DNA of 64,000 bases from assembly GCF_013409625.1 (NCBI RefSeq), contig NZ_JACCBF010000001.1, forward strand, positions 62,001-126,000, read 5' to 3'. Source of the DNA: Nocardioides kongjuensis. GTDB lineage: Bacteria; Actinomycetota; Actinomycetes; Propionibacteriales; Nocardioidaceae. The notes under the pieces are model-generated. The model saw nothing but the letters and a program-made list of their open reading frames with translations. It was not told the origin of the DNA and did not search any database. How positions within the stretch are numbered: position 1 is the stretch's first letter; every line of letters begins with the position of its first letter. The translations under genes were made by a program, and so were the position numbers. This document shows positions 1-64,000 of this stretch, piece after piece.

Positions 1-39
1 CTCGATCTCGGCGCGGATCGTCAGGGTGTCGGTGCTCAT
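1..39 (-). CDS. N-terminal fragment of the gene after mceF, unknown product
   Basis: Only the first 13 codons are inside the window (MSTDTLTIRAEIE); the rest lies off the left end. The ATG is preceded by a good Shine-Dalgarno sequence (GAGAGGA). It begins 29 bp after the mceF stop on the same strand, so it is probably the next gene of the mce operon, perhaps one of the accessory genes that often follow mceF. The residues visible are too few to name a family. Confidence 0.5.
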   Translation of the reverse strand, partial: MSTDTLTIRAEIE

Positions 40-68
40 CGTGGTTCCTCTCGGTTGGGCGGACGGGA

Positions 69-1211
69 CTACTGCTGGGGGACCTCGGCGGAGCCGCGGC
101 CCTGGGTGCCCTTCGGCGGGTCGGTGCAACGCACGTCGGTGCGCGGCTCGCGGCGGCTGGTGTCCTGGATGTCGCGCTGGACGCTGCGGTCGTAGACGCA
201 GTTCTTGAGGATCCGGGGGACGAGCACGACCCGGCCGCTGCCGTCGCGCGTGCTGCCGGCCATCACGTCGGCCTGGACCGGCGCCCAGTCCAGCCAGTGC
301 TGGAGCCCGCGCAGGTGACCGGCGGCCATCTCGGTCAGGGGCACCCCGTCGCGCAGCATCCGCCGCAGCTGCGGGGAGGCCGACCGCCACCAGCGCTGGA
401 GACGCGGCACCAGGTCGATCGCGGTCGTGACGGTGCTGCGCACGGCGGGCGTGGCCGTCGCGAGCGACTGGGCCACGGCCTCGAGGTCCGCGGAGAGCCG
501 GCGGATCTCGGGGGAGAGGTCGGCCACCGTGGTCAGCGGTGTCTCGGCCTGCTCCGCGAGCCTCGTCAGGGCGGGCTCGAGCCGGCGCAGCATCGCGAAC
601 GCACTCTCCAGCTCGACCGCCAACGAGCGCAGGTCGACGTCCTGGTCGTTGTCGCCGAAGATCGCGGCGGTCTCGGTGGCGATGGTCTGCACGTCGGCGA
701 CGTCGAGGTGCGACATCAGCCGCTGCGCGTGCGCCAGCACGTCGGGCACGCCGAGCGGCACACTGGTCGCCGACAGGGGAACGGTCGACCCGTCGGCGAG
801 GAACGGGCCCTTGCTCGACGAGGGACGTACGTCGAGGTACTGCTCGCCGACCGCGGACAGGTTGCGGACCTCCATCGCGCTGTCCCGCGGCACCTCCACG
901 CCGGACTCGATCTCGATCCGCGCGACGACGCCGACGCCGGGCTTCGCGCTCAGCCGGACGTGGGTCACCTCGCCGATGCGCTGGCCGCGGTAGGTGACGA
1001 CCGAGCCCTCGTGCAGGCCGGCGGCCTGCGGGAGCTCGACGGTGACGGCGTAGGGGTGGTGGAACAGGGACCCGCCGACGACGGTGTCGGCCACGTGGAC
1101 GACGCCGCCGACGAGGATGACCAGGATCAGCGACTGGGCGACCCGGATCCGGCGCTGCCACATCCGGGCGGTGGCGGCGACGGCCTCCACGGGCGTGGGG
1201 CGGCGGCTCAC
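69..1211 (-). CDS. MCE family protein, MceF position
   Basis: This 380-residue protein has one N-terminal membrane segment (about residues 22-45) and then an MCE/MlaD domain (about 50-130, with the typical G-x-V-x-Y-R-G-x-x-I-G-x-V stretch). The rest is long and helical and probably forms part of the periplasmic tunnel that MCE subunits build for lipid transfer. It is the sixth MCE gene after two YrbE permeases, which is the mceF position. The GTG start overlaps the mceE stop (GTGA), so the two are translationally coupled. The lipid substrate cannot be read from sequence. Confidence 0.9.
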   Translation of the reverse strand: MSRRPTPVEAVAATARMWQRRIRVAQSLILVILVGGVVHVADTVVGGSLFHHPYAVTVELPQAAGLHEGSVVTYRGQRIGEVTHVRLSAKPGVGVVARIEIESGVEVPRDSAMEVRNLSAVGEQYLDVRPSSSKGPFLADGSTVPLSATSVPLGVPDVLAHAQRLMSHLDVADVQTIATETAAIFGDNDQDVDLRSLAVELESAFAMLRRLEPALTRLAEQAETPLTTVADLSPEIRRLSADLEAVAQSLATATPAVRSTVTTAIDLVPRLQRWWRSASPQLRRMLRDGVPLTEMAAGHLRGLQHWLDWAPVQADVMAGSTRDGSGRVVLVPRILKNCVYDRSVQRDIQDTSRREPRTDVRCTDPPKGTQGRGSAEVPQQ

Positions 1212-2179
1212 TGCGCACCTCCGGTCGCCGACAGCGCCTGGAGGTCGAGCAGGAAGGTCAGGTCGAAGTTGGCGAAGTCGCCGGGTGCCGCCCGGTCACT
1301 GCCCTCGGCGAAGGCGACCAGCCCGGTCATCACGCCGTCGATGTCGTCGCGGCCGGCGAGCAGGGTGCGGACCACCGGTTCCATGTCCTCGAGCTGGGCG
1401 ACGAGGTCCTCGCGCACGGCCGCGGTCAGCGGCGTGGCGACGGCGTCGAACCGGCTCAGCGACTCCATCGCCGTGACCAGCTGCGCGCGCTGCCGGTCGA
1501 AGGTGGTGACCAGCCCGGAGAGGGCGGTGAGGGAGCGGGTGATGTCAGGCAGGTCGCCGGCCAGCCGGATGGTCAGCCGGTCCAGCGCGGCGGTCAGCCG
1601 GTCGACCCGCGGGAAGTCTGCGTTCAGGTCGGTGACCGCGGTGTCGAGGCGGTGCAGGAGGCGTCGCACGTCGTCGGCGTTGCCGGTCAGCGCCGCGTTG
1701 AGCTGGTCGATGATCGTGGAGATGTCGGCGAAGCTGCCGCCGGTGACCACCGTGGACAGCGCGCTGAGCAGGTCGGTCACGTCGGGTGCGCTGCCGGTCG
1801 CGGCGACCGGGAGGGTTGCCCCGTCGGCCAGCACGGCTCCGGTGTCGCCGGGGAAGAGCTGCACGAACGCCGTCCCCATGGGGGAGGTCAGGCGGATCTC
1901 GGCGCGCGAGGTGTCGCGCAGCCGCACGGACGTCGACAGCGCGAGCTCGACCTCGGCGACGTAGTCGCCCGCCTCGACCGCGGTGACCTGCCCGACGGTG
2001 GCGCCGTCCAGCTTCACCGGGGCATCCACGGGGAGGTTGAGCGCGTCGGTGAACTCGACCGTGACGGCGTACGTCGGACCGTCGACCAGGTCCGGCAGCG
2101 GCACGTCCTCCAGGGTCAGCCCGCAGCCGGCGGTGAGGCCGGCGACCAGGAGGGTCACGATGGCGAGTGCGCGCCTCAC
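1208..2179 (-). CDS. MCE family lipoprotein, MceE/LprK position
   Basis: The 323-residue product starts with a lipoprotein signal peptide ending in a lipobox-like LTAGC (Cys at about residue 19) and continues into an MCE domain and a helical C-terminal region. In mycobacterial mce operons the fifth MCE protein (MceE/LprK) is the lipidated one, and this gene holds that place. The GTG start overlaps the preceding stop by GTGA. It probably anchors the MCE complex to the outer leaflet of the plasma membrane. Confidence 0.92.
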   Translation of the reverse strand: MRRALAIVTLLVAGLTAGCGLTLEDVPLPDLVDGPTYAVTVEFTDALNLPVDAPVKLDGATVGQVTAVEAGDYVAEVELALSTSVRLRDTSRAEIRLTSPMGTAFVQLFPGDTGAVLADGATLPVAATGSAPDVTDLLSALSTVVTGGSFADISTIIDQLNAALTGNADDVRRLLHRLDTAVTDLNADFPRVDRLTAALDRLTIRLAGDLPDITRSLTALSGLVTTFDRQRAQLVTAMESLSRFDAVATPLTAAVREDLVAQLEDMEPVVRTLLAGRDDIDGVMTGLVAFAEGSDRAAPGDFANFDLTFLLDLQALSATGGAQ

Positions 2180-3318
2180 GGGATCGCCCCCGGCAGGCCG
2201 TCGTAGACGCCGTCGAGGAGCGGGTCGAGCAGCCCGGTGCCCTGCTCGGTGAAGAGCAGCCCGCAGATCCGGGTGCCGCCGTCGCCGGCGAGCGCCTTCG
2301 CGAAGACCCGGCAGCTGTGGTCGCGGAAGGCGGCGGAGAACGGACCGGCGCTGAACGCGAACTGCACGCGAAGCCGGCCGAGGTCCCAGTCGTAGGCGCG
2401 GGCGAAGTTCTCCGCCATCGTCGGCATCGTGTCGAAGGCCTCGGCCAGCGAGTCCTGCCGGGAGCGGACCAGGGCGACCACGTCCGCGAGGCCCGACAGG
2501 TCGTCGCCGAGGACGCCGCCGTTCTGCTTCAGGAAGCGGTCGGCCAGCCGGGTGAGCTCGTCGAGGCTGTCGAGGGTCGCGACCAGCTCCTGGCGCTGGT
2601 CGGCGAGGACGTCGCCGGTGTCGGCGGCCGCCTTCGTGAAGTCGCGGATCGACCGGTCGCGCTCGGAGAGCGTGTCGACCAGGGCGACGAGGTTGTCGGT
2701 GACCGCGGTCAGGTCGCCGGCCTTGGCGTTGATCGTCGCCAGTGCGTCGCGGCTCTCGGCGAGCGCGGCCCGCAGGTGCGGCCCGTTGCCGTCCAGCGTC
2801 CTCGCCATGGCAGAGAGCACGTCACCGAGGCCCTTGTCGCCCTTGCTGCCCGGGCCCTCGGGACCGCCGTCGAGGGCGAGCACCAGGTCGTCGATCGCCT
2901 TCGCGATCTCGTCGACGGTGGCCGGCGCCCGGGTGTGGTCGGCGGCGATGTGGGCCCCGGACGCGAGGGTCGGCCCGTCGGTCCAGGCAGGCCCGAGCTC
3001 GACGTACCGGTCCGTGACCAGGGAGCCCTGCAGGATCTCGGCGCCCGCGTCGCGGGGGACCCGGGTGTCCGGGGCGAGGTGCATGACCACCCGCATGGTC
3101 GCGCCCTGCGGCTCGATCCGGACGATCTCGCCGACCCTCACGCCGAGGTAGGTGACGTCGTTGCCGACGTACACGCCGGTCGTGTCGGCGAAGTCGGCGG
3201 TCACGACCAGGTCGTCGGGGTCGTCGCCACCGAGCCAGCCGAGCAGTCGGGCGCCGGAGACGAGCAGGGCCAGCGCGACGACTGCCCCGGCGATCGTGAG
3301 GATGCGCTGCCGGCTCAC
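2176..3318 (-). CDS. MCE family protein, MceD position
   Basis: A 380-residue protein with an N-terminal membrane helix (about 8-28) followed by an MCE domain (about 38-120, including V-G-N-D-V-x-Y-L-G-V-R-V-G-E) and a helical region with Asp/Leu-rich segments. It is the fourth MCE protein of the operon. Its GTG start overlaps the mceC stop (GTGA). As in the family, it should form part of the hetero-oligomeric lipid shuttle with its five paralogues. Confidence 0.9.
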   Translation of the reverse strand: MSRQRILTIAGAVVALALLVSGARLLGWLGGDDPDDLVVTADFADTTGVYVGNDVTYLGVRVGEIVRIEPQGATMRVVMHLAPDTRVPRDAGAEILQGSLVTDRYVELGPAWTDGPTLASGAHIAADHTRAPATVDEIAKAIDDLVLALDGGPEGPGSKGDKGLGDVLSAMARTLDGNGPHLRAALAESRDALATINAKAGDLTAVTDNLVALVDTLSERDRSIRDFTKAAADTGDVLADQRQELVATLDSLDELTRLADRFLKQNGGVLGDDLSGLADVVALVRSRQDSLAEAFDTMPTMAENFARAYDWDLGRLRVQFAFSAGPFSAAFRDHSCRVFAKALAGDGGTRICGLLFTEQGTGLLDPLLDGVYDGLPGAIP

Positions 3319-4295
3319 TTGCAGTCCTCCGGCGAGATCGAGCAGACCAGGTCGTCGGGCACGATCGCCCAGGGCGCGTTCACGCCGAGCCAGGGCCCGT
3401 CGCCGGTCGCGTTGGTGAAGACCCGCATGGTGGGGCCGGCGAGCTCGAGGGTGCGGTCGAGCAGCGCGGTGTGCTCGTCGAGGACCTTCAGCACGGTGCG
3501 CAGGTCGCGCAGCGCCGGCTTGAGCTGGGGTGCCGTCGCCCGCACCAGTGCGGTGAGGCCGGTGACGAACCGGTGCGCGTCGGAGAGCAGCGCGCGCAGG
3601 GTCTCCTTGCGCTGCTGGACCATGAGCATCACGGTCGTGCCGTGGGCGAGGACCTGGTCGAGCTCGTCGCTCTGCTCCAGGACCAGGTCGGTGACCTTGC
3701 GGATCGAGGTGAGCAGCTCGTCGAGCTGCTGCTCGCGGTCGTTGGCGATCGCGGACACCCCAGCGATGCCGTCGAGAGCGTCCCGCAGGGCGTCCGGCTC
3801 GACGGCGAGGTCCGTGGCCAGCACGTCGACCGCGCGGTGCACCCGGTCGAGGTCGAGCGCCTCGACCTGGGGAGTGGACTCCAGCCAGAACCGCTCGATC
3901 GTGTAGCTGTCCACGGCGTGCTCGACGGCGATCGTCCCGTCGTCGCCGAGCGCCGCGCCCTCGCCCGGGCTGAGCGAGAGGAAGCGCTCGCCGAGGATGG
4001 AGAGCAGCTTGACCTGCACGGTGCTGTCCGCGGTGACACCGAGGTCCCCGGGAGCGCCGGTCAGGCTGAACCGGACGTCGACCTGGTCGCGCTCGGCCGT
4101 CACCGCAGTCACCTCGCCGATCCTCAGCCCTGCCATCCGTACGTCGTCCCCGGGCTCCAGCCCCGCGGCGTGCCGCAGCCGCGCGTGGTACGCCGGATCG
4201 CCCGCGAACGCGCGGACACCCAGCAGCAGCAGGCCGAGCACGACCAGGGCCGCGACCAGGCGCAGCGGCCAGGCGAGTCGTCCGAGCGTCCCCAT
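3315..4295 (-). CDS. MCE family protein, MceC position
   Basis: I chose the ATG at 4295, which overlaps the mceB stop as TGATG and gives MGTLGRLAWPLRLVAAL, a normal membrane-anchor start. The frame stays open upstream, but there it only shadows mceB. The 326-residue protein has one N-terminal membrane helix, an MCE domain (about 30-115, with G-D-D-V-R-M-A-G-L-R-I-G-E-V) and a helical C-terminal part. It is the third MCE subunit of the operon. Confidence 0.9.
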   Translation of the reverse strand: MGTLGRLAWPLRLVAALVVLGLLLLGVRAFAGDPAYHARLRHAAGLEPGDDVRMAGLRIGEVTAVTAERDQVDVRFSLTGAPGDLGVTADSTVQVKLLSILGERFLSLSPGEGAALGDDGTIAVEHAVDSYTIERFWLESTPQVEALDLDRVHRAVDVLATDLAVEPDALRDALDGIAGVSAIANDREQQLDELLTSIRKVTDLVLEQSDELDQVLAHGTTVMLMVQQRKETLRALLSDAHRFVTGLTALVRATAPQLKPALRDLRTVLKVLDEHTALLDRTLELAGPTMRVFTNATGDGPWLGVNAPWAIVPDDLVCSISPEDCK

Positions 4296-5350
4296 CAGCG
4301 GCACCTCGTGGAGTGCCTGTTGCCGGTCACGCCGAGGTCGAGCCTGAACGGGAACCCGGCACCGCCGGCAGCGAGCGTGCAGACGTAGACGTTGAGGTAG
4401 CTGCCGTAGCCGAGCGTGCGCAGGTAGGTGTCCAGCTGCCGGGGGACGGCCGCGCCCGTCTGCACGAGCAGGTCGCGGCGCTGGGCGAGGTAGCGGAACC
4501 ACGGAGCACTCAGGTCGGCCACGTCGGTGACCGGCTGGCGGACCTCGCCGACCAGGTCGGCCGTCGTGGCCGAGAGCCGGGCGATCGAGTCGAGGCTGCT
4601 CGCGATCCGGTCGCTGTCCTTCGCGAGACCGCCGGTGAGGGACGCCAGCCCGTCGACCAGGCGGGTGATCTCGGTGCGGTGCTCGTCGGTGGTGTCGAGG
4701 ACCAGCGTGACGTTGTCGACGACCTTCGCGAGCGTGGCGTCACGGTCGACGATGCCGGAGGTGAGCCTCGCTGTCTGGTCCAGCAGGTGCGCCATCGTGG
4801 GGCCCCGGCCCTGCAGCACCTCGACGATGTTGGTCGCGAGCTGGTTGATGTCGGCGGGCTGCAGCAGGTCGAAGATCGGCTCGAAGGCGTTGAACATCGC
4901 GGTCAGGTCGAGCGCGGGCCGGGTGCGGGCGAGCGGGATACGGGCGCCGTCGGTGAGCCGTCCGGCCCTCGCCGTGCGGTCGGGCCGGGCCAGGGCGACG
5001 TACCGCTGGCCCATCAGGTTGAGGTAGTCGACCGACGCGGTCACGTCGTCGTGCAGCCGCTGCCCCGCGTCGACGCTCATGGTCACGACCGCGAGGCCGC
5101 GCTCATCGCCGCTGCCGAGGCGGGTGCCGGTGACCCGGCCGACCCTCACCCCTGCGATCCGCACGTCGTCGCCGGCGCGCAACCCGGTGGCGTCGCGGAA
5201 CACGGCGGTGACGGTGATCGCGTCGCCGTGCTGGGCACGGGACAGGGTGCCGGCGACCATGCTGGTCAGCACGACGGCGACCAGCGCGAAGCAGGCGACC
5301 CCGAGCGCGGCGCCGCGGTGGCGGCGCAGCTCGCTCAGCTGGCGGCTCAC
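4295..5350 (-). CDS. MCE family protein, MceB position
   Basis: A 351-residue protein with a membrane helix at about residues 12-33, then an MCE domain (about 42-125, G-D-D-V-R-I-A-G-V-R-V-G-R-V) and a helical region. The C-terminal end has two Cys (one in the VYVCTLAAGG stretch, one in the final STRCR). The GTG start overlaps the mceA stop by GTGA. It is the second of six MCE subunits. Confidence 0.9.
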   Translation of the reverse strand: MSRQLSELRRHRGAALGVACFALVAVVLTSMVAGTLSRAQHGDAITVTAVFRDATGLRAGDDVRIAGVRVGRVTGTRLGSGDERGLAVVTMSVDAGQRLHDDVTASVDYLNLMGQRYVALARPDRTARAGRLTDGARIPLARTRPALDLTAMFNAFEPIFDLLQPADINQLATNIVEVLQGRGPTMAHLLDQTARLTSGIVDRDATLAKVVDNVTLVLDTTDEHRTEITRLVDGLASLTGGLAKDSDRIASSLDSIARLSATTADLVGEVRQPVTDVADLSAPWFRYLAQRRDLLVQTGAAVPRQLDTYLRTLGYGSYLNVYVCTLAAGGAGFPFRLDLGVTGNRHSTRCR

Positions 5351-6459
5351 CGGTGGTCACCCCCGCAGGGTCCGGTGAGTCCGCGGTAGGTGGGGCAGTC
5401 CTTCGGGTCGGCGGGGTCGTACGGGTCGAGCAGCTGGGGCGCGAGCACGCCCTCCATCTGGATCCGGCCGTCCTTGACGGCTTCGGCGCCGTTGCGCAGC
5501 AGGACCGGCACCTTGCGGAGGAGCTCGGCGAAGGCGGGGTACCGCTCGGCGAACACCTCGAGCGTCGCGGCGCTGGCGTTGAGCAGGCGCGCGGTCGCAG
5601 CTGCGTTGTCACGCAGGAAGGTGGTCACGCCGTCCTCGCCGTCGAGGAGCTCGGGCACGTCGGCGAGCAGCTGCGAGATCCTCGCCTGCTGCTGCACGAA
5701 GGTCCGGGCCAGCGGCCGGGTGTCGCGCAGTGCCTTCACCAGCCGAGGCTCGACCTCGCCGGCCAGGTCGGTGTCGCGGGCGAGCAGGTCGAGGTCCTCG
5801 CGCACCTGCGGGTGCAGGTCGGCCCAGCGGCCGAGGAAGCCGTTGCCGTCGCGGACCAGCTCCGCGATCCGTGCCCCCCGCCCGTCCAGCGCGTCGGCGA
5901 GCTGCGACAGCGCGAGGTCCCACCGGGCCGGGTCGACGGCCGCGAGCAGCCGCTGGGTCGCGGAGAAGGTGTCCATCAGCCGCAGCGTCGCGGTCGAGGT
6001 GTCCGCCGGCACGACGGCGCCCTCGGCCAGGTGTGCCCCGCCGGCGGCCGCGGTGGGGGTCGCGGTGGGGGTCGCGGTGGCGCTCGCGCTCACCAGGTCG
6101 ACGTACTCGTTGCCGAACAGGGTGCCCGGCAGCACCCGCGCGACCACGCCCGCCGGGATCAGCGCGGCGTGCTCGGGTGCGACCAGCACCTCGGCGCTCG
6201 GTCCGGCGGGATCGACCTCGACGACGCGGCCGACCCGCAGGCCGTCGTACTTCACGTCGGAGTTGATCCCGAGCGTGTCGCCGACGGTGGGGAGCTGGAC
6301 GGTCACCCGGACGTCGTCGCTGACGATGCCGAGGGTCTGCAGGCCGAGCGCGCCGGTGAGCGCGCCGAGCAGCAGGAGGCCGACGACGCCGAGCGCGGCC
6401 AGCCGCAGCCGCAGGGCGCGCGGGTCGGCCTTGCTGTGGGCGAACAGGAACTCGCTCAT
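5347..6459 (-). CDS. MCE family protein, MceA position
   Basis: A 370-residue protein and the first MCE gene after the two permeases. It has an N-terminal membrane helix (about 20-42) and an MCE domain (about 48-125, with the INSDVKYDGLRVGRV stretch), then a short Ala/Thr/Pro linker (SATATPTATPTAAA, about 126-140). That linker is coded by a small tandem DNA repeat at about 6057-6090 and breaks the domain before its final strand, which is unusual. The next gene overlaps its stop by GTGA. Confidence 0.9.
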   Translation of the reverse strand: MSEFLFAHSKADPRALRLRLAALGVVGLLLLGALTGALGLQTLGIVSDDVRVTVQLPTVGDTLGINSDVKYDGLRVGRVVEVDPAGPSAEVLVAPEHAALIPAGVVARVLPGTLFGNEYVDLVSASATATPTATPTAAAGGAHLAEGAVVPADTSTATLRLMDTFSATQRLLAAVDPARWDLALSQLADALDGRGARIAELVRDGNGFLGRWADLHPQVREDLDLLARDTDLAGEVEPRLVKALRDTRPLARTFVQQQARISQLLADVPELLDGEDGVTTFLRDNAAATARLLNASAATLEVFAERYPAFAELLRKVPVLLRNGAEAVKDGRIQMEGVLAPQLLDPYDPADPKDCPTYRGLTGPCGGDHR

Positions 6460-6534
6460 ACCGGGGTCCCCGACCGATTGTTCGCGCAGGAGCGAAGCGG
6501 GGGAGCGGAGAATCGAGTGGGGTGGTTCACGCGC

Positions 6535-7365
6535 TCACCCCGAGATCTGGACCTGCTGGTCCGCGCCCCACAGGAGCAGCGTCAGCAGGATGTCGACGAC
6601 GGTGAGCGAGATGATGCTGGCCCGGATCGCGCGGCCGGTCGCGCGGCCCACGCCCTCGGGGCCGCCGGTGGCGGTGAAGCCGTGGTAGCAGTGGATCAGG
6701 GTCACGACCGTGGTCAGCACGACGACCTTGATCGCGGAGTAGATGACGTCGACCGGGGCGACGAAGGTGCGGAAGTAGTGGTCGTAGGTGCCGGCGGACT
6801 GGCCGTAGAAGGTGGTGACCATCAGGTCCGTGGCGACGTAGGTGCCGACCAGGCCGATCAGGTAGAGCGGCAGCACGACGATCCACGCGGCGACCAGGCG
6901 GGTGCTGACCAGGTAGGGGATCGGGCGGATCGCCATCGACTCGAGCGCGTCGATCTCCTCGCTGATCCGCATCGCGCCGAGCCGGGAGGTGAAGCCGCAG
7001 CCGATCCGGGCGGCGAAGCCGAGTGCGGCGACCATGGGCGCGAGCTCGCGGGTGTTGGCGTACCCCGAGATGAACCCGGTCAGCGGCGCCAGGCCGATCA
7101 CGTCGAGGCCCTGGTAGCCCTCGAGCCCGACCTCGGTGCCGGTCAGCGTCGACAGCAGCAGCACGACGCCCACGACGCCGCCGCCGACGAGGAAGATGCC
7201 CGAGCCGAGGGTGACCTCCGCCAGGACCCGCTGGATCTCGCCGCGGTAGCGGGTGAGCGCGACCGGCAGCGCCACGACCGCGCGCCAGGCCAGGACGAGC
7301 TGCAGCCCGATGCCGGCCAGGGGCCCGACGACCGCCTTGTCGACGCTCTCCTCGATCGCCGTCAC
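6535..7365 (-). CDS. MlaE/YrbE family ABC transporter permease, YrbE-B position
   Basis: A 276-residue polytopic permease of the MlaE family. It has the conserved central region with R-I-S-E-E-I-D-A-L (about 130-140), which in MlaE proteins contacts the ATPase, and about five membrane segments. The GTG start lies 7 nt after the stop of the first permease gene. MlaE-type dimers, here probably a heterodimer with the neighbouring permease, drive lipid transfer through the MCE stack using a separate ATPase. No ATPase gene is present on this side of the operon. Confidence 0.95.
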   Translation of the reverse strand: MTAIEESVDKAVVGPLAGIGLQLVLAWRAVVALPVALTRYRGEIQRVLAEVTLGSGIFLVGGGVVGVVLLLSTLTGTEVGLEGYQGLDVIGLAPLTGFISGYANTRELAPMVAALGFAARIGCGFTSRLGAMRISEEIDALESMAIRPIPYLVSTRLVAAWIVVLPLYLIGLVGTYVATDLMVTTFYGQSAGTYDHYFRTFVAPVDVIYSAIKVVVLTTVVTLIHCYHGFTATGGPEGVGRATGRAIRASIISLTVVDILLTLLLWGADQQVQISG

Positions 7366-7372
7366 GGGTGGT

Positions 7373-8182
7373 TCATCCGATCGGCCCTCCCGCGAAGGTG
7401 CTGTAGACCTGCGAGATCACGAAGTTGGCCGCGAAGAGCAGCACGAAGTTGGTCACCACCGCGCTGGTGACCGCCTCGCCGACGCCGGTCGGGCCGCGCT
7501 CGGCCCGCAGTCCCTTGTACGACGCCACGAGGGCGCAGATCACCGCGAAGATCGCCGCCTTGGCCAGCGAGAGCCACAGGTCGGAGACCTGGGCCAGCGT
7601 GGTGACCGAGGCGAGGTAGCTGCCCGGCGGGAGGTCCTGCAGCACCACGCTGACGCTGAGCGTGGTGATGATCGTGAAGAACATGACGACGCCGTTGAGC
7701 AGCACCGCGACGGCGACGACCGCGAACATCCGCGGCACGACGAGCCGCTCTACCACCGAGAGGCCCATCACCTCCATCGCGTCGATCTCCTCGCGGATCC
7801 GGCGCGAGCCGAGGTCCGCGCAGATCGCCGAGCCGGCGACGCCGGACAGCATCAGGGCCGTGATCAGGGGAGAGGCCTGGCGGACGACGGCCAGCGTGTT
7901 GCCCGCGCCGGTGAACGCGACGGCCCCGACCTCCTGGGCGAGCACGCCGACCTGCAGCGCGAGGATGATGCCGAACGGGACCGAGACCGCGAGGGCGGGC
8001 AGCGTGCAGACCCGGATCGCGTACCAGGTCTGCACCACGGTCTCGGCCAGCGGGAACCGGCGACCCGTGACCGACCCGAGAGCGGCGGCGAGCACCCGGC
8101 GGGTGAACCCGAGCAGCGCGACGACCTCCGCGAGCGGCCTGCCGAGGGCCAGGGCGGCCCGCGGGGCGCTGTGGGCGGGCAT
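7373..8182 (-). CDS. MlaE/YrbE family ABC transporter permease, YrbE-A position
   Basis: A 269-residue MlaE-family permease, first gene of the mce operon. It has about five membrane segments and the family's R-I-R-E-E-I-D-A-M-E-V-M coupling motif in the middle of the protein. The ATG is preceded by a usable ribosome site (AGGAG). It is transcribed from the divergent promoter region shared with the MerR regulator at 8340, whose likely operator covers this gene's -10 box. Confidence 0.95.
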   Translation of the reverse strand: MPAHSAPRAALALGRPLAEVVALLGFTRRVLAAALGSVTGRRFPLAETVVQTWYAIRVCTLPALAVSVPFGIILALQVGVLAQEVGAVAFTGAGNTLAVVRQASPLITALMLSGVAGSAICADLGSRRIREEIDAMEVMGLSVVERLVVPRMFAVVAVAVLLNGVVMFFTIITTLSVSVVLQDLPPGSYLASVTTLAQVSDLWLSLAKAAIFAVICALVASYKGLRAERGPTGVGEAVTSAVVTNFVLLFAANFVISQVYSTFAGGPIG

Positions 8183-8230
8183 GGCGCTCCTGTCGTCGTA
8201 CGGCTGCGGTCAGGCTCGGAGGGGGCACAA

Positions 8231-8262
8231 TGACAGTAGAACTGTCACACACGTACTGTCCA
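8231..8262 (-). promoter_or_regulatory. Operator and predicted promoter of the mce operon
   Basis: A perfect inverted repeat, TGACAGT-AGA-ACTGTCA, lies at 8231-8247. Read on the minus strand, the operator contains a TACTGT -10 box (8238-8233); 18 bp upstream of it is a TGGACA -35-like box (8262-8257). The operator would therefore block the promoter of yrbE-A. The same repeat occurs over the merR promoter. Confidence 0.6.
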
Positions 8263-8303
8263 CGTCGATGTGACGCGCGTCAACCCTTGAAGGAGATCCT
8301 GCG

Positions 8304-8339
8304 TTGCACGCAGCAAATGACAGTCGTACTGTGACAGTC
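8304..8339 (+). promoter_or_regulatory. Promoter and operator of the merR-type regulator gene
   Basis: A TTGCAC -35 box (8304-8309), a 17-bp spacer and a TACTGT -10 box (8327-8332) end 7 nt before the ATG at 8340, so the message is predicted to be leaderless. The operator TGACAGT-CGT-ACTGTGA (8318-8334, one mismatch from a perfect palindrome) covers the -10 box, and a third TGACAGT half-site follows at 8332-8338. This fits autorepression. Confidence 0.6.
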
Positions 8340-9107
8340 ATGAGTTCTGTTGCCGGGGTCGACCCGGCGCCCCGGGCCGACGACGGCGGCCCGCTGCGCA
8401 CCATCGACGAGCTGGCCGCGGCCGCCGGGCTGACCGTGCGGACGACCCGCTACTACGCCAGCCTCGGCCTGCTCCCGCCGCCGGCCCGGCGCGGCCGGAT
8501 GGCGTGGTACGACGACACCCACCTCGCGCGCCTGGAGATGATCCGCGCGCTGCAGGGGCACGGCTTCACGCTCCAGGCGATCGAGAAGTACCTCGCCTCG
8601 CTGCCCGTCGACGCCGGCGTCGAGGACCTCGCGGTGCAGCGCGCGATGCTCACGTCGTGGACGGTGGGGGAGCCGCAGGAGCTGACCCGTCGCCAGCTCG
8701 ACCAGCACGCCGGCCGCCGGCTCACCGACGACGAGGTGACCCTGATCGAGGAGTTCGGCCTGCTCCGGGTCGCGACCGACGAGCGTGGTGCGGTCCGCTT
8801 CACCCCGGTCCACGGCTTCGATGTCGCCGTCCAGCTGCTCGAGGTCGACATCCCCGTCGCCGGGATGCGGGCCGCCGGGGACGCGATCGAGCGGCACATG
8901 TCGGCGCTCGCCGAGGAGCTCACGCGGGTGCTGCGCGACGAGGTGATCGAGCCCTGGCGCCACGCCAGCGACCACCACTCCCGTGAGGACGCCGAGCAGC
9001 TCGAGGCCACCATCAGCACGCTGCGCCGGCTCACCCTCGACGCGATCGTGCGCGGCTTCCAGCGCTCTGCCAACAAGGTCATCGCGCGCTCGCTGCACCG
9101 TGCCTGA
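8340..9107 (+). CDS. MerR family transcriptional regulator
   Basis: A 255-residue protein with an N-terminal MerR-type winged-helix domain (about 20-90: T-I-D-E-L-A-x-x-A-G-L-T-V-R-T-T-R-Y-Y-A-S-L-G-L-L-P-P-P). The longer C-terminal region is of no recognised ligand-binding type and has no Cys metal-binding cluster. I preferred the ATG at 8340 over an in-frame TTG at 8304, because that TTG coincides with a good -35 box and the operator would fall inside the coding sequence; the TTG does, however, follow AAGGAG. It is divergent from the mce operon and probably controls it. Confidence 0.85.
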   Translation: MSSVAGVDPAPRADDGGPLRTIDELAAAAGLTVRTTRYYASLGLLPPPARRGRMAWYDDTHLARLEMIRALQGHGFTLQAIEKYLASLPVDAGVEDLAVQRAMLTSWTVGEPQELTRRQLDQHAGRRLTDDEVTLIEEFGLLRVATDERGAVRFTPVHGFDVAVQLLEVDIPVAGMRAAGDAIERHMSALAEELTRVLRDEVIEPWRHASDHHSREDAEQLEATISTLRRLTLDAIVRGFQRSANKVIARSLHRA

Positions 9108-9139
9108 ACCCGGGGGAGCGGCAGCGCGGCCCGATGGCC

Positions 9140-9152
9140 TAGTGTCGCGCCC
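9140..9152 (+). promoter_or_regulatory. -10 box for a leaderless ndk message
   Basis: TAGTGT at 9140-9145 is followed by 7 nt and the GTG start of ndk. There is no Shine-Dalgarno sequence. A clear -35 box is not visible. Confidence 0.4.
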
Positions 9153-9563
9153 GTGACCCAACGCACTCTCGTCCTGCTCAAGCCCGACGCGGTACGCCGT
9201 GGCCTGGTCGGCAACGTGCTGGCCCGGTTCGAGGCCAAGGGCCTGGTCATCGTCGCCATGGAGCACCGCCACATCGACGCGGCGATGGCCGACGCGCACT
9301 ACGCCGAGCACGTCGAGCGCGACTTCTACCCGCCGCTGCGGACGTTCGTGACCAGCGGCCCGCTCGTCGCGCTGGTGCTCGAGGGCGACGAGGCGATCGA
9401 GGTCGTGCGCGCGCTCAACGGGGCGACCGACGGCCGCAAGGCGGCGCCGGGCACCATCCGCGGCGACCTGTCGCTGTCGAACCGCGAGAACCTGGTCCAC
9501 GGCTCCGACTCGCCGGAGTCGGCCGCGCGCGAGATCGCGCTCTGGTTCCCCGGGCTCGCCTGA
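9153..9563 (+). CDS. ndk: Nucleoside diphosphate kinase
   Basis: A 136-residue enzyme of usual length that passes the gamma-phosphate of ATP to nucleoside diphosphates through a phosphohistidine. It has the family start T-L-V-L-L-K-P-D-A-V-R-R-G and the active-site stretch N-L-V-H-G-S-D-S, with the phosphorylated His at residue 116. The GTG start fits the family N-terminus exactly. It stands alone between merR and the mre operon, with a strong hairpin after its stop. Confidence 0.97.
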   Translation: MTQRTLVLLKPDAVRRGLVGNVLARFEAKGLVIVAMEHRHIDAAMADAHYAEHVERDFYPPLRTFVTSGPLVALVLEGDEAIEVVRALNGATDGRKAAPGTIRGDLSLSNRENLVHGSDSPESAAREIALWFPGLA

Positions 9564-9608
9564 GGCGTCCCGGGCGCAGGAACAACCGCTTCAGCGGCGA
9601 TTCCGCTG

Positions 9609-9638
9609 CTTCCTGGCCGTGGCAACGGCCAGGAAGCG
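9609..9638 (+). terminator. Hairpin after ndk, probable terminator
   Basis: A perfect 13-bp stem (9609-9621 with 9626-9638) closes a GGCA tetraloop 45 bp after the ndk stop. There is no T-tract, which is common for high-GC actinobacterial terminators. Confidence 0.5.
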
Positions 9639-9680
9639 CAAGAACACGTCAGTCGATGTGACCCGTGTGACTCCTGAGAC

Positions 9681-9705
9681 CAGGCACGCCGTACCGGCGT
9701 GCCTG
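9681..9705. repeat. Perfect inverted repeat upstream of mreB
   Basis: Two 11-nt arms (9681-9691 and 9695-9705) pair perfectly around a TAC loop. This lies in the 312-bp ndk-mreB gap, which otherwise holds only the ndk hairpin and no credible gene. It could be a hairpin in the mreB leader or an operator. Confidence 0.45.
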
Positions 9706-9875
9706 CGCACCCTGACCCGTCTCGTTCCTTACGCTCGCAAGCGGAGACGGGCGGATCGTGCGCTCGTCCGGCTCCCCGGCACACTCCTCGCACCACGAGG
9801 GGAGCGGGTCGGCTTCCCCGACGCGCGCGGACGGGCCTGTCAGCCGACCGGTCCGGTGACGTCTTGCGAGGAAGC

Positions 9876-10907
9876 GTGAGGGCGAACTCCATCATCGGCC
9901 GCGACATGGCCGTGGACCTCGGTACCGCCAACACGCTCGTCTACGTCCGCCGGCGCGGCGTGCTGCTCGACGAGCCGAGCGTGGTGGCACTCAACGACAG
10001 CACCGGCGAGGTGATCGCCGTCGGGCACCAGGCCAAGCAGATGCTGGGCCGCACCCCGGACAACATCACCGCCCTGCGCCCCCTGCGCGACGGCGTGATC
10101 GCCGACTTCGAGGCGACCGAGCAGATGCTGCGCCACTTCATCGCGCGCGTGCACCGTCGTCGCTACTTCGCCAAGCCCCGCATGGTCATCTGCGTCCCGA
10201 GCTCGATCACCCCGGTCGAGCAGCGCGCGGTCAAGGAGGCCGGCTACCAGGCCGGCGCCCGCCGCGTGTACGTCGTCGAGGAGCCGATGGCCGCCGCGAT
10301 CGGCGCCGGGCTGCCGGTGCACGAGGCGACCGGCAACATGATCGTCGACGTCGGCGGCGGCACGACGGAGGTCGCCGTCATCTCGCTCGGCGGCATCGTC
10401 ACCTCCCTCTCGGTCCGCACGGCCGGCGACGACCTCGACGCCGCGATCATCGCGTGGATGAAGAAGGAGCACGGCGTGATGCTCGGCGAGCGCACCGCCG
10501 AGGACGTCAAGATCACCCTCGGCTCGGCCTTCCCGCGCCCCGGTGAGCCCCAGGGCGAGGTCCGCGGCCGCGACATGGTCACCGGCCTGCCGCGCACGGT
10601 CGAGGTCACCAGCGCCGACATCCGGCACGCGCTCGAGGAGCCGCTGCACGCCATCGTCGACGCGGTCCGGGTCACCCTCGACCAGACGCCTCCCGAGCTC
10701 GCCGGCGACATCATGGACCGCGGCATCGTGCTGACCGGCGGCGGAGCGCTGCTGCGCGGCCTCGACGAGCGGATCCGCCACGAGACCGGCATGCCCGTGC
10801 ACGTCGCCGAGGACCCGCTGGTCTCGGTCGCGATGGGTGCGGGTCGCTGCGTCGAGGAGTTCGAGGCCCTCCAGCAGGTGCTCGTGACCAACCAGCGACG
10901 GTTCTGA
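9876..10907 (+). CDS. mreB: Rod shape-determining protein MreB
   Basis: A 343-residue bacterial actin homologue. The phosphate-1 motif (D-L-G-T-A-N-T), the D-V-G-G-G-T-T-E phosphate-2 motif and the L-T-G-G-G-A-L-L-R-G adenosine region are all present in order. The frame is open further upstream, but the GTG at 9876 follows GAGGA and gives the normal length. It opens the elongasome operon and its stop overlaps mreC as TGATG. It forms filaments under the membrane that position the lateral wall synthases. Confidence 0.96.
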   Translation: MRANSIIGRDMAVDLGTANTLVYVRRRGVLLDEPSVVALNDSTGEVIAVGHQAKQMLGRTPDNITALRPLRDGVIADFEATEQMLRHFIARVHRRRYFAKPRMVICVPSSITPVEQRAVKEAGYQAGARRVYVVEEPMAAAIGAGLPVHEATGNMIVDVGGGTTEVAVISLGGIVTSLSVRTAGDDLDAAIIAWMKKEHGVMLGERTAEDVKITLGSAFPRPGEPQGEVRGRDMVTGLPRTVEVTSADIRHALEEPLHAIVDAVRVTLDQTPPELAGDIMDRGIVLTGGGALLRGLDERIRHETGMPVHVAEDPLVSVAMGAGRCVEEFEALQQVLVTNQRRF

Positions 10908-11848
10908 TGGCCATCGACACCCGTCCCCCCGCGAGCAGGCCGAACCCCCAGGTACGCCGTACCGGCACGTCCCGCGACGCCGACCGCGACGCCGGCCGCC
11001 CGGCCCGGTCGCTGGTGGTCGCCCTGGTGCTCGCGTCGGCGGCGCTGATGGTGGTCGACAAGGCCGACGGCTCACCGGTCGACCCGGTGCGTCGCGTCGT
11101 GGGCGAGGTCGTCGGTCCGGTCCAGGCCGGCGTCTCCACGCTCGTGCGCCCGCTCGTCGACCTGCCGGACACGCTGCGGACCAACGGCTCGCTGCGCGAC
11201 GACCTCGGCAGGCTCGAGGCCGAGAACGCCGACCTGCGCAGCAAGCTCGACAAGGCCGGGTACGACGACCAGCGGCTCGCCGACCTCCAGGGGCTGCGCG
11301 CGCTGTCCGGCGACATCGGCTACGCCCTCGTGCCTGCGCGGGTGATCGCGATCGGTCCTGCGCAGTCCTTCTCCAGCACCGTCACCCTCGACGCCGGCTC
11401 CGACGCGGGCCTGCACCCCGACATGACCGTGGTCGCCGCGGAGGGCCTGGTCGGGCGGATCACCTCGGTGACCGCGCACACCGCCACGGTGCTGCTCATC
11501 GTGGACGACAGCTCCCGCGTGGGCGGCCGGATCGGCGACAACCAGGAGCTCGGGTTCGTCCGTGGGCACGGCACGCTCGGCACCGACGACCGGCTGGAGA
11601 TGGAGCTCGCCGACCACAACCTGGTCCCCAAGGTCGGCCAGTCGATCCTGACCTGGGGCAGCGAGGGCGGCTCGCCGTACGTCGCCGGCGTCCCGATCGG
11701 CACCGTCGGCAAGGTCTACGAGTCGCTGCGGGAGACGTCCTACCGCGCCGTCATCACGCCGGCCGTCGACTTCACCGCGCTCGACCTGGTCGGCGTCGTG
11801 GTGCCCTACGGCACCAAGGGCCGCGTGATCGAGGGAGGCGCGCAGTGA
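10907..11848 (+). CDS. mreC: Rod shape-determining protein MreC
   Basis: A 313-residue protein with an N-terminal membrane helix (about 30-48), a short coiled coil (about 85-120, L-R-D-D-L-G-R-L-E-A-E-N-A-D-L) and the MreC beta-barrel domains (about 125-300). It links MreB to the periplasmic side of PBP2 and RodA. The start overlaps the mreB stop (TGATG) and the stop overlaps mreD (GTGA). Confidence 0.95.
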   Translation: MAIDTRPPASRPNPQVRRTGTSRDADRDAGRPARSLVVALVLASAALMVVDKADGSPVDPVRRVVGEVVGPVQAGVSTLVRPLVDLPDTLRTNGSLRDDLGRLEAENADLRSKLDKAGYDDQRLADLQGLRALSGDIGYALVPARVIAIGPAQSFSSTVTLDAGSDAGLHPDMTVVAAEGLVGRITSVTAHTATVLLIVDDSSRVGGRIGDNQELGFVRGHGTLGTDDRLEMELADHNLVPKVGQSILTWGSEGGSPYVAGVPIGTVGKVYESLRETSYRAVITPAVDFTALDLVGVVVPYGTKGRVIEGGAQ

Positions 11849-12447
11849 ACCGCCGCGGTCGGCTGGTCGCCACCCTCGTCTCGGTGTTCGCCGCCCTGCT
11901 GCTGCAGGTGACGGTGCTGCCGAACTTCGCCTGGGACATCGGCGGACTCGGCGTCGTCCCCGACGTGGTGCTGCTCGTGGTGGTCGCGACCGCCGTCGCC
12001 ACGGACACGCGGTTCGCCACCCTGACCGGCTTCTGGGCCGGCCTGCTGCTCGACGTCGCGCCGCCGGCCGACCACCTCGCCGGCCGCTGGGCGCTCGCCC
12101 TCATGGTCGTCGGCTACGTCGTGGGCCGGCTCGTCCACGACAACGCCGGCGATGTCGGGGCCGGCAGCCGCTTCGCCCGCGAAGGCGTACGCCGCCCGCC
12201 GCTCCTGCTCGCCCTCGCCGCCGCGGCAGGCGGCTCGTTCATCGGCACGTCGGTCTACGCGCTGACCGGGCTGCTGCTGCGCGACTCCGGTGCCGCGATC
12301 GGCGACCTGCTGCCGGTCGCCCTGATCGCGCTCGTGCTCGACGTGGTGGCGGCCCTGGTCGTCGTCCCCGCCTCGTTGTGGCTGCTCGACCGCACCACCC
12401 GCGACGGCCTGCCGCGTCCCACCCAGCGGATCCGGGCCCGCGCCTGA
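11845..12447 (+). CDS. mreD: Rod shape-determining protein MreD
   Basis: A 200-residue membrane protein with about five to six hydrophobic segments, fitting MreD. Its place between mreC and the PBP2 gene, with overlaps on both sides (GTGA and TGATG), makes the call firm even though MreD sequences are weakly conserved. Confidence 0.9.
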   Translation: MNRRGRLVATLVSVFAALLLQVTVLPNFAWDIGGLGVVPDVVLLVVVATAVATDTRFATLTGFWAGLLLDVAPPADHLAGRWALALMVVGYVVGRLVHDNAGDVGAGSRFAREGVRRPPLLLALAAAAGGSFIGTSVYALTGLLLRDSGAAIGDLLPVALIALVLDVVAALVVVPASLWLLDRTTRDGLPRPTQRIRARA

Positions 12448-14600
12448 TGGCCTCCTCTACCACGAGCGCGGGCGCCTCCCACCGCAGCCGGCTGCGGCTG
12501 ATCGTCATCCAGACCCTGGTGTTCTCGCTGCTGGCCACGCTCGGCGCGCGGCTCTACTACCTGCAGGTCATCGCGGGGGAGCGCTACCAGGGCAAGGCCG
12601 CCTCGCAGTCGGTCCGCGAGATCGTCGTGCAGCCGCAGCGCGGCCTGATCGTCGACGCGATGGGTCGCCCGCTGGTGACCAACCGGCTCACCTGGGTGGT
12701 CTCGGTCGACCGCACGCTGATCGGCAAGATGTCGTCCGCGGACCGCGCCGAGCTGCTGGCGCGCACCTCCGACGCCATCGACGTCCCCGTCGAGGAGATC
12801 GCCGGCAAGCTGCTGCTCTGCGGCGACGACGGCGCGGTGGCCGGCGAGTGCTGGAACGGCTCGCCCTACCAGCCGGTCCCGGTCGCGCAGGACGTCAAGG
12901 AGGCCGCGGCGCTGCGGATCCTGGAGCAGCCCGAGGACTTCCCGGGCGTGGTCGTCGACCGCCAGAGCGTGCGGCAGTACCCCGCGCCGTACGGCATCAA
13001 CGCCGCCCACGTCCTCGGCTACCTCAGCCCGATCACCAAGGACGAGCTCGAGTCCGCCGAGGACTCCGGCGACAGCTCGGTCAACGGCGCCTCCGTCGTC
13101 GGCCGGGCCGGCGTGGAGAAGGAGTACGACGAGTGGCTGCGCGGGCAGCCGGGCTACGACCAGGTCGCCGTCGACTCCAAGGGCCGCGTCCGTGAGGACG
13201 TGTCCGGGCTGGAGGCGCAGCCCGGCGACACCCTGGTGACCTCGATCGACGCGAAGGTGCAGAGCGTCGTCGAGGAGCAGCTCGCGAAGATGATCGCGAC
13301 CCAGCGCCAGACCCGCGACCCGGTCACCAAGCGCAACTTCGAGGCCGACTCCGGTGCCGCCGTCGTGATGGAGGCGCGGACCGGCCGGATCGTGGCGATC
13401 GCCAGCCAGCCGACGTACGACCCCTCGGTGTGGGTCGGCGGGATCACCGACAAGCAGCTCAAGCGGCTCTACTCCGAGGCTGCCGGCACGCCGCTGCTCG
13501 CGCGCTCCTTCCAGGGGCAGTTCGCGCCGGGCTCCACCTGGAAGCCGTTCATGACCGTCGGCGCGCTGACCCACGGCTACGCGCCCTCCACCACGCTGCC
13601 GTGCTCCTCGGCCGTGCAGATCGGCAACCGTGCCTTCCACAACCACGAGTCGGCGGCCTACGGCCAGATCACCTTCGCCCGCGCGCTCGAGGTCTCCTGC
13701 AACACCTTCTTCTTCCAGGTCGGCATGCACTTCTGGCAGACCCTCGGCTCCGACCCCGACGACGCCAGGGCCAAGGACCCGCTGGTCGAGCAGGCCGAGA
13801 AGTTCGGCTTCGGCGAGCGCACCGGCGTCGACCTGCCGGGCGAGGCGTCGGGTCGGGTCGCCGACCGCAGGTGGAAGCGCAAGTACTACGAGTCGATGAA
13901 GGACTACTACTGCGGCATCGCGAAGAAGCCGCAGGACACCGGGCCGAAGGGCACCTCCGACTTCGTCTACAAGTTCGCCCGCGAGTTCTGCGTGGAGGGC
14001 TGGAAGTACAAGATCACCGATGCCGCGAACTTCGCGATCGGCCAGGGCGACACCATCGTCACGCCGCTGCAGCTGGCCCGCGGGTACGCCGCGATCTCCA
14101 ACGGCGGCACGCTGTGGGATCCCCGCGTCGGCAAGGCGATCGTGTCGCCCGACGGCAAGGTGATCCGTCAGATCGAGCCGAAGAAGGAGCGAAGGCTCAA
14201 GATCCCGGCCTCGGTGCTGACCTACCTCGACGAGGCGCTCCAGGGCGTCGCGCTGCGCGGCACGATGAACTGGAAGCTCCAGGGATTCCCGCTCGACAAG
14301 GTCAAGATCCGGGCCAAGACCGGCTCCGCCGAGGTCTACGGCAAGCAGTCGACCGGCTGGGTCGCGTCGTACACCAAGGACTACGTCGTGGTGATGATGA
14401 TGAGCCAGGGCGGCACCGGTTCCGGATCCACGGGTGACGGCATCCGGGCGATCTGGGAGGCGCTGTACGGCGTCGACGGCGACCAGGTCGACCCCGGCAA
14501 GGCCGCCATCCCCGGCGTCACCCCGCCCGCCCAGCTGCCGACGTTCGGTGACGACGGCTCGATCCTCCCGCCCGCGCGCGCGAAGGGAAGCGACCAGTGA
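12447..14600 (+). CDS. mrdA: Penicillin-binding protein 2, peptidoglycan D,D-transpeptidase
   Basis: A 717-residue class B PBP with an N-terminal membrane anchor (about 15-37), a pedestal/dimerisation domain and a transpeptidase domain. The active-site motifs are S363-T-W-K366, S417-C-N419 and K624-T-G626. The ATG at 12447 overlaps the mreD stop as TGATG. A stretch of about 55 residues (C-G-I-A-K-K-P to the E-F-C region, about 490-530) between the S-x-N and K-T-G motifs carries paired Cys and looks like an insertion. It cross-links lateral wall peptidoglycan with RodA. Confidence 0.95.
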   Translation: MASSTTSAGASHRSRLRLIVIQTLVFSLLATLGARLYYLQVIAGERYQGKAASQSVREIVVQPQRGLIVDAMGRPLVTNRLTWVVSVDRTLIGKMSSADRAELLARTSDAIDVPVEEIAGKLLLCGDDGAVAGECWNGSPYQPVPVAQDVKEAAALRILEQPEDFPGVVVDRQSVRQYPAPYGINAAHVLGYLSPITKDELESAEDSGDSSVNGASVVGRAGVEKEYDEWLRGQPGYDQVAVDSKGRVREDVSGLEAQPGDTLVTSIDAKVQSVVEEQLAKMIATQRQTRDPVTKRNFEADSGAAVVMEARTGRIVAIASQPTYDPSVWVGGITDKQLKRLYSEAAGTPLLARSFQGQFAPGSTWKPFMTVGALTHGYAPSTTLPCSSAVQIGNRAFHNHESAAYGQITFARALEVSCNTFFFQVGMHFWQTLGSDPDDARAKDPLVEQAEKFGFGERTGVDLPGEASGRVADRRWKRKYYESMKDYYCGIAKKPQDTGPKGTSDFVYKFAREFCVEGWKYKITDAANFAIGQGDTIVTPLQLARGYAAISNGGTLWDPRVGKAIVSPDGKVIRQIEPKKERRLKIPASVLTYLDEALQGVALRGTMNWKLQGFPLDKVKIRAKTGSAEVYGKQSTGWVASYTKDYVVVMMMSQGGTGSGSTGDGIRAIWEALYGVDGDQVDPGKAAIPGVTPPAQLPTFGDDGSILPPARAKGSDQ

Positions 14601-15826
14601 GCAACCGCATCCCCGGCCGCAGCCGGGCCAGCACCCGTCGTACGACGGCCTCCCGGCGGGTCGGCCGCCTCCAGTGGGCCGACCTCGACCTGGTCCTGCT
14701 CGGGGCCGTGCTCGTGCTCTCGCTGCTCGGCTGCCTGCTGATCTGGTCGGCCACGCTCGAGCGCGACGACCTGACCGGCGGCGACTCGCGGGCGTTCCTG
14801 GTCAAGCAGGTCGTCAACGTCGTGATCGGGATCGGGCTGATGCTGCTGGTGGTGGTCACCGACCACCGCTGGGTTCGGATCCTCGCGCCGATCGGCTACC
14901 TGGTCGCGATCGGCGGACTGGTGCTCGTCCTCGTCATGGGCTCGACCATCAACGGCTCTCGCTCGTGGCTGATCCTCGGCGGGATGTCCTTCCAGCCCTC
15001 CGAGCTGGCCAAGCTGGCCGTCGTGGTCGGCATGGCCCTGGTCGTCGCCGAGCGCAGCGAGGGCCGCTGGCGCGACCGTGTCGGCACCTCCGACGTGCTC
15101 CTCATGCTGCTGGTCGCCGGCGTGCCCGCCGTGCTAATCCTGGCCCAGCCCGACCTCGGCACCATGCTCGTGCTGACCGCCACCGTCTTCGGCGTGATCG
15201 CCGCCTCGGGTGCCCACCGGCGCTGGCTGGCCCTGCTCGCCGGCGGCGGCGTGCTCGCGGCGGCCGCGGCGGTGTCGAGCGGGATGCTCAAGGCCTACCA
15301 GGTCGACCGGTTCCTCGCCTTCACCAACCCCGCGCTCGACCCGAAGGGCGCCGGCTACAACGTCGAGCAGGCCCGGATCGCGGTCGGCAACGGCGGGCTG
15401 TTCGGGCAGGGGCTCTTCGACGGCTCGCAGACCCAGTCCGGCTTCGTCCCCGAGCAGCACACCGACTTCGTGTTCACGGTCGCGGGGGAGGAGCTCGGCC
15501 TGGTCGGCGCCGCGCTGATCGTGCTGCTGCTCGGCGTCGTGCTGTGGCGGGCGCTGCGGATCGCCACCCGCACCGACGACGTGTTCGGCCGGATCGCCGC
15601 CGCCGGCATCGCCTGCTGGTTCGGCTTCCAGGCCTTCCAGAACATCGGCATGTGCCTCGGCATCATGCCGGTCACCGGTGTCCCGCTGCCGTTCGTGTCC
15701 TACGGCGGCTCGTCGATGTTCGCCGGCATGCTCGCCGTCGGCCTGCTCCAGAACATCCACCTGCGCGCACTGTCCGCCCCGGCGTCGCGGCTCGCGCCAC
15801 AGCAGCGGGTGCTCGTCCGGGGCTGA
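14597..15826 (+). CDS. rodA: RodA, SEDS-family peptidoglycan glycosyltransferase
   Basis: A 409-residue SEDS (FtsW/RodA/SpoVE) protein with about ten membrane segments. Recognisable family stretches are the G-S-R-S-W-L-I-L-G-G-M-S-F-Q-P-S-E-L-A-K loop and the C-terminal G-V-P-L-P-F-V-S-Y-G-G-S-S-M region. The GTG start overlaps the PBP2 stop (GTGA). It polymerises lipid II and works as a pair with the PBP2 coded just before it. It is the last gene of the elongasome operon. Confidence 0.96.
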   Translation: MSNRIPGRSRASTRRTTASRRVGRLQWADLDLVLLGAVLVLSLLGCLLIWSATLERDDLTGGDSRAFLVKQVVNVVIGIGLMLLVVVTDHRWVRILAPIGYLVAIGGLVLVLVMGSTINGSRSWLILGGMSFQPSELAKLAVVVGMALVVAERSEGRWRDRVGTSDVLLMLLVAGVPAVLILAQPDLGTMLVLTATVFGVIAASGAHRRWLALLAGGGVLAAAAAVSSGMLKAYQVDRFLAFTNPALDPKGAGYNVEQARIAVGNGGLFGQGLFDGSQTQSGFVPEQHTDFVFTVAGEELGLVGAALIVLLLGVVLWRALRIATRTDDVFGRIAAAGIACWFGFQAFQNIGMCLGIMPVTGVPLPFVSYGGSSMFAGMLAVGLLQNIHLRALSAPASRLAPQQRVLVRG

Positions 15827-15864
15827 GGACGGGGGCCGATCACCGATCCGGCAGGATGGGGGCC

Positions 15865-16410
15865 GTGCTGACCCTCCGCCGTGCGCCGCGCTCCCGCGTG
15901 CGGCTCTCGGCGATGCTGGGCAGCCTCGAGAGCGTGACGGCGCTGGTCCTGGCCCACCTGGCGGCCGGGGGAGAGCTCCCGCCGGCGGGGTGGCTGGCCG
16001 CCTTCGCCGTCCTCGTGTACGCCGCCAGCAGCGTCGTGCTGCGCGGGCGGGCCGGCATCCGCGTGGTCCTGCCGGCGCTGCTCGGCGCCCAGGTGCTCGG
16101 GCACGCGTGGCTGGTCACCCTGGCCCCGGACCTGCACCCGGGGCACGAGCACGTGACGTCGGCCTTCCTCGGCCTCACCCCGGCGATGCTGGCCGCCCAC
16201 CTGGTGGCGGCCGCGGTCACCGGCGCGATGTGGGTGCTGCGCCGCCGGGCGGTGGAGGTGCTGCTGCGCTGGACCGACGCGGGCGTCGTACCGCTGCCGG
16301 GGGTGCGTGGCGCTGCCGCCCCGGCCCCCCGACGGAGCCGGACCGCGCGCGAGCACCGTGCGCTGGCGCCGACCCGCGGACCGCCGGCGGGCCCGCTCGC
16401 GACCGCCTGA
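15865..16410 (+). CDS. Four-helix membrane protein of unknown function, copper-locus neighbour
   Basis: A 181-residue protein with about four hydrophobic segments and a His-rich extracytoplasmic loop (L-H-P-G-H-E-H, about 90-96), followed by a basic cytoplasmic tail. I chose the GTG at 15865, because CAGGAT lies 7 nt before it in the leaderless pattern seen elsewhere here; an ATG at 15856 is the alternative. It sits directly before ycnI and copCD, so a role in metal handling is plausible but not shown. Confidence 0.7.
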   Translation: MLTLRRAPRSRVRLSAMLGSLESVTALVLAHLAAGGELPPAGWLAAFAVLVYAASSVVLRGRAGIRVVLPALLGAQVLGHAWLVTLAPDLHPGHEHVTSAFLGLTPAMLAAHLVAAAVTGAMWVLRRRAVEVLLRWTDAGVVPLPGVRGAAAPAPRRSRTAREHRALAPTRGPPAGPLATA

Positions 16411-16420
16411 CTCCCGTGGT

Positions 16421-16448
16421 GGAGGGCAGGCGTTCGCCGCTGCCCTCC
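16421..16448 (+). terminator. Hairpin between membrane protein and ycnI genes
   Basis: A perfect 9-bp stem (16421-16429 with 16440-16448) encloses a 10-nt loop with a further short GCG/CGC pairing. It lies in the 68-bp gap before ycnI and could end the upstream message or act in the ycnI leader. Confidence 0.4.
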
Positions 16449-16478
16449 GTACGAGTCACCCGATCGAGAGAGACATCC

Positions 16479-17204
16479 ATGCAGATCCGACGCTTCACCC
16501 TGCCCACCCTCGGCGCCACCGCGGCGCTCGGGATCGTCGCCCTGACCGCCGGCGCCGCCAGCGCCCACGTCGACGTCGCGCCCGACACCACCGCCGCCGG
16601 GTCCTACGCCGTGCTCACCTTCAGCGTGCCCCACGGCTGCGAGGGCTCGCCGACCACCAAGATCGCCATCCAGATGCCCGCGGACATCCCGCAGGTCACG
16701 CCGACCGTCAACCCGGGCTGGACGGTCGAGAAGGTCAGCGAGAAGCTGCCCGAGCCGATCGAGGACGCCCACGGCAACGAGCTCACCGAGCGGGTCAGCC
16801 AGGTGGTCTACACGGCGAGGACCCCGCTCCAGGACGGCTACCGCGACACCCTCGCCCTGTCGGTCCAGCTGCCCGAGAGGGTCGGCGAGACCCTCACCTT
16901 CCCGGTGCTGCAGACCTGCGCCAAGGGCGAGACCGCCTGGAACGAGACCCCGGCGCAGGGTCAGGACGAGGAGGAGCTGGAGAACCCGGCTCCCGCCCTG
17001 ACCATCACCGAGCCCAGCGCCGAGGGCCACCACGGCGGTGCAGCGGAGTCGGACGAGAAGTCCGACGCCGAGGCTGACGAGAAGGCCGACGCCGAGGACG
17101 ACGAGGGCGCCGGCAACGGCCTCGCCATCGGCGGCCTCGTGGCGGGTCTGGGCGGGCTGGCGCTCGGTGGCCTCGCCCTCGCCCGCACGGGCAAGAAGGC
17201 CTGA
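16479..17204 (+). CDS. YcnI family copper-binding membrane-anchored protein
   Basis: A 241-residue secreted protein with a signal peptide (about 1-28, cleaved before His in A-S-A|H-V-D-V). A DUF1775/YcnI domain follows, including P-H-G-C-E-G-S-P-T and the N-P-G-W-T-V-E Trp. In YcnI proteins the new N-terminal His, a Glu and a Trp form the Cu(II) site, and all three are visible. Then come a very acidic linker (about 185-210) and a C-terminal membrane helix with a basic end. It is followed at once by copCD, the usual partner. Confidence 0.92.
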   Translation: MQIRRFTLPTLGATAALGIVALTAGAASAHVDVAPDTTAAGSYAVLTFSVPHGCEGSPTTKIAIQMPADIPQVTPTVNPGWTVEKVSEKLPEPIEDAHGNELTERVSQVVYTARTPLQDGYRDTLALSVQLPERVGETLTFPVLQTCAKGETAWNETPAQGQDEEELENPAPALTITEPSAEGHHGGAAESDEKSDAEADEKADAEDDEGAGNGLAIGGLVAGLGGLALGGLALARTGKKA

Positions 17205-17212
17205 GCGCTCCG

Positions 17213-18859
17213 ATGATGCGGCGTGTGCCGGCGTACCTGCTCGCTGTCCTGGTCGCCGTCCTGACGGTGGTCGGGGCGGCGGGCCCGGCGTCGGCACACG
17301 CCACCCTCGTCTCCACCGACCCGGCCGAGGGCGCGGTCCTCCCCGAGGCGCCCACCCGGGTGACCTTCACCTTCGACGAGCCGGTCCAGCTCGTCCCCGA
17401 CGGCCTGCTCGCCTTCGACGCGGCGGGCAAGCGGGTCGACGTGGACCCGTCCGCCAAGGGCGTCGAGGTCACCGGCAGGCTGCCGGGCGAGCTCGACAAC
17501 GGGACGTACGTCGTCACCTGGCGGGTCGTCTCCGCCGACGGCCACCCGATCGCCGGCTCGCTGACCTTCCACGTCGGTGCGCCCAGCCCGAAGGTGGTGC
17601 CGCCCCAGACCGGGCCGGCCGATCCCGGCGCGGTCCCGACCGTCCAGGGCATCGTGCACGGCCTCGACTACGCCGCCCTGCTGCTCGCCGGCGGGCTCGC
17701 GATCTTCCTGGCGTGGACCGCCCGCGGCGTCCGCCTGCGCGATGACGTGCGTCGACGGCTGGTCCGGGTGCTGCGCTGGAGCGCGCTCGTGGCGGTGGTC
17801 GCGGCGGCGCTCGCCGTACCGCTGGCGGGGGCCTACCAGCTCGGCTCCGGACTCGGCGGGGTGCTGGACCCGGGCTCGTTCGACCCCGGTCTGGTGCAGG
17901 ACGACCTGCAGGTGCTCGCCCTCCAGGTCGCCGGGCTCGGCGTCGCCGCATGGGCGGCCGGACAGGCCCGCTCCTCGCTGGTCGTCGACCTCGTCACGGC
18001 GCTGGCGGTGTGGTCGCCCGCGCTGGTCGGGCACACCCGCGCCTACGAGCCCAGCATGCTGCTCGTGATCACCGACGCACTGCACCTGTCCGCCGGCGCG
18101 GTCTGGCTCGGCGGCCTCGTCGGGCTCGCCCTCGCCCTGCCCGCGCTCGCCGGGCGGCCCAAGGACGCGGCGCAGCTGATCACCCGGTTCTCCACGGTCG
18201 CGGCCGGGCTGCTCGCCGCGCTGGCGCTCACCGGCGTGCTGATGGGCTGGCGGATCGTGGGCGCCTGGGCGCCGCTGGTGGAGGAGACCTGGGGCCGGCT
18301 GCTGCTGGTCAAGGTCGGCCTCGTGCTCGTGGTCGTCGCGATCGCGGCGTACAACCGCTTCCGGCTGGTGCCGCGCGTGGCCGGCGACGGCGGGCACGAC
18401 GAGCGCCGGCTCGCGACCGGCCTGGTCCGGCGGACGGTCGCCGCCGAGGCCGCCCTGCTCGTCGCGGTCCTCGGCGTGACCGGCTTCCTGACCCAGAAGC
18501 CCCCGGGCGGCGAGGCACCCGCGCAGGCGCAGACCGCCGACACCGGTGTCGTGACCGGTGTCGCGAGCGACGACCTCAAGGTGCTCGCGGTGCTCGACGC
18601 CGGACCGGGCCTGCAGCGCACCCTGATCGTCCAGGTGCAGAACCTGGCCGGCGACCCGCTCGACCTCGCGGCCGCCCCCGCCGTGGCGCTGCGCTCCGAC
18701 AGTGTCGACCTCGGCACCGTCCCGGTCGTGCCGACCGGTGCCGGCACCTACACCGCCGACGTCGTCTTCCCGCACGCCGGTGCGTGGAAGCTGCAGGTCA
18801 GCATCCGGGTCGACACGTTCACCAGCCCGGTGACGACGGTGGACCTCAGGGTGCGCTGA
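17213..18859 (+). CDS. CopC-CopD fusion protein, copper resistance/uptake
   Basis: A 548-residue fusion. A signal peptide (about 1-28) is followed by a CopC domain starting with the predicted mature N-terminal His (A-S-A|H-A-T-L) and containing S-A-D-G-H-P-I-A-G, which supplies the Asp/His of the Cu(II) brace. Next comes a CopD membrane domain (about 145-440) with about eight helices and conserved His residues, and a C-terminal extracytoplasmic beta-domain (about 450-548). It lies 8 bp after ycnI. CopC captures copper outside and CopD moves it across the membrane. Confidence 0.93.
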   Translation: MMRRVPAYLLAVLVAVLTVVGAAGPASAHATLVSTDPAEGAVLPEAPTRVTFTFDEPVQLVPDGLLAFDAAGKRVDVDPSAKGVEVTGRLPGELDNGTYVVTWRVVSADGHPIAGSLTFHVGAPSPKVVPPQTGPADPGAVPTVQGIVHGLDYAALLLAGGLAIFLAWTARGVRLRDDVRRRLVRVLRWSALVAVVAAALAVPLAGAYQLGSGLGGVLDPGSFDPGLVQDDLQVLALQVAGLGVAAWAAGQARSSLVVDLVTALAVWSPALVGHTRAYEPSMLLVITDALHLSAGAVWLGGLVGLALALPALAGRPKDAAQLITRFSTVAAGLLAALALTGVLMGWRIVGAWAPLVEETWGRLLLVKVGLVLVVVAIAAYNRFRLVPRVAGDGGHDERRLATGLVRRTVAAEAALLVAVLGVTGFLTQKPPGGEAPAQAQTADTGVVTGVASDDLKVLAVLDAGPGLQRTLIVQVQNLAGDPLDLAAAPAVALRSDSVDLGTVPVVPTGAGTYTADVVFPHAGAWKLQVSIRVDTFTSPVTTVDLRVR

Positions 18860-19391
18860 GGTCGTAGGACAACGCCAGCTCGACGCCGGGCTCGGCCGTC
18901 ACCTTGACCGGCCGGCTCTGGCCGTCGAGCCAGACGTCGGCGTCGAGGGTGTCGGGGAGCATCGCCTGGACCTGCGCCGGCAGCGTGATGCCGGCGAGCG
19001 CGGCCCTCGGGTCGAGCGTGATCCGGTAGTGCTCGGTCGCGACGCCGCCGACCTGCTCGGGACCGATGTGGACGAGCTGCTCCACGGTGACGGCGTCCAG
19101 GGCGGCGGCGACCTGGGTGGTGTCGATGGTCAGCTCGCGGGCGGGGCCGCCGGCCAGGGAGGCGCTCACCTTCACGCGGCCCGCGGTGCGCAGCGCAGCG
19201 GCGACCGCGTCCAGGACCGGGCCCGCGTCCTGCGTCGTCCCTTCGTGGGCGAAGGGCGTGGGCCTTCCGGAGGAGGAGGCGGCCGTCGGCGTCGAGCTCG
19301 GCCTCTGGGGCTCGTCGTCGCCCCCGCAGCCGGCGAGGAGCACCGACGAGGTCAGCAGTACGACGGCAGGCAGGGCGGTGCGGCGGTTCAC
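18846..19391 (-). CDS. Lipoprotein, LppX/LprG-like fold suspected
   Basis: A 181-residue lipoprotein with lipobox L-L-A-G-C (Cys at about residue 21), a Ser/Thr/Pro linker and a domain whose end (D-V-W-L-D-G-Q-S-R-P-V-K-V-T-A-E) resembles the last strands of LppX/LprAFG-type lipid-binding lipoproteins. The GTG start follows GAGGAGG and overlaps the upstream stop (GTGA). It is convergent with copCD, the two stops overlapping by 14 nt. The family call is tentative. Confidence 0.75.
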   Translation of the reverse strand: MNRRTALPAVVLLTSSVLLAGCGGDDEPQRPSSTPTAASSSGRPTPFAHEGTTQDAGPVLDAVAAALRTAGRVKVSASLAGGPARELTIDTTQVAAALDAVTVEQLVHIGPEQVGGVATEHYRITLDPRAALAGITLPAQVQAMLPDTLDADVWLDGQSRPVKVTAEPGVELALSYDLSAP

Positions 19392-20290
19392 GAGACCTCC
19401 TCGGGAGCGATGACCGGGGCGGTCACGGCGAGCTGGTGGAGCAGCCCGTCGACGCGCACCTGCAGGAACAGGCGGTAGTCGCCGGGCTGGGTGAAGACGG
19501 TGTGGAAGGTGAGCACGGTGCCGTCGTCGGTGACCTCGGGGGCGCCGTACGGGTGCACGTGGACGAACCCGCGCGAGTCGATCGCGAAGCCGGTGAGGTG
19601 GGCACTGGTGCCGAGGTAGCTGCCGAGCGCGACCGGATCGCCGTCCTCGTCGGTGACCCGCAGCCGCAGCCGCCCGTTCGGGCCGACCTCGCCCTCGGCC
19701 TGCAGGCGTGCCTTCACGACGCCGTCGTCGCCGGTCTGGGCGGCCGTGCCCCGCGGTACCTCGGCCGGCGTCCAGTCGCCCGCGACCCGCAGCGTCGTCC
19801 CGAGGACGATCGGGTTCGTCGCGCCCTGCGGGATGAACTCGGCGACCACGCGCCACCTGCCCGGAGAGCCGAGGTCCACGCGGGCGGTCCAGGTGCCGTC
19901 GTCGCCGAGCGTCGGGTGGAGGTGGCGGAACTGCGCGAGGTCGTCGCGCACGACGTAGAGGTGGAGCAGCTTGGTCTGCTCCTCGGTGTAGGTCAGCAGG
20001 GGAGCCCCCGACGGGTCGAGGATCCGGAAGGCGACGTCGCCGGTGCCGTCGGCGCCGGGCAGCGTCACGTCGCTCATCCGGTACCCCTCGACCGTCGCGC
20101 TGGTGCCGTCGCCGACCGGGTTGCCGACCGGCTGCGCGCCCGAGCCGCCGTCCTCGGCGGGGGTGAGCGTGATCCGGTCCGCGTCGTCGGCGGACCGTTC
20201 GTCGGAGGAGCAGGCGGACAGGCCGAGCGCGAGGAGGGTCGCGGTGGCTGCGGCGACCAGTGTCGTCGTACGGCGGTGCGGGTGGGTCAC
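19388..20290 (-). CDS. Lipoprotein with two His-x-His motifs, copper-locus type
   Basis: A 300-residue lipoprotein with lipobox L-G-L-S-A-C (Cys at about 27). It appears to hold two related beta-domains, each with a His-x-His-Pro motif: H123-L-H125 in F-R-H-L-H-P and H244-V-H246 in V-H-V-H-P-Y. I know similar secreted proteins next to CopC/YcnI genes in actinobacteria but no established function. Metal binding is inferred from the motifs and context. The GTG start overlaps the antiporter stop (GTGA). Confidence 0.75.
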   Translation of the reverse strand: MTHPHRRTTTLVAAATATLLALGLSACSSDERSADDADRITLTPAEDGGSGAQPVGNPVGDGTSATVEGYRMSDVTLPGADGTGDVAFRILDPSGAPLLTYTEEQTKLLHLYVVRDDLAQFRHLHPTLGDDGTWTARVDLGSPGRWRVVAEFIPQGATNPIVLGTTLRVAGDWTPAEVPRGTAAQTGDDGVVKARLQAEGEVGPNGRLRLRVTDEDGDPVALGSYLGTSAHLTGFAIDSRGFVHVHPYGAPEVTDDGTVLTFHTVFTQPGDYRLFLQVRVDGLLHQLAVTAPVIAPEEVS

Positions 20291-21405
20291 GGCGCCACCG
20301 TCAGCAGCAGGAAGGCCGCGAGGAGCAGCAGGTGGACGATGCCGTTGAGCGGCTTCGCGCGCCCCGGCACCACCGTCAGGATGCCGACGACCGAGGACAG
20401 TGCGAGCAGCACCAGCTGCAGCGGATCGAGTCCCAGCGCGAGGTCGCCCTCGAGCCAGATGGAGGCGACGGCGATCGCCGGGATGGTGAGGCCGATCGAG
20501 GCCATCGCCGATCCGTAGGCCAGGTTGAGGCTGATCTGGACCCGCTGCTGGCGCGCGGCCCGCACCGCGGCGATGGTCTCGGGCAGCAGCACCAGCATCG
20601 CGATCACCACGCCGACGACGGCGTGCGGGAAGCCGAGCCAGTCGACGGCGTCCTCGATCGAGTAGGACTCGACCTTCGCCAGGCCGACCACGGTGACCAG
20701 CGAGACGATGAGCAGGGCCAGCGCGACCTTCGTCTCCCGGCTGGTCGGCGGGTCCGCGTGGTCGTCCCCGTCGGCGTCGTTCTCGGCCGTCCAGCCACCG
20801 GGCGTGGAGGTGGTGCCGGGCAGGAAGAAGTCGCGGTGCCGGACGGTCTGGGTGAACACGAACGAGCCGTAGAGCACGAGCGAGGCGAGCGCCGCGAAGG
20901 TCAGCTGGGTGCCGGTCAGCACCGGGCCCGACTCGCTCACGGTGAAGGTGGGGACGACCATGGTCAGGCCGGCCAGGGTGATCACCGTCGCCAGGGCGGA
21001 CCCGGTGCCCTCGGGGTTGAAGACAGCGAGGTGGTGGCGCACCGCGCCGACCACCAGCGCGAGCCCCACGATCCCGTTGACCGTGATCATGACCGCGGCG
21101 AAGACGGTGTCGCGGGCCAGCGTGGAGGTGTCGCCGTTGCCGGACACCATGAGCATCACGATCAGGCCCACCTCGATGACGGTCACCGCCACGGCCAGGA
21201 GCAGCGACCCGAAGGGCTCGCCGACGCGGTGCGCCACGACCTCGGCGTGGTGGACCGCTGCCAGCACCGCCCCGATCAGCGCGATGCCGATGAGGCTGGC
21301 CGCGAGCGGCCCCGGGTGGGTGCCCCAGCTCACCGCGAGCACGAGGGCGGCGAGAGGCGGCGTGAACACCGTCCACCCGAGACGTCCGGAGGTGGAGGCA
21401 CTCAT
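20287..21405 (-). CDS. Calcium:proton antiporter (ChaA/CaCA family)
   Basis: A 372-residue membrane protein with about eleven helices in two related halves. Each half has an acidic signature of cation/Ca2+ exchangers: A-V-T-V-I-E-V-G-L-I in the first and L-L-P-E-T-I-A-A in the second. The cytoplasmic loop between the halves is rich in Asp (about 225-245, D-A-D-G-D-D-H-A-D). The ATG at 21405 gives a normal N-terminus; the frame remains open far upstream only as a shadow of the opposite gene. It heads a three-gene minus-strand operon with the two lipoproteins. Confidence 0.88.
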   Translation of the reverse strand: MSASTSGRLGWTVFTPPLAALVLAVSWGTHPGPLAASLIGIALIGAVLAAVHHAEVVAHRVGEPFGSLLLAVAVTVIEVGLIVMLMVSGNGDTSTLARDTVFAAVMITVNGIVGLALVVGAVRHHLAVFNPEGTGSALATVITLAGLTMVVPTFTVSESGPVLTGTQLTFAALASLVLYGSFVFTQTVRHRDFFLPGTTSTPGGWTAENDADGDDHADPPTSRETKVALALLIVSLVTVVGLAKVESYSIEDAVDWLGFPHAVVGVVIAMLVLLPETIAAVRAARQQRVQISLNLAYGSAMASIGLTIPAIAVASIWLEGDLALGLDPLQLVLLALSSVVGILTVVPGRAKPLNGIVHLLLLAAFLLLTVAP

Positions 21406-21464
21406 GGTGGTGGATCCTACGGGGACGGGCCAGTGACGATGCCGCTCGCGCCCGGGCACCCTCG

Positions 21465-21477
21465 TAGAATCGGTGGC
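21465..21477 (+). promoter_or_regulatory. -10 box for a leaderless TIGR03960 message
   Basis: TAGAAT (21465-21470) stands 7 nt before the ATG, and no Shine-Dalgarno sequence is present. No good -35 box was seen. Confidence 0.5.
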
Positions 21478-23418
21478 ATGTCCGTCGAGTCCGTCTTCCC
21501 CCGGCTGGAGCCCCACCTGCTCTCGGTCTCCAAGCCGATCCAGTACGTCGGCGGCGAGCTCAACATGGTCTCGAAGGACTGGGACGCCGCCGAGGTGCGC
21601 TGGGTGCTCATGTACCCCGACGCCTACGAGGTCGGCCTGCCCAACCAGGGCGTCCAGATCCTCTACGAGGTGCTCAACGAGCGGGAGTGGATCCTCGCCG
21701 AGCGCACCTACGCCGTGTGGCCCGACATGGAGAAGGTGCTGCGCGAGCAGCAGATCCCGCAGTTCACCGTCGACAACCACCGTCCCGTCGGTGCCTTCGA
21801 CCTGTTCGGCGTGAGCTTCTCCACCGAGCTCGGCTACACCAACCTGCTCACCGCGCTCGACCTGGCCGGCATCCCGCTGCACGCCGTCGACCGCGACGAG
21901 TCGCACCCGGTCGTCATCGCGGGCGGCCACGCCGCGTTCAACCCCGAGCCGATCGCCGACTTCGTCGACGCCGCCGTCCTCGGTGACGGCGAGGAGGTCG
22001 TGCTCAAGATCTCCGAGGTCGTGCGCGAGTGGAAGGGCGAGGGTCGTCCCGGCGGCCGCCAGGAGCTGCTGCGCCGCCTCGCGGTGTCCGGCACCGTCTA
22101 CGTGCCGCAGTTCTACGACGTCACGTACGACGACAGCGGCGCGATCGCGGCCGTCGTACCCAACCACCCGGAGGCTCCCGACCGGGTCCGCAAGCACACG
22201 CTGATGGACCTCGACCAGTGGCCCTACCCGCGCAACCCGCTGGTTCCGCTCGCCGAGACCGTCCACGAGCGCTTCTCGGTCGAGATCTTCCGCGGCTGCA
22301 CGCGCGGGTGCCGGTTCTGCCAGGCGGGCATGATCACCCGCCCCGTGCGCGAGCGGTCGATCGAGACCATCGGCGCGATGGTCGACAACGGCATCAGGAA
22401 GACCGGATTCGAGGAGGTCGGCCTGCTCTCCCTGAGCTCGGCCGACCACACCGAGATCGGCGACGTCGCCACCGGCCTGGCCGACCGCTACGAGGGCTCC
22501 AACGTCTCGCTGTCGCTGCCCTCGACCCGTGTCGACGCGTTCAACATCACCCTCGCCAACGAGTTCTCCCGCAACGGTCGCCGCTCCGGCCTGACCTTCG
22601 CGCCCGAGGGCGGCAGCGAGCGGATGCGCAAGGTGATCAACAAGATGGTCACCGAGGACGACCTGATCCGCACCGTCGCCACGGCCTACTCCCACGGCTG
22701 GCGGCAGGTGAAGCTCTACTTCATGTGCGGCCTCCCGACCGAGACCGACGAGGACGTCCTGCAGATCGCCGAGCTCGCCAAGCGCGTGATCGCGACCGGC
22801 CGTGAGGTCTCCGGCCGCAACGACATCCGCTGCACCGTCTCCATCGGCGGCTTCGTGCCCAAGCCGCACACGCCGTTCCAGTGGGCCGCCCAGCTCGACG
22901 CCGAGACCACCGACCGCCGCCTGCAGGTGCTGCGCGACACCGTCCGTGCCGACCGTCGCTACGGCAAGGCGATCGGCTTCCGCTACCACGACGGCCAGCC
23001 CGGCCTGATCGAGGGGCTGTTGTCGCGCGGCGACCGCCGCGTCGGCCGGATCATCGAGCAGGTGTGGCGCGACGGCGGCCGCTTCGACGGCTGGTCCGAG
23101 CACTTCTCCTTCGACCGGTGGGCCGCGTCGGCCGAGGTCGCGCTCGAGGGCACCGGCGTCGACCTCGACTGGTACACCACCCGCGAGCGGGAGTACGACG
23201 AGGTGCTGCCCTGGGACCACCTCGACTCCGGCCTCGACAAGGACTGGCTGTGGGCCGACTGGGAGGACGCCCTCGCCGTCGGTGCGGGGGAGTCGGACGT
23301 CGAGGTCGAGGACTGCCGCTGGACGCCGTGCTACGACTGCGGGGTGTGCCCGGAGATGGGCACCGAGATCCAGGTCGGTCCGACCGGTCAGAAGCTGCTG
23401 CCGCTCTCCGTGGTCTGA
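21478..23418 (+). CDS. B12-binding-domain radical SAM protein, TIGR03960 family
   Basis: A 646-residue protein with an N-terminal cobalamin-binding-like region (about 40-200), a radical SAM domain with the cluster motif C274-x3-C278-x2-C281 (C-T-R-G-C-R-F-C), and a Cys-rich C-terminus (C-R-W-T-P-C-Y-D-C-G-V-C) that could hold a further metal. Its reaction is unknown. In some bacteria it is fused or adjacent to TIGR03936, and that partner is found here 12.3 kb away at 35673. Confidence 0.93.
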   Translation: MSVESVFPRLEPHLLSVSKPIQYVGGELNMVSKDWDAAEVRWVLMYPDAYEVGLPNQGVQILYEVLNEREWILAERTYAVWPDMEKVLREQQIPQFTVDNHRPVGAFDLFGVSFSTELGYTNLLTALDLAGIPLHAVDRDESHPVVIAGGHAAFNPEPIADFVDAAVLGDGEEVVLKISEVVREWKGEGRPGGRQELLRRLAVSGTVYVPQFYDVTYDDSGAIAAVVPNHPEAPDRVRKHTLMDLDQWPYPRNPLVPLAETVHERFSVEIFRGCTRGCRFCQAGMITRPVRERSIETIGAMVDNGIRKTGFEEVGLLSLSSADHTEIGDVATGLADRYEGSNVSLSLPSTRVDAFNITLANEFSRNGRRSGLTFAPEGGSERMRKVINKMVTEDDLIRTVATAYSHGWRQVKLYFMCGLPTETDEDVLQIAELAKRVIATGREVSGRNDIRCTVSIGGFVPKPHTPFQWAAQLDAETTDRRLQVLRDTVRADRRYGKAIGFRYHDGQPGLIEGLLSRGDRRVGRIIEQVWRDGGRFDGWSEHFSFDRWAASAEVALEGTGVDLDWYTTREREYDEVLPWDHLDSGLDKDWLWADWEDALAVGAGESDVEVEDCRWTPCYDCGVCPEMGTEIQVGPTGQKLLPLSVV

Positions 23419-23436
23419 GGTGGGCCGGGTCGTGTC

Positions 23437-24117
23437 TCAGGCCCCGACCTGCTCACCCTGGTCACGGATCCGTCCCGTGAGCTCGTCGCCGTCGGCCCGC
23501 TCCAGGTGGCAGAAGAAGTTGTCGCCCTGCTCAGGCTCGTCGTCGTCGAACGAGTCCGACTCGACACGTACGTCGTACTCGCCGCTCTCGATGGCCGACC
23601 GGTAGGCCGGGGCGAGCCCCGGCAGTCCGCCGCAGAACCCTGCGGGCGACACATCCTGGAACAGTTCGGCCAGGTCGTCGTCGAACGCGCCGACCCAGAT
23701 CACCTCGCCTGCGTGCGGCTCGTCGCAGTGCGCCTTGACCGGGTCGTCGAGGAAGTCGAGGTCGATGCACTGGCCGACCCGCGCCTCGTCCTCCCAGACC
23801 GTCCGGCTGCCCATGACCGCGGCGAAGACCACGAACCCGATGCCGGCGAGCAGGACGACCACACCCACCACGAGGCCCGTGACGGCCGCCCACCGTCCCG
23901 ATCGCCGGCCTGCGCGCGTGCGCACGATGCCGGCGATGCCGAGACCGATCCCGACCGGCGCCGCGCAGCACGTGAGCGAGCAGACGAGCGCGGCGATCGA
24001 CAGGCCGTCGTACGGCACCCGGGTGCCGTACGACGACGACCCGTACGACCCGGACGAGCCGTCGTACGGGTTCGAGCCGGGCTCGTAGGAGGGGTAGCCG
24101 CCGTACGGGTTCGTCAT
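23437..24117 (-). CDS. DUF4190-type membrane protein with secreted C-terminal domain
   Basis: A 226-residue protein with a Gly/Ser/Tyr/Pro-rich N-terminus (about 1-38), two close membrane helices (about 42-62 and 78-100) typical of DUF4190, and an extracytoplasmic domain with several Cys (C-I-D-L, H-C-D-E-P-H, F-C-G-G, F-F-C-H). The family is common in actinobacteria and uncharacterised. It is a paralogue of the gene just upstream, 19 bp away, so the pair probably arose by duplication. Confidence 0.85.
   Translation of the reverse strand: MTNPYGGYPSYEPGSNPYDGSSGSYGSSSYGTRVPYDGLSIAALVCSLTCCAAPVGIGLGIAGIVRTRAGRRSGRWAAVTGLVVGVVVLLAGIGFVVFAAVMGSRTVWEDEARVGQCIDLDFLDDPVKAHCDEPHAGEVIWVGAFDDDLAELFQDVSPAGFCGGLPGLAPAYRSAIESGEYDVRVESDSFDDDEPEQGDNFFCHLERADGDELTGRIRDQGEQVGA
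24006..24035. repeat. 30-bp perfect palindrome inside the DUF4190 gene
   Basis: The arms 24006-24020 and 24021-24035 are exact reverse complements with no spacer. They code for part of the Ser/Tyr/Gly linker before the first membrane helix. The palindrome could be chance from repeated codons (TAC, GGC, CCG) or a protein-binding site. Confidence 0.6.
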
Positions 24118-24136
24118 CCGAGAGGTTGCGACGGGG

Positions 24137-24847
24137 TCAGAGGATCGGCTTGGTGAGCTTGTCGTCGGGCTGGACGTAGCAGACCAGGTGGTCGCCGACG
24201 GACACCTTGTCGGGGTCCTCGATGACCGCGTTGATGTCCTGGATGTACGACGTGAGCTTGGCCAGGTCGTCGGAGTCGATCGCCTTCGCGCAGTAGCCGG
24301 CCATGCTGTCCTCGACCTCGCTGAGGTTGGCGGAGGTGACCTTCGCGACGCCGACGATCTCGGCGTCGTGCGACTCGGTGCACTTCTTCTCGCGCATCAA
24401 GATGGTGCCGTCGCTGTCGTCGACGTCGACGCACTGGCCGACCTCGGCCTCACCCGGCGTGACCAGGGAGTCGGCGAACAGGAACAGGGCTGCACCGGCC
24501 ACGGCCGAGCCGATCGACATCAGCAGACCGATCACGATGCCCGCGACGGCGAGCCCGCGACCCTTGCGCTGCCCACCCTTGGTCCGGGAGAGGCCCACGA
24601 TGCCGAGGATGACGCCGAGCGGCGCCAGGCAGCACAGCAGGCTGGTCACCAGCGCGGCGATCGAGACGCCGTCGGTCTTGGGCGGCATCGGGTCGGAACC
24701 CCCGGGGAATCCGCCCGGGGCGCCGTACCCGCCACCACTGCCGCTCGCGTACGGCGCGGGCGGGGGTGCCGGCTGACCGTACGGGTTCGGGGGCTGGTTC
24801 TGGCCGTAGGGGTTCTGCGGCGGGTTCTGGCCGTAAGGGTCGCTCAC
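24137..24847 (-). CDS. DUF4190-type membrane protein, paralogue of its neighbour
   Basis: A 236-residue protein with an N-terminal Pro/Gly/Gln/Tyr repeat region (units like N-P-Y-G-Q, about 1-55), two membrane helices (about 68-88 and 100-125) and an extracytoplasmic domain with the same Cys layout as its neighbour (Q-C-V-D-V, K-K-C-T-E-S-H-D, Y-C-A-K, V-C-Y-V). I chose the GTG at 24847 (V-S-D-P-Y-G); another GTG three codons upstream is possible. Function unknown. Confidence 0.82.
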   Translation of the reverse strand: MSDPYGQNPPQNPYGQNQPPNPYGQPAPPPAPYASGSGGGYGAPGGFPGGSDPMPPKTDGVSIAALVTSLLCCLAPLGVILGIVGLSRTKGGQRKGRGLAVAGIVIGLLMSIGSAVAGAALFLFADSLVTPGEAEVGQCVDVDDSDGTILMREKKCTESHDAEIVGVAKVTSANLSEVEDSMAGYCAKAIDSDDLAKLTSYIQDINAVIEDPDKVSVGDHLVCYVQPDDKLTKPIL

Positions 24848-24928
24848 GGGCGTCACCCTAGGCGAACACGAGGGGGTCGCACCGGAGATGTGCCGAACCC
24901 GGCCGCGTTGTGCCGGGCCGACCCTCAC

Positions 24929-24940
24929 TAGAATCGGCGC
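24929..24940 (+). promoter_or_regulatory. -10 box of the uORF-lhgO transcript
   Basis: TAGAAT (24929-24934) is 6 nt before the ATG of a 16-codon reading frame, so the transcript should start at or next to that ATG. TTGTGC at 24908 is a possible -35 box but the spacer is only 15 bp. Confidence 0.45.
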
Positions 24941-24991
24941 ATGCCCGAGCCGACGCCTGCCGTCCACGACCCCGGAACGTGCCGGGCATGA
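24941..24991 (+). CDS. Leaderless 16-codon upstream ORF coupled to the oxidase gene
   Basis: This short frame codes MPEPTPAVHDPGTCRA. Its TGA (24989-24991) overlaps the ATG of the L-2-hydroxyglutarate oxidase gene (24988) as ATGA. The oxidase gene has no ribosome site of its own, so ribosomes that begin on the leaderless uORF could reinitiate at the overlap. Whether the peptide itself matters is unknown. Confidence 0.45.
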   Translation: MPEPTPAVHDPGTCRA

Positions 24992-26190
24992 CCAGGTATG
25001 ACTACGTCGTCGTGGGCGGCGGCATCGTGGGTGCTGCGACCGCACGGGCACTGACGGATCGCTTCCCCGGCCGCAGCGTGCTGCTGCTCGACAAGGAGGA
25101 CGGCTTCGGCCGTCACCAGACCGGGCACAATTCGGGCGTCATCCACTCGGGGATCTACTACACGCCGGGCAGCCTCAAGGCCGAGCTGTGCCGAGCCGGC
25201 GCTGCTGCGACCGAGCGCTTCGCCGAGGAGCACGGGGTTCCGTGGAACCGGATCGGCAAGCTCCTGGTTGCCACCACCCCCGCGGAGGTTGCCGGCATGC
25301 GTGCGCTCGCGCAGCGAGCCGAGGTCAACAAGATCCCCGCAACCCTCCTCAGCGCCGCGGAGCTGCGCGAGCGCGAACCTCACATCAGGGGCCTCGGCGC
25401 GCTGCACCTGACGTCCACGGGCATCACCGACTATCGCCGAATCAACACCACGCTCGCTGGCTTGGTCGGCGAGGCGGGCGGCACCCTGATGACCCGCACC
25501 GCGCTCACAGGCGTGCGCGAGACGAGCAAGGAGGTCGTGCTCTCCACCACCTCCGGCGAGGTGGTGGCCGACTACGTCGTCTACTGTGCCGGGATCCAGG
25601 CCGACCGGGTCGCCGCGATGGCAGGTATCGACGTCGACTTCGCGATGATCCCGTTCCGCGGCGAGTACTACGACGTCCGGCCCGAGCGTGCTGACCTCGC
25701 GCGCACCCTGATCTACCCCATACCCGATCCGGACCTGCCGTTTCTCGGTGTCCACCTGACGCCGACCGTCGATGGTGGCCTCAACGTGGGGCCGAACGCG
25801 GTCCTGGGCCTCGCCCGTGAGGGATACCCGAAGTTCTCCTTCGACCGGCGCGACGCCGCCGACATCGTGAAGTTCCCGGGAATCTGGCACGTCGCTCGCA
25901 ACAACGTGCGCACTGGTGCGCGGGAGATGTGGAACTCGGTGTCGAAGCGCGGCTACCTCAAGCTGTGCCAGAAGTACTGCCCCGACCTGCGCCTCGAGGA
26001 TCTCACTCCCCGCGAGGCCGGAATCCGGGCACAGGCTGTGATGCGCGACGGCTCTTTCGTCCACGACTTCCTGCTGCGCGAGACCGCGCGGGGTCTCCAC
26101 GTCGTCAACGCGCCGTCCCCGGCTGCGACCTCCGCGCTGCCCATCGCCGACGAGATCGTCCAGCGCGTCACGCAGGCGCAGGGAGCCTGA
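24988..26190 (+). CDS. lhgO: L-2-hydroxyglutarate oxidase
   Basis: A 400-residue flavoprotein of the DAO/LhgO family. It has the FAD-binding V-V-V-G-G-G-I-V-G-A-A-T-A at the N-terminus, then H-Q-T-G-H-N-S-G-V-I-H-S-G-I-Y-Y, which is characteristic of LhgO and binds flavin, and the family C-terminus. It oxidises L-2-hydroxyglutarate to 2-oxoglutarate, passing electrons to the membrane quinone pool. The ATG at 24988 gives the normal length. It is convergent with the next gene, stops 10 bp apart. Confidence 0.9.
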   Translation: MTRYDYVVVGGGIVGAATARALTDRFPGRSVLLLDKEDGFGRHQTGHNSGVIHSGIYYTPGSLKAELCRAGAAATERFAEEHGVPWNRIGKLLVATTPAEVAGMRALAQRAEVNKIPATLLSAAELREREPHIRGLGALHLTSTGITDYRRINTTLAGLVGEAGGTLMTRTALTGVRETSKEVVLSTTSGEVVADYVVYCAGIQADRVAAMAGIDVDFAMIPFRGEYYDVRPERADLARTLIYPIPDPDLPFLGVHLTPTVDGGLNVGPNAVLGLAREGYPKFSFDRRDAADIVKFPGIWHVARNNVRTGAREMWNSVSKRGYLKLCQKYCPDLRLEDLTPREAGIRAQAVMRDGSFVHDFLLRETARGLHVVNAPSPAATSALPIADEIVQRVTQAQGA

Positions 26191-26199
26191 TTCCCGAAC

Positions 26200-27222
26200 T
26201 CAGAGCTCGTCGTCCTCGATGCCGGGATCGTGGTGGATCGGGCCGTGCCGGCGTCGCTCGTAAACACCGACCGCGGCGGCAGCCGCGGCAGTCACGATGT
26301 CGGCAGCGGTGAGCATGACCCGGGACACGGCAGCCAACGCGATCGAGGTCCCGGTACCGACATGCGGGGCCAGCGCGGTGACGATCACCAACTCCCGGAC
26401 GCCCGCGCCAGAGGGCAGGATGAAGAAGAACAGCCCGGAGATCATCGCCACGGCCATCGTGCCGATGCAGGTGAGCAGCAGCCCGGCGCCGTCGCCGGCC
26501 CCCTCGCTCAGCAGCCACAGGTGGACGCCGAAGAAGACGTATGACGTCACCGCGGCCGCCAGTGACAGGACGATCGCCCGGCCGCGGACGGGATGGTCGC
26601 GCTGGGGGCGTCGCAGCACCTTGAACCCGACGCCGACCAGCCGGTCGAGCACAAGCGGGTGCAGACAGACCAGGCCGACGGGAAGGAGGAGGTACAGCCA
26701 CTGAAGCGGCGCCAAGGAGTCGTCGTTGTCGATGAGGGACGGGATGACCAGAGCGCCGGTCAGCAGTGCGGCGACGACGGCCACTGCGAGCGAGAACACG
26801 GTCGCAGTGAAGATCCGGGCGCGGGCGAGGCCGGCCCGGCGGCCGAGCTCCATCTGGAGCACGTAGGCCCACACGGAACCGGGGAGATACTTGCCGAGCT
26901 GTCCGACCAGGAAGATCTGTGCCCCGCGGGCGGGTCCGATCGGCTCCCCGATCTCGTCGACCAGGAACTGCCAGCTCAGTGTGGAGCACGCGATGGCGAC
27001 AGGCAGGGCAAGGAACGCCGGGAGCACGGTCGTCCACGACATCGTGCTGATCGTGTCGCTGACCTCGGACCAGTGAGACCGGACCGTCCAGAACGCGGCC
27101 AGCACCACGGCCAAGACCATGGCGATGCGGCCCCAGTGGAAGAGGCGGCCGATGAGACTGTGCGACGGTGCGGGTGATGTCGCCGGGGTCGACGTGGTCG
27201 GCGTGGCGTCGCGCGAGGACAT
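26200..27222 (-). CDS. UPF0104/LPG-synthase-type membrane protein
   Basis: A 340-residue protein with about eight membrane helices of the lysylphosphatidylglycerol synthase transmembrane (UPF0104, AglD/MprF-like) family. It contains the conserved G-Q-L-G-K-Y-L-P-G-S-V-W region (about 80-92) and F-I-L-P-S-G-A-G-V-R-E (about 280-290). I chose the ATG at 27222, which follows GGAGAG. The soluble aminoacyl-transferase domain of MprF is absent. Such stand-alone domains are common in glycan clusters and may move lipid-linked sugars. It diverges from the Gfo/Idh gene. Confidence 0.85.
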   Translation of the reverse strand: MSSRDATPTTSTPATSPAPSHSLIGRLFHWGRIAMVLAVVLAAFWTVRSHWSEVSDTISTMSWTTVLPAFLALPVAIACSTLSWQFLVDEIGEPIGPARGAQIFLVGQLGKYLPGSVWAYVLQMELGRRAGLARARIFTATVFSLAVAVVAALLTGALVIPSLIDNDDSLAPLQWLYLLLPVGLVCLHPLVLDRLVGVGFKVLRRPQRDHPVRGRAIVLSLAAAVTSYVFFGVHLWLLSEGAGDGAGLLLTCIGTMAVAMISGLFFFILPSGAGVRELVIVTALAPHVGTGTSIALAAVSRVMLTAADIVTAAAAAAVGVYERRRHGPIHHDPGIEDDEL

Positions 27223-27353
27223 CAGGCTCTCCGGTTCGAGGATGGACGGACACCTCATCCTGCCTCACGGCCGGCGCAAACCGTGGATCCCGGGCCCGCA
27301 CCGCGTCTCCGGTACAGTTCCCGCGTCCTGACGTCCAGTGCTAGGTCTCCCGC

Positions 27354-28313
27354 ATGTCTGTACCGCTCCGTGTTGCCCTCATCGGTTCCGGTTCGATGGG
27401 GCGCAACCACGCCCGCGTCATCGCCACCAGTGAGCGCACCGATCTCGCCGTGGTCGTCGACCCACACGAGGAGACCGGACGAGCGGTCGCCGAGCAGCAC
27501 GGGTCCACCTGGGTGCCCTCACTCGACGGTCTCGGCGACGTCGACGCGGCCGTGATCGCCGCGCCGACCGAACACCACTTCGACCTCGCGAGCGACGTCA
27601 TCGCGAGCGGCCTGCCGCTGCTGGTGGAGAAGCCGCTGTGCCCCTCGCTCGCCCAGACGCAGGAACTCGTCGATGCATCGGCCGCGGCGGGAACGCCGCT
27701 GATGTGCGGCCTGCTCGAGCGGTTCAACCCGGCCGTGATGGTGGCGCTGCGCATGGTGGAAGAGCCGCTCTACGTGCGAGCGACCCGGCACTCGCCTTAC
27801 GCACCCCGGATCAAGACCGGCGTCGCGTGGGACCTGCTCGTCCACGACGTCGACCTGGTCGTACGAGTCTTCGGCGGTGACCATCCCGACAAGTTCGACG
27901 TCGAGGTCGGCCAGTACCACCCGCAGTCGGTGCCGGGCGCCGAGGACATCGTCGAGGCGTCGCTGCGCTTCACCTCGGGAGGGATCGCCTCCGTCTCCGC
28001 GAGCCGGATGGGCCAGACGAAGGTCCGCACCATGGTCATCCAGGAGCTCGACCGGATGATCGAGGTCGACCTGCTGCGCCGTGGACTCACCAGCTACCGT
28101 CATGCGACCGTCGCCGAGGACGAGGGACAGAGCGGGTTCCGCCAGTTCACCGAGATGGAGATTCCCGACATCGCCGGCGTGGAGCCACTCGTGGGCCAGC
28201 TCAACCATTTCGTCGACCTGGTGGGTGGCAAGGTCGACGTCGACCTGGAGCGGGACTCGATCCTGCCGGCGCACCGGGTCGTCGACCAGGTACTGGCACT
28301 TCGCTCGGCCTGA
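27354..28313 (+). CDS. Gfo/Idh/MocA family oxidoreductase, sugar-nucleotide dehydrogenase candidate
   Basis: A 319-residue NAD(P)-dependent dehydrogenase with an N-terminal Rossmann fold (G-S-G-S-M-G-R-N-H), the family motif E-K-P-L (about 92-95) and a C-terminal alpha/beta domain with W-D-L-L-V-H-D-V-D. With the nearby DegT aminotransferases and left-handed beta-helix acyltransferases it matches the WbpB-WbpE-WbpD set that makes a 3-acetamido sugar nucleotide, so a UDP-sugar 3-dehydrogenase is a reasonable guess. It abuts the convergent acyltransferase gene with no gap. Confidence 0.82.
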   Translation: MSVPLRVALIGSGSMGRNHARVIATSERTDLAVVVDPHEETGRAVAEQHGSTWVPSLDGLGDVDAAVIAAPTEHHFDLASDVIASGLPLLVEKPLCPSLAQTQELVDASAAAGTPLMCGLLERFNPAVMVALRMVEEPLYVRATRHSPYAPRIKTGVAWDLLVHDVDLVVRVFGGDHPDKFDVEVGQYHPQSVPGAEDIVEASLRFTSGGIASVSASRMGQTKVRTMVIQELDRMIEVDLLRRGLTSYRHATVAEDEGQSGFRQFTEMEIPDIAGVEPLVGQLNHFVDLVGGKVDVDLERDSILPAHRVVDQVLALRSA

Positions 28314-28745
28314 CTAGGCTGGCGGGAACGTCGGCCGCGACGGATCGCTGAGGTCAACCGTCGCGACGACCCGCGCCGGAACCCCGGCGACGACTGTCCG
28401 CGGCGGCACGTCCCCGGTGACGACCGCGCCCGCCCCGACGACCGCCTCGTCGCCGATTTCCACCCCCATGTTGACGATGGCGCCCGCGCCGATGAACACA
28501 CGGTCTCCGATCCGCACGGGCATGCGCTCGACCTCGGGGAACTGACGGCCGCTCACACATCGTCTTGCCGACGAGTGAGTGTAGATCTGCACGCCCGAGG
28601 AGATGTCGCATCCGCGGCCGATGACCAGACCGCCGGAGCCGTCGATGACGGTGAACGCACCGATCCAGGTACCCTCACCGATCTCCGGCTCACCGACGAT
28701 CCAGGCGTGCTCGTTGTATGGGTTCGGGGGTAGGGAGGCGCCCAC
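28314..28745 (-). CDS. Left-handed beta-helix acyltransferase, WbbJ/WbpD type
   Basis: A 143-residue protein made largely of hexapeptide repeats (I-G-E-G-T-W-I-G-A-F, I-G-R-G-C-D-I, I-G-D-R-V-F-I-G-A-G-A-I-V, I-G-D-E-A-V-V-G-A-G-A-V-V), the left-handed beta-helix of trimeric acyltransferases. An H-S-S-A-R-R insertion loop could supply the catalytic His. The GTG start follows the epimerase stop by 4 nt. It probably N- or O-acetylates a sugar of the surface glycan. Confidence 0.82.
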   Translation of the reverse strand: MGASLPPNPYNEHAWIVGEPEIGEGTWIGAFTVIDGSGGLVIGRGCDISSGVQIYTHSSARRCVSGRQFPEVERMPVRIGDRVFIGAGAIVNMGVEIGDEAVVGAGAVVTGDVPPRTVVAGVPARVVATVDLSDPSRPTFPPA

Positions 28746-28749
28746 GGGA

Positions 28750-29670
28750 TCAGTCGGCCCGGATGAGGTCGGTCATCCCCTTGACCACGTCGATCGTCGG
28801 CTCGAAGCCGAGGATCTCCTTCGCCCGCGTCACATCGGCCGCACGACGGGCGACCAGCACGTCGCGCGGGTTGAAGATCGGCTCGACGTCGGCGCCCACG
28901 GCGTCGATCAGGATCCGGGCCAGCTCGGCGATCGAGGTGTCGATGCCGGTGCCGACGTTGACGGGCACGTTGGCCTGCTCGGACTCGAGCGCCAGCACGA
29001 CCGAGCGTGCGATGTCGTGGACGTGGATGAAGTCCATCGACTGCTCGCCCTTGCCGTCGATGACGGGCGGCTCACCGTTGCGGATCCGGTTGACGAAGTG
29101 GTTGATGACTGACGTGTAGTAGGCGGTGGTCTTCTGGCCCGGGCCGTAGACGTTGAAGAAGCGCAGCGCGATCCAGGACAGGTCGCTGCGACGCTCGTAG
29201 AAGCCGAGCAGGTCCTCGCCGGCGCGCTTCGCGATGCAGTACGGCGTCAGCGGGTTGAGCACGTCGTCCTCGTGCATCGGCAGCTTCTCCGGGTCGCCGT
29301 ACACAGACGCCGAGGAGCAGTAGACGAGCCGGTCCACACCGTGATCGGCAGCGGCCGCGAACACGTTGTGGTTGCCGATCATGTTGATGTCCATCGACTC
29401 GTACGGGTCGGCCTGGCTCTTGTTGATCGACACCGCGGCGGCGTGGATGACCTTGGTGCAGCCCTTCATCGCTGCGTGCACTGCGCCGCCGTACCGAATG
29501 TCCTGGTCGATCAGCTCGACATCGTCGCCGAAGGCTGTGATCGCGTCCCGGTCGCCGCGGAACATGTTGTCGAAGATCCGGACCTTGTAGTCCTTCTCCA
29601 GCAGCATCGGGACGACGTGCAGGCCGATGAAGCCCGCGCCTCCGGTGAAGAAGACGGTCTCGGAAGTCAT
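28750..29670 (-). CDS. NAD-dependent epimerase/dehydratase of sugar nucleotides (extended SDR)
   Basis: A 306-residue extended short-chain dehydrogenase with T-G-G-A-G-F-I-G at the N-terminus, the catalytic Y-C-I-A-K (Y-x3-K), S-S-A-S-V-Y-G before it and the R-F-F-N-V-Y-G-P-G segment typical of UDP-glucose/GlcNAc 4-epimerases and dehydratases. I chose the ATG at 29670, which follows GAGGAG at a distance of about 10 nt. It is part of the minus-strand glycan operon; the exact substrate is not clear. Confidence 0.87.
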   Translation of the reverse strand: MTSETVFFTGGAGFIGLHVVPMLLEKDYKVRIFDNMFRGDRDAITAFGDDVELIDQDIRYGGAVHAAMKGCTKVIHAAAVSINKSQADPYESMDINMIGNHNVFAAAADHGVDRLVYCSSASVYGDPEKLPMHEDDVLNPLTPYCIAKRAGEDLLGFYERRSDLSWIALRFFNVYGPGQKTTAYYTSVINHFVNRIRNGEPPVIDGKGEQSMDFIHVHDIARSVVLALESEQANVPVNVGTGIDTSIAELARILIDAVGADVEPIFNPRDVLVARRAADVTRAKEILGFEPTIDVVKGMTDLIRAD

Positions 29671-29746
29671 GTTGGTGGGGCTCCTCAGGCGCAGTTCGGT
29701 TGGGTCGGGCGGGTAGCCGACGTCGGGAAGGCTACCAACGGGTGAG

Positions 29747-30940
29747 TCAGACGCTGGTACGGGACGAGACGAGGTCACCGAGGACTTCGAGGTGCTGGTC
29801 GAGCACCCGCTCGAGGGCGAAGTGCTGGTCGACGATGGTGCGTGCCTTCGCGCCGACCTCGCGGGTCGCCTCGGGGTCGTCGAGCGCGCGGATGATGCGC
29901 TCGCCGAGGCCCGTCACGTCCCCGACCTCGCACATGTAGATCTCGCGGCCGTCCACCATCGGGACGCCCGGGAAGTTGTCGATGCGACCCCACGCGACCA
30001 CGGGGACGCCGGCAGCCATCGACTCGAGGGTCGCAGTGCCGAGGCCGAGGCCCTGCTCGTGCGACTCCACGCGGGCGGCGGCGAGCAGATGGGGGATGTC
30101 CGCCTTTGGCACGGCCCCGAGGGCGCGCACCGCGTGGTCGACGCCGAGCTCCTTGGCACGCTGGAGGAAGAGGTCGTAGTAGACCCGTCCCACGACGGCG
30201 AGGACGGCGTTCGGGTGCTTGTCGAGGATCGCCGGCATGGCTTCGACGAGGCCGAGCCGGTCGCGCAAGGGAATCACGTGACCGACGGACAGGATGACGG
30301 GCGTCTCCGCGTCGACACCGATGAGCTCGCGACCGCGTTCTGCGTCACCGGCACGCACCCAGTCCGGGTCGACGCCGACAGGGATGGCGACGAGGTCGCG
30401 GTACCCGCCGCTGTAGCGCTCCTCGATGTAGTCCTGCATGTAGCTGTCCATGACCACCAGGGACGGCTTGTTCAGGCGCAGGCGTGGGGCGACCAGACTG
30501 GCGTCGAGGAAGCGGAAGGCATGGCGGTAGCGGGCGACCGGGTTCTCCAGGCGGGTGTGGATGCTGAGCAAGGAGGGGATCCGGCGTCGGCGGGCGTAGG
30601 CGCCGGTCGACCAGGTGAGGTCCATGAACTGGCCGTGCTGGTGGATGACGTCGGGCTTGAACTCGTCGAGGAGCGTGGCCAGCCGGCGCCGGATGCTGGG
30701 CCGGGTCGCGAACGAGAGGTCGAATGAGACGGCCAGCCGGCTCTCGGGCAGCGTGATGGCCGGGAGCCGCACGATCCGGATACCGTCGCGCACCTCCTCC
30801 GACGGGGCGTCCTGGTACGCAGCCGTCACGACGAGGACGTCGTGGCCGCGGCGGGCGTAGCCGCGGGCGAGGGCGTCGCTGAGATGGGCGCTTCCGCCGA
30901 CGCGGGGCGGGAAGAAGTTGTTCACGACGACGATGCGCAC
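29747..30940 (-). CDS. GT4 family glycosyltransferase
   Basis: A 397-residue GT-B glycosyltransferase. The N-terminal part has the Gly loop (F-F-P-P-R-V-G-G-S-A-H) and I-H-Q-H-G-Q-F, and the C-terminal part has the family E-x7-E region (E-Q-G-L-G-L-G-T-A-T-L-E). I chose the GTG at 30940 (V-R-I-V-V-V-N-N-F-F-P-P), which puts the first beta-strand at the N-terminus; the upstream extension lacks family features. It probably transfers a sugar to a lipid-linked intermediate. Confidence 0.88.
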   Translation of the reverse strand: MRIVVVNNFFPPRVGGSAHLSDALARGYARRGHDVLVVTAAYQDAPSEEVRDGIRIVRLPAITLPESRLAVSFDLSFATRPSIRRRLATLLDEFKPDVIHQHGQFMDLTWSTGAYARRRRIPSLLSIHTRLENPVARYRHAFRFLDASLVAPRLRLNKPSLVVMDSYMQDYIEERYSGGYRDLVAIPVGVDPDWVRAGDAERGRELIGVDAETPVILSVGHVIPLRDRLGLVEAMPAILDKHPNAVLAVVGRVYYDLFLQRAKELGVDHAVRALGAVPKADIPHLLAAARVESHEQGLGLGTATLESMAAGVPVVAWGRIDNFPGVPMVDGREIYMCEVGDVTGLGERIIRALDDPEATREVGAKARTIVDQHFALERVLDQHLEVLGDLVSSRTSV

Positions 30941-31054
30941 GCTCTGCTGTCTCCGATCGAGGCCGCGGTGCACGTCGGACGTTCCGGCGGCACACACGGA
31001 CCAGCGCAGCATCGTAGCCGCGGTTCCGAGGGAGCCGGGAATCAGCGCAAGGGC

Positions 31055-32158
31055 TCAGGCGCCGGCGCGCACAGTGGCGTTGACCGCAGTGACGATCCGC
31101 TCGAGCTCTCCCTCGCTCAGCGACGGGTGCACGGGCAGGGAGATGACCTCGCGGGCCGCGACCTCCGTCTGAGGCAGGTCGAGACCCGGCGCGAACTTCG
31201 CCAGCGAGGCAAGGCGGTGGTTGGGGATTGGGTAGTAGACACCCGTTCCGACCTGGTGCTCCTCGCGGAGCGCGGAGACGATCCGGTCGCGCTCGGCACC
31301 GTCGACCCGGATTGTGTACTGGTGGTACACATGGGTGGCCGGCGCGGCCACCGGCGGCACCGTCACACCCTCCAGGTGCTCGTCAAAGTACGCTGCGTTG
31401 CGCTGGCGAGTCGTCGTCCAGGCCCTTACCTTGCTGAGCTGGACCCGGCCGATCGCTGCGTGCAGGTCGGTCATCCGGGCGTTGAAGCCGACAACCTCGT
31501 TGGCGTACTGGCGCTCCATGCCCTGGTTGCGCAGCAGTCGGACCTGGCGGGCCAGGTCGTCGTTGGCCACAGAGACCATGCCGCCCTCGCCCGACGTCAT
31601 GTTCTTGGTGGGGTAAAGGCTGAACATCGCGAAGTCGCCGAACGTCCCGACCGCGCGGCCCTGCCAGGTCGCGAGGTGCGCCTGCGCGGCGTCCTCGAAG
31701 ACTCGCAGGCCGTGCTCCGCAGCGACCGCACCCAAGGCGTCCATGTCGGCGGGGTGCCCGTAGAGGTGGACGGGCATGATCGCGGTGGTGCGGTCTGTGA
31801 CGGCGGCGCGCACCGCGTCGGCGGCGAGGCAGAAGTGGTCGGGCTCGATGTCGGCGAACACAGGGGTGGCCCCGGTCAGGGCGACGGCGTTCGCGGTCGC
31901 GGCGAACGTGAAGGACGGGACGATGACCTCGTCACCCGGCCCGATCCCGGCGGCGAGCAGACCGAGGTGAAGGCCGGAGGTGCCGGAGTTCACCGCGACG
32001 CAGGTACGCCCCTGGGTCACCTGCTCGGCGAACTCCGACTCGAAGGCCGCGACCTCCGGACCCTGGGCGATCATCCCGGAGAGGAGGACGCGGTCGACGG
32101 CTGCGCGCTCCTCCTCGCCCAGGATCGGCTTGGCGGGGGGGATGAAAGCTTCGGACAT
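31055..32158 (-). CDS. DegT/DnrJ/EryC1/StrS aminotransferase (first of two)
   Basis: A 367-residue PLP enzyme with the family N-terminus, N-S-G-T-S-G-L-H-L-G-L (phosphate binding), E-D-A-A-Q-A-H (PLP ring contacts) and the catalytic Lys185 in Y-P-T-K-N-M-T-S-G-E-G-G. It aminates a keto sugar nucleotide. With the Gfo/Idh enzyme and the acyltransferases it would complete a WbpB/E/D-like route. A 114-bp gap to the GT4 gene shows no other gene. Confidence 0.92.
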   Translation of the reverse strand: MSEAFIPPAKPILGEEERAAVDRVLLSGMIAQGPEVAAFESEFAEQVTQGRTCVAVNSGTSGLHLGLLAAGIGPGDEVIVPSFTFAATANAVALTGATPVFADIEPDHFCLAADAVRAAVTDRTTAIMPVHLYGHPADMDALGAVAAEHGLRVFEDAAQAHLATWQGRAVGTFGDFAMFSLYPTKNMTSGEGGMVSVANDDLARQVRLLRNQGMERQYANEVVGFNARMTDLHAAIGRVQLSKVRAWTTTRQRNAAYFDEHLEGVTVPPVAAPATHVYHQYTIRVDGAERDRIVSALREEHQVGTGVYYPIPNHRLASLAKFAPGLDLPQTEVAAREVISLPVHPSLSEGELERIVTAVNATVRAGA

Positions 32159-32189
32159 CGAAGGCCTCTCGGTTGTTCGGGTGAGGTGC

Positions 32190-32882
32190 TCAGGCGTCGA
32201 GGCGCTCGAGCCAGGCGGTGATCGAGGGGAGGAGCGGGCCCGGGAGCCCGGCGGTGTCGCGGGAGCCCCCGAGCAGGACTGCGGCCAGGTGTGCGTGCTG
32301 GTCCTCGGTGACGCCGAGTCGCTGCAGCCGGTGGGTGTTGAGGCGCCGCGGGCGGGCGGGCACGCCCATGCTGACGACGTAGGGCGGCAGGTCGGTGGTC
32401 ACCGCCGCCTGCATGCCGATCATGCTTCCGGCCGGTACGACGCGGCGTTGGTGGACGACCGCGCCCAGGCCGAGGTTGGCTCCGTCCTCGACCGTGACGT
32501 GCCCGGCGGCGACGACCATCGCGGAGATGGTCACGTCGTCGCCGATGCGGCAGTCGTGGTTGACGTGGGCCTTGCTCATGAAGAAGCCGTCATTGCCGAT
32601 CGACGTCGCGTGGGCCCAGCCGCCGCTGACGGTGACGTGCTCCTTGAAGACGTTGCGGGAACCGATCAGGACGGGTTGGCCGTCGATCTCTTCCTCCCAC
32701 GCGGGGGTGAAGCCGTGGCCGCGGACCTCGGGTAGCCCGCCGATGCAGGCGAAGGCGGACACGTAGTTGTCGTCGCCGAGGGTGACCGGACCCTGCAGCA
32801 CGGCGTACGGACCGATGACATTGCCCGTGCCGAGTCGGACCTGTGGACCGAGGACGGCGGTCGGGTGGATCCGGTTGGTCAT
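32190..32882 (-). CDS. LpxA-like left-handed beta-helix acyltransferase
   Basis: A 230-residue protein with many hexapeptide units (I-H-P-T-A-V-L-G, V-R-L-G-T-G-N-V-I-G-P-Y) and an LpxA-type loop, followed by a helical C-terminal region like that of UDP-GlcNAc acyltransferases. The H-V-N-H-D-C-R-I-G-D-D segment holds the likely catalytic His. An actinobacterium makes no lipid A, so the role is more likely acylation of a surface-glycan amino sugar. The ATG follows GGGAGC, 19 bp after the second aminotransferase. Confidence 0.82.
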   Translation of the reverse strand: MTNRIHPTAVLGPQVRLGTGNVIGPYAVLQGPVTLGDDNYVSAFACIGGLPEVRGHGFTPAWEEEIDGQPVLIGSRNVFKEHVTVSGGWAHATSIGNDGFFMSKAHVNHDCRIGDDVTISAMVVAAGHVTVEDGANLGLGAVVHQRRVVPAGSMIGMQAAVTTDLPPYVVSMGVPARPRRLNTHRLQRLGVTEDQHAHLAAVLLGGSRDTAGLPGPLLPSITAWLERLDA

Positions 32883-32901
32883 GCGTGCAGCTCCCGCGCA
32901 C

Positions 32902-34047
32902 TCACGCCCGGACTCCGGCGCCGCCAACCACTTCGCGCACGACTGAGGTGACGTAGCTGACGTCGTCCTCGGTGAGGTTGGCATGCATCGGAAGAGCGAA
33001 CTGCGTTCGGAACAGACGGGCCGCGACCGGGCATTCCTGGGCCGAACCGTAGACGGGCTGGACGTGGCTGGAGTAGGTGCCGATGTTGCTGCCCACACCG
33101 CGCTCGCGCAGGGCCATCACGACCGCGTCGCGGTCGACACCGTCGCCGGCCGTGAGCAGGTAGGACTGCCAAGGGTGGGTGCGGTCGTCGAGGACGACCG
33201 GCAGGCTGATCTGCTCCAGGTCGCCGAGCTCCTCGGCGTACTGGTCGGCGGCCCGGCTGCGGGCGGCAACCAGGTCTGGGAGCCGGCGCAGCTGAACCCG
33301 CATGATCGCGGCCTGCACGTCGGAGAGGCGGTAGTTGTAGCCGGCCACGTCGAAGCTCGGTACAGCGAGAGCGTTGCTGCCCTCACGGCTAACGGCTGGT
33401 GCGATGCCGTACGTGTGCAGTTTGCGGGCCAGGTCCATCCGGTCCGTGTCGTCACCGACCAGCGCGCCGCCCTCGCCGCTCGTGATGCCCTTGCGGCCGT
33501 GGAAGCTGAAGGCGGCAAGGTCGGCGAGGGAGCCCGCCGGGCGGCCCTTGTACGTGGCTCCAGCGCTGCACGCGGCGTCCTCGAGCAGCCACAGGCCGTG
33601 CTTGTCGGCGAGGGCCCGCAGCTCGTCGTAGTCGGCGGGCTGGCCGACCAGGTCGACGGCGATGATGCCGACCGTGCGCTCGGTGACGAGCGCTGCCGCG
33701 GCTTCGGGATCGATCGTGCCGATGTCGGGCCGGACATCGGCGAACACAGGCGTGGCGCCGGTCCACATGACCGAGTGACCGGTGGCAGGGAAGGTGTAGT
33801 CGGCGACGATCACCTCATCGCCCGGACCTGCGCCCAGTACCTGGAGGGCGAGGTGGAGGGCAGAGCCGCAGTTCGACGTCGACAGCGCGTGGCTGGTGCC
33901 CACAGCCGCGGCGAACTCCTTCTCGAAGGTGACGCACGTCGGTCCGGCGCCTGAGATCCAGCCGCTTGCGAAGACCTCACGGAGTGCTTCGATCTCCTCC
34001 TCGCCGACGGTGGGCTGGCCCAGGGCGACCTGACGAAGGTCCTGCAT
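32902..34047 (-). CDS. DegT/DnrJ/EryC1/StrS aminotransferase (second of two)
   Basis: A 381-residue PLP aminotransferase with S-N-C-G-S-A-L-H-L-A-L, E-D-A-A-C-S-A-G and the catalytic Lys186 in H-G-R-K-G-I-T-S-G-E-G-G. I chose the ATG at 34047, which follows AGGAAAGG; an upstream in-frame start only lengthens it with non-family residues. It is clearly diverged from the other DegT protein of the cluster, so the two should act on different keto sugars. Confidence 0.92.
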   Translation of the reverse strand: MQDLRQVALGQPTVGEEEIEALREVFASGWISGAGPTCVTFEKEFAAAVGTSHALSTSNCGSALHLALQVLGAGPGDEVIVADYTFPATGHSVMWTGATPVFADVRPDIGTIDPEAAAALVTERTVGIIAVDLVGQPADYDELRALADKHGLWLLEDAACSAGATYKGRPAGSLADLAAFSFHGRKGITSGEGGALVGDDTDRMDLARKLHTYGIAPAVSREGSNALAVPSFDVAGYNYRLSDVQAAIMRVQLRRLPDLVAARSRAADQYAEELGDLEQISLPVVLDDRTHPWQSYLLTAGDGVDRDAVVMALRERGVGSNIGTYSSHVQPVYGSAQECPVAARLFRTQFALPMHANLTEDDVSYVTSVVREVVGGAGVRA

Positions 34048-34101
34048 GTCGTACCTTTCCTGCTGACCGGGGAGTCTCCAACGTAGTGCGGACGTCATGG
34101 A

Positions 34102-34136
34102 GTGGTGAAACCGTGAGCTCCGGCGTGTTTCACCAC
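34102..34136 (-). terminator. Hairpin at the end of the GT-C gene
   Basis: A perfect 10-bp stem (34102-34111 with 34127-34136) spans the stop codon of the GT-C-like gene and lies before the second aminotransferase gene on the same strand. It could end or attenuate transcription between the two. Confidence 0.45.
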
Positions 34137-35605
34137 AGCGTGACGCACCAGCTCAGGACGCTGATGGTCGCCAAGGCGCCGAGCACGCGGGCGAACCACG
34201 GGTGGTCCTTGAACAGGAGCAGGACGACCAGCACGAAAAGAGGCGCCAGCGAGATCGAGTACCGGGAGACGATCGGGTGGTCGATGCCGACGTTCACGGC
34301 GTTCGACAACCGCAGGAGCGGCGGATACAGCAAGAAGCCGAGCAGGGCCGACACGCTGAGCAGACGCAGCGGGGATGTGGCCCGATTAGTCGCGTGACCT
34401 TCGGAGGTCGATTCGTCCGCGGGAGCACTGTCGGCCGGCGCGGGACGGTTGCCGGAGGTGCGGACGAGGACGGTGCCGACGGCTCCGGCGGCGCCGGCCA
34501 GGAGCCCACCCAGAACAGCGACCGTGACGGGGAGGGGAAGGGAGACGCCGGCGTTGCGGGCATACGCCCGGGGGAGACTGAGCGAGGCCGGGATGAGCTC
34601 GCTGTCGTCGGACCACGGGTCATGGAGGCTGAAGACCTCCCCCCAGACGCCGAGCAGCACCTTCGACCAGTCGGCGAGAACGTACCCGGCATAGATCTCG
34701 TCGTTGGTCATCGTGGCCCGTGAGCTGGTCCAGAGGCCGAACGCGACGATGGGGACGACGAGGATCGCGGCCAGGACGCCGGCCTGCCACCACCTCGGGA
34801 TCCAGCCACCTGTGAACTCGTAGCCTCGCCGCCGCGCCACCAGTCCGATCAGGCAGGCAATCAGGAACACGCCTCCGGGCAACGACGACGTCACTGCCAC
34901 GCCTGCCGCGAACGCTGTCGCGGCAGCCAGCCACCAGAAGCCGCGACCTGTCGTCATCCACCGGATCCCGGCCCCTGCGACGAGCGCCCCGCACAGCGGT
35001 GCCATCGACATCGGGTTCACCATGGTCGCGAAGACGAGAATGCCTCCTGCGGCGACGGGGGTGAGTGCTGCCGCCAGCAGGCTGCTGCCCCGCAATCCGA
35101 CCAGCCAGGCCATCGCCGCGCAGGCCACGACTCCCAGCAGGGTGACCACGGCCGCGTACTGCCGGTAGGAGTCGATCTCGTACCGCGGCGAACCGAGGAC
35201 GCGGTCGTGGACCTGGCGGAACAGTTCTCCGCCGAGGAAGTACGTGGGGTAGTGGATGTAGCCGGTCGTGTAGGAGCCAGACGGGATCAGGTTGGGGCGG
35301 GATTGCTTCGAGTGGCAGCGCGCCGTCCAGTCGACGTACGCGTGACCGGTGTAGCAGGTCCAGGTGTCGACGGTCTCCTGGTTGATCTTGTCCCCGCGGA
35401 ACGGGTAGTTGCCGTGGTGCACCTTGAAGGCGGTGTCGGCGTGCACGGTCTCGTCGATGGCGGAGAAGGGCTTGCCCTCGCCGGCGACCCGGTAGGTGAC
35501 GATCCCCAGCAGCGCGACCGTGCCGACGAGAATCGCGAGGCTCGACCACGTCCCGAGCCGGGAGGCGATGGAAGACGCTCGATGACCCGAGTGGTGGGAC
35601 CTCAT
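34130..35605 (-). CDS. Polytopic membrane protein, GT-C glycosyltransferase candidate
   Basis: A 491-residue protein with about ten to eleven membrane helices. A large first extracytoplasmic loop begins with A-I-D-E-T-V-H-A-D-T-A-F-K-V-H-H-G; an acidic pair in that loop is typical of GT-C enzymes, which use polyprenyl-phosphate sugars. I do not recognise a specific family. It is the first gene of the minus-strand glycan operon and diverges from the TIGR03936 gene. Confidence 0.75.
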   Translation of the reverse strand: MRSHHSGHRASSIASRLGTWSSLAILVGTVALLGIVTYRVAGEGKPFSAIDETVHADTAFKVHHGNYPFRGDKINQETVDTWTCYTGHAYVDWTARCHSKQSRPNLIPSGSYTTGYIHYPTYFLGGELFRQVHDRVLGSPRYEIDSYRQYAAVVTLLGVVACAAMAWLVGLRGSSLLAAALTPVAAGGILVFATMVNPMSMAPLCGALVAGAGIRWMTTGRGFWWLAAATAFAAGVAVTSSLPGGVFLIACLIGLVARRRGYEFTGGWIPRWWQAGVLAAILVVPIVAFGLWTSSRATMTNDEIYAGYVLADWSKVLLGVWGEVFSLHDPWSDDSELIPASLSLPRAYARNAGVSLPLPVTVAVLGGLLAGAAGAVGTVLVRTSGNRPAPADSAPADESTSEGHATNRATSPLRLLSVSALLGFLLYPPLLRLSNAVNVGIDHPIVSRYSISLAPLFVLVVLLLFKDHPWFARVLGALATISVLSWCVTLW

Positions 35606-35660
35606 GGAACCGGGATCCTAGTGCGGGGATACGAGTGCGCCTGGCTCCAGGGTGGTGCCC

Positions 35661-35672
35661 TAGCCTGTCGAC
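35661..35672 (+). promoter_or_regulatory. -10 box for a leaderless TIGR03936 message
   Basis: TAGCCT (35661-35666) is 6 nt before the GTG start. No Shine-Dalgarno sequence is present. Confidence 0.4.
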
Positions 35673-36392
35673 GTGCCGCGGAATCAGCCCGAACAACAGG
35701 CCCCGCCTGTCCAGAAGATCCGCATCCGGTACGCCAAGCGCGGCCGGCTGCGGTTCACCAGCCACCGGGACGTGAGTCGAGCGATCGAACGGGCCGTCGT
35801 GCGGGCCGGCATCCCGATGGCGTACTCCTCCGGCTTCCACCCGCACCCGCGGATCTCGTACGCCGGCGCCTCGCCGACCGGTGCGGCCAGCGAGTCGGAG
35901 TACGTCGAGCTCGGGCTCGCCGAGACCCGGGACCCGGCGGCGGTGGGGGAGGCGCTCGACGCCGTCCTGCCCGACGGGCTCGACGTCGTGGTGGCCGTCG
36001 ACGCGGCCACGACGGCTGCGGGATCGCTGGCTGACCTGCTGACCGCCAGCCACTGGCTGATCGACCTCGGAGGGACCGAGCCCGACCGGGCCAGGGCCGC
36101 GGTCGAGGCGTTCCTGGCGACGGAGTCGGTCACCGTGGAGCGGATGACCAAGAAGGGGCTGCGCTCGTTCGACTGCCGCGCGGCCGTGGTGCGGCTGCTG
36201 GTGACGCCCGAGGGCGACCTTGACCTGCTGCTCGAGCACACCGTGCCCGCCGTACGCCCGGACGACGTGCTCACCGGGCTGCGCGAGGTCAGCGGTCTCG
36301 ACGTGGCCGCGACGGGGTTGCTCACCCGGGTCGCGCAGGGCGTCCTCGAGCGGTCCACCGAGTCGATCGGCGACCCGCTCGCGACCCGCTGA
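35673..36392 (+). CDS. TIGR03936 family radical SAM-linked protein (DUF2344)
   Basis: A 239-residue protein with the family start Q-K-I-R-I-R-Y-A-K-R-G-R-L-R-F-T-S-H-R-D and S-S-G-F-H-P-H-P-R-I-S-Y. It has no SAM cluster motif itself and is known only as the partner, or fused C-terminal part, of TIGR03960 radical SAM proteins. Here the partner is 12.3 kb upstream, with the glycan cluster between. It lies just before rne, its usual neighbour. Confidence 0.92.
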   Translation: MPRNQPEQQAPPVQKIRIRYAKRGRLRFTSHRDVSRAIERAVVRAGIPMAYSSGFHPHPRISYAGASPTGAASESEYVELGLAETRDPAAVGEALDAVLPDGLDVVVAVDAATTAAGSLADLLTASHWLIDLGGTEPDRARAAVEAFLATESVTVERMTKKGLRSFDCRAAVVRLLVTPEGDLDLLLEHTVPAVRPDDVLTGLREVSGLDVAATGLLTRVAQGVLERSTESIGDPLATR

Positions 36393-36615
36393 CGGGCCAG
36401 GGATGCCGGCCGTGTGATGGCCGTGTGCGATACTCGCCACAGATTTCCACCCGCGCGCGTCCCACAGGACAGCGTGCGGAGAGATCGACGACGTTCTCGC
36501 CGGACGGCAGGTGACTGACCGCCCGGCACGGTGGAGACGGACCACCGCCCGACGCGACGCACACGGCGACCGCGGCAGGCGAGCGGCCCCGTCTCCGGCG
36601 ACGCATGACCGCGGA

Positions 36616-36692
36616 GGGTGTCGTCCCACGCAGGCTTGTGGCGCCGCCCTGGGCGAGCGCCGACGACACACCCCGGGCGCCGAGCGCCCGGG
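36616..36692 (+). promoter_or_regulatory. Structured 5' leader of the RNase E/G gene
   Basis: The 315-bp gap before this gene holds no credible gene. At its end GTGTCGTC (36618-36625) can pair with GACGACAC (36662-36669), enclosing smaller hairpins. A perfect 9-bp GC hairpin (36672-36680 with 36684-36692) stands right before the GGAGGAG ribosome site. RNase E genes in other bacteria are autoregulated through their 5' leader, so this may be a cleavage or access element. Confidence 0.45.
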
Positions 36693-36707
36693 TGGAGGAG
36701 TAGCGCA

Positions 36708-39629
36708 ATGACCGACGCGCCCACCGACACCCCGACCGAGGCTCCCGCCGACAAGGTGGAGAAGGCAGAGAAGCCGGAGAAGGCCGCGAAGCCGGCCAAG
36801 AAGGCGGCGGCCAAGAAGACCGCGGCGAAGAAGGCCACCACCGCCAAGAAGACCGCCGCCAAGAAGACGGCTGCGAAGAAGACGACGGCCAAGAAGACCG
36901 CCGCGAAGAAGACCACCGCGGCGAAGAAGACCACCGCGAGCCGGGCCAAGGCCAAGGCCGCGCCCGCGCCCACCTCCGAGCAGCTCGAGCTCGCCGCCGA
37001 GGTCGAGGAGGCCGCCCAGGCGCCCGTGGACCTCGAGGCCGCCGAGGCCGCGCCCGCGACCGCCGTTCTCTTCCAGGCGCCCGTCGCGCCGGTCGGGGAG
37101 CCTGCCGTCGAGGAGCCTGCCGCCGAGGACGAGCCGCTCGAGGAGCCGGCCGCTGACGAGCCGGCCGCTGAGGAGCCGGCCGTGGAGACCGAGGCTGCCG
37201 CCGACGAGGAGCCGGCTGCCGAGGAGTCCGCGGCCGAGGCGTCCGCGGACGAGCCGGCCGGGGACGAGCCGGCCGGGGACGAGTCGGCCGACGAGGACGA
37301 GGGCGAGGAGGGCGACGAGTCCGGCAACGGAACCGGTGCCGCTCGCCGGCGCCGTCGTCGCGGTGGCCGTCGCCGCCGCAAGCCGTCCGCGAACGCCGAG
37401 GGCGAGGACACCGAGTCCGCCGAGGGCGAGGACGCGGAGGGTGCCGATTCGGGCACCGCCAAGGACAAGGACGCCGAGAGCGCCGAGGGCGAGGACGCTG
37501 CCGCCGAGGGCGAGGAGTCCGAGGAGGGCGAGGGCGCCACGTCCGGCGGCTCCTCCTCGTCGCGCCGGCGTCGCCGGCGTCGCCGGGCCGGCGAGGGGGG
37601 CGGCGACAACGAGGGCGACGACCCCGAGAACACCGTGACCCGGGTCCGCAAGCCGCGTTCGTCGGAGGACGAGATCACCTCGATCTCCGGCTCCACCCGT
37701 CTCGAGGCCAAGAAGCAGCGCCGCCGCGAGGGCCGCGAGGCCGGCCGCCGCCGTGCACCGATCGTCAGCGAGGCCGAGTTCCTGGCCCGGCGCGAGTCCG
37801 TCGAGCGCGTGATGGCCGTGCGCCAGCGCAAGGACCTCACCCAGATCGCGGTGCTCGAGGACAAGGTCCTCGTCGAGCACTACGTCGCCCGCGAGTCGCA
37901 GACCTCGCTGATCGGCAACGTCTACCTCGGCCGCGTCCAGAACGTGCTGCCCTCCATGGAGGCGGCGTTCATCGACATCGGCAAGGGCCGCAACGCCGTG
38001 CTGTACGCCGGCGAGGTCAACTGGAGCGCGCTGGGCCACAAGGACGGCGAGCCCCGCAAGATCGAGTCGGTCCTGCAGTCGGGCCAGACGGTGCTGGTCC
38101 AGGTCACCAAGGACCCGATCGGCCACAAGGGTGCCCGGCTCACCAGCCAGGTCAGCCTCGCCGGCCGCTTCCTGGTCTACGTCCCGGACGGCACCACCTC
38201 CGGCATCTCCCGCAAGCTGCCCGACACCGAGCGCTCGCGCCTGAAGACGCTGCTCAAGGAGATCGTCCCCGACACCGCCGGCGTCATCGTGCGCACCGCG
38301 GCCGAGGGCGCCTCGGAGGAGGAGCTGACCCGCGACGTCGAGCGTCTCAAGGCACGCTGGGAGGACATCGAGGGCAAGGTCGCCAAGGGCAACGCCCCGC
38401 AGCTGCTGTACGGCGAGCCGGACCTGACCCTCAAGGTCGTCCGCGACCTGTTCACCGAGGACTTCGCCAAGCTCGTCGTCCAGGGTGACGACGCCTGGGC
38501 CACCGTCAAGGAGTACGTCGACCAGGTCGCCCCCGACCTCGCCGAGCGTCTCGAGCGCCACGAGTCCGGTGACGGCGTCCCGGACCTGTTCTCCACGTAC
38601 CGCATCGACGAGCAGATCGCGAAGGGCCTGGACCGCAAGGTCTGGCTGCCGTCGGGCGGCTCGCTGATCATCGACCGCACCGAGGCGATGACCGTCGTCG
38701 ACGTCAACACCGGCAAGTTCACCGGCTCGGGTGGCAACCTCGAGGAGACGGTCACCAAGAACAACCTCGAGGCCGCCGAGGAGATCGTGCGCCAGCTCCG
38801 GCTGCGCGACATCGGCGGCATCATCGTCGTCGACTTCATCGACATGGTGCTCGAGTCGAACCGCGACCTCGTGCTGCGTCGCCTGGTCGAGTGCCTGGGT
38901 CGCGACCGCACCCGTCACCAGGTCGCCGAGGTCACCTCGCTCGGCCTGGTGCAGATGACCCGCAAGCGGATCGGCACCGGCCTGCTCGAGGCGTTCAGCG
39001 AGACCTGCACGCACTGCCAGGGCCGCGGCATCGTCGTCCACGACCTGCCGGTCGAGCCGAAGCGTGGGGGAGGCGAGCAGGACGAGTCCCGCCGCCCGAG
39101 CCGGCGCCGCAAGGGCAAGGGCGGCAACCAGGCCGACAACCAGGCGGAGACGCCCGCCGAGGCGCCGAAGGCGGTGCCGTCACCGAAGGACATCGCCGCG
39201 ATGGCCAAGCCGGCCGACCACGAGCACGAGAACCCGGAGGTCGAGGCCCCCGAGGTCGAGGCTCCCGAGGTCGAGGCTCCCGAGGTCGAGCAGCCGGTCG
39301 TCGAGGCGGCGCACGTCGAGAAGGCATCCGTCGAGGTCCAGGAAGCCGAGCCGGAGCCGGAGCCGGAGCCCGAGCCGGAGCCGGAGCCGGAGCCCGAGCC
39401 GGCCCCCGTCGCCACCACGACCGTGGTGACCCGGACCCGCCGTCGCGCGGCCACGCGTCCCGCGGGCCCGCCGGCCGAGGTCGCAGAGCCCGCTGCCCAG
39501 GCGGCTCCCGAGGCGACCCCGGAGAGCACGGACGAGCCGACGGCGGACGCCTCGCACGAGGACTCCCACGAGGAGCCGCACGTCGAGCACGTCCCGATCA
39601 AGCGCAAGGGTGGCTCGCGCAAGCGCTAG
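36708..39629 (+). CDS. rne: Ribonuclease E/G with long low-complexity arms
   Basis: A 973-residue endoribonuclease for mRNA decay and rRNA processing. The N-terminal arm has Lys/Ala repeats (A-A-K-K-T units, about 25-80), then Glu/Ala/Pro-rich acidic stretches and two Arg-rich patches (about 210-225 and 285-295). The core follows: S1 domain from about 398 (S-L-I-G-N-V-Y-L-G-R), catalytic Asp in V-D-V-N-T-G (about 664) and D-F-I-D-M (about 707), and Zn-link C-T-H-C-Q-G-R-G (about 766). The C-terminal arm has V-E-A-P-E and E-P repeats. The ATG follows GGAGGAG. Confidence 0.95.
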   Translation: MTDAPTDTPTEAPADKVEKAEKPEKAAKPAKKAAAKKTAAKKATTAKKTAAKKTAAKKTTAKKTAAKKTTAAKKTTASRAKAKAAPAPTSEQLELAAEVEEAAQAPVDLEAAEAAPATAVLFQAPVAPVGEPAVEEPAAEDEPLEEPAADEPAAEEPAVETEAAADEEPAAEESAAEASADEPAGDEPAGDESADEDEGEEGDESGNGTGAARRRRRRGGRRRRKPSANAEGEDTESAEGEDAEGADSGTAKDKDAESAEGEDAAAEGEESEEGEGATSGGSSSSRRRRRRRRAGEGGGDNEGDDPENTVTRVRKPRSSEDEITSISGSTRLEAKKQRRREGREAGRRRAPIVSEAEFLARRESVERVMAVRQRKDLTQIAVLEDKVLVEHYVARESQTSLIGNVYLGRVQNVLPSMEAAFIDIGKGRNAVLYAGEVNWSALGHKDGEPRKIESVLQSGQTVLVQVTKDPIGHKGARLTSQVSLAGRFLVYVPDGTTSGISRKLPDTERSRLKTLLKEIVPDTAGVIVRTAAEGASEEELTRDVERLKARWEDIEGKVAKGNAPQLLYGEPDLTLKVVRDLFTEDFAKLVVQGDDAWATVKEYVDQVAPDLAERLERHESGDGVPDLFSTYRIDEQIAKGLDRKVWLPSGGSLIIDRTEAMTVVDVNTGKFTGSGGNLEETVTKNNLEAAEEIVRQLRLRDIGGIIVVDFIDMVLESNRDLVLRRLVECLGRDRTRHQVAEVTSLGLVQMTRKRIGTGLLEAFSETCTHCQGRGIVVHDLPVEPKRGGGEQDESRRPSRRRKGKGGNQADNQAETPAEAPKAVPSPKDIAAMAKPADHEHENPEVEAPEVEAPEVEAPEVEQPVVEAAHVEKASVEVQEAEPEPEPEPEPEPEPEPEPAPVATTTVVTRTRRRAATRPAGPPAEVAEPAAQAAPEATPESTDEPTADASHEDSHEEPHVEHVPIKRKGGSRKR
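39238..39404 (+). repeat. Tandem in-frame repeats in the RNase E C-terminal arm
   Basis: Four copies of a 15-bp unit coding V-E-A-P-E lie at about 39237-39288, followed by 6-bp units coding E-P at about 39350-39402. A 12-bp Lys/Ala-coding repeat lies at the other end of the gene (about 36800-36945). These can change copy number by slippage without breaking the frame. Confidence 0.8.
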
Positions 39630-39638
39630 TCATCACCA

Positions 39639-39688
39639 CGCAGCCGGGCCGGAGGCCCCGTTTTGGCGGAATCCGGCCCGGCTGCGTA
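39639..39688 (+). terminator. Terminator hairpin after rne
   Basis: A perfect 15-bp GC-rich stem (39639-39653 with 39674-39688) closes a 20-nt loop, 10 bp after the rne stop. The following bases (AACATTGTTCGT) are relatively T-rich. It separates rne from rplU, which therefore probably has its own promoter in the remaining gap. Confidence 0.65.
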
Positions 39689-39815
39689 ACATTGTTCGTC
39701 GGTGCGCCGCCGAGGCGTGCCGTTCTGCTGGCACCCGGCATCTTGCGACGTAGTCGCGGCGTGGGATCCGCAGTGTGCCGTAGACAACAGACGTTGAACC
39801 AGAAGGAGCCCGGTG

Positions 39816-40118
39816 GTGTACGCGATCGTGCGCGCAGGCGCGAAGCAGGAGAAGGTCGCTGTCGGCGACGTCATCGAGATCGACAAGGTCTCCACGCCCG
39901 TCGGCGACACCCTGACCCTGCCGGTCGTGCTCGCCGTTGACGGCGACAAGGTGACGGCCACCGGCCTCGACAAGGCGGCCGTGACGGTCGAGGTCCTCGG
40001 TGCCGCCAAGGGCCCGAAGATCGTCATCCAGAAGTACAAGAACAAGACCGGCTACAAGAAGCGCCAGGGTCACCGCCAGAAGTACACCCAGGTCAAGGTC
40101 ACCGACATCAAGCTCTGA
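39816..40118 (+). CDS. rplU: 50S ribosomal protein L21
   Basis: A 100-residue L21 with the family start [13 protein letters not shown] and the C-terminal [12 protein letters not shown] region that contacts 23S rRNA. Two GTG codons are adjacent (39813 and 39816); the second gives the usual M-Y-A-I-V and better spacing (7 nt) from GGAG. It forms the conserved rplU-rpmA-obg cluster. Confidence 0.97.
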
Positions 40119-40152
40119 CCTCCGGTCAGCACGACACCCCAAGGACTGAAAC

Positions 40153-40407
40153 ATGGCACACAAGAAGGGCGCGGCGTCCACCAAGAACGGCCGCGACTCC
40201 AACGCCCAGCGCCTCGGCGTGAAGCGCTTCGGCGGCCAGCTCGTCAACGCCGGCGAGATCATCGTTCGCCAGCGCGGCACCCACTTCCACCCGGGCTCCG
40301 GCGTCGGCCGTGGCGGCGACGACACGCTGTTCGCGCTGATCCCCGGCTCGGTGGAGTTCGGCAAGAAGCGCGGCCGCAAGGTCGTCAACATCGTCCCGGG
40401 TGAGTGA
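40153..40407 (+). CDS. rpmA: 50S ribosomal protein L27
   Basis: An 84-residue L27 with the standard [17 protein letters not shown] start, no cleavable N-terminal extension, and G-T-H-F-H-P-G. It lies 34 bp after rplU. A perfect small hairpin overlaps its stop codon. Confidence 0.98.
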
Positions 40408-40420
40408 GCAACGCTCACTC
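40402..40420 (+). terminator. Small hairpin over the rpmA stop codon
   Basis: GAGTGAGC (40402-40409) pairs perfectly with GCTCACTC (40413-40420) around an AAC loop. The rpmA TGA is inside the left arm. It may protect the 3' end of the ribosomal mRNA. Confidence 0.4.
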
Positions 40421-40433
40421 CGACCTGAGGCTT

Positions 40434-40464
40434 CGAAGGGCGTCCCGGTTCGGGGCGCCCTTCG
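40434..40464 (+). terminator. Terminator or attenuator between rpmA and obg
   Basis: A 14-bp stem with one T-G pair (40434-40447 with 40451-40464) closes a GTT loop and is followed by CCCATTTCT. It lies 27 bp before the ObgE gene and probably reduces read-through from the ribosomal protein genes. Confidence 0.65.
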
Positions 40465-40490
40465 CCCATTTCTACTGAAAGACTGAATCC

Positions 40491-42053
40491 ATGGCCGTCC
40501 CCACCTTCGTCGACCGCGTGGTCCTGTCCGTGTCCGCCGGTCGCGGCGGCAACGGCGTCGCGTCCGTGCACCGCGAGAAGTTCAAGCCGCTCGGCGGCCC
40601 CGACGGTGGCAACGGCGGTCCGGGGGGCTCGGTCATCCTGCGCGTCGACCCCGACGTCACGACGCTGCTCGACTACCACCACAGCCCGCGGCGCAAGGCC
40701 GAGCACGGCGGCCACGGTGCCGGTGACCGGCGCAACGGCTCGCACGGCGCTGACCTGGTGCTCGCCGTCCCCGCGGGGACGGTCGTCAAGCACCGCAACG
40801 GCGAGGTCGTCGCCGACCTGGTGACGCCCGGCGCCGAGCTCGTCGTCGCCCAGGGCGGGCGCGGCGGCCTCGGCAACGCCGCGCTGGCCTCCAAGACCCG
40901 CAAGGCCCCCGGCTTCGCGCTGCTCGGCGAGCCCGGCGACGAGCTGGAGGTCGTGCTCGAGCTCAAGGTCGTCGCCGACGTCGGCCTGGTCGGCTACCCC
41001 AGTGCCGGCAAGTCCAGCCTGATCGCCGCGATCTCGCGCGCGCGTCCCAAGATCGCCGACTACCCGTTCACCACCCTGGTCCCCAACCTCGGCGTCGTCA
41101 CCGCGGGCGAGACGGTCTTCACCGTCGCCGACGTGCCCGGCCTGATCGAGGGCGCGGCCGAGGGACGCGGCCTCGGCCACGACTTCCTGCGCCACATCGA
41201 GCGCTGCGCCGCGATCGTGCACGTCCTCGACACGGCCACCCTCGAGCCGGGGCGCAACCCGCTCGACGACCTCGACGTGATCGAGGACGAGCTGCGCCGG
41301 TACGGCGGCCTCGACGACCGGCCGCGCCTGGTCGCGCTCAACAAGGTCGACGTGCCCGACGGCCGCGGCATCGCCGAGCTCGTCGTGGAGGAGCTGCGCG
41401 AGCGCGGCCTGCGGGTCTTCGAGATCTCCGCGGTGTCCGGCGAGGGCACCCGCGAGCTGGTCTACGCGATGGCCGAGATCGTGCTCGAGGCCCGCCGGGC
41501 CAAGGCCACCGAGATCCCGGCGCGGATCGTCGTACGTCCCAAGGCGGTCGACGACGACGGCTTCACCGTCAAGCGGACCGGCGCCGGCTGGCGGGTCCGC
41601 GGTGCGAAGCCGGAGCGCTGGGTGCGCCAGACCGACTTCAGCAACGACGAGGCCGTCGGCTACCTCGCCGACCGGCTCAACCGCCTCGGCGTCGAGACCA
41701 AGCTCCTCGAGATGGGTGCCGAGGAGGGCGACGCCGTCCTCATCGGGCCCACCGAGAACGCGGTGGTCTTCGACTTCAAGCCCGGCATCGACGCCGGGGC
41801 CGAGAACCTGTCGCGCCGCGGCGAGGACGACCGGTTCCACGAGGAGCGACCCGCTGCTGCCCGTCGTCGCGAGATCCAGGAGCAGATGGGCGAGCGGGCC
41901 GAGAACGAGACCCGTGCCGACGTCGCGCGCCGCATCGACCAGCCCGACGTCTACGGTCCGAGCTCCTTCGAGATCGGCTCCGCGGACGACCCGGACACGA
42001 AGCCGGTGACCGGCTTCGAGGACGACTGGCTGGAGGACGACCCCGGTGAGTGA
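40491..42053 (+). CDS. obgE: GTPase ObgE/CgtA
   Basis: A 520-residue GTPase with the Gly-rich Obg fold (about 1-160, with G-G-x-G-G-N and D-G-G-N-G-G-P-G-G), the G domain with Walker [10 protein letters not shown] (about 165-175), G3 [16 protein letters not shown] and N-K-V-D, then the OCT domain (about 335-430, ending in F-K-P-G). A charged tail of about 85 residues follows. It acts in 50S assembly and stress control. Its stop overlaps proB by 8 nt. Confidence 0.97.
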
Positions 42054-43161
42054 GCGCGCCCTCGTGACGCAGGCGCGCCGGGTCGTGGTCAAGGTCGGCT
42101 CCTCGTCGCTGACCACGGCGTCCGGCGGCATCGACCCGGAGCGGATGAGTGCGCTGGTCGACGTCCTCGCGGCCGCTCGTGCGCGGGGCGCCGAGGTGGT
42201 CCTGGTGTCCTCCGGCGCGATCGCGGCGGGACTCGCGCCGCTCGGCCTCAAGAAGCGGCCGCGCGGCCTCGCAGCCCAGCAGGCCGCGGCCAGCGTCGGC
42301 CAGGGCCTGCTGGTGCACCGCTACACCGAGGAGCTCGCTCGCCACGGCCTGATCGCCGGGCAGGTGCTGCTCACGCTCGACGACGTCACCCGGCGCTCCC
42401 ACTACCGCAACGCGCACCAGACGTTCGCGCAGCTGCTCGAGCTCGGCGTGATCCCGATCGTCAACGAGAACGACACCGTGGCGACCACCGAGATCCGGTT
42501 CGGCGACAACGACCGCCTCGCGGCCCTCGTCGCCCACCTGGTCCACGCCGACCTGCTGGTGCTGCTCTCCGACGTCGACGGCCTGTACGACGGCCCGCCG
42601 TCACGCCCCGGCGCCCAGTTGATCCCCGACGTGCGCACGGACGCCGACCTCGCCGACGTGGTGGTCGGCTCGGTCGGCGCGGCCGGCGTCGGCACCGGTG
42701 GCATGGTGACCAAGGTCGACGCCGCCGCGATCGCCACCGGCTCCGGCATCCCCGTCGTCCTCACCTCGGCCGACCGCGCCGGCGAGGCGCTGGCGGGCAA
42801 GCCGGTCGGGACCCTGTTCCACCCCACCGGCAAGCGCCGCCCCACGCGGCTGCTGTGGCTGCGCCACGCCACCGAGGCCAAGGGCGCCCTCGTCCTCGAC
42901 GCGGGCGCCGTCCGCGCCGTCGTCGAGCGCCGGGCCTCGCTGCTCGCGGCCGGCGTGACCGGTGTCCAGGGCGACTTCAGCGCCGGCGACCCGGTCGACC
43001 TGCTCGACCCCGACAGCACCGTCGTGGCCCGCGGCCTGGTCAACTTCGACGCCTCCGAGGTGCCGAACCTGCTGGGCCGCTCGTCGAAGGAGCTCAAGCG
43101 CGACCTGGGGGCGGCCTACGAGCGCGAGGTCATCCACCGCGACGACCTCGTCATCCTCTGA
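42046..43161 (+). CDS. proB: Glutamate 5-kinase
   Basis: A 371-residue enzyme catalysing the first step of proline synthesis, ATP-dependent phosphorylation of glutamate. The amino acid kinase domain (about 10-255: [43 protein letters not shown]) is followed by a PUA domain (about 275-360). The GTG start lies within the last codons of obgE (8-nt overlap). proA is not next to it. Confidence 0.97.
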
Positions 43162-43183
43162 GTCACCCGCTGAGTCACCCGCT
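43160..43183. repeat. 12-bp tandem direct repeat at a convergent gene junction
   Basis: GAGTCACCCGCT is present twice in a row, one copy right after the proB stop and the second covering the stop codon of the minus-strand monooxygenase. Each copy contains TCA, a stop on the minus strand, so the duplication did not alter the protein end greatly. Confidence 0.7.
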
Positions 43184-44251
43184 GAGGATCCGCCGCACCA
43201 CCGCGTCGGGCACCAGCGCCGAGAGCCGGTGCACGGCGGGGGGCGCGTCGACGACCCGGCTGGCCGCGCGGGAGGCCCGGACCAACCGCTCGGTGGGACG
43301 ACGCCGCTGCTGCTCGAACGACGTGAACGCGGCAGCCGGCGTCCCCGGTACGGCGAGCAGCGACGCCAGCAGGGCCGCGTCGACCAGCGCCTGGCCACCG
43401 CCCTGCCCCAGGTGGGGTCGCATCGGGTGCGCGGCGTCGCCCATGACCACGACCGGGCCGTCGGCCCAGCGCCGCAGCCGTTCCCGGTCGAGCACGTCGT
43501 TGCGGCTGACACTCGCCGGGTCCGTGGCGGCCAGCACCCTCGCGACCGGGTCCGGCCAGCCGTCGAACGCCCGGCTGAGGTGGGCGAGCTCGTCGGGCGC
43601 CCCACCTCCCTCGGGCTCGCGGACCGTCGCGAACCAGTAGGCCAGGCCGTCGCCGAGCGGCACCACACCGAGCTCCTGCCGCTCGCCCCACAGCTGCACG
43701 GGCGCCAGCCCGGGCGCGGTGGTCAGGCCGCGCCACGCCGGGAAGCCGGCGTACCTCTCGGCCAGGCCGGGCTGCAGGGCCCGCGCGACCCGTGAGCGGA
43801 AGCCGTCGGCGCCGACCAGTGCCGCCGCGTCGAGCGGCCCGCCGGCCGTCTCCACCCGCACGCCGGCACCGGTCCGCCGGTAGCCCGTGACCGCGCACCC
43901 GAAGGTGAGGCTGCCGGGGGAGACCGCCGCGTGCAGGAGCTCGACCAGCAGTCCGCGGCGCACGGCGAGCAGGGGCAGGTCGAGCGAGCGGATCGTCCGT
44001 CCGCCGCGGGTGCGGACCGAGCCGGGCCCGACCGGGTGCCCGGCCGCACGGACGGCGGCGCCGACGCCGATCCGGTCGAGTGCGTCGAGCGCCGCCGGCC
44101 ACAGCGAGATCGCGCCGCCGGTGCTGCCGAGGGCGGGCCGCTCGTCGAGGAGCCGGTAGCGCCAGGGTGCACCCGCGTGGCTGAGGCCCGCAGCGAGCGC
44201 GAGGCCGGCGATCCCGGCCCCGGCGATCACCAGCTCGGGCTCCTCGGGCAC
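43175..44251 (-). CDS. FAD-dependent monooxygenase (PHBH/UbiH type)
   Basis: A 358-residue class A flavin monooxygenase. It has the N-terminal FAD motif G-A-G-I-A-G-L-A-L-A, the R-G-L-L-V-E-L-L helix and the second FAD motif G-D-A-A-H-P-M-R-P-H-L-G-Q-G-G. I chose the GTG at 44251, putting the first beta-strand near the N-terminus; no clear ribosome site is present. The substrate is unknown. It is convergent with proB and divergent from the cysteine desulfurase. Confidence 0.87.
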   Translation of the reverse strand: MPEEPELVIAGAGIAGLALAAGLSHAGAPWRYRLLDERPALGSTGGAISLWPAALDALDRIGVGAAVRAAGHPVGPGSVRTRGGRTIRSLDLPLLAVRRGLLVELLHAAVSPGSLTFGCAVTGYRRTGAGVRVETAGGPLDAAALVGADGFRSRVARALQPGLAERYAGFPAWRGLTTAPGLAPVQLWGERQELGVVPLGDGLAYWFATVREPEGGGAPDELAHLSRAFDGWPDPVARVLAATDPASVSRNDVLDRERLRRWADGPVVVMGDAAHPMRPHLGQGGGQALVDAALLASLLAVPGTPAAAFTSFEQQRRRPTERLVRASRAASRVVDAPPAVHRLSALVPDAVVRRILSG

Positions 44252-44318
44252 GTGGCCACGGTAGCGACGTGTGGCGGTTGGTCGCCGCTCCCGGGCGCGC
44301 CGTAACCTTGGAGGCGCC

Positions 44319-45494
44319 ATGAACGACTCCCGGACGGTCTACCTCGACCACGCCGCGACGACGCCGATGACCGACGTCGCGGTGGAGGCGATGACCGCCC
44401 ACCTGCGCGAGGTCGGCAACGCCAGCTCGCTGCACGCCTCGGGTCGTCGTGCCCGTCGCGTGGTCGAGGAGTCGCGCGAGACCGTCGCGCAGGCGCTGGG
44501 CTGCCGCCCGGGCGAGGTGGTCTTCACCTCCGGCGGCACCGAGGCCGACAACCTGGCGGTCAAGGGGTTGTACTGGTCGCGCCGCGACGCCGACCCGCGC
44601 CGCACCCGGATCCTCGCGACCGCGGTCGAGCACCACGCCGTGCTCGACGCGCTGGCCTGGCTCGAGGAGCACGAGGGTGCCGTGGTCGAGCTGCTCCCCG
44701 TCGACCCCGACGGCCGGCTCCGGATCGACGCGCTGCGGGTGGCGGTGGAGCGGGAGCCGGAGTCGGTCGCGCTGGTCACCGTGATGTGGGCCAACAACGA
44801 GGTCGGCACCCTCCAGCCGGTCGGCGAGGTCGTCGCGGTCGCCCACCCCCACGGCATCCCCGTCCACACCGACGCGGTCCAGGCCGTCGGTGCCGTCCCC
44901 GTCGACTTCGCCGCCTCGGGCGTCGACGCCTTGTCCCTGTCGGGGCACAAGGTCGGCGGACCGCAGGGCGTCGGCGCGCTGGTCGTACGCCGCGAGGTCG
45001 AGCTGGCCGCCCTGGTCCACGGCGGCGGCCAGGAGCGCGACGTGCGCAGCGGCACCCTCGACGTGCCCGCCATCGCCGGCTTCGCGGCCGCGGTCGAGCT
45101 CGCGGTCAAGCAGCAGAGCGAGCACGCCGCCCGGCTCACCGGCCTGCGCGACGACCTCGTCGACGCCGTACGACGGGCCGTGCCGGACGCCGTCCTCAAC
45201 GGCGACCCGGTCGACCGGCTGCCCGGCAACGCCCACCTGAGCTTCCCGGGCTGCGAGGGCGACTCGCTGCTGATGCTGCTCGACGCCCGCGGCATCGAGT
45301 GCTCGACCGGCTCGGCCTGCTCGGCCGGCGTGCCGCAGCCCTCGCACGTCCTGCTCGCGATGGGTCGCAGCAGCGACGGTGCCCGCAGCTCGCTGCGGTT
45401 CAGCCTCGGCCACACCAGCAGCGCCGCCGACGTCGAGGCGGTCGCCGGCGCGATCGGCGCCGTCGTCGAGCGCGCCCGCGCGGCCCGCGCCTGA
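44319..45494 (+). CDS. Cysteine desulfurase (IscS/NifS type)
   Basis: A 391-residue PLP enzyme that moves sulfur from Cys onto its own active-site Cys. It has Y-L-D-H-A-A-T-T-P at the start, the PLP Lys211 in [10 protein letters not shown] and the catalytic Cys334 in S-T-G-S-A-C-S-A-G, a class I arrangement. I chose the ATG at 44319, which follows GGAGG. It lies 15 bp before mnmA, so its main task here is probably sulfur supply for tRNA thiolation. Confidence 0.94.
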
Positions 45495-45509
45495 TACGGG
45501 ACCACGAGG

Positions 45510-46625
45510 ATGAAGGTCGTCGCCGCCATGTCCGGGGGAGTGGACTCCGCCGTCGCCGCCGCCCGTGCCGCCGAGGCCGGGCACGAGGTGACCGGCATCC
45601 ACCTCGCGCTCTCGCGCAACCCGAAGTCGTACCGCACCGGCGCCCGCGGCTGCTGCACGATCGAGGACGCCAACGACGCCCGCCGCGCCGCCGACGTGAT
45701 CGGCATCCCGTTCTACGTCTGGGACCTCTCCGACCGCTTCCACACCGACGTGGTCGAGGACTTCATGGACACCTACGCTGCCGGCCAGACGCCCAACCCG
45801 TGCCTGCGGTGCAACGAGAGGATCAAGTTCGCCGCCGTCCTCGACAAGGCGCTGGCCCTGGGCTTCGACGCGGTCGCCACGGGCCACTACGCGAGCGTGC
45901 GTACGGCGGCCGGTGGCGAGATCGAGCTGCACCGGGCCGTCGACGGCGCCAAGGACCAGTCCTACGTCCTCGGCGTGCTCGACGAGCAGCAGCTGCGGCA
46001 CTCGCTGTTCCCGTTGGGCGACACCCCGAAGCCGCAGGTCCGGGCCGAGGCCGCCGCCCGGGGGCTGCTGGTCGCGGACAAGCCCGACAGCCACGACATC
46101 TGCTTCGTCGCCGACGGCGACAACACCGGCTGGCTGCGCGAGAAGCTGGGCGACCGGGCGCCCAACCAGGGCGGCGCGATCGTCGACGACGCGACCGGGG
46201 CGGTGCTCGGCGAGCACACCGGGACCTACGGGTTCACGATCGGCCAGCGCAAGGGGCTGCGTCTCGGGCACCCGGCGCCCGACGGCCGGCCGCGCTACGT
46301 CCTCGACATCGAGCCGGTCTCCGGCACGGTCACGGTCGGACCGCGCGAGCGGCTCGCCGTCGACCGGGTCGAGGGCGACCGGGTCCGCTGGTGCGGCCGC
46401 CCGCTCGAGGCCGGCACCGTCCTCGCGGGAGACAGCGTGACCGTCCAGCTGCGCGCCCACGGTGCCGAGCACCGCGCGGTCGTCCACGTCGGCGACGACA
46501 CCCTGCGCGTCGACCTGGTCGAGCACGCCGAGGGCATCGCGCCCGGCCAGGCCGTGGTCGTCTACGACGGCACCCGGGTCGTCGGGTCCGCCACCATCAC
46601 GGCCACCCGGCGGGTGTCGGCGTGA
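45510..46625 (+). CDS. mnmA: tRNA-specific 2-thiouridylase MnmA
   Basis: A 371-residue enzyme that makes 2-thiouridine at position 34 of Lys, Glu and Gln tRNAs. It has the PP-loop S-G-G-V-D-S (about 8-13), the catalytic Cys pair in N-P-C-L-R-C-N and H-D-I-C-F-V, and the C-terminal beta-barrel. It receives sulfur from a cysteine desulfurase, coded just upstream. The stop overlaps the next start (GTGA). Confidence 0.97.
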
Positions 46626-47641
46626 GCGTCGGCGTGAGGGGCACCGGCGTCGGCTCCTTCCCGGGCGAGGGCCAGCGCGACTACGACGAGGCGCTGTCCG
46701 TCGTGCTCGGTGAGCTGGCGGCCGACGAGCACGGGCTGGCGTTCGTGCCGGAGGTGCCCGGGCGTGGTGCGGGTGCCGCGATGACGGGACGCACCCTCGG
46801 CCTGGTCACCGAGCTCGACGCCGACCTGCAGCCCGAGGGCTGGCGGCTCACCGGCACCTCCGGTGCCTCGCCCGCCGACCAGCGCCGCGCCCGCAGCCTG
46901 CTCGCGCAGGACCTCGACGCCCTCGAGGAGCAGGCCTCCGCTCACACGGGGCCGTTCAAGGTCCAGGTCACCGGTCCGTGGACCCTCGCCGCCACCGTCG
47001 AGCGCCCCCGGGGCGACAAGCTGCTCGCCGACCACGGCGCCCGCCGCGACCTCGCGCAGGCACTCGCGCTCGCCGTGAGCGACCACCTGGCCGACGTACG
47101 CCGCCGGCTGCCGGACGCCTCCGAGCTGGTCCTCCAGCTCGACGAGCCTGCGCTGTCGGCGGTGCTGGCGGCCGGCGTGCCGACGGCGTCGGGGTTCGGC
47201 AAGCACCGCATGGTCCACCCGCCGGAGGCCAGCGAGGCACTCGAGTGGGTGCTCGCCGCGGCCGAGGCTGCGGGGGCGACGCCGTGGGTGCACTGCTGTG
47301 CGCCGGACGTGCCGATCGGACTGCTCCGCGGGGCCGGCGCCCGGGGCGTGATGGTCGACCTCGACCTGCTCGACGCCGGCGGCCACGACGCGGCCGCCGA
47401 GGCGCTGGAGGCGGGCGACACGATCGTGCTCGGCGTGGTCCCGACGACCGGCCCGCTGCCGGGGGACAAGGTGCTCGTCGAGCGGGTGCTGCGCTGGCTC
47501 GACATGCTCGGCCTGGATCCCGAGGAGGTCGGCGCCGGGCTGGCCGTCTCGCCCACCTGCGGCCTCGCTGCCAGCACCCCAGCCGGCGCCCGCCGCGCCC
47601 TGGAGTTGGCCCGGAACGTGGCGAGGTCCGTGTCAGGCTGA
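46622..47641 (+). CDS. MetE C-terminal-type (core) methionine synthase-like protein
   Basis: A 339-residue protein equal to only the C-terminal, catalytic barrel of cobalamin-independent methionine synthase. It has G-T-G-V-G-S-F-P-G, a W-V-H-C-C-A-P segment supplying His-x-Cys zinc ligands and S-P-T-C-G-L-A supplying the last Cys. The Glu ligand position seems to be replaced by an Asp (M-V-D-L-D). Such core proteins exist in many actinobacteria; their methyl donor is usually not methyl-folate triglutamate. The GTG start is coupled to mnmA. Confidence 0.85.
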
Positions 47642-47645
47642 CCGG

Positions 47646-48719
47646 GTGAACACTCGGGTCTACCTGCTCAAGAACCTGGCCGCAGGCCTGGTCGTGCTGG
47701 CCGTGGTGGCCGGGATCGTGGCCCTCGGGCGCTGGATCAGCGGTCCCGACGAGCCCGACGACACCCCGGTGCCGGCGACCAAGAAGGCGATCGCCGCCGT
47801 GGCGGTCGAGGTGCTGGACCTGCACCCGACGTCGTTCAACGTGAACCCGTACTACGACGTCCCGGACCCGCTCGGCGTCGAGATCCGGTTCCGTCCGCCG
47901 GGTGACGGGGGCGACTCGCACTACCTGCACGTCGGGGTCGGTCCGGCGCGCGACTCCGACGCCGGCTGCGGCGACTCCTACGACTGCGCCGACTGGGACG
48001 GCCACGGCGGTCACTTCCACCTCGCCTGGCAGGAGGAGCAGCCCGAGGAGGACCCCGGCATCCTCACCCTGACCTTCCGCACCGCCGCGGGCGAGGAGCG
48101 CAGCGTCACGTATGCCGGCACCCTCATCGAGGGCGACCCACGCGACCAGGAGCTGCCGCTGAGCGTCGAGGGCGACCTGGTGCGTCTGCTGACCGACGAA
48201 CGGTTCTCCGCGACCACCACGCGGGCGATGGTCGACGCCGACCTGGCGAAGTGGCCCAAGCACGACACCCTCGGCGACCCGGTCGCGACCACCCCCGAGG
48301 TCGTCGCCCAGTGGATGGTCGAGGAGGGTGTGCGGGACGTTCCGGACCGGCGCCCCGTCGACACGTCGGCGTACGGCGACGGCGCCGTCGGTGTCGAGCT
48401 GGTCGCCCGCGACCACACCACGAGCGTGGTGCTGGTGCCGAAGGACAGCCCGGCGGTGCCGACCTGCGGCGCGGACTGGCACTGCGTGAGCAAGCGGGGC
48501 GTCGTGCGCGGTTGGCAGCCGGGGGTGGCGATCGCGATCCGGCAGACGGCCGACGCGGTCGCGCTGGTGACGGTCCGGGCCCCGGGTGTGGACGGGCCGA
48601 TCGGCCGGCGGAGCGCCGACGGGCGCGTGGGGTCGGACTACCTCGCGCTGGCCGACGGGTTCGCCGCGTTCACGCTGACGACGACGAAGGAGTTCGCGGG
48701 CGACGTCCCCGCGTCCTGA
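47646..48719 (+). CDS. Membrane-anchored secreted protein of unknown function
   Basis: A 357-residue protein with an N-terminal membrane anchor (about 8-28) and a large extracytoplasmic region of mixed beta type that has one Cys pair (C-G-D-S-Y-D-C) and a second (T-C-G-A-D-W-H-C). I do not recognise the family. CAGGCT stands 6 nt before the GTG, so the message may be leaderless. It begins 4 bp after the MetE core stop and ends at a strong terminator. Confidence 0.75.
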   Translation: MNTRVYLLKNLAAGLVVLAVVAGIVALGRWISGPDEPDDTPVPATKKAIAAVAVEVLDLHPTSFNVNPYYDVPDPLGVEIRFRPPGDGGDSHYLHVGVGPARDSDAGCGDSYDCADWDGHGGHFHLAWQEEQPEEDPGILTLTFRTAAGEERSVTYAGTLIEGDPRDQELPLSVEGDLVRLLTDERFSATTTRAMVDADLAKWPKHDTLGDPVATTPEVVAQWMVEEGVRDVPDRRPVDTSAYGDGAVGVELVARDHTTSVVLVPKDSPAVPTCGADWHCVSKRGVVRGWQPGVAIAIRQTADAVALVTVRAPGVDGPIGRRSADGRVGSDYLALADGFAAFTLTTTKEFAGDVPAS

Positions 48720-48728
48720 GCACCGACG

Positions 48729-48768
48729 GCACGAGGCCCCCTGCTCGGTCGAGCAGGGGGCCTCGTGC
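48729..48768. terminator. Bidirectional terminator
   Basis: A perfect 18-bp stem (48729-48746 with 48751-48768) closes a GGTC tetraloop, exactly between two convergent genes (stops at 48719 and 48789). It can serve both strands. Confidence 0.85.
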
Positions 48769-48788
48769 GCGTGGGTGTCGGGTCGGGA

Positions 48789-50441
48789 TCAGCCGACGTG
48801 CACGCCCTCGGGGGCGTCGGTGGCGAGCTCGGTGTGCTTGACGTTGAGGAACGCCCAGATCACGGCCGACGCCGTCAGCATGAGGATCGACGCCACGAGG
48901 AAGGCGTGGACCGCGCCCTCGGGGAAGCTCGAGCCGAAGATGCCCGCCTCGAGGAGGGTCAGGTCGGTGCCCGGTACGACGGCCGTCGGGTCGCCGCCAC
49001 CGGCGACGATCGCGTCGGCCATCGGCTTGGCGACCGCGCTGGCCTGGTTGTTGGTGAAGTGCAGCGCGACCGTGCTCAGCGTCGCCAGGCCCAACGCGCC
49101 GCCGACCTGCTGCATGGTGTTCAGCACGCCGGAGCCGATGCCCGAGTCCTCGGCGCGCACGTGGTGCACGGCCGTGAGGGTCATCGGGACGAAGACCAGG
49201 CCCATGCCGACGGCCATCAGGATGATGAACGGGAACACGTGGGTCCAGTAGTTGATGTCGGCGCCACCGTCGGTCATCGCCTGCAGGACGGCCTTCGGCG
49301 ACTCGTCGACCGGGATCCGCGAGAACATGAACAGCGCGGTGGCTGCGAGCAGCGTGCCGGTCCCGGCGAGGAAGCGTGCGTCGATCCGGGCGACCAGGTT
49401 GGACGCCAGGCCGGCGCCGATCACGATGCCGAAGGAGAACGGCAGGAACGCGAACCCGGCCTCGAGCGGGCTGAAGCCCATGATCTGCTGGATGAACAGG
49501 CTGAGGAAGTAGAACATCGCGAACATCGCGGCGGGGGCGATCATCATGGCCACGAAGCTCGTTGCCCGGGTGCGGCTGGCGAAGATGCGGACCGGCAGCA
49601 GCGGGTGGGCGACGCGGGACTCGATGACGGCGAAGGTGACCAGGAGGGCGACACCGGCGACCAGCGCGACGATGGTCTGCGGGTGGTCCCAGCCGTAGGC
49701 CTCCTCGCCGGCCCGGGACAGGCCGAAGACGATGCCCAGCAGGCCGAGGGTGCCGGTGATGGCGCCGGGGATGTCCATCTCACCGGGGTGCACCTCGGAC
49801 TCGGCGAGCACCCGCGGCACGGCGAAGGCGGCGATCAGGCCGATCGGGACGTTGATCAGGAACGTCATCCGCCAGCCTTCGACGTCGAGGCCGACGAAGG
49901 AGTCCAGGCCGGTGAGCCAGCCGCCGAGGATCAGGCCGATCGCGGCACCGACGCCGGACATGGTGGCGTAGGCGGCCATGGCGCGGTTGCGGGCCGGGCC
50001 CGCGGCGAACGTCGTGGTGATCAGGGCGAGGGCGGCCGGAGCGGCCATCGCAGCGCCGACGCCCTGCAGCGCACGTGAGGCGAGCAGCATGCCCTCGTTC
50101 GCTGCGAGGCCGCCGAGCAGGGAGGCGATGGAGAACGTCACCAGGCCGACCATGAAGAGGCGGCGGCGGCCGTAGAGGTCACCGAGACGGCCGCCGAGGA
50201 GCAGCAGGCCGCCGAACGCGAGCGCGTAGCCCGTCACGATCCAGGTCAGGTTGGCCTGGGAGATGTCCAGGTCGCGGCCGATGTAGGGCAGCGCGATGTT
50301 GGCGATGGTGGAGTCGAGCACCACCATCAGTTGGGCGGTGAGGATCAGCACGAGCGCCAGGCCGGCGTGCTTCGTGGTGGTCACCTCGGCTTCCGCGGGC
50401 GAGGTCGTCCCCGCGGGGTCGAGCGATTCGACGTCGGTCAT
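48789..50441 (-). CDS. MFS multidrug efflux transporter, DHA2 (EmrB/QacA) family
   Basis: A 550-residue transporter with fourteen predicted helices. Motif A (G-R-L-G-D-L-Y-G-R-R-R) follows helix 2, and the V-V-L-D-S-T-I-A-N-I-A-L-P motif of helix 1 is typical of DHA2 pumps. It exports toxic cations or drugs with proton exchange. It lies 35 bp after a TetR gene on the same strand, with a good ribosome site (AAGGA), so it is very likely the regulator's target. Confidence 0.93.
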   Translation of the reverse strand: MTDVESLDPAGTTSPAEAEVTTTKHAGLALVLILTAQLMVVLDSTIANIALPYIGRDLDISQANLTWIVTGYALAFGGLLLLGGRLGDLYGRRRLFMVGLVTFSIASLLGGLAANEGMLLASRALQGVGAAMAAPAALALITTTFAAGPARNRAMAAYATMSGVGAAIGLILGGWLTGLDSFVGLDVEGWRMTFLINVPIGLIAAFAVPRVLAESEVHPGEMDIPGAITGTLGLLGIVFGLSRAGEEAYGWDHPQTIVALVAGVALLVTFAVIESRVAHPLLPVRIFASRTRATSFVAMMIAPAAMFAMFYFLSLFIQQIMGFSPLEAGFAFLPFSFGIVIGAGLASNLVARIDARFLAGTGTLLAATALFMFSRIPVDESPKAVLQAMTDGGADINYWTHVFPFIILMAVGMGLVFVPMTLTAVHHVRAEDSGIGSGVLNTMQQVGGALGLATLSTVALHFTNNQASAVAKPMADAIVAGGGDPTAVVPGTDLTLLEAGIFGSSFPEGAVHAFLVASILMLTASAVIWAFLNVKHTELATDAPEGVHVG

Positions 50442-50476
50442 GAGGGTTCCTTCGTGAGGAGGCGGGCGAGAGGAGG

Positions 50477-51079
50477 TCAGCCGCGGGTGGCGGCCGGGAT
50501 GATGACCTGGTCCACCACGCGGGCGATCAGGTCCTGGGTCGGGGGGTCTCCGAGCAGGAAGCCGCGGTGCAGCACGATGCCGGGCAGCGCCGCGGTGAGG
50601 ATGTCGAGGTCGACGTCGTCGCGGAGCTCGCCGCGCTGGCGGGCCCGTTCGTAGACGACGCGGCCGACCTCGACCTTGGGGGCGATGAAACGGTCCCGGA
50701 AGGCCGCGGCGAACTCCGGGTCACGACCGATCGCGGTGACGACGCTGCCGAGGAGCGCGGTCTGGTGCTCGTCGGTGAGGCCGCCGTGGCCGCAGTACAT
50801 GCTGAGCAGGTCGCCCCGCAGGCTGCCGGTGTCCGGCGGCGTCTCCAGTGGCGTCTTCTGCGACATGAGCGCGTCGATGACCAGCGCCGCCTTGCCGTCC
50901 CACTTGCGGTACAGCGTGGCCTTCGACGCCTTCGCCCTGGTGGCGACGGCGTCCATGGTGAGCCGGTCGTAGCCGACGTCGACGAGGACGGCGATCGCGG
51001 CGTCGAGGATCTCCTGCTCCCGGTCGCCCTCGACGCGGGGTCGGCTCGGCGCCTCGCGGCGGCTGATGCGGGGGACCAT
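50477..51079 (-). CDS. TetR family transcriptional regulator
   Basis: A 200-residue repressor with an N-terminal TetR helix-turn-helix (about 20-66: I-L-D-A-A-I-A-V-L-V-D-V-G-Y-D-R-L-T-M-D-A-V-A-T-R-A-K-A-S-K) and a TetR_C-type ligand domain. It is the first gene of a tetR-MFS operon and has two matching palindromes across its own promoter, so it should repress itself and the pump until a drug binds. Confidence 0.94.
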   Translation of the reverse strand: MVPRISRREAPSRPRVEGDREQEILDAAIAVLVDVGYDRLTMDAVATRAKASKATLYRKWDGKAALVIDALMSQKTPLETPPDTGSLRGDLLSMYCGHGGLTDEHQTALLGSVVTAIGRDPEFAAAFRDRFIAPKVEVGRVVYERARQRGELRDDVDLDILTAALPGIVLHRGFLLGDPPTQDLIARVVDQVIIPAATRG

Positions 51080-51084
51080 GGTGA

Positions 51085-53316
<2,232 letters not shown>

Positions 53317-53320
53317 GCTC

Positions 53321-54355
53321 ATGAGGCGCGCCATCCCGGTCGTCCTGCTCGCGGTCCTCGGGGCCGCGTGCAGCAGCACGGACGCGCCCGGGGGCGCGCC
53401 GACGCCCGCGGTGTCGAGCAGCCCGGTGCCGGACGGTACGACGCCGGACGGGGCGACGCCGTCGGGGCCGGCGGCCGCCGTACCGAACCGGGTGTCCCTG
53501 CCGGCGCTCGCACAGAAGGCGTTCGACGGCAGCGGGTTGCGGGTGGGCGAGGAGGTCGCGCGGACGCCGCGGCACCGGCAGTACGCCGTCACCTGGCGCA
53601 GCGGCGGGCTGAGGGTGTCCGGCCGGTTGGCCGTGCCGGAGGGCCGCGGGCCGTTCCCGACGGTGGTCCTCGCTCACGGTTACATCGATCCGGCGGTCTA
53701 CGTGAGCGGGCAGGGGATGACCCGGGAGCGGGCGTGGCTCGGCGAGCACGGCTACGTCGCACTGCACGTCGACTACCGCGGGCACGCCGGCTCCGACCCC
53801 GACCCGAGCGGCGGGCTCGACATGCGGCTGGGCTACACCGAGGACGTGATCAACGCCGTGCTCGCCCTGCGGGAGTGGGAGGGGCCCGTCGACGACGACC
53901 GGGTCGCGCTCGTCGGGCGCTCGATGGGTGGCGGGGTCGTCTACAACGCTCTCGTCGCGCAGCCCGGCCTGGTCGACGCCGCCGTGGTCTTCGCGCCGGT
54001 GAGCTCCGACGCGGTCGACAACTTCGAGCGGTGGACACGCCCGGACCTCGGCCGGGCCGGCATCGCGCGCCGCATCCTGCGCACCCATGGCGAGCCGTCG
54101 GCGCAGCCCGCGTTCTGGCAGGGGATCAGCGCCCGCACCTACTTCCGCGACATCACCGAGCCGGTGCTCATCCACCACGGCACCTCGGACGACTCCTGCC
54201 CGATCGCGTGGAGCCGCACCACCGCCCGGCTGATGGAGAGGGCCGGCGTCGACGTGACGCTGCGGACCTATGCCGGGGAGGAGCACGCCTTCGGGCCGCG
54301 GTTCGAGCAGTCGATGCAGCGGACCGAGCGGTTCCTGGCCCGCCACCTCGGCTGA
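53321..54355 (+). CDS. Secreted lipoprotein alpha/beta hydrolase (S9-like)
   Basis: A 344-residue protein with lipobox L-G-A-A-C (Cys about 17), a Pro/Thr/Gly linker (to about 55) and an alpha/beta-hydrolase domain. The nucleophile is Ser201 in G-R-S-M-G-G-G; the Asp is in G-T-S-D-D-S-C-P and the His in E-E-H-A-F-G-P near the end. The fold resembles the catalytic domain of prolyl oligopeptidases and dienelactone hydrolases. It starts 4 bp after ligA; the substrate is unknown. Confidence 0.88.
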   Translation: MRRAIPVVLLAVLGAACSSTDAPGGAPTPAVSSSPVPDGTTPDGATPSGPAAAVPNRVSLPALAQKAFDGSGLRVGEEVARTPRHRQYAVTWRSGGLRVSGRLAVPEGRGPFPTVVLAHGYIDPAVYVSGQGMTRERAWLGEHGYVALHVDYRGHAGSDPDPSGGLDMRLGYTEDVINAVLALREWEGPVDDDRVALVGRSMGGGVVYNALVAQPGLVDAAVVFAPVSSDAVDNFERWTRPDLGRAGIARRILRTHGEPSAQPAFWQGISARTYFRDITEPVLIHHGTSDDSCPIAWSRTTARLMERAGVDVTLRTYAGEEHAFGPRFEQSMQRTERFLARHLG

Positions 54356-54384
54356 GCCGGCGGCGGAGGACCGCGGCGGGACGG

Positions 54385-54573
54385 CTAGGCGAGGAACAGC
54401 TCGGCGTCGGCGCGCAGGGCGAGGGCGGCCGTACGACGGCCGTGGACGCTGGCGGGGCAGGGCATCCAGTAGGGGACGGCGCTCGCCTCACGGGCAGCCT
54501 GCTCCTCCTCGCGGGCAGCGAGTCTCAGCAGCTCCTGGCGGACGAGGGCCCGGACGTGGTCTGAGGTGGACAT
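54385..54573 (-). CDS. Small hypothetical protein
   Basis: A 62-residue protein with a charged, helical N-terminal half (V-R-A-L-V-R-Q-E-L-L-R-L-A-A-R-E-E-E-Q) and an Ala-rich C-terminal half. Frame and third-base GC bias fit coding, and no larger gene covers the region. There is no clear ribosome site and no known family. Confidence 0.5.
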   Translation of the reverse strand: MSTSDHVRALVRQELLRLAAREEEQAAREASAVPYWMPCPASVHGRRTAALALRADAELFLA

Positions 54574-54642
54574 GACTCGAGGATGGTCCCCACGGTCGCC
54601 GGACAGCAGGGCCGAAGGGCCCGGTCCGCCACGTCCCTTGGT

Positions 54643-55089
54643 CTAGGCCGACGGGTCGAGCGAGCGCAGCCAGCTCTCCGCGGCGTCCGGGTCCGGGAGC
54701 CGGAGCACGGTCAGGCGCGGGTGGATCAGCGGTGCGCGGTCGACCCAACCGAGGTCGGGCTCGCGCTCGCGGGCCTCGGAGCGGATCCGGCGCAGGGTGC
54801 GGCGTACCTTCCCGGCGAAGGTGGCGGCCTCCAGGTCGACCCGGACCAGGACGTCGCTGCGCTCGAGGACGAGCGGGCGGGCCCACGCCTCGTCGGCCGT
54901 CGTCACCCAGCCGTCGAACGCCGCCAGCCGGGCCACCTCGCTCGGCCCGGACAGGTCCGCGAGCGGGACGAGGGGGACGTCGAGGGTGCTCGCGAGGCGG
55001 GTCAGGAAGGCCGCGAGCGGGTCGCCGGGGGCGCCGGCCACGACCACGCGCTGCGGGAGGCGGCGTGGAGTGGGGGCGAGGGCGTGCAC
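54643..55089 (-). CDS. Hypothetical protein, degenerate P-loop kinase-like
   Basis: A 148-residue protein beginning with a strand and loop V-V-V-A-G-A-P-G-D-P that resembles a Walker A site, but the Gly-Lys-Ser/Thr is missing. Later stretches (D-G-W-V-T-T-A-D-E-A-W, L-E-R-S-D-V-L-V-R-V-D-L) resemble small nucleoside-kinase-like ATPases. I preferred the GTG at 55089, which has TAGAAT 7 nt before it; an ATG at 55134 would overlap the gatC start head to head. Confidence 0.65.
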   Translation of the reverse strand: MHALAPTPRRLPQRVVVAGAPGDPLAAFLTRLASTLDVPLVPLADLSGPSEVARLAAFDGWVTTADEAWARPLVLERSDVLVRVDLEAATFAGKVRRTLRRIRSEAREREPDLGWVDRAPLIHPRLTVLRLPDPDAAESWLRSLDPSA

Positions 55090-55096
55090 CCGGCGG

Positions 55097-55125
55097 ATTC
55101 TAGGGCTGCCCTCAGCACCTAGAAT
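55097..55125. promoter_or_regulatory. Overlapping divergent leaderless promoters
   Basis: Two TAGAAT -10 boxes face outward: 55120-55125 (plus, 7 nt before the gatC ATG) and 55102-55097 (minus, 7 nt before the GTG at 55089). Exactly 17 bp separate them, so each -10 box occupies the -35 position of the other promoter and only one can be used at a time. Confidence 0.5.
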
Positions 55126-55132
55126 CGCGGGC

Positions 55133-55432
55133 ATGTCTCAACTCACCCGCGACGAGGTGGCCCACCTGGCCGACCTCGCCCGGATCGACCTCGACGACGC
55201 CGAGCTGGACCACCTGGCGCCCCAGCTCAACGTGATCCTCGAGGCGGTCGCGTCCATCAGCGGTGTCGCCGGCGACGACGTGCCGCCGACCTCCCACCCG
55301 ATCCCGCTCACCAACGTCTTCCGTGAGGACGTGGTCCGCCCGAGCCTGAGCGCCGAGCAGGCGCTGTCCGGCGCGCCGGCGGTCGAGGAGCAGCGGTTCC
55401 GGGTCCCGCGGATCCTGGGGGACGAGCAGTGA
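55133..55432 (+). CDS. gatC: Aspartyl/glutamyl-tRNA amidotransferase subunit C
   Basis: A 99-residue GatC with the typical [15 protein letters not shown] start and the [10 protein letters not shown]-terminal segment that wraps around GatA. It opens the gatCAB operon and its stop overlaps gatA as GTGA. With GatA and GatB it converts Glu-tRNA(Gln), and often Asp-tRNA(Asn), to the amide forms. Confidence 0.96.
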
Positions 55433-56955
55433 GCGAGCTGATCACCAAGACCGCCGCCGAGCTGGCTGATGCGCTGGCCGCCGGCGAGACCACGTCCGTC
55501 GAGGTCACCCAGGCCCACCTCGACCGGATCGCCGCCGTCGACGGCTCGGCCGAGGCCGGCGTCCACGCGTTCCTCCACGTCGACGCCGAGGGCGCGCTCG
55601 CCCAGGCAGCCGAGTCCGACGCCCGCCGCGCGGCAGGGGAGACCCGGCACCTGCTCGACGGCGTCCCGATCGCGGTCAAGGACGTGCTGGCCACTGAGGG
55701 CCTGCCCACCACCTGCGGCTCGAAGATCCTCGAGGGGTGGGTACCGCCGTACGACGCCACCGTCGTGCGCCGCATCAAGGACGCCGGTCTGCCGATCCTC
55801 GGCAAGACCAACATGGACGAGTTCGCCATGGGCTCCTCGACCGAGCACTCGGCGTACGGTCCGACCCGCAACCCGTGGGACCAGACCCGGATCCCCGGCG
55901 GCTCCGGCGGCGGCTCCGCCGCGGCCGTCGCGGCCTACGAGGCCCCGCTGGCGCTCGGCACCGACACCGGCGGCTCGATCCGCCAGCCCGGCGCCGTCAC
56001 CGGCACGGTCGGCGTCAAGCCGACCTACGGCGGCGTCTCGCGCTACGGCCTGGTCGCGCTCGCCAACAGCCTCGACCAGGTCGGGCCGGTCACCCGGACG
56101 GTCCTCGACTCGGCGCTGCTGCACGAGCTGATCGGCGGGCACGACCCGCTCGACTCGACCTCGGTCGACGTCCCTGTCGGCAGCTTCGTCGAGGCGGCGC
56201 GCCAGGGCGCCACCGGTGACCTCGCCGGGCTGCGCGTCGGCGTGATCAAGGAGCTCGCCGGCGACGGCTGGCAGCCCGGCGTCATGCAGCGCTTCGCCGA
56301 GACCGTCGACCTGCTCGAGGAGCTGGGCGCCGAGGTCACCGAGGTGTCCTGCCCGACTTTCGTGCACGCGATGGCGACCTACTACCTGATCCTGCCGGCG
56401 GAGTGCTCCTCCAACCTCGCCAAGTTCGACGCCATGCGCTACGGCCTGCGCGTCGTGCCCGAGGGAGACCCGAGCGCCGAGGCGGTCATGAAGGCGACCC
56501 GCGACGCCGGCTTCGGCGACGAGGTCAAGCGCCGGATCATGATCGGCACCTACGCCCTGTCGAGCGGCTACTACGACGCCTACTACGGCCAGGCGCAGAA
56601 GGTCCGCACGCTCATCTCGCGCGACTTCGCGGCCGCCTTCGAGAACGTTGACGTGCTGGTCTCGCCGACCTCGCCGACCACGGCGTTCCCGCTGGGCGAC
56701 AAGCTCGACGACCCGCTGGCGATGTACCTGCAGGACCTCGCCACGATCCCGGCCAACCTGGCCGGCGTACCCGGCATCTCGGTCCCCGCCGGCCTCGCCG
56801 ACGAGGACGGCCTGCCGGTCGGCTTCCAGGTGCTGGCGCCGGCGCTCGCCGACGACCGGCTCTACCGCGTCGGCGCTGCCGTCGAGGCGGCCCTGACCTC
56901 CCGCTGGGGCGGTCCGATCCTTGCCAAGGCTCCGACCCTGGAGGTGTCTCGATGA
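55429..56955 (+). CDS. gatA: Aspartyl/glutamyl-tRNA amidotransferase subunit A
   Basis: A 508-residue amidase-signature protein. The catalytic triad is visible as Lys84 (P-I-A-V-K-D), Ser159 (P-G-G-S-G-G-G-S) and Ser183 (D-T-G-G-S-I-R), with the same spacings as in known GatA enzymes (75 and 24 residues). It releases ammonia from glutamine for GatB. Its stop overlaps the gatB start (ATGA). Confidence 0.97.
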
Positions 56956-58445
56956 CCGAGGTTCTCGTTCCCTTCGACGAGGTCATCGCGAAGTACGACC
57001 CCGCCCTCGGCCTCGAGGTGCACGTCGAGCTCAACACGAACACGAAGATGTTCTGCGGCTGCCCGGCCGTCTTCGGCGGCGAGCCCAACACCCAGGTCTG
57101 CCCGACCTGCCTGGGCCTGCCCGGCGCGATGCCGGTCGTCAACGGCAAGGCCGTCGAGTCGGCGATCCGGATCGGCCTGGCGCTGAACTGCTCGATCGCC
57201 GAGTGGTGCCGGTTCGCGCGGAAGAACTACTTCTACCCGGACATGCCGAAGAACTTCCAGACCTCCCAGTACGACGAGCCGATCGCCTTCGACGGCTGGC
57301 TCGACGTCGAGGTCGAGGGGGAGACCTTCCGGGTCGAGATCGAGCGCGCCCACATGGAGGAGGACACCGGCAAGTCCACCCACGTCGGTGGCGCGACCGG
57401 CCGGATCCACGGCGCCGACTACTCGCTGGTCGACTACAACCGTGCCGGCATCCCCCTGATCGAGATCGTCACCCGCCCGATCCTGGTGCCGGCCGAGAAG
57501 GCTCCGGCCGTGGCCCGCGCGTACGTCGGGCAGCTCCGCGACCTGATCCTCGCCCTCGGCGTCTCCGACGCCCGGATGGACCAGGGCTCGATCCGCGCCG
57601 ACGTGAACCTGTCGCTCGCGCCGAAGGGTGCCGACAAGCTCGGGACGCGCTCGGAGACCAAGAACGTCAACTCGCTGCGCTCGGTCGAGCGCGCGGTCCG
57701 CTACGAGATGTCGCGTCACGCCGGCATCCTCGACGCGGGCGGCTCGGTGCTGCAGGAGACGCGGCACTTCCACGAGGACACCGGTACGACGTCCTCGGGC
57801 CGCGAGAAGTCCGACGCCGAGGACTACCGCTACTTCCCCGAGCCCGACCTGGTGCCCGTGGCACCCTCGCGCGAGTGGGTCGAGGAGCTGCGCGGCACGC
57901 TGCCCGAGAACCCGACCCAGAAGCGGGCCCGGCTCCAGGAGGAGTACGGCTTCTCCGACCTGGAGATGCGTGACGTCTGGGCGGCCGGCGCGCTGCCGCT
58001 GATCGAGGCCACCGTCGCCGAGGGCACCGCCCCGCAGTCGGCGCGCAAGTGGTGGGTCGCCGAGCTGCTGCGCCGCGCCAACGACGCCGGCGTCGAGCTG
58101 GCCGAGGTCGGCGTGACCCCGAAGCAGGTCGCCGAGGTGCAGGCCCTGGTCGACGCCAAGACGATCAACGACAAGCTGGCCCGCCAGGTCTTCGACGGCC
58201 TCATCGCCGGCGAGGGCACGGCTGCCGAAGTCATCGAGAAGCGCGGCCTCGCGCTCGTGTCCGACGACGGTCCGCTGATCGCAGCCATCGACGACGCGCT
58301 CGCCGCCCAGCCCGACATCGCCGAGAAGATCCGGGGTGGCAACCACGCCGCCGCCGGCGCGGTCATCGGTGCGGTCATGAAGGCGACCCGGGGCCAGGCC
58401 GACGCCGCCCGAGTGCGCGAGCTGATCCTCGAGAAGCTCGCCTGA
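56952..58445 (+). CDS. gatB: Aspartyl/glutamyl-tRNA amidotransferase subunit B
   Basis: A 497-residue GatB. It has the N-terminal [19 protein letters not shown], with the zinc Cys pair completed by C-P-T-C-L-G-L-P-G, the kinase-like core, and the C-terminal helical/YqeY domain that binds the tRNA elbow. It phosphorylates and amidates the mischarged tRNA using ammonia from GatA. A terminator follows. Confidence 0.97.
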
Positions 58446-58457
58446 GCCCACCGCTGC

Positions 58458-58498
58458 GGAGCCGCCCGTCCCCGGATGAACCGGGGGCAGGCGGCTCC
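58458..58498. terminator. Terminator between gatB and the convergent gene
   Basis: A long hairpin of 9 bp plus, after one mismatch, 8 bp (arms 58458-58475 and 58481-58498) with loop ATGAA lies between the gatB stop and the minus-strand gene ending at 58512. It can act in both directions. Confidence 0.7.
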
Positions 58499-58511
58499 GG
58501 TGCTGTCCGGG

Positions 58512-59341
58512 TCACGCCGCCAGGCCGGCGTAGGTGTCGCGGAGGACCGCGCGCACCAGGTCGGGGTGATGCATCACCTGGGGCCAGGTGAACCGGAGCA
58601 CCCGCCAGCCGGTGGCGGCCAGAGCGTTGTAGCGCTCGCAATCCGTCTCGAACGCGTGCTTCTCCCTGCCGTGGAACTCCCAGGACTCCGCCTCGAGGAC
58701 AACGCCGGCCAGCGGGTCGACCAGGTCGGGGTGCAGCACGAGCCCTCGCGCGTGGATCTCGAACTGCGGCACCACGGGTACCCCCGCCTCGATGGCGATC
58801 GCCCTCAGCGCCGACTCGAACGGGTTGGCCGCGACCTTCGTCGCATGCAGCAGGACCGCACGGTCACGCCCGGAGGCCGCGGCCTGCAGGTCGTCGTACG
58901 TCATCGCGTCGTGGCGCAGGGCCGAGTCGGCCACGGCCAGCGCATCCGCGAACGGAAGGTGGCGGGCACACTGCAGGACGGTCGCGAGTGGGCTGGTGGC
59001 CCAGCCCTCGGTCGTGGTGCCACGGGGGAGGCGATGCACGTCTGCCGCCCCGACCCGGGCAGCGGTCGCCCGTGGGGTACGCCGACCTGCGGTCGCCGGG
59101 GCGGCATCCGGACCTCCCACCCCCAGTGCAGGGCGGCGCTGAGGAGCGTGACGTGACCGCCGACCAGCACGGCCGCGCGTCGGGCCTGGTCCGCGACCGG
59201 CAGCGCGTAGCGACCGTGACCCGCCTGGAGGATCGCGCGTCCCTGCACGGCGGTCCGCAGACGCCGGCGCGAGGTGAGCAGGAGCAGGTCGCGCGCCGCG
59301 GCGATGCCGCCCAACCGCTCGAGAGCCTCCACCGTGTCCAC
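58512..59341 (-). pseudogene. Frameshifted AbiEi/DUF559-type protein gene
   Basis: Two reading frames together give one actinobacterial protein of about 276 residues. The first, from a GTG at 59341 with a good ribosome site, codes the N-terminal part (V-D-T-V-E-A-L-E-R-L-G-G, S-A-A-L-H-W-G-W-E-V-R-M-P-P). The second carries the rest to 58512 (A-A-D-V-H-R-L, a PD-(D/E)xK-like DUF559 domain with E-A-E-S-W-E-F-H and G-W-R-V-L-R-F-T-W-P-Q-V). The switch lies near 59050-59075 in a run of C and G. It may be a real mutation or a sequencing error. Confidence 0.7.
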
Positions 59342-59505
59342 CCCCTCAGCCTCTCCCGATGGCCGGGCGGCTGCACCCGGCCCTCCACAGGCCAGGTCGC
59401 GCAGCGATCGGGCGCCGACACGCCGATCGGCCGGCATGTCGCAATGCTCCCAAGGCATCGAATGGCCGGTGACGGGCGGATGAGGGCGCGGGGTCGCAGC
59501 GGAGG

Positions 59506-59706
59506 TACGCTGACCCGGTTACATCGAGAACACGCCCGTGGTGGGGGAAGCCGGTCGAATCCCGGCGCTGACCCGCAACCGTGGACCGCCCCTCGGGGAG
59601 CGGTGAGCCGGAGCACCCGACGCGGCGCGTCCTGACACAACGCTGTCGCGGAGAGCAGCGGGTCAGCGGCACAGGACTTCTGGGCCCGCCCGTCGGCTGC
59701 AGCGGG
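59506..59706 (+). promoter_or_regulatory. Cobalamin riboswitch
   Basis: The 375-bp gap before the barrel-protein gene holds a B12 aptamer. Conserved parts in order: GGGGGAAGCCGGT (59543-59555), the paired GCCGG/CCGGC arm, GCTGACCCGCAACCGT (59567-59582) and AGCCGGAGCACCCGAC (59606-59621). CGCTGACCCG occurs at 59508-59517 and again in the core (59566-59575); both copies are exact complements of CGGGTCAGCG at 59659-59668. A last hairpin (CCCGC 59685-59689 with GCGGG 59702-59706) covers part of the ribosome site, so translation is probably shut off when B12 is bound. TACGCT at 59506 may be the -10 box. The stretch 59342-59505 shows nothing I can name. Confidence 0.88.
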
Positions 59707-59716
59707 AAGGCACCAC

Positions 59717-61219
59717 ATGTCCACCTCCCTGTTCGTACGCCGGGCGGTCGCTGCCGTCGCCGGTACTGCCGTTGTCGCCGGTGGGTTGATGGCCGTCGCG
59801 CCGGCTCCGGCCGCGCACGCGGTCCCGGCCGCGCCCAACGCCGAGGCGAGTGCCGCCGCGGCATGGCTCAGCGATGCGATCGGCGGTGACGGCCTGATCC
59901 CTGGTGGCGGGGTTGGTGGCTTCTTCTACGGCGCCAATCTCGACTTCGGCATCAGCCTCGCCGCGACCGGTCAGGCGCCGTCCGCCGCATTGACCAAGAT
60001 CACCGACGGCATCGACGCCACCGTTGCAGACTACGTCGGCGACATCAATGCCGCGGCGAACGCAGGCAAGGTCGCCCACGCGGCCTACTTCTACGCCGTG
60101 ACCGGCGGCAACGCCTCTGACGCGGGCGACGATCACCTTGACCTCGCTGCGGCGCTGGCCGCCCAGGTCGACGACACGACGGGCCAGCTCGGCAGCACCA
60201 ACACCGTCTACAACCAGGTGTGGGCGGTCTTCGCGCTGAAGGCGATCGACAGCAACGAGGCCGCGAAGGCTCGCGACTTCCTCGTCGCTCAGCGCGGTCC
60301 CGCTGCCACCGACGGTTGGGGCTATGACGCCGGTGTCTGGACGAATGACGTTGACGCCACGTCCTGGGCCCTGCAGGCACTCGCGCCGTGGCAGTCCGAC
60401 ACCACCGTCAAGGCCGCGATTGACGCCGGAGCGACCTACCTGCGCTCGACGCAGAAGCCGAGCGGCGGGATCGATGCGGGCTTCCTGGGGGTGAACGCCA
60501 ACAGCACGGGGCTTGCCGCGTACGCGTTCGGCCTCACAGGACGTACGACCGAGGCCTCTGCTGCCGCATCGTGGGTAGCGGCCCACCAGTCCGTCGCTCT
60601 CGCGGGCTGTGGCGTGCCCGGGCCGAATGCCGGTGCCATCGCCTATGACGACCTCGCGTTCGCCGGCGGCGTGACCGCGGACGAGGTCGACCAGGCCGGG
60701 CCTGCGACCGCGCAGGCCCTGGAGGGCCTGGCCTACCTCCCGGCGGCCCAGCCGAGCCTCCCGAAGTTCGCCGATGCCGGTACGACGAACAGCCTTCCGC
60801 TCCAGGGGGCGCGCACCGGTCAGCAGGTCTGCGTCACCGGGCTCGGCGCCCCGCAGCAGTTGACCGCCCCGGCCTCCGCCACCTACGCAGCGCCGGCGGG
60901 CACTGCCGACCACCCGGTCACGCTGACCTTCCTCGGAGGCAGCACCACGACGACCCTCAAGGCCCTCGACGCCACCAGGCTCAAGGTCAAGGTCGCCACC
61001 AAGCTCAAGGCGAACAAGAAGGCCACGATCAAGGTCAAGGGTCTCGCCGCCGGCGAGAGCGTGAGCGTGAAGATCGGCAAGAAGACCGCCACCGGCACCG
61101 CGAACGCCAACGGCGTCGCCAAGGTGAGGATCAAGGTGAAGAAGAAGGGCAAGGCCAAGGTCAAGGTGGTCGGTCAGTTCCCCGACCGCAAGGGCAAGGC
61201 CACCACCCGGGTCGTGTGA
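59717..61219 (+). CDS. Secreted alpha/alpha-barrel (prenyltransferase-repeat) protein, candidate B12-binding alpha domain
   Basis: A 500-residue protein with a signal peptide (about 1-35, A-H-A). An alpha/alpha barrel (about 40-370) is built of prenyltransferase/squalene-cyclase-type repeats, each a helix pair with a Gly-rich turn (L-I-P-G-G-G-V-G-G-F-F, D-G-W-G-Y-D-A-G-V-W, S-G-G-I-D-A-G-F). A very Lys-rich Ig-like C-terminal domain (about 400-500) follows, without membrane helix. Catalytic DxDD and zinc ligands of true enzymes are absent. The ATG follows GGGAAGG. The cobalamin riboswitch and the ECF genes downstream suggest B12 capture, as by the alpha domain of intrinsic factor. Confidence 0.82.
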   Translation: MSTSLFVRRAVAAVAGTAVVAGGLMAVAPAPAAHAVPAAPNAEASAAAAWLSDAIGGDGLIPGGGVGGFFYGANLDFGISLAATGQAPSAALTKITDGIDATVADYVGDINAAANAGKVAHAAYFYAVTGGNASDAGDDHLDLAAALAAQVDDTTGQLGSTNTVYNQVWAVFALKAIDSNEAAKARDFLVAQRGPAATDGWGYDAGVWTNDVDATSWALQALAPWQSDTTVKAAIDAGATYLRSTQKPSGGIDAGFLGVNANSTGLAAYAFGLTGRTTEASAAASWVAAHQSVALAGCGVPGPNAGAIAYDDLAFAGGVTADEVDQAGPATAQALEGLAYLPAAQPSLPKFADAGTTNSLPLQGARTGQQVCVTGLGAPQQLTAPASATYAAPAGTADHPVTLTFLGGSTTTTLKALDATRLKVKVATKLKANKKATIKVKGLAAGESVSVKIGKKTATGTANANGVAKVRIKVKKKGKAKVKVVGQFPDRKGKATTRVV

Positions 61220-62079
61220 TGACCTCCAGCAGCACCCTGCGCACTGCAGCCGCGACGATCCTCGTCGCGGCTGCCGTCGTGCTGCTCCCGCAGGCGTCGG
61301 CGTCGGCGGCGGCCTGTGGCGGCAGCACGGGCATCACCGTCGTGGTCGACTCCAACCAGCTCGGCGCCGGCATCAGCGCGGGCTGCGACGCGGACGGCGG
61401 CACCGCGGCGAACAACTTCGCCGACGCTGGTTACCAGCTCGAGTACAGCCAGGCAGCGGGCATGAGCGGCTTCGTCTGCAAGATCAACGGCAACCCGGCC
61501 AACGGCGACTGCACGGAGACCGACGCCTACTGGAGCCTGTGGTGGTCCGACGGGAAGTCGGGCACCTGGACGTACGCCGCCCGCGGAGTGGGGAGCCTGC
61601 GCGTTCCCGACGGCGGGTACGTCGCCTTCGCGTGGCACCAGGGCAATGGCCAGGCCGCGCCTCCCGACGTCGCGCCGACCCCGCGGGTCCAGGAGGCCAA
61701 GCCGACGCCCGCACCCAGCCCGACCAGGTCCACGAAGCCGAAGCCGTCGGCGAAGCCCACGCCCAAGCCGACCCCGAAGCCCTCGGCCAGTGCGACCTCG
61801 GCGACCCCGAGCGCCAGCGCCACCCCGAGCGCCTCGGCGTCCACGGCGACGCCGACCGCGACTCCGACGGACGCGACTCCGAGCGACACCCCGAGCCAGA
61901 CCACGACCACCGGTCTGCCGTCGATCGACGAGATCACCGACGGCCCCGAGGCGACGTCCGCGGACGTGGACGGCGAGAACGACGGCGGCGGGTTCCCCGC
62001 GTGGCTGGGGATCGGGCTGGTCGTGGTGGTGCTGGGGGCGGCGGGCGCCGTACCCCTGATCCGTCGACGCAGGGCCTGA
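61219..62079 (+). CDS. Secreted, C-terminally anchored DUF4430-like (transcobalamin beta-domain-like) protein
   Basis: A 286-residue protein. A signal peptide (about 1-29) is followed by a small beta-domain (about 32-145) with four or more Cys, K-I-N-G-N-P-A-N-G-D-C, Y-W-S-L-W-W-S-D-G-K-S-G-T-W-T-Y and G-S-L-R-V-P-D-G-G-Y-V-A-F-A-W, the pattern of DUF4430/transcobalamin C-terminal domains. Then come a Pro/Lys/Ser/Thr linker of about 85 residues, an acidic stretch, one membrane helix (about 262-280) and R-R-R-R. The ATG overlaps the barrel gene's stop (TGATG). It probably closes over B12 with the barrel protein at the cell surface. Confidence 0.8.
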   Translation: MTSSSTLRTAAATILVAAAVVLLPQASASAAACGGSTGITVVVDSNQLGAGISAGCDADGGTAANNFADAGYQLEYSQAAGMSGFVCKINGNPANGDCTETDAYWSLWWSDGKSGTWTYAARGVGSLRVPDGGYVAFAWHQGNGQAAPPDVAPTPRVQEAKPTPAPSPTRSTKPKPSAKPTPKPTPKPSASATSATPSASATPSASASTATPTATPTDATPSDTPSQTTTTGLPSIDEITDGPEATSADVDGENDGGGFPAWLGIGLVVVVLGAAGAVPLIRRRRA

Positions 62080-62086
62080 GCGGGTC

Positions 62087-63193
62087 ATGGGCGCAGGACG
62101 GCTGGCACGGGACCTCCACCCGGTCGCGTGGTGGGTCTGGGCGGTGGGGCTGGCCGTGGCCGCCTCCTGCACGACCAACCCGTGGCTGCTGCTCGTCCTG
62201 CTCGGCGTGGTCACCCTCGTCGTGCTCACCTGCCGCTCCGACCAGCCGTGGGCGCGCTCGTTCCGGCTCTACGTCTGGCTCGGCGTCGTGGTGCTCGTCG
62301 TGCGGATCCTGTTCCGGGTGCTGCTCGGCGGCGACGTGCCGGGCCACGTCCTGTTCACGCTGCCGAGCATCCCCCTGCCCGACTGGGCGGCGGGCATCTC
62401 GCTGCTCGGGCCGTTCACCCGCGAGGAGCTGCTCGCGGCGACGTACGAGGGACTGCGCCTGGCAACCCTGCTGATCGCGGTCGGCGCCGCCAACGCGCTG
62501 GCCAACCCCAAGCGACTGATGAAGTCGCTGCCGCCGGCCCTCTACGAGATCGGTACGGCGATGACGGTGGCGATCAGCGTGGTCCCGCAGCTCGCCGACA
62601 GCGCGCGGCGGGTGCGGGCTGCGCAGCAGCTGCGCGGGGGACCGGAGGGGCGGTTCCGCCGGGTCCGGGGCGTACGACGCCTGCTGGTCCCGATCCTCGA
62701 GGACGCCTTCGACCGCTCGCTGGCACTGGCCGCCGGCATGGACGCCCGCGGCTACGGCCGCACCGGTGAGCTCACCGCCGTCCAGCGCCGCCGCACCGGA
62801 GCGCTCATCATCGGCGGCCTGGTCGGGGTGTGCGTCGGCGTCTACGCCTTCCTCGACAGCACCGCGCCGCGCCTGCTGGCGTTGCCGATGCTGGTGCTCG
62901 GGATGCTCCTCGCCCTCGGCGGCTTCGCGCTGGCGGGCCGGCGGGTGCAGCGCACGCGCTACCGCCCTGACCGCTGGCAGCTCCCGGAGCTCGTCGTCGC
63001 CGGGGCCGGGATCGCCGCAGGTGCAGGGATGTGGGCGCTCCAGCGGTGGGACACGGCCGTCGCGCACCCCGGCGTCCTGGTCCGCCCCGACGTCTCGCTG
63101 CTGGCCCTCGCGGCAGCGCTGGTCGCCGTGCTCCCGGTCTGGGCCGCGCCGCTGCCGGTCACCGCCCGACGGCGCGTGGAGGTGGTGGCCTGA
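62087..63193 (+). CDS. ecfT: ECF transporter transmembrane component T
   Basis: A 368-residue membrane protein of the EcfT (CbiQ-like) family with about seven to eight helices. It has the two cytoplasmic coupling motifs, degenerate in the first (R-R-V-R-A-A-Q-Q-L-R-G) and standard in the second (M-D-A-R-G-Y-G-R, about 220-227), which contact the ATPases. It lies 7 bp after the beta-domain gene and overlaps the ATPase start (TGATG). The substrate is inferred as cobalamin from the riboswitch; the S component is not in the window. Confidence 0.93.
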   Translation: MGAGRLARDLHPVAWWVWAVGLAVAASCTTNPWLLLVLLGVVTLVVLTCRSDQPWARSFRLYVWLGVVVLVVRILFRVLLGGDVPGHVLFTLPSIPLPDWAAGISLLGPFTREELLAATYEGLRLATLLIAVGAANALANPKRLMKSLPPALYEIGTAMTVAISVVPQLADSARRVRAAQQLRGGPEGRFRRVRGVRRLLVPILEDAFDRSLALAAGMDARGYGRTGELTAVQRRRTGALIIGGLVGVCVGVYAFLDSTAPRLLALPMLVLGMLLALGGFALAGRRVQRTRYRPDRWQLPELVVAGAGIAAGAGMWALQRWDTAVAHPGVLVRPDVSLLALAAALVAVLPVWAAPLPVTARRRVEVVA

Positions 63194-64000
63194 TGCTCGA
63201 GCTGCGCGGGATCACGCTGACCTACGACGACCCGGAGACCACCGCCCGCACCACCGTCCTCGACCGGGTCGACCTGACCGTCACCGACGGCGAGCTGGTC
63301 GTCCTGGCCGGTCCGACCGGCGTCGGCAAGTCGACGCTGCTCGGCGTCGTGGCCGGCCTGGTGCCGTCGTACACCGGCGGCACGCTCGCCGGCGACGTCC
63401 TCCTCGACGGCGCCAGCATCGTCGAGCGGCCGGCCAGGGAGCGCGCCCACGCGATCGGGTACGTCGGCCAGAACCCCGCCGCGTGGTTCGTCACCGACAC
63501 GGTGGAGGAGGAGCTGGCGTTCGGGATGGAGCAGCTGGGGCTGCCCGCGCCGACGATGCGTCGCCGGGTCGAGGAGACCCTCGACCTGCTCGGCATCGCC
63601 GAGCTGCGCCACCGCGACCTGCGCACCCTCTCGGGCGGCCAGCAGCAACGCGTGGCGATCGGCGCCGTGCTCACCACCCACCCCCGGCTGCTGGTCCTCG
63701 ACGAGCCCACCTCGGCGCTCGACCCGACCGCGGCCGAGGACGTCCTCGCGACGCTCACGCGGCTGGTCCACGACCTCGGCGTCTCGGTGCTGGTCGCCGA
63801 GCACCGCCTCGAGCGCGTGGTGCCCTTCGCCGACCGGCTCTGCCTGCTCCACCGGGGTGGCCGGGTCGAGGTCGGCGAGCCTGCCGAGGTGCTCCGGGAC
63901 GCGCCGATCGCGCCGCCGCTGGTCGAGCTGGGCCGGCTCGCCGGGTGGCAGCCGTTGCCCCTCACCGTCCGCGAGGCCCGGCGCCGCGCGCCCGCGCTGA
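63193..64000 (+). CDS. ecfA: ECF transporter ATP-binding protein (partial, runs off the end)
   Basis: The first 269 codons of an ABC ATPase; no stop is reached. Walker A G-P-T-G-V-G-K-S-T (about 40-48), the Q-loop in Y-V-G-Q-N-P, signature L-S-G-G-Q-Q-Q-R, Walker B L-L-V-L-D-E-P-T-S-A-L-D and the switch His in A-E-H-R-L-E-R are all intact. Actinobacterial EcfA proteins often have two ATPase halves in one chain, and the sequence continues past the first half without a stop, so a fused A1-A2 protein is likely. The S component should follow outside the window. Confidence 0.93.
   Translation, partial: MLELRGITLTYDDPETTARTTVLDRVDLTVTDGELVVLAGPTGVGKSTLLGVVAGLVPSYTGGTLAGDVLLDGASIVERPARERAHAIGYVGQNPAAWFVTDTVEEELAFGMEQLGLPAPTMRRRVEETLDLLGIAELRHRDLRTLSGGQQQRVAIGAVLTTHPRLLVLDEPTSALDPTAAEDVLATLTRLVHDLGVSVLVAEHRLERVVPFADRLCLLHRGGRVEVGEPAEVLRDAPIAPPLVELGRLAGWQPLPLTVREARRRAPAL

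Follow-up and report, generated by a model that had tools for sequence, protein, structure and literature searches.

A cobalamin-linked operon of Nocardioides kongjuensis that probably encodes a split, transcobalamin-like capture step beside an ECF importer

According to the usual description, ECF transporters rely on the S component alone. An operon of the soil actinobacterium Nocardioides kongjuensis, in which genes for two surface proteins precede those of such a transporter behind a cobalamin riboswitch, raises the question of whether vitamin B12 is caught outside the cell before it reaches the S component. The operon lies at the end of the window, which is the whole stretch of 64,000 nucleotides analysed in this paper (positions 62,001 to 126,000 of the forward strand of contig NZ_JACCBF010000001.1). 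The B12 capture step encoded here is probably built like human transcobalamin, but from two separate parts.

Operon layout and riboswitch

The head of the operon is occupied by a cobalamin riboswitch with conserved flanks (59510..59700, + strand; outer limits placed by eye). Its Rfam core, RF00174, was matched at 59544-59618 (+) with 24.8 bits and an E-value of 2e-4 in a search of 501 bases; the gathering score of 31.5 is not reached, so that the default threshold overlooks the window riboswitch. The conserved core and covarying stems of RF00174 are present in relatives. Of 72 related loci, 68 carry the core pattern in front of the operon, one further locus being recognised through Rfam, and the gathering score is passed at the operon head in 10 of the 25 related loci that lack a core-pattern match (L015, L123, L129, L130, L135, L142, L146, L203, L206 and L215). 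As a chance control, the pattern occurred 92 times on both strands of 2.9 Mb of related loci and not once in three shuffles; the match at position 4215 of L133 is an obvious stray. Among 36 of these 92 matches, aligned as A5, 10 of 20 predicted pairs display two-sided changes, and 32 columns are invariant, being partly fixed by the search pattern itself. The riboswitch of the original prediction is thus borne out.

Four genes follow on the same strand. A secreted alpha/alpha toroid protein (500 aa) is encoded at 59717..61219, a predicted transcobalamin-type beta-grasp protein (286 aa from its ATG; alternative start GTG at 61216) at 61219..62079, the transmembrane coupling subunit EcfT at 62087..63193, and EcfA at 63193..64000, where the window ends. 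In the genome the EcfA gene runs on to C1:126821 and encodes a two-ATPase fusion of 542 aa, the second half of which was read by eye. Directly after it, beyond the window, lies the gene of the S component, EcfS (C1:126818-127660). The toroid-beta and EcfT-EcfA junctions both read TGATG, confirming the overlaps and tight coupling first noticed; 7 nt separate the beta stop from the EcfT start, and the EcfA-EcfS junction in the downstream genome sequence is GTGA. The gene set, its order and coupling, and its riboswitch link are established by computation.

EcfT (PF02361, CbiQ; E 4.1e-15), EcfA (PF00005; 5.4e-29) and EcfS (PF12822; 2e-9) all matched their families above cut-off, so that both importer genes named beforehand were verified and the S component sought downstream was found. 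Judged from these family matches and the ATPase half read by eye, EcfT, the two ATPase halves and the S component together make up an ECF transporter with its own S component. A sequence search of the PDB with the S component alone yielded no match at E<=1. Elsewhere in the host genome, CobN, CobQ, CobC, CobO, CobM and CobU were individually matched above cut-off as cobalamin synthesis genes, and a second riboswitch-led importer is present.

Predicted folds of the two surface proteins

The toroid protein consists of a hydrophobic N-terminal signal, a toroid at about residues 39-344, and basic beta-strand domains up to residue 500; residues 31-345 carry a net charge of -21, and residues 346-500 one of +23. 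The top VIA fold matches of its AlphaFold model (mean pLDDT 89.3, pTM 0.85) are drimenyl diphosphate synthase and squalene-hopene cyclase; transcobalamin is matched as well, and GH76 and GH105 appear at scores of about 19-21. No Pfam family was matched by the window toroid at E<=1, an NCBIfam search with the window proteins gave matches below cut-off only, including squalene cyclases, and the toroid sequence alone found no match in the PDB. With the toroid profile, the PDB matches listed were cyclases and complement TED domains, transcobalamin being absent among them. PF13243 was matched at E<=0.1 by 16 of the 35 members of the toroid alignment (A1), which holds all 38 available sequences except P0001, P0032 and P0037. 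The N-terminal signal and the predicted fold agree with the secreted alpha/alpha barrel proposed originally, and the model suggests a toroid of the transcobalamin family.

The beta protein comprises a signal, a beta domain at about residues 36-143 (numbered from the GTG), a linker rich in Pro, Thr and Ser, and a C-terminal hydrophobic helix with an RRRR tail. Together with the predicted beta fold, the signal and helix uphold its description as a secreted, membrane-anchored beta-domain protein. Its supposed likeness to DUF4430 was upheld by fold and by profile comparison, although PF14478 (DUF4430) was matched at E<=1 by 0 of 73 aligned members (A2, the window protein plus 72 of 120 listed beta matches; 166 were found). 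PF14478 had no match in the window's own genome and was above cut-off in one place, L120, among 33 beta-family genomes. A Pfam search of the window protein gave a chance match below cut-off only, and PDB searches with the beta sequence and profiles gave linker or chance matches only. When aligned by hhalign, the beta profile matched DUF4430 with a probability of 94.5 and P 7.9e-8 over 97 columns (control 0.2), indicating homology of the two families at profile level. In the PDB, the DUF4430 profile in turn picked up 3u7z (E 0.003) and transcobalamin-1 (E 0.09). PF01122 (Cobalamin_bind) did not match the window proteins, and was weakly matched by the L130 fusion only, below cut-off (E 0.006). 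Since PDB searches with the toroid and beta sequences and profiles listed no transcobalamin, the link to that family rests on predicted folds and profile comparison, which point to a beta domain of transcobalamin type. The beta-domain alignment (A4) contains 54 of 128 sequences: thinning at 65% identity reduced the set to 56, two more were removed by hand, and the window sequence replaced L005. The beta family is overlooked by Pfam, and its proteins are mostly named 'hypothetical protein' in their sources.

Conservation in related loci

The beta profile matched 41 genomes, of which 33 were read, one was the window's own, and seven were matched in the linker and membrane tail only (profile position at least 151). 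Four of these seven (G023, G193, G246 and G352) have the operon, found via the toroid; therefore, the beta profile undercounts. For the neighbourhood counts, which leave out L001-L004, a toroid was accepted up to 2.2 kb upstream, ECF genes up to 9 kb downstream and a riboswitch up to 0.9 kb upstream. Toroid and beta genes adjoin in 71 of 72 related loci, and EcfT and EcfA recur downstream in relatives; L006-L077 and L117-L149 were found by beta alone, and some of the loci counted had themselves contributed to the toroid and ECF profiles. One-chain toroid-beta fusions were found in L215, L218, L119, L130 and L132. Both the conservation and these natural fusions are established by computation. 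The gene order looked for in other actinobacteria was found, and the link to cobalamin is seen again across the phylum. Operons without this link, the outcome thought beforehand to weigh against the idea, amount to four loci only (L143, L145, L148 and L149), in which both the toroid and the cobalamin riboswitch are absent.

Proposed mechanism, alternatives and known systems

The reading favoured here, which we consider likely though well short of certain, is a cobalamin-repressed uptake operon whose split, transcobalamin-like corrinoid trap feeds the S component and EcfT/EcfA. Its ligand, two-chain sandwich, hand-over and direction of regulation are what we infer. The two domains of the trap would sit on separate polypeptides, one being the secreted toroid and the other the beta-grasp protein with its membrane tether, and may enclose at the cell surface a single corrinoid, either cobalamin or a closely related compound. 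Through its tether the beta protein would keep the trap beside the membrane, the ligand would pass to the S component and be imported with power from EcfT/EcfA, and the operon would be repressed by cobalamin. To a more extended version we give an even chance: across Actinomycetota, a two-chain transcobalamin in which the secreted toroid closes over a corrinoid bound by the membrane-tethered beta-grasp receptor and, once closed, the pair docks on the dedicated S component, with switching between split and fused forms. The animal carriers and the bacterial trap would then be variants of one ancient capture device.

B12 uptake might also proceed without a two-chain sandwich: the beta protein would then act by itself as receptor next to the ECF complex, and the toroid would serve separately, as a carrier or an anchoring protein. 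This we consider unlikely. It agrees with L119, L130 and L132, which keep a separate beta gene ahead of EcfT despite a complete fused toroid-beta protein, and with L133, L140 and L144, where beta-ECF units have a riboswitch and no adjacent toroid. Also, 5np4 is, by its title, a structure of the beta domain of human transcobalamin on its own together with cyanocobalamin, and the existence of this structure indicates that a beta domain can bind alone. However, the near-constant adjacency, the one-chain fusions and the copies that keep their pairing favour cooperation. Less probable still is a cargo other than cobalamin, either a corrinoid-related compound (cobinamide, another cobamide or a lower-ligand base) or cobalt. 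The host has its own synthesis genes and another riboswitch-led importer, a riboswitch reports the regulator and not the cargo, ECF-CbrT is described as importing both cobalamin and cobinamide (PMC5997447), and by sequence no relative of known structure was found for the S component; but a toroid with a transcobalamin-type beta domain would, to judge from the fold, suit a large corrinoid and not a metal ion or small base.

The slightest chance is given to the toroid being an enzyme of terpene-cyclase or glycoside-hydrolase/lyase type that stands in the operon by accident, and its assignment as a terpene cyclase or polysaccharide-acting enzyme was rejected because of the motif, its secretion and the fusions. 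Besides the fold matches to cyclases, GH76 and GH105, this explanation can draw on the near relatives L006 and L009, which read DPDDT at the cyclase site (placed by eye) and thereby qualify the original view of prenyltransferase-type repeats without enzyme motifs; of 108 toroid frames, 22 contain a D.DD string at some position. However, the class II terpene cyclase site DXDD reads DVDA in the window, and none of the 35 aligned toroids has D at its fourth position. Moreover, the toroid protein is secreted, it is fused to a transcobalamin-type beta domain elsewhere, and cobalamin riboswitches lie directly upstream of solitary toroid genes in relatives. The resemblance to terpene cyclases that was to count against the barrel is thus present among the best folds, but transcobalamin matches too and the catalytic motif is absent.

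Burroughs et al. predicted in 2007 that bacterial toroid/beta-grasp surface proteins in CbiO + CbiQ operons scavenge B12 (PMC1796856). Capture ahead of an ECF importer was therefore already foreseen for Gram-positives, and its presentation as a different capture step was overstated; the original idea of a split capture system coupled to an ECF importer is otherwise supported in part, by predicted folds, the complete importer, the recurring cobalamin link and fusions. A literature search found no experimental test of the 2007 prediction. The SLBB transcobalamin-like proteins of that description (Pfam DUF4430) resemble the window set in a secreted beta-grasp, an alpha/alpha toroid, a CbiO/CbiQ operon, often a second beta-grasp gene, and predicted B12 scavenging. 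As described there, they are toroid-SLBB fusions, mostly of low-GC Gram-positives, and their hosts usually lack key B12 synthesis enzymes. The set described here differs in having two separate genes, a cobalamin riboswitch in front and an operon that includes an S component; its host possesses cob genes, and PF14478 misses its beta family.

Animal transcobalamin, intrinsic factor and haptocorrin also combine a toroid with a beta domain, and the predicted folds align to both. These carriers are single soluble chains, whereas the window pair is split, with a membrane-tethered beta part and putative cobalamin binding. ECF-CbrT of Lactobacillus delbrueckii, as described in PMC5997447, likewise has an ECF module and a dedicated S component, its cargo being cobalamin, which is probable here; that description mentions no extracellular capture protein, in contrast to the toroid/beta pair. 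BtuG and BtuH of Bacteroides (PMC10404256, PMC6143338, PMC8941943) are also described as surface proteins catching B12 ahead of an importer, but they are Gram-negative lipoproteins, BtuG being complexed with BtuB; the comparison with the window pair is one of description.

If the split-trap reading is true, capture proteins would be extended to ECF transporters, and the human B12 carriers would be placed beside a widespread bacterial relative. The operon is compact, with a pair of proteins and a regulatory readout of its own, so that binding, cooperation and hand-over are directly testable. It occurs in genera with cultured strains, namely Nocardioides, Micromonospora and Salinispora.

The operon and its riboswitch

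The window covers bases 62,001-126,000 of the 5.67 Mb, single-contig genome of Nocardioides kongjuensis. In it, a cobalamin riboswitch at 59,544-59,618 is followed by genes for a secreted protein with a predicted alpha/alpha toroid fold (59717-61219, + strand, 500 residues), a transcobalamin-type beta-grasp protein (61219-62079, + strand), EcfT (62087-63193) and EcfA (from 63193; 542 residues, two ABC halves). The S component sought downstream of these genes, EcfS, is present directly beyond the window after EcfA (contig positions 126818-127660). Stop and start codons overlap at three junctions of the operon; at the fourth, 7 nt separate the genes. The closest named relatives of the window proteins belong to Nocardioides and Pimelobacter.

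The riboswitch matches Rfam model RF00174 at 24.8 bits (E 2e-4), below the cut-off of 31.5; together with its recurrence in relatives, this match bears out the original prediction of a cobalamin riboswitch leading the set. The core pattern used for searching gave 92 matches in 2.9 Mb on both strands and none in three shuffles. Across 36 aligned copies, 32 columns are invariant, part of them fixed by the search pattern itself, and two-sided changes are seen in 10 of 20 predicted pairs. Counting against the riboswitch link, an Rfam match at the operon head was absent from 15 of 25 pattern-negative loci, some being clipped by contig ends.

Gene order among related loci

Scanning of genome contigs with a beta profile yielded 72 loci, mostly from Nocardioides but also from Aeromicrobium, Micromonospora, Salinispora, Dactylosporangium, Rhizocola, Amycolatopsis and others. 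The gene order expected in other actinobacteria was recovered, the toroid gene lying 5' of the beta gene in 71 of the 72 loci (the sole exception starts at beta) and EcfT, EcfA and EcfS following in 63. Among the nine loci lacking the downstream set, seven lie at contig ends, L076 has no ECF genes and in L077 these genes run the opposite way. Counted per copy, a toroid gene is directly upstream of 78 of 88 beta copies. The pattern places a riboswitch ahead of the operon in 68 loci, and Rfam adds L015; two of the remaining three start too close for one, and L076 is without one.

In Amycolatopsis arida (L076:5752-7333) the toroid and beta genes form a diverged pair; ECF genes were not found, nor was a nearby riboswitch at gathering. 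The second operon-start copy of Nocardioides sp. TF02-7 (L024:8144-10642) is a single 833-codon frame with toroid, beta and EcfT pieces, arising either from a deletion or from an error in the sequence.

In a phylum-wide sample of 396 genomes, 41 matched the beta profile at E<=1e-5. Among the 33 loci read, EcfT, EcfA and EcfS lie 3' of beta in 31 (both misses are contig ends), the toroid lies 5' in 23, and a riboswitch lies ahead in 16 by pattern and 6 more by Rfam. The toroid profile matched 96 of the 396 genomes at 1e-10, and beta and ECF genes adjoin the toroid in 14 of 20 further loci read. These 14 include all ten loci of one genus, whose genomes measure 6-10 Mb, with best beta scores of just 27-38 bits; the S component is past the contig end in one of the ten, and a riboswitch is ahead in seven (five by pattern, two by Rfam).

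Toroid genes were also observed directly behind a cobalamin riboswitch pattern match at L210:7783-8906, L217:7878-9031, L211:8160-9264 and L214:1952-3067; the surrounding sequence that was read contains no ECF genes (L214 is a short contig). At L143:5617-8835 and L145:6037-8955, and also at L148 and L149, EcfT, two ATPase halves and the S component form one frame of about 1000 codons after beta, the EcfT and S parts being recognised by custom profiles only. These four loci have no toroid and no cobalamin riboswitch, and the frame is possibly a one-chain ECF transporter for a different ligand.

Related DUF4430 systems, fusions and duplications

The curated DUF4430 model, PF14478, is present in 76 of the 396 genomes. 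A toroid match accompanies DUF4430, EcfA and EcfS in 10 of 20 such loci read (L184, L187-L190, L192-L196). Rfam scanning of eight of these gave cobalamin riboswitches of 88.8-115.7 bits in seven, with none in L190. All three loci checked (L187, L188, L192) have one more long frame, placed between the riboswitch and DUF4430; it encodes a PQQ-type propeller/DUF5719 protein in L187 and L188, the two scanned. One such operon, with strong cobalamin riboswitch, propeller protein, DUF4430 protein, ECF genes and toroid gene, spans L188:4325-12970, and similar ones occur in L187-L196. The DUF4430 loci support the cobalamin link independently of the weak riboswitch score in the window. At L120, beta, EcfT, EcfA, EcfS and toroid stand in a row with a curated DUF4430 protein; a 91.6-bit cobalamin riboswitch there (L120:7575-7768) probably serves a divergent gene, since the beta-ECF operon lies on the other strand.

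Fusion and separation of the two proteins are both seen. In L215 a single 566-residue frame runs from the signal through toroid and beta domain to the membrane tail; EcfT, EcfA and EcfS come after it, and a riboswitch of 49.6 bits, above the cut-off, comes before it. The toroid-beta fusions of L119, L130 and L132 bear three CWB2 cell-wall repeats, with an additional separate beta gene ahead of EcfT; another fusion, in L218, has a tail resembling S-layer repeats by eye. Genomes G134 and G102 have their toroid gene at a different site from the beta-ECF genes, and each unit has its own riboswitch. Seven loci (five from Micromonospora, one from Dactylosporangium, L070, and also L124) have two toroid-beta pairs ahead of EcfT, and each copy is closer to the same-position copy elsewhere than to its sister: same-position values average 80% (minimum 53) versus at most 45 for toroids, and 86 (minimum 70) versus at most 69 for beta domains.

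Probable mode of operation and B12 supply of the host

The most likely mode of operation is a split transcobalamin, its folds, linkage and regulation being supported by computation. The C-terminal helix would tether the beta protein past a long linker, and the toroid would bind from outside. We infer the ligand, the joint binding and the hand-over to the importer: both proteins would enclose the corrinoid and let it go beside the S component for ECF import. In B12-replete cells the riboswitch would turn the operon off. Under the main rival, the membrane beta protein may itself be the receptor, perhaps without need of the toroid; the separate beta gene kept in some genomes that already have a fused protein argues for this. 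Burroughs et al. 2007 (PMC1796856) had predicted that fused toroid/SLBB proteins accompanied by CbiO and CbiQ scavenge B12, and had pointed to second SLBB genes in operons of this kind. No experimental work on the toroid-beta pair was found in the literature searched, most subscription journals being outside its scope.

The host genome contains MetH as well as four matches to the methylmalonyl-CoA-mutase family, of which two lie side by side. CobN, CobQ, CobC, CobO, CobM and CobU were also found, so the host probably makes B12. Its strongest cobalamin riboswitch scores 107.5 bits and leads into genes for a FecCD-type permease and a binding protein (L086:4833-7941 of the host genome, contig positions 4019832-4022940). 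With synthesis probable and this second riboswitch-led importer present, the toroid-beta-ECF operon more likely serves for salvage than as the sole supply. The best NCBIfam matches of the permease and binding protein are TIGR03869 and TIGR03868 ('putative F420-0' transporter), both below cut-off; this label may be wrong for part of their members, some of which may carry corrinoids.
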